From assembly GCA_030613045.1 (NCBI GenBank), contig JAUWMS010000032.1, positions 1-10,932 of the forward strand: a stretch of DNA of 10,932 nt. The letters run 5' to 3'. Below the pieces are notes generated by a model that saw only the letters and a program-made list of their open reading frames with translations, ran no database searches and was not told the DNA's origin. The position numbers and the translations under genes were made by a program. Positions 1 to 10,932 of the stretch are shown here, in pieces. Numbering within the stretch: the stretch's first letter is position 1; the number at the start of each line of letters is the position of its first letter. The DNA is from Candidatus Latescibacterota bacterium (GTDB lineage Bacteria > Latescibacterota > 4484-107).

Positions 1-2558
1 GCTTTGAGGCCCTTTTCCCGAATCAAATCGTCCGTAACCACCGCGATCAGCGAGACCTTGTCCTTCAGGATCGCGCCGATCACGCCCACGCCGCTTTTAA
101 GCGCGGTTCTCAGGGAATCGGCCATGTCCCGGAACGCCTTCATATCGCCGACTTCTACCTTCGACGCGACCACTTTGAAGCCCGCGACCGTGGAGGCGGT
201 TTTGATCAGATCTTGCATCTCCGACCCGGCCGCCGTGCGTCTCATGCGCTCTAATTCTTTCTCCAACGCTTTGTTCCCGGAAAGAAGCTTTTCCACGCGA
301 TCCCCGAGTTCGGACGGGCCTGCCGTCAGGATTCGCTCCAAGTCGGAAAGCAAATCCCGCTCGGTACGGATCGCCTCCTCCGCGCCTTCTCCGGTCAGCG
401 CTTCGATGCGGCGCACTCCGGAGGCAATGCTGCCCTCGGAGGTGATCCGGAAGAATCCGATCTCCCCGGTGGCCCCCACGTGGGTGCCGCCGCACAGTTC
501 CATCGTGTAGTCGCCCATTTGCACCACGCGCACGATCTCGCCGTATTTTTCCCCGAAGATAGCCGTGGCGCCCATCCGACGGGCCTCATCGAGCGGCTTT
601 TCGAAACAATCCACCCGGATATTCTCCCGAATTTTTTCATTGACCAACCGTTCCACGGCCATTAGATCCCGGTCAGAGATGGCCGAAAAATGAGAGAAGT
701 CGAAGCGCAGCCGGTCCGGCGTCACCAGCGATCCGGCCTGGTGCACGTGCTCCCCGAGCGTCTGTCTGAGCGCACGATGCAAAAGGTGCGTGGCCGTATG
801 ATTCCGGGCCGTGGAAGCGCGCCGCCGGGTGTCCACCATGGCGCGTAAAACCGTTTTACCGCCGAGACCGCTGAGATCGCTGAGAACTGCGGAAATATTA
901 TTTATGGTGTTCTCTGCGTCCTCTGCGTGCTCTGCGGTGAGGCTTTCAGTCGTATCTCCTTTGACGAGACGCGCACGATGCACGGTCCCTGCTTCGGACG
1001 AAATCGTATCGAAGACCTCCAATTCCACATCGTCCCCAATGAGCGTTCCCCGATCGCCGACCTGTCCGCCCGATTCCGCGTAGAAAGGCGTCGCGTCCAA
1101 ATTCAAATCCACGTCGTCGTCCCGCATCCGCAACTTCCGAATCTGAACGGAGGACTCCAGCGTATCATACCCGATGAACTTAGAATGCTCACCCTCCGAT
1201 ACAATCCGCCACTCGGCCTCCTTCGCCTTCGTCCCGGCAAACGTGGAAGCCGCCCGCGCCCGCTGCCGCTGCGCCTCCATCGCCTTCTTGAAGCCCGCCG
1301 TTTGCACCGACAGCCCCTTCTCTTGGGCCATCAACTGCGTCAAATCCAGCGGAAAGCCATACGTATCGTAAAGCTTGAACGCGTCGCTCCCGGGGATCAC
1401 ACGTGCGCCTTTGCCCTGCACGCTCCGGGCGATGTCCTCGAAAATCTCGATCCCCCGATCCAGCGTCTTCCCAAAACCCTCTTCCTCACCCTTGGTCACC
1501 ATCGAAATCGTCTGCGCCTTCTCGATCAATTCGGGATACGCCGCTCCCATAGCGTCCGCCAACACCGGAGCCAACCGATAGATGAACGGCTCGTGCATTC
1601 CCAGATTTCTCCCGAACCGGGCCGCGCGCCTCAGAATCCGGCGAAGAACGTATCCCCGTCCCTCGTTGGAGGGCATCGCTCCGTCCGCAATGGCGAAGGA
1701 GAGTCCACGAATATGATCGGCGATTACACGAAACGCGGTCGGATCCTCCTCAAAATCATGTCCCGTAATCTCCGCAATCCCGGCGAGAATAGGCTGGAAA
1801 AGATCGGTCCCATAATTGTCCGCATTACCGTTCTGGAGAAACGCGGTGATCCGCTCGAGTCCCAGGCCGGTATCCACGTGTTTTTCGGGAAGCTCCGTCA
1901 AATGCCCTGTTTCGTCTCTATTGAACTGGATAAATACCAGATTCCAGAGTTCCACGTATCGGATTTGGCGGATCGCTTCGCAATGGGGACAATTCGGCCC
2001 GCAATCGGGGCGTCCGCACCCGCCGCTTCCGAGATCCAGATGAATTTCGGAGCAGGGGCCGCAGGGACCGACTTCGCCCATCTCCCAGAAATTGTCCTTT
2101 TTTCCGCAACGCATGATCCGATCCGACGGGAGAATTCGCTTCCAGAGTTTCTCGGCCTCGTCGTCGTCCTCATACACCGAGGCCCAGAGCCGATCCTTCG
2201 GAAGTCCCAGTTCCCGGGTGAGAAATTCCCACGCAAACTCGATGGCCTCCTTTTTATAATAATCCCCGAACGACCAATTGCCCAACATTTCAAAGAAAGT
2301 GTGATGGGTCGTGTCCCTTCCGACCTCGTCCAGATCGTTGTGCTTGCCCGACACGCGGATGCACTTCTGGGAAGAAACGGCCCGGACATAGTCCCTTTTT
2401 TCCCGTCCCAAGAAGATATTCTTGAACTGATTCATCCCCGCATTGGTGAACAACAAGGTGGGATCGTCGTACGGAACAACGGGCCAGCTTCGCACAATCG
2501 TGTGATCGCGCTGTTCAAAATACCTGAGAAAGGCGCTTCTGATTTCGTTTGATTTCAT
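1..2558 (-). CDS. alaS: Alanine--tRNA ligase, 3' end beyond window
   Basis: Cytosolic class II aminoacyl-tRNA synthetase that charges tRNA-Ala with alanine and hydrolyses Ser/Gly-tRNA-Ala. My translation is open for 852 codons with no internal stop and runs off the window edge; E. coli AlaS is 876 residues, so only the C-terminal end is missing. Visible signatures are GMNQFKNIFLG near the N-terminus, GRDTTHHTFFEMLGNWSFGD, ELWNLVFIQF, class II motif 3 DTGLGLERI, AESGGQVGDRG, and the zinc ligands HTATH (587-591) and CGGTH (689-693). The start ATG at 2558 has GAGGA five bases upstream. The frame is also open upstream of this ATG, back to the end of the orphan antitoxin. Residues 541-567 (T-A-E through L-G-G) are encoded by a short-unit palindrome and have no counterpart in E. 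coli AlaS as I remember it. Without them the spacing from GQVGD to HTATH differs from E. coli by about one residue. Identification is very secure. Confidence 0.98.
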   Translation of the reverse strand, partial: MKSNEIRSAFLRYFEQRDHTIVRSWPVVPYDDPTLLFTNAGMNQFKNIFLGREKRDYVRAVSSQKCIRVSGKHNDLDEVGRDTTHHTFFEMLGNWSFGDYYKKEAIEFAWEFLTRELGLPKDRLWASVYEDDDEAEKLWKRILPSDRIMRCGKKDNFWEMGEVGPCGPCSEIHLDLGSGGCGRPDCGPNCPHCEAIRQIRYVELWNLVFIQFNRDETGHLTELPEKHVDTGLGLERITAFLQNGNADNYGTDLFQPILAGIAEITGHDFEEDPTAFRVIADHIRGLSFAIADGAMPSNEGRGYVLRRILRRAARFGRNLGMHEPFIYRLAPVLADAMGAAYPELIEKAQTISMVTKGEEEGFGKTLDRGIEIFEDIARSVQGKGARVIPGSDAFKLYDTYGFPLDLTQLMAQEKGLSVQTAGFKKAMEAQRQRARAASTFAGTKAKEAEWRIVSEGEHSKFIGYDTLESSVQIRKLRMRDDDVDLNLDATPFYAESGGQVGDRGTLIGDDVELEVFDTISSEAGTVHRARLVKGDTTESLTAEHAEDAENTINNISAVLSDLSGLGGKTVLRAMVDTRRRASTARNHTATHLLHRALRQTLGEHVHQAGSLVTPDRLRFDFSHFSAISDRDLMAVERLVNEKIRENIRVDCFEKPLDEARRMGATAIFGEKYGEIVRVVQMGDYTMELCGGTHVGATGEIGFFRITSEGSIASGVRRIEALTGEGAEEAIRTERDLLSDLERILTAGPSELGDRVEKLLSGNKALEKELERMRRTAAGSEMQDLIKTASTVAGFKVVASKVEVGDMKAFRDMADSLRTALKSGVGVIGAILKDKVSLIAVVTDDLIREKGLK
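858..938. repeat. 81-base short-unit palindrome inside alaS
   Basis: The left arm at 858-884 is three 9-base units and the right arm at 912-938 is three units in inverted orientation. All six units fit NNCGCNGAG when read outward-in. The inner bases AAC (885-887) and GTT (909-911) extend the pairing. The spacer at 885-911 is 27 bases and AT-rich. The total of 81 bases equals 27 codons, and the element edges fall exactly on codon boundaries of alaS (residues 541-567). The alaS-sense arms translate as TAE-HAE-DAE and LSD-LSG-LGG. The composition and periodicity resemble the other repeats in this window, all of which are intergenic. Confidence 0.85.
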
Positions 2559-2613
2559 GGAGTTCCTCGTGCGTAAAGATGCGCGTGAAGCGGGAGACGG
2601 AGGAAAGCGAACT

Positions 2614-2817
2614 TCATACATCCTCAAATACCTCTTCTTTCCTCAGAAGTTCCTCTGGTCTAAGGTACGCCTCCTCCCTTCGGATAAGAATCTCTCTGGT
2701 CAAATTCCTGTCGAGAAGAAGCAGGAGGGTTTCCATCTCCTCCTCAGAAAGGCTCTGAACTCCTCTAAATATCTCTATAGGATTTAGCCGCTGCCTATGT
2801 ATAGCAATTTGACCCAT
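2614..2817 (-). CDS. Orphan small antitoxin-like protein (67 aa)
   Basis: A small charged protein containing LSEEEMETLLLLLDRNL followed by an arginine/glutamate-rich helix and an acidic tail ending FEDV. The pattern recalls small helical antitoxins of RelE/ParE modules, but I cannot name the family. I chose the ATG at 2817 because MGQIA-x-H is shared with the antitoxin at 3396, and AGGA lies upstream; a longer frame opens at 2859. The bases upstream of the start also match those before the other antitoxin, suggesting an old duplication or a conserved leader. No intact toxin follows. Its stop overlaps an ATG that begins MYEVRF, a typical RelE/ParE-like N-terminus, but that frame soon merges into alaS. 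It may therefore be an antitoxin that has lost its toxin. Confidence 0.6.
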   Translation of the reverse strand: MGQIAIHRQRLNPIEIFRGVQSLSEEEMETLLLLLDRNLTREILIRREEAYLRPEELLRKEEVFEDV

Positions 2818-2868
2818 TTGTATTTCCTGTGATTTGCTTGGCTCGATAGCTGTTTTCAAAGGTTATGC

Positions 2869-3145
2869 TCAGTAAACTTCTTCGTGCGTTCCGATTGTCT
2901 CCAAGAGAATCGTTTCGGATTCTTCAGATTGGACAAACTTAAAAGCAATCCTCAAATTGTATCCTGCATGTCCATGATCCCTCAAGTTTGCCCTTCAATT
3001 TGTGGGCTTGAAGTTTTGGATGGAATACATCTTCAATTAACAGATCCAAAGTGGCCTGAATATCATCGGCAACACGAGGATATTTCTTCACCGTCCGTCG
3101 TGTTGCCCGAATAAAGGCGCTGGAACGCAGTAACAGCCGTTTCAC
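2869..3145 (-). pseudogene. Frameshifted RelE/YafQ-like toxin
   Basis: The first 60 codons, from a GTG at 3145, encode a RelE/YafQ-type mRNA interferase N-terminus with AFIRATRRTVKKYP and HPKLQAHKLKGKLEGSW. After Cys60 (2968-2966) the frame ends quickly at TAA. Skipping one base at 2965 restores GYNLRIAFKF and a C-terminus ending TIGTHEEVY, with stop at 2871-2869. This matches the family pattern SWACSVGYDLRIVF...GTHDEVY as I remember it, and implies loss of about five bases at the CSVG position. The two frames together give a full-length toxin of about 91 residues. The GTG overlaps the upstream antitoxin stop by four bases (GTGA), the usual arrangement in such modules. The toxin is probably inactive unless the shift is a sequencing error or is bypassed by programmed frameshifting. 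Confidence 0.8.
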
Positions 3146-3396
3146 AATAATATCTCTTTCATAAGTTCCGCTGGCGTTGCCGGTTGACAGTGCCCCGCCA
3201 GAAATTCCTGTTGGGCATCCTGTGTTTCTTCGGCAAGTTTTTCCCGTCGCCGTTCGATGATTCGTCGCTGCAGAACCTCTATCAATGTTTCCTGTTCATT
3301 TAGAGACAGTTTATCGGCCACCTCCAATACCTCTCCGAAGGGCATCATCACATTTTTAGCGTCTATTTGGTAGCTATGTGCTGCGATCTGACCCAT
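3142..3396 (-). CDS. RelE-family module antitoxin (84 aa)
   Basis: A small helical antitoxin that should bind and neutralise the toxin encoded directly downstream, with which it overlaps by four bases. It has the pattern LSLNEQETLIEVLQRRIIERR, then an alanine/glutamate-rich helix and AELMKEILL at the C-terminus. This resembles the antitoxins that accompany RelE/YafQ-type toxins in cyanobacteria and other environmental bacteria (remembered pattern LSPEEQE.LIELI.RR..ERR). The start at 3396 is favoured over an upstream start at 3444 because AGGAG sits six bases before it and MGQIA is conserved in the paralogue at 2817. No DNA-binding motif is obvious in the short N-terminus. Confidence 0.75.
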   Translation of the reverse strand: MGQIAAHSYQIDAKNVMMPFGEVLEVADKLSLNEQETLIEVLQRRIIERRREKLAEETQDAQQEFLAGHCQPATPAELMKEILL

Positions 3397-3402
3397 TTTT
3401 GG

Positions 3403-3407
3403 CTCCT
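3403..3407 (-). promoter_or_regulatory. Ribosome binding site deciding the antitoxin start
   Basis: AGGAG on the minus strand lies six bases before the ATG at 3396 and supports MGQIA as the N-terminus rather than the longer open frame starting at 3444. Confidence 0.7.
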
Positions 3408-3434
3408 TCCATTTGCTTTGCTTGATAATTGCTT

Positions 3435-3779
3435 TCACAGGCAAAACCGTCCATTCTCATAGACCACTCTGCCTTTCTGTTTTATCTGTCCTAAAAAATC
3501 GAGCGGGGTGGCTTCCTCGTACTCATGAGGGGTATAGGCCAGCGCTTCAATCTCTATCTCAAAATGGCGCGGGATGGAATGGCAGAGCTGTTGTAAATCA
3601 GCCAATCGATCCGCTCCAAAATCGGGAGAGATCACGGCCAAATCCAAGTCACTTTCAGGATGTGGATGGCCTTCCGCGTAGGAGCCGTAAAGGATGACCT
3701 TCTCTAAGTGGATGGCCTTCTGCAAGCTTTCTATATAAATCGAAAGCAGATTCTTTAATTGATCCGCTGTCTTAACCAT
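3435..3779 (-). CDS. MNT-type nucleotidyltransferase antitoxin (114 aa)
   Basis: A minimal nucleotidyltransferase with LYGSYAEGHPHPESDLDLAV: the GS-x10-DxD signature of the pol-beta-like fold, where the aspartates bind metal. In characterised HEPN/MNT modules the MNT partner neutralises the HEPN RNase, in MntA by AMPylating it. This gene follows a HEPN gene and overlaps its end by 25 bases (3755-3779), so the two are translationally linked. ATG 3779 is preceded by AAGGAG with eight bases of spacing; a longer frame to 3881 lies within the HEPN gene and is less likely. The C-terminal half (HFEIEIEALAYTPHEYEEA) fits short MNT proteins. Confidence 0.88.
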   Translation of the reverse strand: MVKTADQLKNLLSIYIESLQKAIHLEKVILYGSYAEGHPHPESDLDLAVISPDFGADRLADLQQLCHSIPRHFEIEIEALAYTPHEYEEATPLDFLGQIKQKGRVVYENGRFCL

Positions 3780-4144
3780 CGGAACATCTCCTTCGTCCTT
3801 GACAGGTATTCCTTTGAACGGTCGAGCGTGGCTATTGCCGCCATTTTTTTCTTGTATGCCGGATAGCGGGCCATCACGCAAAAAGGAGTTAGATCATCCA
3901 GAAATTTGAGTTGTTCGTCCGACATCTCTGCATCAATGCCGCTTATTTCCGCAAGTCTTCTGAGGTTGTGGCTGTAAGGTGGATATACGTCTTTCCATTC
4001 CACGATAATTCCCTTCAGAATCTTCTCTATCGTTTGTTGACCCATGAAGGAAACGTATAGGTACCGTCCGGTTCGGAACATCGCCTCGGCCGTATTGAGG
4101 TCATATTCTGCGTGGCTGATCCAATGACTTGTTTGCTCTTTCAT
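3755..4144 (-). CDS. HEPN domain protein, partner of the downstream MNT
   Basis: A 129-residue HEPN protein that is helical throughout. It has HWISHAEYDLNTAEAMFRTGRYLYVSFMGQQ(T) at the N-terminus, typical of the PF05168 type, then SHNLRRLAEISG and ARYPAYKK in the C-terminal half. In this subgroup I do not see the RX4-6H ribonuclease motif of HepT, so toxicity is uncertain; the conserved ARYP is the most notable basic patch. The gene overlaps the MNT start by 25 bases, with HEPN first and MNT second. It starts 50 bases after the other HEPN gene. ATG 4144 has only a weak GAG upstream, so translation may depend on read-through from the preceding gene. Confidence 0.85.
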   Translation of the reverse strand: MKEQTSHWISHAEYDLNTAEAMFRTGRYLYVSFMGQQTIEKILKGIIVEWKDVYPPYSHNLRRLAEISGIDAEMSDEQLKFLDDLTPFCVMARYPAYKKKMAAIATLDRSKEYLSRTKEMFRWLRQRIN

Positions 4145-4194
4145 GCAATTCTCAATTTACGTATAGCTGTTTCCATCTCATCATCCCAGCAAGA

Positions 4195-4722
4195 TCATTT
4201 TCCCAAGTTTCGTTCCCGCAAATCACCTTGAACGCTTCGTTCCAAAAAATCCGCAAAGGCACCCAATTCCTTTTGCACTTGCTCCCACACCGACGGAAGG
4301 TTGTGCACCAATCCTGCCATACGTTCCGGAACCAAATACATCGCATAAATATGCCGCACCCGATGGCGAAATTTACGATACTCGTCCAGAATCTCACAGA
4401 CTTCCCGGCTTAATACCGGAGGACGAATGTCAGGCAGGTCCATTTCCGCCTGCCTCAGAAGCTCCCTGTGCCAGGCTTCTCCTCCCAATGCTCCGCCATC
4501 CACCTCCTGTACGATCAGTTCAAGAATCCGCTCCAGCCCGGTATAAAAGCTATGAAGGTTCAACGCCACTGAGTTCAGATAAGCTTCTCGTTCCTCCGGA
4601 ACCGTCTCAGAACGATGCCAATCCCGCTTCACAGCCGCTACCGTGCGATCCAACTCCCTAAGTTCCATCCGAATGCGTTGGGTCAGAACATGGGTTCTGG
4701 CACCTACAGGGAAATCCCCCAT
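4195..4722 (-). CDS. HepT-like HEPN ribonuclease toxin (175 aa)
   Basis: A helical protein with LHSFYTGLERILELIVQEVDGG and, at the C-terminus, YRKFRHRVRHIYAMYL. The run RHRVRHIY fits the RX4HXY motif of HepT toxins, where R and H act in RNA cleavage and Y is the site modified by MntA. I therefore read it as the toxin of the MNT gene just upstream, with which it overlaps by 19 bases. The start ATG at 4722 has AAGGAG eight bases before it. The GTG at 4740 would bury that site inside the gene and is rejected. It is longer than classical HepT (about 130-140 residues) because of the extended N-terminal helices. Confidence 0.82.
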   Translation of the reverse strand: MGDFPVGARTHVLTQRIRMELRELDRTVAAVKRDWHRSETVPEEREAYLNSVALNLHSFYTGLERILELIVQEVDGGALGGEAWHRELLRQAEMDLPDIRPPVLSREVCEILDEYRKFRHRVRHIYAMYLVPERMAGLVHNLPSVWEQVQKELGAFADFLERSVQGDLRERNLGK

Positions 4723-5087
4723 TTTTCGATCTCCTTCCACAGGGATTCAGGAGTGGTCTCTACTTCAATCAAGTCTATCTCGAACTCCGACAACGCGCGC
4801 TCTACCTTGCTCCAGGCCTTCCAGATTACCCCTGGGGGCAACCCTTCCACAGCCAAGTCAATATCAGACCTGGACGTGAACCAAGCTTCGTGCGCCAGTG
4901 ACCCGAAGGCAATAATCCGCCTGGCTCCGAACTCCTCCCTGAGCATCCGGGCGGCGCTCCGGGCTACCTCCCAAGCGCGCTCCCGTCTTTTGCCCAATGT
5001 CATCCGCTCCCGCTCCCAACGCGCGTGGGCGGTACGCCGATAGGCCGCCATTTCTTCAAAGCACACAGATTGAGCTGTCTTGGCCAT
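4704..5087 (-). CDS. MntA-like nucleotidyltransferase antitoxin (127 aa)
   Basis: A minimal nucleotidyltransferase with FGSLAHEAWFTSRSDIDLAV. The GS and DxD elements are intact, with eleven residues between them, one more than the usual ten. A basic N-terminal helix (ARWERERMTLGKRRERA) precedes the catalytic core. It is the presumed antitoxin of the downstream HepT-like RNase and should modify the tyrosine of its RX4HXY motif, as shown for MntA/HepT (type VII systems). ATG 5087 is preceded by GAGGAG with six bases of spacing. The gene begins 19 bases after the recX stop, so it is probably expressed on the recA-recX transcript. That would tie it to recA-linked expression, although no separate promoter can be seen. 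Confidence 0.88.
   Translation of the reverse strand: MAKTAQSVCFEEMAAYRRTAHARWERERMTLGKRRERAWEVARSAARMLREEFGARRIIAFGSLAHEAWFTSRSDIDLAVEGLPPGVIWKAWSKVERALSEFEIDLIEVETTPESLWKEIEKWGISL
4731..4736 (-). promoter_or_regulatory. Ribosome binding site deciding the HepT-like start
   Basis: AAGGAG on the minus strand, eight bases before ATG 4722, lies inside the coding region of the preceding MNT gene. It decides for ATG 4722 over the in-frame GTG at 4740 and shows that the overlapped toxin has its own initiation site. Confidence 0.75.
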
Positions 5088-5106
5088 CAGGCACTCCTCT
5101 AATACT

Positions 5107-5757
5107 CTATGCAGCTTTCATAGACATGCTTCGCTCCCGCACCATCTCCCCCGCCACTTCCCTCGCCACCTCGAAATCAAATCCCTTTCGGACCAGAAAA
5201 TCGTGCATCTTTCGGAATGCCTGACGTGGCTCCCCGGCGCAGTATCGAGCCGCCCTCTTTCGCAACAAGTCCGCGGCCAGCGTCCTTTCATCCTTATTTT
5301 CAAAAATCTCGGAAAGCGCTTCCTCCGCCATTTCCCGTGAGATGCCTTTTTTTACCAATTCCGCAAAAAGCAGGCGGCGTCCCCGGGGCTTCAAGCGCAG
5401 CCGTTCGGCGATCCATCGGGCCGCGAAATCGCGGTCGTCGAGCAGTCCGAGTCGCTCCAAAAGGGCGATGGTCTCCTGAACAATCGTCTCCTCGTAGTCC
5501 TTCTCCCGGAGCTTTTTACGCACCTCACTGATCGTCCTCGGGCGAAAGGAAAGATAATGAAACGCCGCATCCTTGGCCTTTTTTCGCTGTTCGTCTCCGA
5601 GCACCTGAACGATTCGGTCTTCGTCCAACTCCAGGCCGATTTTCAATCCATGCTTGAAAACCGTCTCTTCATCCAAGCCAAACGCAAATTCGCCGTCGAG
5701 AAAAATGGAGAGACGGTTTGAACGTTTCTTTTGACGAACGATGTCCGTGATGCGCAT
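5107..5757 (-). CDS. recX: RecX regulatory protein
   Basis: A cytosolic modulator that binds RecA filaments and limits recombinase activity. The protein has 216 residues, in the normal range for longer RecX proteins. The N-terminus RITDIVRQKKRSNRLSIFLD is followed by the core pattern YLSFRPRTISEVRKKLREK, then LGLLDDRDFAARWIAER and GRRLLFAELVKKGIS, all typical of RecX three-helix repeats. The chosen start ATG at 5757 has GAGG four bases upstream. The open frame continues upstream to 5808, but that part is translated from the repeat between recA and recX and reads like LRFRSTF, so I exclude it. Placement directly downstream of recA is the usual recA-recX arrangement. Confidence 0.95.
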   Translation of the reverse strand: MRITDIVRQKKRSNRLSIFLDGEFAFGLDEETVFKHGLKIGLELDEDRIVQVLGDEQRKKAKDAAFHYLSFRPRTISEVRKKLREKDYEETIVQETIALLERLGLLDDRDFAARWIAERLRLKPRGRRLLFAELVKKGISREMAEEALSEIFENKDERTLAADLLRKRAARYCAGEPRQAFRKMHDFLVRKGFDFEVAREVAGEMVRERSMSMKAA

Positions 5758-5770
5758 GTTGCCTCGTGAG

Positions 5771-5830
5771 ACGGAAAACGTAGAGCGAAAACGTAAAACA
5801 TAAAGCATCCCTCTCTATGCTTTACGCACT
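5771..5830. repeat. CGTAAAA-unit repeat and hairpin between recA and recX
   Basis: The left arm at 5772-5808 holds five units of 6-7 bases near CGTAAAA. The right arm, read on the minus strand, holds two units, CGTAAAG and CATAGAG (5826-5813). At the junction 5801-5808 and 5817-5824 form a perfect 8-base stem with an 8-base loop. On the minus strand the hairpin is followed by a T-rich stretch (TTATGTTTTACG), so it might attenuate recX transcription; it is not a textbook terminator. The recA stop codon (5824-5822) lies in the stem. Confidence 0.7.
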
Positions 5831-6892
5831 TTCCGGCTCCTTTTTGCTCTCCGAATCCTGACTTTCTCCGGTGGGAACAGATACTCCAAGATGCAGCATC
5901 TGCCGCAGTTTCTGCTCGATTTCCAAGGCCGCATCGGGATGTTCCCGGAGAAAGGCTTTGGCGTTTTCCCGCCCCTGACCCAAGCGGTCGTCTCCGTAAG
6001 AGAACCACGTGCCGCTCTTGGTCAGGATGCCGTTGTTCACGCCCATGTCCACCAGGCCGCCTTCCTTTGAGATGCCCCATTGGCCCGCGCCGTACATCAA
6101 ATCGAATTCGGCCATGCGGAAGGGCGGAGCCACCTTATTCTTGACGACCTTCACCCGCGTCCGGTTTCCGATACTCTCCTGCCCGTCCTTGATGGCGGCG
6201 ATGCGCCGGATGTCCATTCGAATGGAGGAATAAAATTTGAGCGCCTGCCCTCCCGTGGTGGTCTCAGGGTTGCCGAACATGACGCCGATCTTCATCCGGA
6301 TCTGATTGGTAAAGATGAGACACGTTTTGGAGCGGCTCACCGTGCCTGTCAGTTTGCGCAGGGCCTGAGACATCAGCCGGGCGTGCAGTCCCATGTGAGA
6401 ATCGCCCATCTCGCCTTCGAGTTCGGCGCGCGGAACCAACGCCGCCACCGAATCCACCACAATCAGATCCAAAGCCCCGCTGCGCACGAGCGTATCCGTG
6501 ATCTCCAAAGCCTCTTCTCCGCAGTCGGGTTGAGAGACCAGCAGGTTGTCCGTATCCACGCCCAATCTCCTGCCCCAGATCGGATCCATGCTGTGCTCTG
6601 CGTCGATGTAAGCCGACAGACCCCCCAACTTTTGGGCTTCGGCGATAATGTGGAGCACCAGCGTGCTTTTGCCCGAGGACTCCGGGCCGAAAATTTCTAC
6701 CACCCGCCCCCTCGGAACGCCCCCGAGCCCCAACGCCGCATCCAATTCCAGCGATCCGGTTGGAATCGCATCCACCTGCACCTGCGCCCCTTCGTCGCCC
6801 AATCGCATAATCGCGCCCTTGCCAAACTGCTTACTGATCTGGGCCAGCGCCAGATCGAGCGCTTTCTCCTTCCCGCTCGAGATTTCAGCCAT
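5822..6892 (-). CDS. recA: Recombinase RecA
   Basis: A DNA-dependent ATPase that forms filaments on single-stranded DNA, drives strand exchange and stimulates LexA self-cleavage. The length of 356 residues is normal. Residues seen: Walker A GPESSGKS at 69-76, catalytic Glu99 in DAEH, Walker B LDLIVVD at 141-147, and loop L2 in [20 protein letters not shown] around 196-215. The C-terminus is acidic ([13 protein letters not shown]), as in other RecA proteins. ATG 6892 has AAAGGAG with eight bases of spacing. Coding is at high GC. The 100-base leader shows no recognisable LexA box of the GAAC-N4-GTTC or CTGT-N8-ACAG kind and no clear promoter, so transcription may come from the TPR gene upstream. 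The leader is occupied by a G-rich inverted repeat instead. Confidence 0.99.
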
Positions 6893-6920
6893 TCGGATCG
6901 CTCCTTTCGTATTCGTGGGG

Positions 6921-6983
6921 CAGGGATCGGGGATCGGGGGCCAGGGACCAGCCCTTCCCCTGACCCCTGACCCCTAACCCCTG
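6921..6983. repeat. G-rich imperfect palindrome in the recA leader
   Basis: The left arm at 6921-6949 and the right arm at 6955-6983 are each 29 bases and align end to end as inverted copies, 20 of 29 identical by my count. Most mismatches are G/A transitions, which G-U pairing would tolerate in RNA. Each arm consists of about four 7-base units near TCAGGGG. The spacer is five bases. The element occupies most of the 100 bases between the TPR gene and recA and ends about 28 bases before the recA start. The RNA form could fold into a long hairpin just ahead of the recA ribosome binding site. Confidence 0.8.
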
Positions 6984-6992
6984 CTTTTCCGG

Positions 6993-8690
6993 TCATTTCC
7001 CAATCAACTCCAATTTCTTCTGCACCGACCGGTTGTCGGGATCCAGTTCCAGCGATCGTTTCCATTGGGTCTTCGCCTTCTCCGTATCCCCAAGCGCCTC
7101 GGCCACATCTCCGAGATGCTCTGTAATCACCGCATTTTTCTGCTCCAGTTGCGTGGCTTGTTCGATATAGCGCTCCGCCTTTTTCAAATTTCCGAGACGA
7201 AAATAGACCCACCCTAAGCTGTCGAGAAAAGCCCCGTTTTGAGGCTCTTTGACCACGGCTTTTTTCAGCATCGTTAGGGATTCGTCCAGCCGGATGCCTT
7301 TGTCCGCGAAGAGATACCCCAGATAATTCAGCGCCAATGTATGTTCCGGATCCACCGACAGCAGCTTTTCAAACGTGTGGATTCCCTCCTCGAGCTGTCC
7401 CGCCCGATCCTGTACGCGGCCCAATTCAAACAGATACGTCACATTCTCCGGATCGAGCGCCACGGCCTTTTTCAGCGCAGCAACGGCTCCCTGAAAATCC
7501 TTTAGATCCGCCGTGGCCACGCCGAGGAAAAACCATATTCTGCTGTTGTGGGGAAAAAGCTCCAGCCCTTGTCTCAACAATGATTGCGCCTCGGCATAGC
7601 GCTTCATACTGAGATAGAGATATCCCGCGTTCACCCATCCGTCCTCGTTGTGTTCATCGAGTCGAATGAGGTTCTGGAAAGCCTTCAGCGCCTCCGGGAA
7701 GTTTTCCATCTCGGTCAGACTTCGTCCGAGGTAATAATACAGCGGTGCGTCGTCCCCACAGCGCGCCAGGGCATCCCGGGCAATACGACAGCAGTCTTCG
7801 TACGCTTCGAGGTGATAATAGGCCATCGCCAGATTTTGCGCGATTTCCGGGTCTTGCGGCAACTTTTTGAAATGAACGATCGCCCGGTCCCATTTCTCAG
7901 CGGCCATATAGAGCGCTCCGAGTCGCTTCCGAATCCGCTCATGGGTCGATCTTTGCTCCAAAGCGTCCTCATAAACCGAAAACGCCTCCTCCGTTTTTCC
8001 GCATTCTTCGAGAAGATCCCCTAGAGCGAAAGCCACTTCCTCGAGTCCTGGATATTCTTGCAGCATATTTCGGTACAAAATCTCGGCCTGGCCCATCCGA
8101 CCGGTCATTCTGTAAACGGAGGCCAATCGCATCCGGATCTCCGGAGAAGGATGCCGTCTCTGAAGTTCCTCCAAGAGCGCGATGGCTTGCTCCGGCTCCT
8201 TCTTCCTCAAATGGAGCACCACGAGATGAAAAACCTCCTGGGGGGCATACTCCTGCATTTCGACGATCTGTTCCGACTGCCTGATGGCATCATCCAGATC
8301 TCCGGTCCGGGCGTATAGCATGGACAGGAAGCGGCGCGCGCGCACCGAACCGGGATCGGCATGCACGGCTTTTTCCATAAATCCCAGAGCGGTCTCCTGC
8401 TCGCCCACGATCAGATAGTCGCGGGCCAGGGCTTGATAAACCGGAGCCGAAGTCGGATCGTCGGCCAAGAGCGCTCCCAATTCCACGATGGCTTTATCGT
8501 AATCCCCCTGAAATTCAAACACCTTGGCCCGGACGAAACGATCCACAACCCGGGGGGAAATTCCAGGAGTTTCCAGAGCGGCATCGGAGGAAGCCTTCAT
8601 CCCTTTGGTCGCGGCGCATCCCCATGCCTGAACCATACTCGCAAGCAGCAGCATTATCAAGCCGTGTTTCATCGTTTTCCCCTTGTTCAT
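6993..8690 (-). CDS. TPR-repeat lipoprotein
   Basis: A 565-residue protein made almost wholly of tetratricopeptide repeats (roughly 15 by eye), a scaffold for protein-protein contacts. The N-terminus MKHGLIMLLLASMVQAWGC has a basic start, a hydrophobic core and a cysteine after AWG; this is a plausible though imperfect lipobox (Trp at -2), so an exported, lipid-anchored protein is likely. The C-terminal segment with ALNYLGYLFADKG, NGAFLDSLGWVYFRLGN and ITEHLGDV is a recurrent signature of large bacterial TPR lipoproteins. ATG 8690 is used here; ATG 8672 is an alternative with AAGGGG six bases upstream. A promoter lies just ahead. recA begins 100 bases downstream, so the two may share a transcript. 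The specific partner or pathway is unknown. Confidence 0.9.
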   Translation of the reverse strand: MNKGKTMKHGLIMLLLASMVQAWGCAATKGMKASSDAALETPGISPRVVDRFVRAKVFEFQGDYDKAIVELGALLADDPTSAPVYQALARDYLIVGEQETALGFMEKAVHADPGSVRARRFLSMLYARTGDLDDAIRQSEQIVEMQEYAPQEVFHLVVLHLRKKEPEQAIALLEELQRRHPSPEIRMRLASVYRMTGRMGQAEILYRNMLQEYPGLEEVAFALGDLLEECGKTEEAFSVYEDALEQRSTHERIRKRLGALYMAAEKWDRAIVHFKKLPQDPEIAQNLAMAYYHLEAYEDCCRIARDALARCGDDAPLYYYLGRSLTEMENFPEALKAFQNLIRLDEHNEDGWVNAGYLYLSMKRYAEAQSLLRQGLELFPHNSRIWFFLGVATADLKDFQGAVAALKKAVALDPENVTYLFELGRVQDRAGQLEEGIHTFEKLLSVDPEHTLALNYLGYLFADKGIRLDESLTMLKKAVVKEPQNGAFLDSLGWVYFRLGNLKKAERYIEQATQLEQKNAVITEHLGDVAEALGDTEKAKTQWKRSLELDPDNRSVQKKLELIGK

Positions 8691-8723
8691 TCATTCCACC
8701 CGAAACACCGTATCGTATTCCTA

Positions 8724-8752
8724 AATATAACTTTTAACCTCCCGGAAGTCAA
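8724..8752 (-). promoter_or_regulatory. Sigma-70-like promoter of the TPR gene
   Basis: On the minus strand TTGACT (8752-8747) and TATATT (8729-8724) are separated by exactly 17 bases. Each differs from consensus by one base. Transcription would start near 8717, giving a leader of about 26 bases before ATG 8690. An A-rich run lies just upstream of the -35 element. It could also drive recA and the genes beyond. Confidence 0.75.
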
Positions 8753-8786
8753 CGGTTTTTTTGCCGGAATTCCACCCCCTTCGGGG

Positions 8787-8889
8787 AATGTCAACTGTCA
8801 AAATCCGAATGCCATAAGCAGCTCAAAGACCAAAGGGCAAAGTCCGGATGGTGCGCTATTTGGCTTTTGAGCTCTGAAATTTGACATTT
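8787..8889. repeat. Degenerate inverted repeat with AATGTCAA ends
   Basis: The left arm begins AATGTCAA at 8787 and contains AGCTCAAAGACCAAAG; the right arm, read inverted from 8889, begins AAATGTCAA and contains AGCTCAAAAGCCAAA. The match is patchy. Part of the right arm (8866-8889) recurs at 9031-9054 in direct orientation, 20 of 24 bases identical. Confidence 0.55.
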
Positions 8890-8919
8890 AAGTAGGTGGA
8901 CAGAATAAAACTACAATTT

Positions 8920-8991
8920 CACCACGGATGCACGGAGAACCCCTGGGCAAGAGGGTGAAGAGCTTTGGTTTCTTTCGTGTCTTTCGTGGTG
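8920..8991. repeat. CACGAAAGA-unit palindrome
   Basis: The left arm at 8920-8941 reads CACCACGGATGCACGGAG and continues AACC. The right arm at 8967-8991, read on the minus strand, starts CACCACGAAAGACACGAAAG and also ends AACC. Each arm has two units of 8-9 bases after a shared CAC, and a spacer of about 25 bases separates them. The design matches the elements in alaS and before recA, but the unit sequence is different. Confidence 0.75.
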
Positions 8992-9030
8992 GGCATAAGA
9001 AAATAATTTTGTCCAAGAACTTATTTGTCA

Positions 9031-9054
9031 TTTGAGCTTTAGAATTTGATATTT
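9031..9054. repeat. Second copy of a 24-base direct repeat
   Basis: Starts TTTGAGCTTTAGAATTTGA and matches 8866-8889 at 20 of 24 positions in the same orientation. The two copies bracket the palindrome at 8920-8991. Confidence 0.6.
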
Positions 9055-9064
9055 CATTCTGCGT

Positions 9065-10744
9065 CTACTCAAATTCCCCCGCATCCCGAATGGTGTACCG
9101 ATATCCCTGCTCGGTCAGGAAAAGCTGGCGGTTGGCCGCAAACTCCTGATCCCGTGTGTCCCGCGTCACCAACGAGTAGAAATGAGCCATCGTCCCCCGT
9201 TTTTTGGGCCGCAAAATACGTCCGAGCCGCTGCGCCTCCTCTTGCCGCGATCCGTACGTCCCCGATACCTGAATGGCCACGCTTGCATCCGGCAGATCCA
9301 CGGCGAAATTGGCCACCTTCGAGACCACCAGAATCCGAAGCTCACCCCGTCTGAATTTGCCGTACAATTCCTCCCGCTCTAAGTTCCCGGTCGCTCCCGT
9401 AATAATAGGCGCATGCAACCGCTGGGCAATCTCCTTCACCTGCTGGATGTAGAGGCCGATCACCAGAATCTGATCCTCCGGATGTTGTTCGATGAGCCGC
9501 TTCAATAATGCGAACTTGGCCGGATTTTCCGATGCGATCCGGAACTTGGCCCGTTTGGACGCCACCGCGTATTCCATCCGCAACTCCGGAGGCATAGGTA
9601 CCCGAATCTCACAGCATTCGGCCGTGGCGATCCATCCCTCCTTCTCCAGTTCCTTCCACGGCACGTCGTATTTCTTCGGTCCGATTAAACTGAACACATC
9701 TGTCTCTAAGCCATCCTCCCGCACCAATGTGGCCGTCAGCCCCAAACGCCGCTTGCTCTGAATCTCCGCCGTGAACCGAAAAACCGGTGCCGGCAAAAGG
9801 TGCACCTCGTCGTAGATCACCAGACCCCAGTTCCCCAGATTGAACAGCGGGAAGTGCGGAAACTCCCCGTCCTTCCGATGCCGATACGTGAGAATTTGAT
9901 AGGTAGTTAGGGTGATGGGGCGAATCTCTTTCCGTTCTCCCGAATACTCTCCGATGTCCTCCGGAGAAAGATCGGTCTTATCCAGCAACTCGTCCCGCCA
10001 CTGGCGAAGGGCTGTGATGCCCGTGGTCAGGATCAGGGTCTCGTTTTTCAGCCGCTCCATCACCGCCATGCCCACCACCGTCTTTCCGGCCCCGCACGGA
10101 AGCACGATCACGCCGCTTCCGCCCTCCAGACCGCCGCCCGCGTAGAAAATGTCCACCGACTCCCGCTGATAAGCCCGAAGTCCGAAGGGTTCGCCTCCTA
10201 TGGTCCGATCCCGAAGCCGAAGCGGCAGATAGGTCCCGCTTACGTACCCGGCCAGATCCTCGACGGGAAATCCGATCCGGATCAGGGCCTGTTTGACGTG
10301 TCCCCGGAACATCGGATGAATCCGGATCGTGCGCGGATCCAAAAGCTCCTTCAAATAAGGTTTTGCCGCCTTCATATTCCAGATTTCCGCCATCAGAACC
10401 GGGTCCTCGGAAACGAGCACGAACTCCCCGTCCTGCTTTATCAGCTTGATCCGACCGTATCGGGAGATCTGATCCGCCACCTCCGCTTTGATGTTCTGCG
10501 GAACTTCGTATTTGCTGAGCCGCTCCAGCGCCTCGACGATGTGCGCTCCGGTCATGCCCGAAGCCGCCGCATTCCACAGGGATACCGGGCTGATCCGATA
10601 CGTGTGAATGTGCTCCGGGCTTTTTTCCAACTCCGCAAACCGCGCCAGCGCATCCCGCGCTTCCTCGTACCGGGGATGGTCCACCTCCAACAGCACGGAA
10701 CGGTCGCTCTGCACAATCATCGGTTGGGTAGGGTCGTAGGTCAT
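9065..10744 (-). CDS. XPB/Ssl2-type superfamily 2 DNA helicase
   Basis: A 559-residue ATP-dependent 3'-5' DNA helicase of the XPB (ERCC3) family, cytosolic; bacterial members are linked to DNA repair, though a precise role is not established here. The N-terminal 170 residues match the XPB-type damage-recognition and N-terminal region. Then come Walker A LPCGAGKT (GAGKT 218-222), DEVH (312-315), TAT (337-339), the XPB-specific RED motif at 342-344 and motif VI QEEAQRLGRILRPK (501-514). The open frame extends to 10816, but those extra residues (LPFTFYASRFTF) come from a repeat. ATG 10744 has AAAGGAG with nine bases of spacing and begins MTYDPTQPMIVQ. No nuclease gene (Bax1-like) is visible beside it within the window. 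Confidence 0.95.
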   Translation of the reverse strand: MTYDPTQPMIVQSDRSVLLEVDHPRYEEARDALARFAELEKSPEHIHTYRISPVSLWNAAASGMTGAHIVEALERLSKYEVPQNIKAEVADQISRYGRIKLIKQDGEFVLVSEDPVLMAEIWNMKAAKPYLKELLDPRTIRIHPMFRGHVKQALIRIGFPVEDLAGYVSGTYLPLRLRDRTIGGEPFGLRAYQRESVDIFYAGGGLEGGSGVIVLPCGAGKTVVGMAVMERLKNETLILTTGITALRQWRDELLDKTDLSPEDIGEYSGERKEIRPITLTTYQILTYRHRKDGEFPHFPLFNLGNWGLVIYDEVHLLPAPVFRFTAEIQSKRRLGLTATLVREDGLETDVFSLIGPKKYDVPWKELEKEGWIATAECCEIRVPMPPELRMEYAVASKRAKFRIASENPAKFALLKRLIEQHPEDQILVIGLYIQQVKEIAQRLHAPIITGATGNLEREELYGKFRRGELRILVVSKVANFAVDLPDASVAIQVSGTYGSRQEEAQRLGRILRPKKRGTMAHFYSLVTRDTRDQEFAANRQLFLTEQGYRYTIRDAGEFE

Positions 10745-10753
10745 AGAGAGGGA

Positions 10754-10760
10754 CTCCTTT
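10754..10760 (-). promoter_or_regulatory. Ribosome binding site deciding the helicase start
   Basis: AAAGGAG on the minus strand, nine bases before ATG 10744, supports this start over the longer open frame that reads through the repeat to 10816. Confidence 0.8.
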
Positions 10761-10771
10761 GGATAGGGAAA

Positions 10772-10813
10772 CGTAAAACGGGAAGCGTAAAACGTAAACG
10801 GCAAGACGGGAGG
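10772..10813. repeat. CGTAAAA-unit tandem repeat ahead of the helicase
   Basis: Six consecutive units of 6-7 bases (CGTAAAA, CGGGAAG, CGTAAAA, CGTAAA, CGGCAAG, CGGGAGG, one spacer base). The unit family is the same as at 5772-5808 between recA and recX. Only one arm is visible here; no inverted partner is seen nearby. On the minus strand it lies within the helicase leader, upstream of the ribosome binding site. Confidence 0.7.
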
Positions 10814-10818
10814 CAAAA

Positions 10819-10932
10819 TTAGGGGAGGGGGACGTTTTGCAGCAGGTCAGGAAACACTTCATGGGTATCTGATTGAGCGCTGTTATGGGCGGTTTGGTAT
10901 GGGATGCCCGGCTCACGTAAGACGTGGTTGCG
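10819..10932 (-). CDS. Possible 3' end of an unidentified gene
   Basis: A minus-strand frame is open from the window edge for 37 codons, reading PGIPYQTAHNSAQSDTHEVF near its middle and ending PDLLQNVPLP before TAA at 10821-10819. I do not recognise it. The stretch is short enough to be open by chance, so this is only a possibility; the neighbouring frame in this region is a shadow of the helicase gene. Confidence 0.25.
   Translation of the reverse strand, partial: RNHVLREPGIPYQTAHNSAQSDTHEVFPDLLQNVPLP

Follow-up and report, generated by a model that had tools for sequence, protein, structure and literature searches.

Palindromic repeats that lie in frame within protein-coding genes are best documented, in the accessible parts of the literature, for Rickettsia and for a handful of further genomes. 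The Rickettsia palindromic elements (RPEs) are given in the available text of these sources as 105–146 bp (PMC2229807) or about 150 bp (PMC10969869) long and as interspersed palindromes, some outside genes and others within unrelated conserved genes, where they keep the reading frame (PMC2229807, PMC10969869, PMC3733652, PMC6649704). Their repeat identity is said to fade over time, and translation was shown for the gmk gene (PMC2229807). The GTAG/CGTC REPs are short palindromes in many copies, marked at one end by the tag GTAG or CGTC, with stems of 5–13 or 8–9 bp; according to the accessible sections, more than half of their intragenic units are dimers or groups encoding 20–30 residues, and tRNA synthetase genes are among the hosts (PMC3733652). 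ERIC, Correia/NEMIS and other small MITEs are described as small non-autonomous elements with open frames, some of them fused to genes in frame, and several are listed with TA termini (PMC2229807); the Wolbachia WPE, named in PMC3733652, is grouped with them here. Inverted repeats within protein-coding sequence are also described from Nematomorpha mitochondria, where the palindromes, with arms of up to 142 bp, are reported to be perfect and to be maintained (PMC6649704).

The repeat described here comes from an environmental lineage and is a different-looking family; sequence and topic searches of the open literature, as far as its text was accessible, found no publication on it. It resembles the RPEs, as these are described in the cited parts, in having both non-genic copies and in-frame copies in unrelated conserved genes, and in the fading identity of an alaS pair. 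The comparison with RPEs drawn in an earlier note on this DNA is apt, and the element appears to work like them, the likeness drawn here being one of behaviour and description. It differs from them in its core of about 80 bp, its arms of iterated 8/9-base units and its host, a member of the Latescibacterota; translation, shown for the RPE in gmk, is presumed here. With the GTAG/CGTC REPs it shares short palindromes, many copies, intragenic units and a tRNA synthetase host, but its arms are of iterated units and it bears no consistent tag: within 10 bases outside and 3 bases inside either end, GTAG was found in 5/75 and CGTC in 0/75, and four arbitrary tetramers in 3–29/75. On its tag, the repeat falls outside that family. 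ERIC, Correia/NEMIS, MITEs and WPE have other hosts and sizes, and the flanks of the present copies showed no TA termini. Unlike the Nematomorpha palindromes, the alaS element is imperfect, and it is weaker in a congener. It is probably a protein-coding palindromic repeat, as its family is dispersed with inverted-repeat structure and lies in frame in unrelated genes, being absent from orthologues (AlaS, HypF of genome G000 and MurD of genome G004).

The window, the whole stretch of 10,932 nucleotides that was analysed, belongs to genome G000 (3.14 Mb, 78% complete); the congener, G001, is 60% complete. The coordinates of the features are shown in Table 1.

Table 1. Coordinates in the window of alaS and of the palindromic element that it carries.
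Feature	Position	Strand	Basis
alaS (alanine--tRNA ligase), 3' end past the window edge	3..2558	-	TIGR00344, PF01411, PF07973
81-bp palindromic element, alaS codons 541-567	858..938	.	Repeat search, fold, covariance model
Element arm 1, three 9-base units ACCGCCGAG ACCGCTGAG ATCGCTGAG	858..884	.	
Element spacer, 27 bases	885..911	.	
Element arm 2, three 9-base units CTCTGCGTC CTCTGCGTG CTCTGCGGT	912..938	.	
Covariance-model R1 match including outer TTTT and GAGG	854..942	.	89.7 bits (alaS copy itself among the rows used to build R1)

The identity of the gene as AlaS is certain (TIGR00344, E 8e-270; Pfam PF01411 and PF07973 concur in profile searches). Since alaS lies on the minus strand with its start at 2558, the element, read from 938 to 858, corresponds to the codons given in Table 1; its edges lie on codon boundaries, the alaS frame is open throughout, and the encoded peptide is TAEHAEDAENTINNISAVLSDLSGLGG. 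The arms, spacer and codon-boundary edges had been placed in the earlier note with exact coordinates. Its description of two inverted arms also stood, although it was silent on their imperfection, only 20/27 arm positions being complementary. The repeat search returned inverted arms at 858-897/899-938 (73%), plus three direct copies with 9-base spacing. The coding strand of the element with about 10 flanking bases per side folded at -36.0 kcal/mol, against -21.9 kcal/mol (sd 3.25) in 200 dinucleotide shuffles (z -4.33; 0/200 as good). A search of Rfam with positions 700-1100 of the window gave no match.

The alaS copy is a member of a dispersed family. The possibility, raised in the earlier note, that the element occurs nowhere else in the genome does not hold, as a blastn search found the alaS copy at 47 places in G000, its own included, which leaves 46 further ones. 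A two-unit pattern, GCNGAGNNCGCNGAG, had 269 matches in the same genome versus 5 for the pattern read backwards. A covariance model, R1, was built from 17 rows representing 16 distinct copies, and gave 149 strand-matches in G000 and 124 in G001 (150 candidates scored per genome); in the class relatives G002, G003 and G004, at E up to 1 and with 150 candidates scored each, 0, 0 and 1 (weak) matches were obtained. At E up to 1e-4, matches were present in 14/64 genomes of the phylum, G000 and G001 included, and in 12/26 named-record genomes (of 80), with at most 10 strand-matches each. No match was found to phage and plasmid collections. An arm on each side was present at 8 of 14 loci from the phylum (L332-L345), and 0/8 were in a frame open for more than 40 codons both ways. 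The copies examined below are a best-scoring sample of 81, 59 from G000 and 22 from G001.

To place the insert among other AlaS proteins, an alignment of 150 sequences was used, comprising the window, 29 loci from phylum genomes (L062-L090, drawn from AlaS matches in 58/60 genomes), 40 of 120 listed relatives and 80 named-genome loci; the set may hold double entries of the same gene and has a few fragments. The spacing from GGQVGD to HTATH was 90 residues in the window AlaS, 87 in that of the congener and 87-101 in P0001-P0006, part of the excess in P0002 (101) lying outside the insert. It was 59-68 in 141 other AlaS and 74 in the distant L168, which has an unrelated insert; 142/150 sequences are thus at 59-74. 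The 8 carriers (8/150) are the window AlaS and its seven nearest relatives, and they formed one clade with support 1.0 in a tree of 149 tips from which the insert columns had been removed. One of them, P0006, is 82% identical to the window AlaS and bears the source label Candidatus Latescibacterota. The alignment of relatives that the earlier note had proposed therefore places AlaS outside one clade without the insert, only the seven nearest of 149 carrying it, and its alternative of an ancestral loop did not survive: the insert is found in only 7/149 other AlaS, in two of them with partly different sequence. By this sequence comparison, the alaS insert is confirmed as a derived insertion, and a single event in the clade ancestor would account for the AlaS data.

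The two partly different sequences, P0004 and P0005, have an insert of equal length with a different left half (KKQVKVKVEK..), which resembles part of an insert in RimO (L259, L303), and they are not sisters in the AlaS tree; this pattern could stem from recombination between variants of the element or from chimeric contigs. Same-length inserts of partly different sequence, like the unrelated insert of L168, would be expected if an ordinary loop specific to this lineage had come to look like the repeat fortuitously, or had been seeded by gene conversion and not by insertion of the element. The 46 further blastn places and the score of 89.7 bits against the family model, among whose rows the alaS copy stands, argue against such an origin, which is very improbable.

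In the AlphaFold model of AlaS (mean pLDDT 86.6, pTM 0.56), residues 535-552 had pLDDT below 50 and the block means in 551-570 were 55 and 58, the low-confidence segment lying between the strands 524-534 and 570-575. The editing region aligned with AlaX-M (9iuw) over 207 of its 212 residues at 2.1 Å. Because of this position between strands and the alignment with AlaX-M, the insert is predicted to be an extra loop on an otherwise intact editing-domain barrel. The surface loop near the editing half that the earlier note had supposed is thus retained as a loop between barrel strands, its exposure to solvent being probable.

Copies inside genes were recognized by one frame open through the element together with coding scores on both sides, a test that 12 copies passed. 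One of these, G000:C306, was dropped (190-aa frame, no profile run), and G000:C190, whose closeness to a contig end put it beyond the reach of the test, was taken in because a GT9 profile matches across its insert, so that the in-gene set comprises 12/81 sampled copies (11 that passed plus C190). All lie in frame, in part by construction, since they were picked partly for an open frame. The hosts in G000 are AlaS, GH57, a GltB-like protein, a radical SAM fusion, MurD, RimO, a subtilase/FG-GAP protein, a GT9 enzyme and a putative OstA-like ORF read without profile; those in G001 are a 1638-aa ORF, HypF and a radical SAM/SPASM protein. Profile matches flank the insert on both sides in 9/12 hosts, the left match being weak in the GltB-like one; the GH57 host has a profile on one side and the 1638-aa ORF has no profile match. 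The profiles of MurD (39-529) and RimO (42-520) each run in one continuous stretch across the insert. The MurD insert is absent from the orthologue in the class relative G004, and the RimO and GH57 inserts are common to G000 and G001. Orthologues of MurD and GltB1 were not found in G001 (60% complete), where the MurD query gave weak Mur-ligase matches only. A TAE-frame query added hosts or orthologues outside this count, namely a GltB1-like ORF and an amylase in G000 and the alaS and GH57 orthologues in G001; two further matches were set aside, C238 with a non-coding left flank and C254 without a Pfam match. The claim that a repeat of a mostly non-genic family has entered an essential gene in frame is borne out.

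No broken gene was found in 72 copies by the codon-score test (0/72), 9/81 copies being too near a contig end. Three same-strand copies with differing flanking frames (G000:C552, G001:C74, G001:C165) were considered as frameshift or bypass cases and read as lying between separate genes; G000:C267, with flanks in the same frame and a stop inside the element, reads as intergenic. The gene readings at these four copies were made by eye and are not profile results, and the C165 frame is without a Pfam match. Bypass by the ribosome or excision from the RNA is reported, in the accessible part of the source, for palindromic elements in Magnusiomyces mitochondria (PMC6649704), and a strong hairpin within coding sequence would suit an element that is transcribed and not translated. 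Any length would then be tolerated, yet 9/12 in-gene spans share one class modulo 3 (weaker in the strict set); moreover, the 12 in-gene copies, chosen partly for that, keep one open frame through the element, and the three frame-differing cases read as between separate genes. Bypass or excision is accordingly given hardly any weight.

Judged by reading the peptides, the inner units encode Ala-Glu (or Ala-Lys) in 9/12 in-gene copies, the other two frames being used by 2 and 1 (binomial p 0.004 at one third; 9/13 with C306 included). The element span fell in one class modulo 3 in 9/12 in-gene versus 21/69 other copies (Fisher p 0.007), and the effect is suggestive, not strong, because p shifts to 0.013 when C306 is added and to 0.048 in the strict test-passing set (8/12 versus 22/69). 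The mean number of open frames per element was 3.30 of 6, versus 1.79 in shuffles. The earlier note had taken the 9-base unit as the reason why this family, and not 7-base ones, is tolerated in a gene; this was not supported, in view of an 8-base unit at the outer end of 5/12 in-gene copies (G000 C177, C190 and C388; G001 C158 and C12) and of repeats of 7/8-base units (GGATTTC../..GCAATCC) that flank the element in frame in the HypF, GltB-like and GT9 genes. Tolerance in genes appears to be set by total length modulo 3, and the 9-base unit allows later change of size in frame, as in the alaS of the congener.

A filled/empty pair between congeners was found in HypF, where the G001 protein is longer by a net insert of 57 residues, absent from G000; a half-element further on is common to both. 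The core of this insert is nearly identical to copy C6 at an unrelated G000 locus; the whole local alignment has 137 identities, 6 mismatches and 15 gap positions, none of the gaps falling in the core. In the alaS of G001, one arm is shorter by exactly one 9-bp unit, and the hairpin is the weaker one (-20.6 kcal/mol, 81 nt, versus -33.8 kcal/mol, 90 nt, in G000). Between the two species, AlaS differs at 6/27 residues of the insert and at 41/540 and 22/282 residues of the flanks; dN/dS is about 0.51 in the insert (0.144/0.284, 30 codons, few changes) and 0.10 and 0.15 in the flanks. Insert conservation was below that of both flanks in 7/7 AlaS relatives. Decay was seen for alaS only, because the in-gene copies as a set fold like the others: selection for the hairpin in genes was not detected (-47.1 in-gene versus -49.6 kcal/mol per 100 nt elsewhere, p 0.26).

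These data also bear on whether the insert serves AlaS, as an adaptive or domesticated peptide or as a selected mRNA hairpin. Its presence in all 8 AlaS of the clade and a dN/dS below 1 (from the same 30 codons with few changes) are what such a role would give. It is nevertheless improbable: all seven relatives show the insert less conserved than both flanks, the congener has a weaker hairpin, the same peptide type occurs in unrelated proteins, P0004 and P0005 have a different left half, and in-gene copies fold no better than others.

The alaS copy is very probably a non-autonomous palindromic repeat that was inserted once in frame, is translated and is passively tolerated. A non-autonomous interspersed palindromic repeat (MITE/REP-like) would have spread through the genomes of the genus. 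One copy would have entered alaS in frame, by a single event in the common ancestor of the eight carriers. We infer that this copy is translated as 27 residues that lengthen a loop joining two beta strands in the AlaX-like barrel of the editing domain, with little harm. Insertions breaking frame or fold would be purged, and this proposed purging would explain why surviving intragenic copies are in frame. After insertion the copy would drift, its pairing decaying and its residues changing faster than those elsewhere in AlaS, and loss of complete 9-base units would leave the frame intact. The family has AlaS and MurD among its hosts, offers a congeneric filled/empty pair and includes a copy that lacks one repeat unit in frame. 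The system allows a direct test of the way in which essential enzymes gain residues from selfish DNA, and it carries the warning that such inserts, and spurious ORFs from them, are present in predicted proteins. A wider view, which we put forward only tentatively and consider rather doubtful, is that iterated-unit palindromes are widespread mobile DNA pre-adapted to coding (stop-poor in most frames, changing length by whole codons, and modular, with exchangeable cores between common outer inverted repeats) and hence a steady source of loops in essential proteins of some uncultured phyla, with many genes of one genus affected.

Regarding mobility, a clean target-site duplication was not obtained. 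Two-base identity outside the TTTC/GAAA extension was present in 23/73 copies versus 11.2 in shuffles, an excess confounded by copies nested in larger repeats; the commonest identical flank pairs were TT/TT (12) and AA/AA (7), several copies being nested in this way. Y1_Tnp (PF01797) had 5 matches in G000 and 1 in G001. None of these six Y1-transposase loci had the arm pair, a single arm being found at the edge of one, and none of the PF01797 genes was shown to be flanked by the element.

When outer arms were classified in the 81 copies by the author's score threshold, 17 were of the GGATTTC/GCAATCC type and 9 had the inverted repeat GGACAGAATT../..AATTTTGTCC; of the remaining copies, 7 lie inside a larger repeat and 48 matched no outer class. 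The alaS copy is without such outer arms. A composite, intergenic palindrome at about 8889-9022 of the window has the outer arms GGACAGAAT../..AATTTTGTCC, common to several 9-base-unit copies, and a different core with CACGGA/TTTCGTG units; because of these shared arms around another core, the short-unit cores look interchangeable.

Other observations were made on related repeats and on the window. Two separate in-frame repeat inserts each are present in L229:1707-5015 (GltB-like) and L275:1122-3728 (HypF), adjoining peptides of the NPKSEIRNPKS/SDFGL type from a second repeat family. Positions 3435-5087 of the window hold two nucleotidyltransferase-like ORFs, whose MntA antitoxin matches are weak and do not reach the cut-off; close to each lies an ORF that no NCBIfam profile matched. 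They are possibly two MNT/HEPN pairs, HEPN being a guess. A strong hairpin of 7-base-like units (GGGATCG../..CCCCTGA) lies between recA and a TPR gene at 6916-6985, and the stretch 6893-6992 folds at -48.2 kcal/mol.
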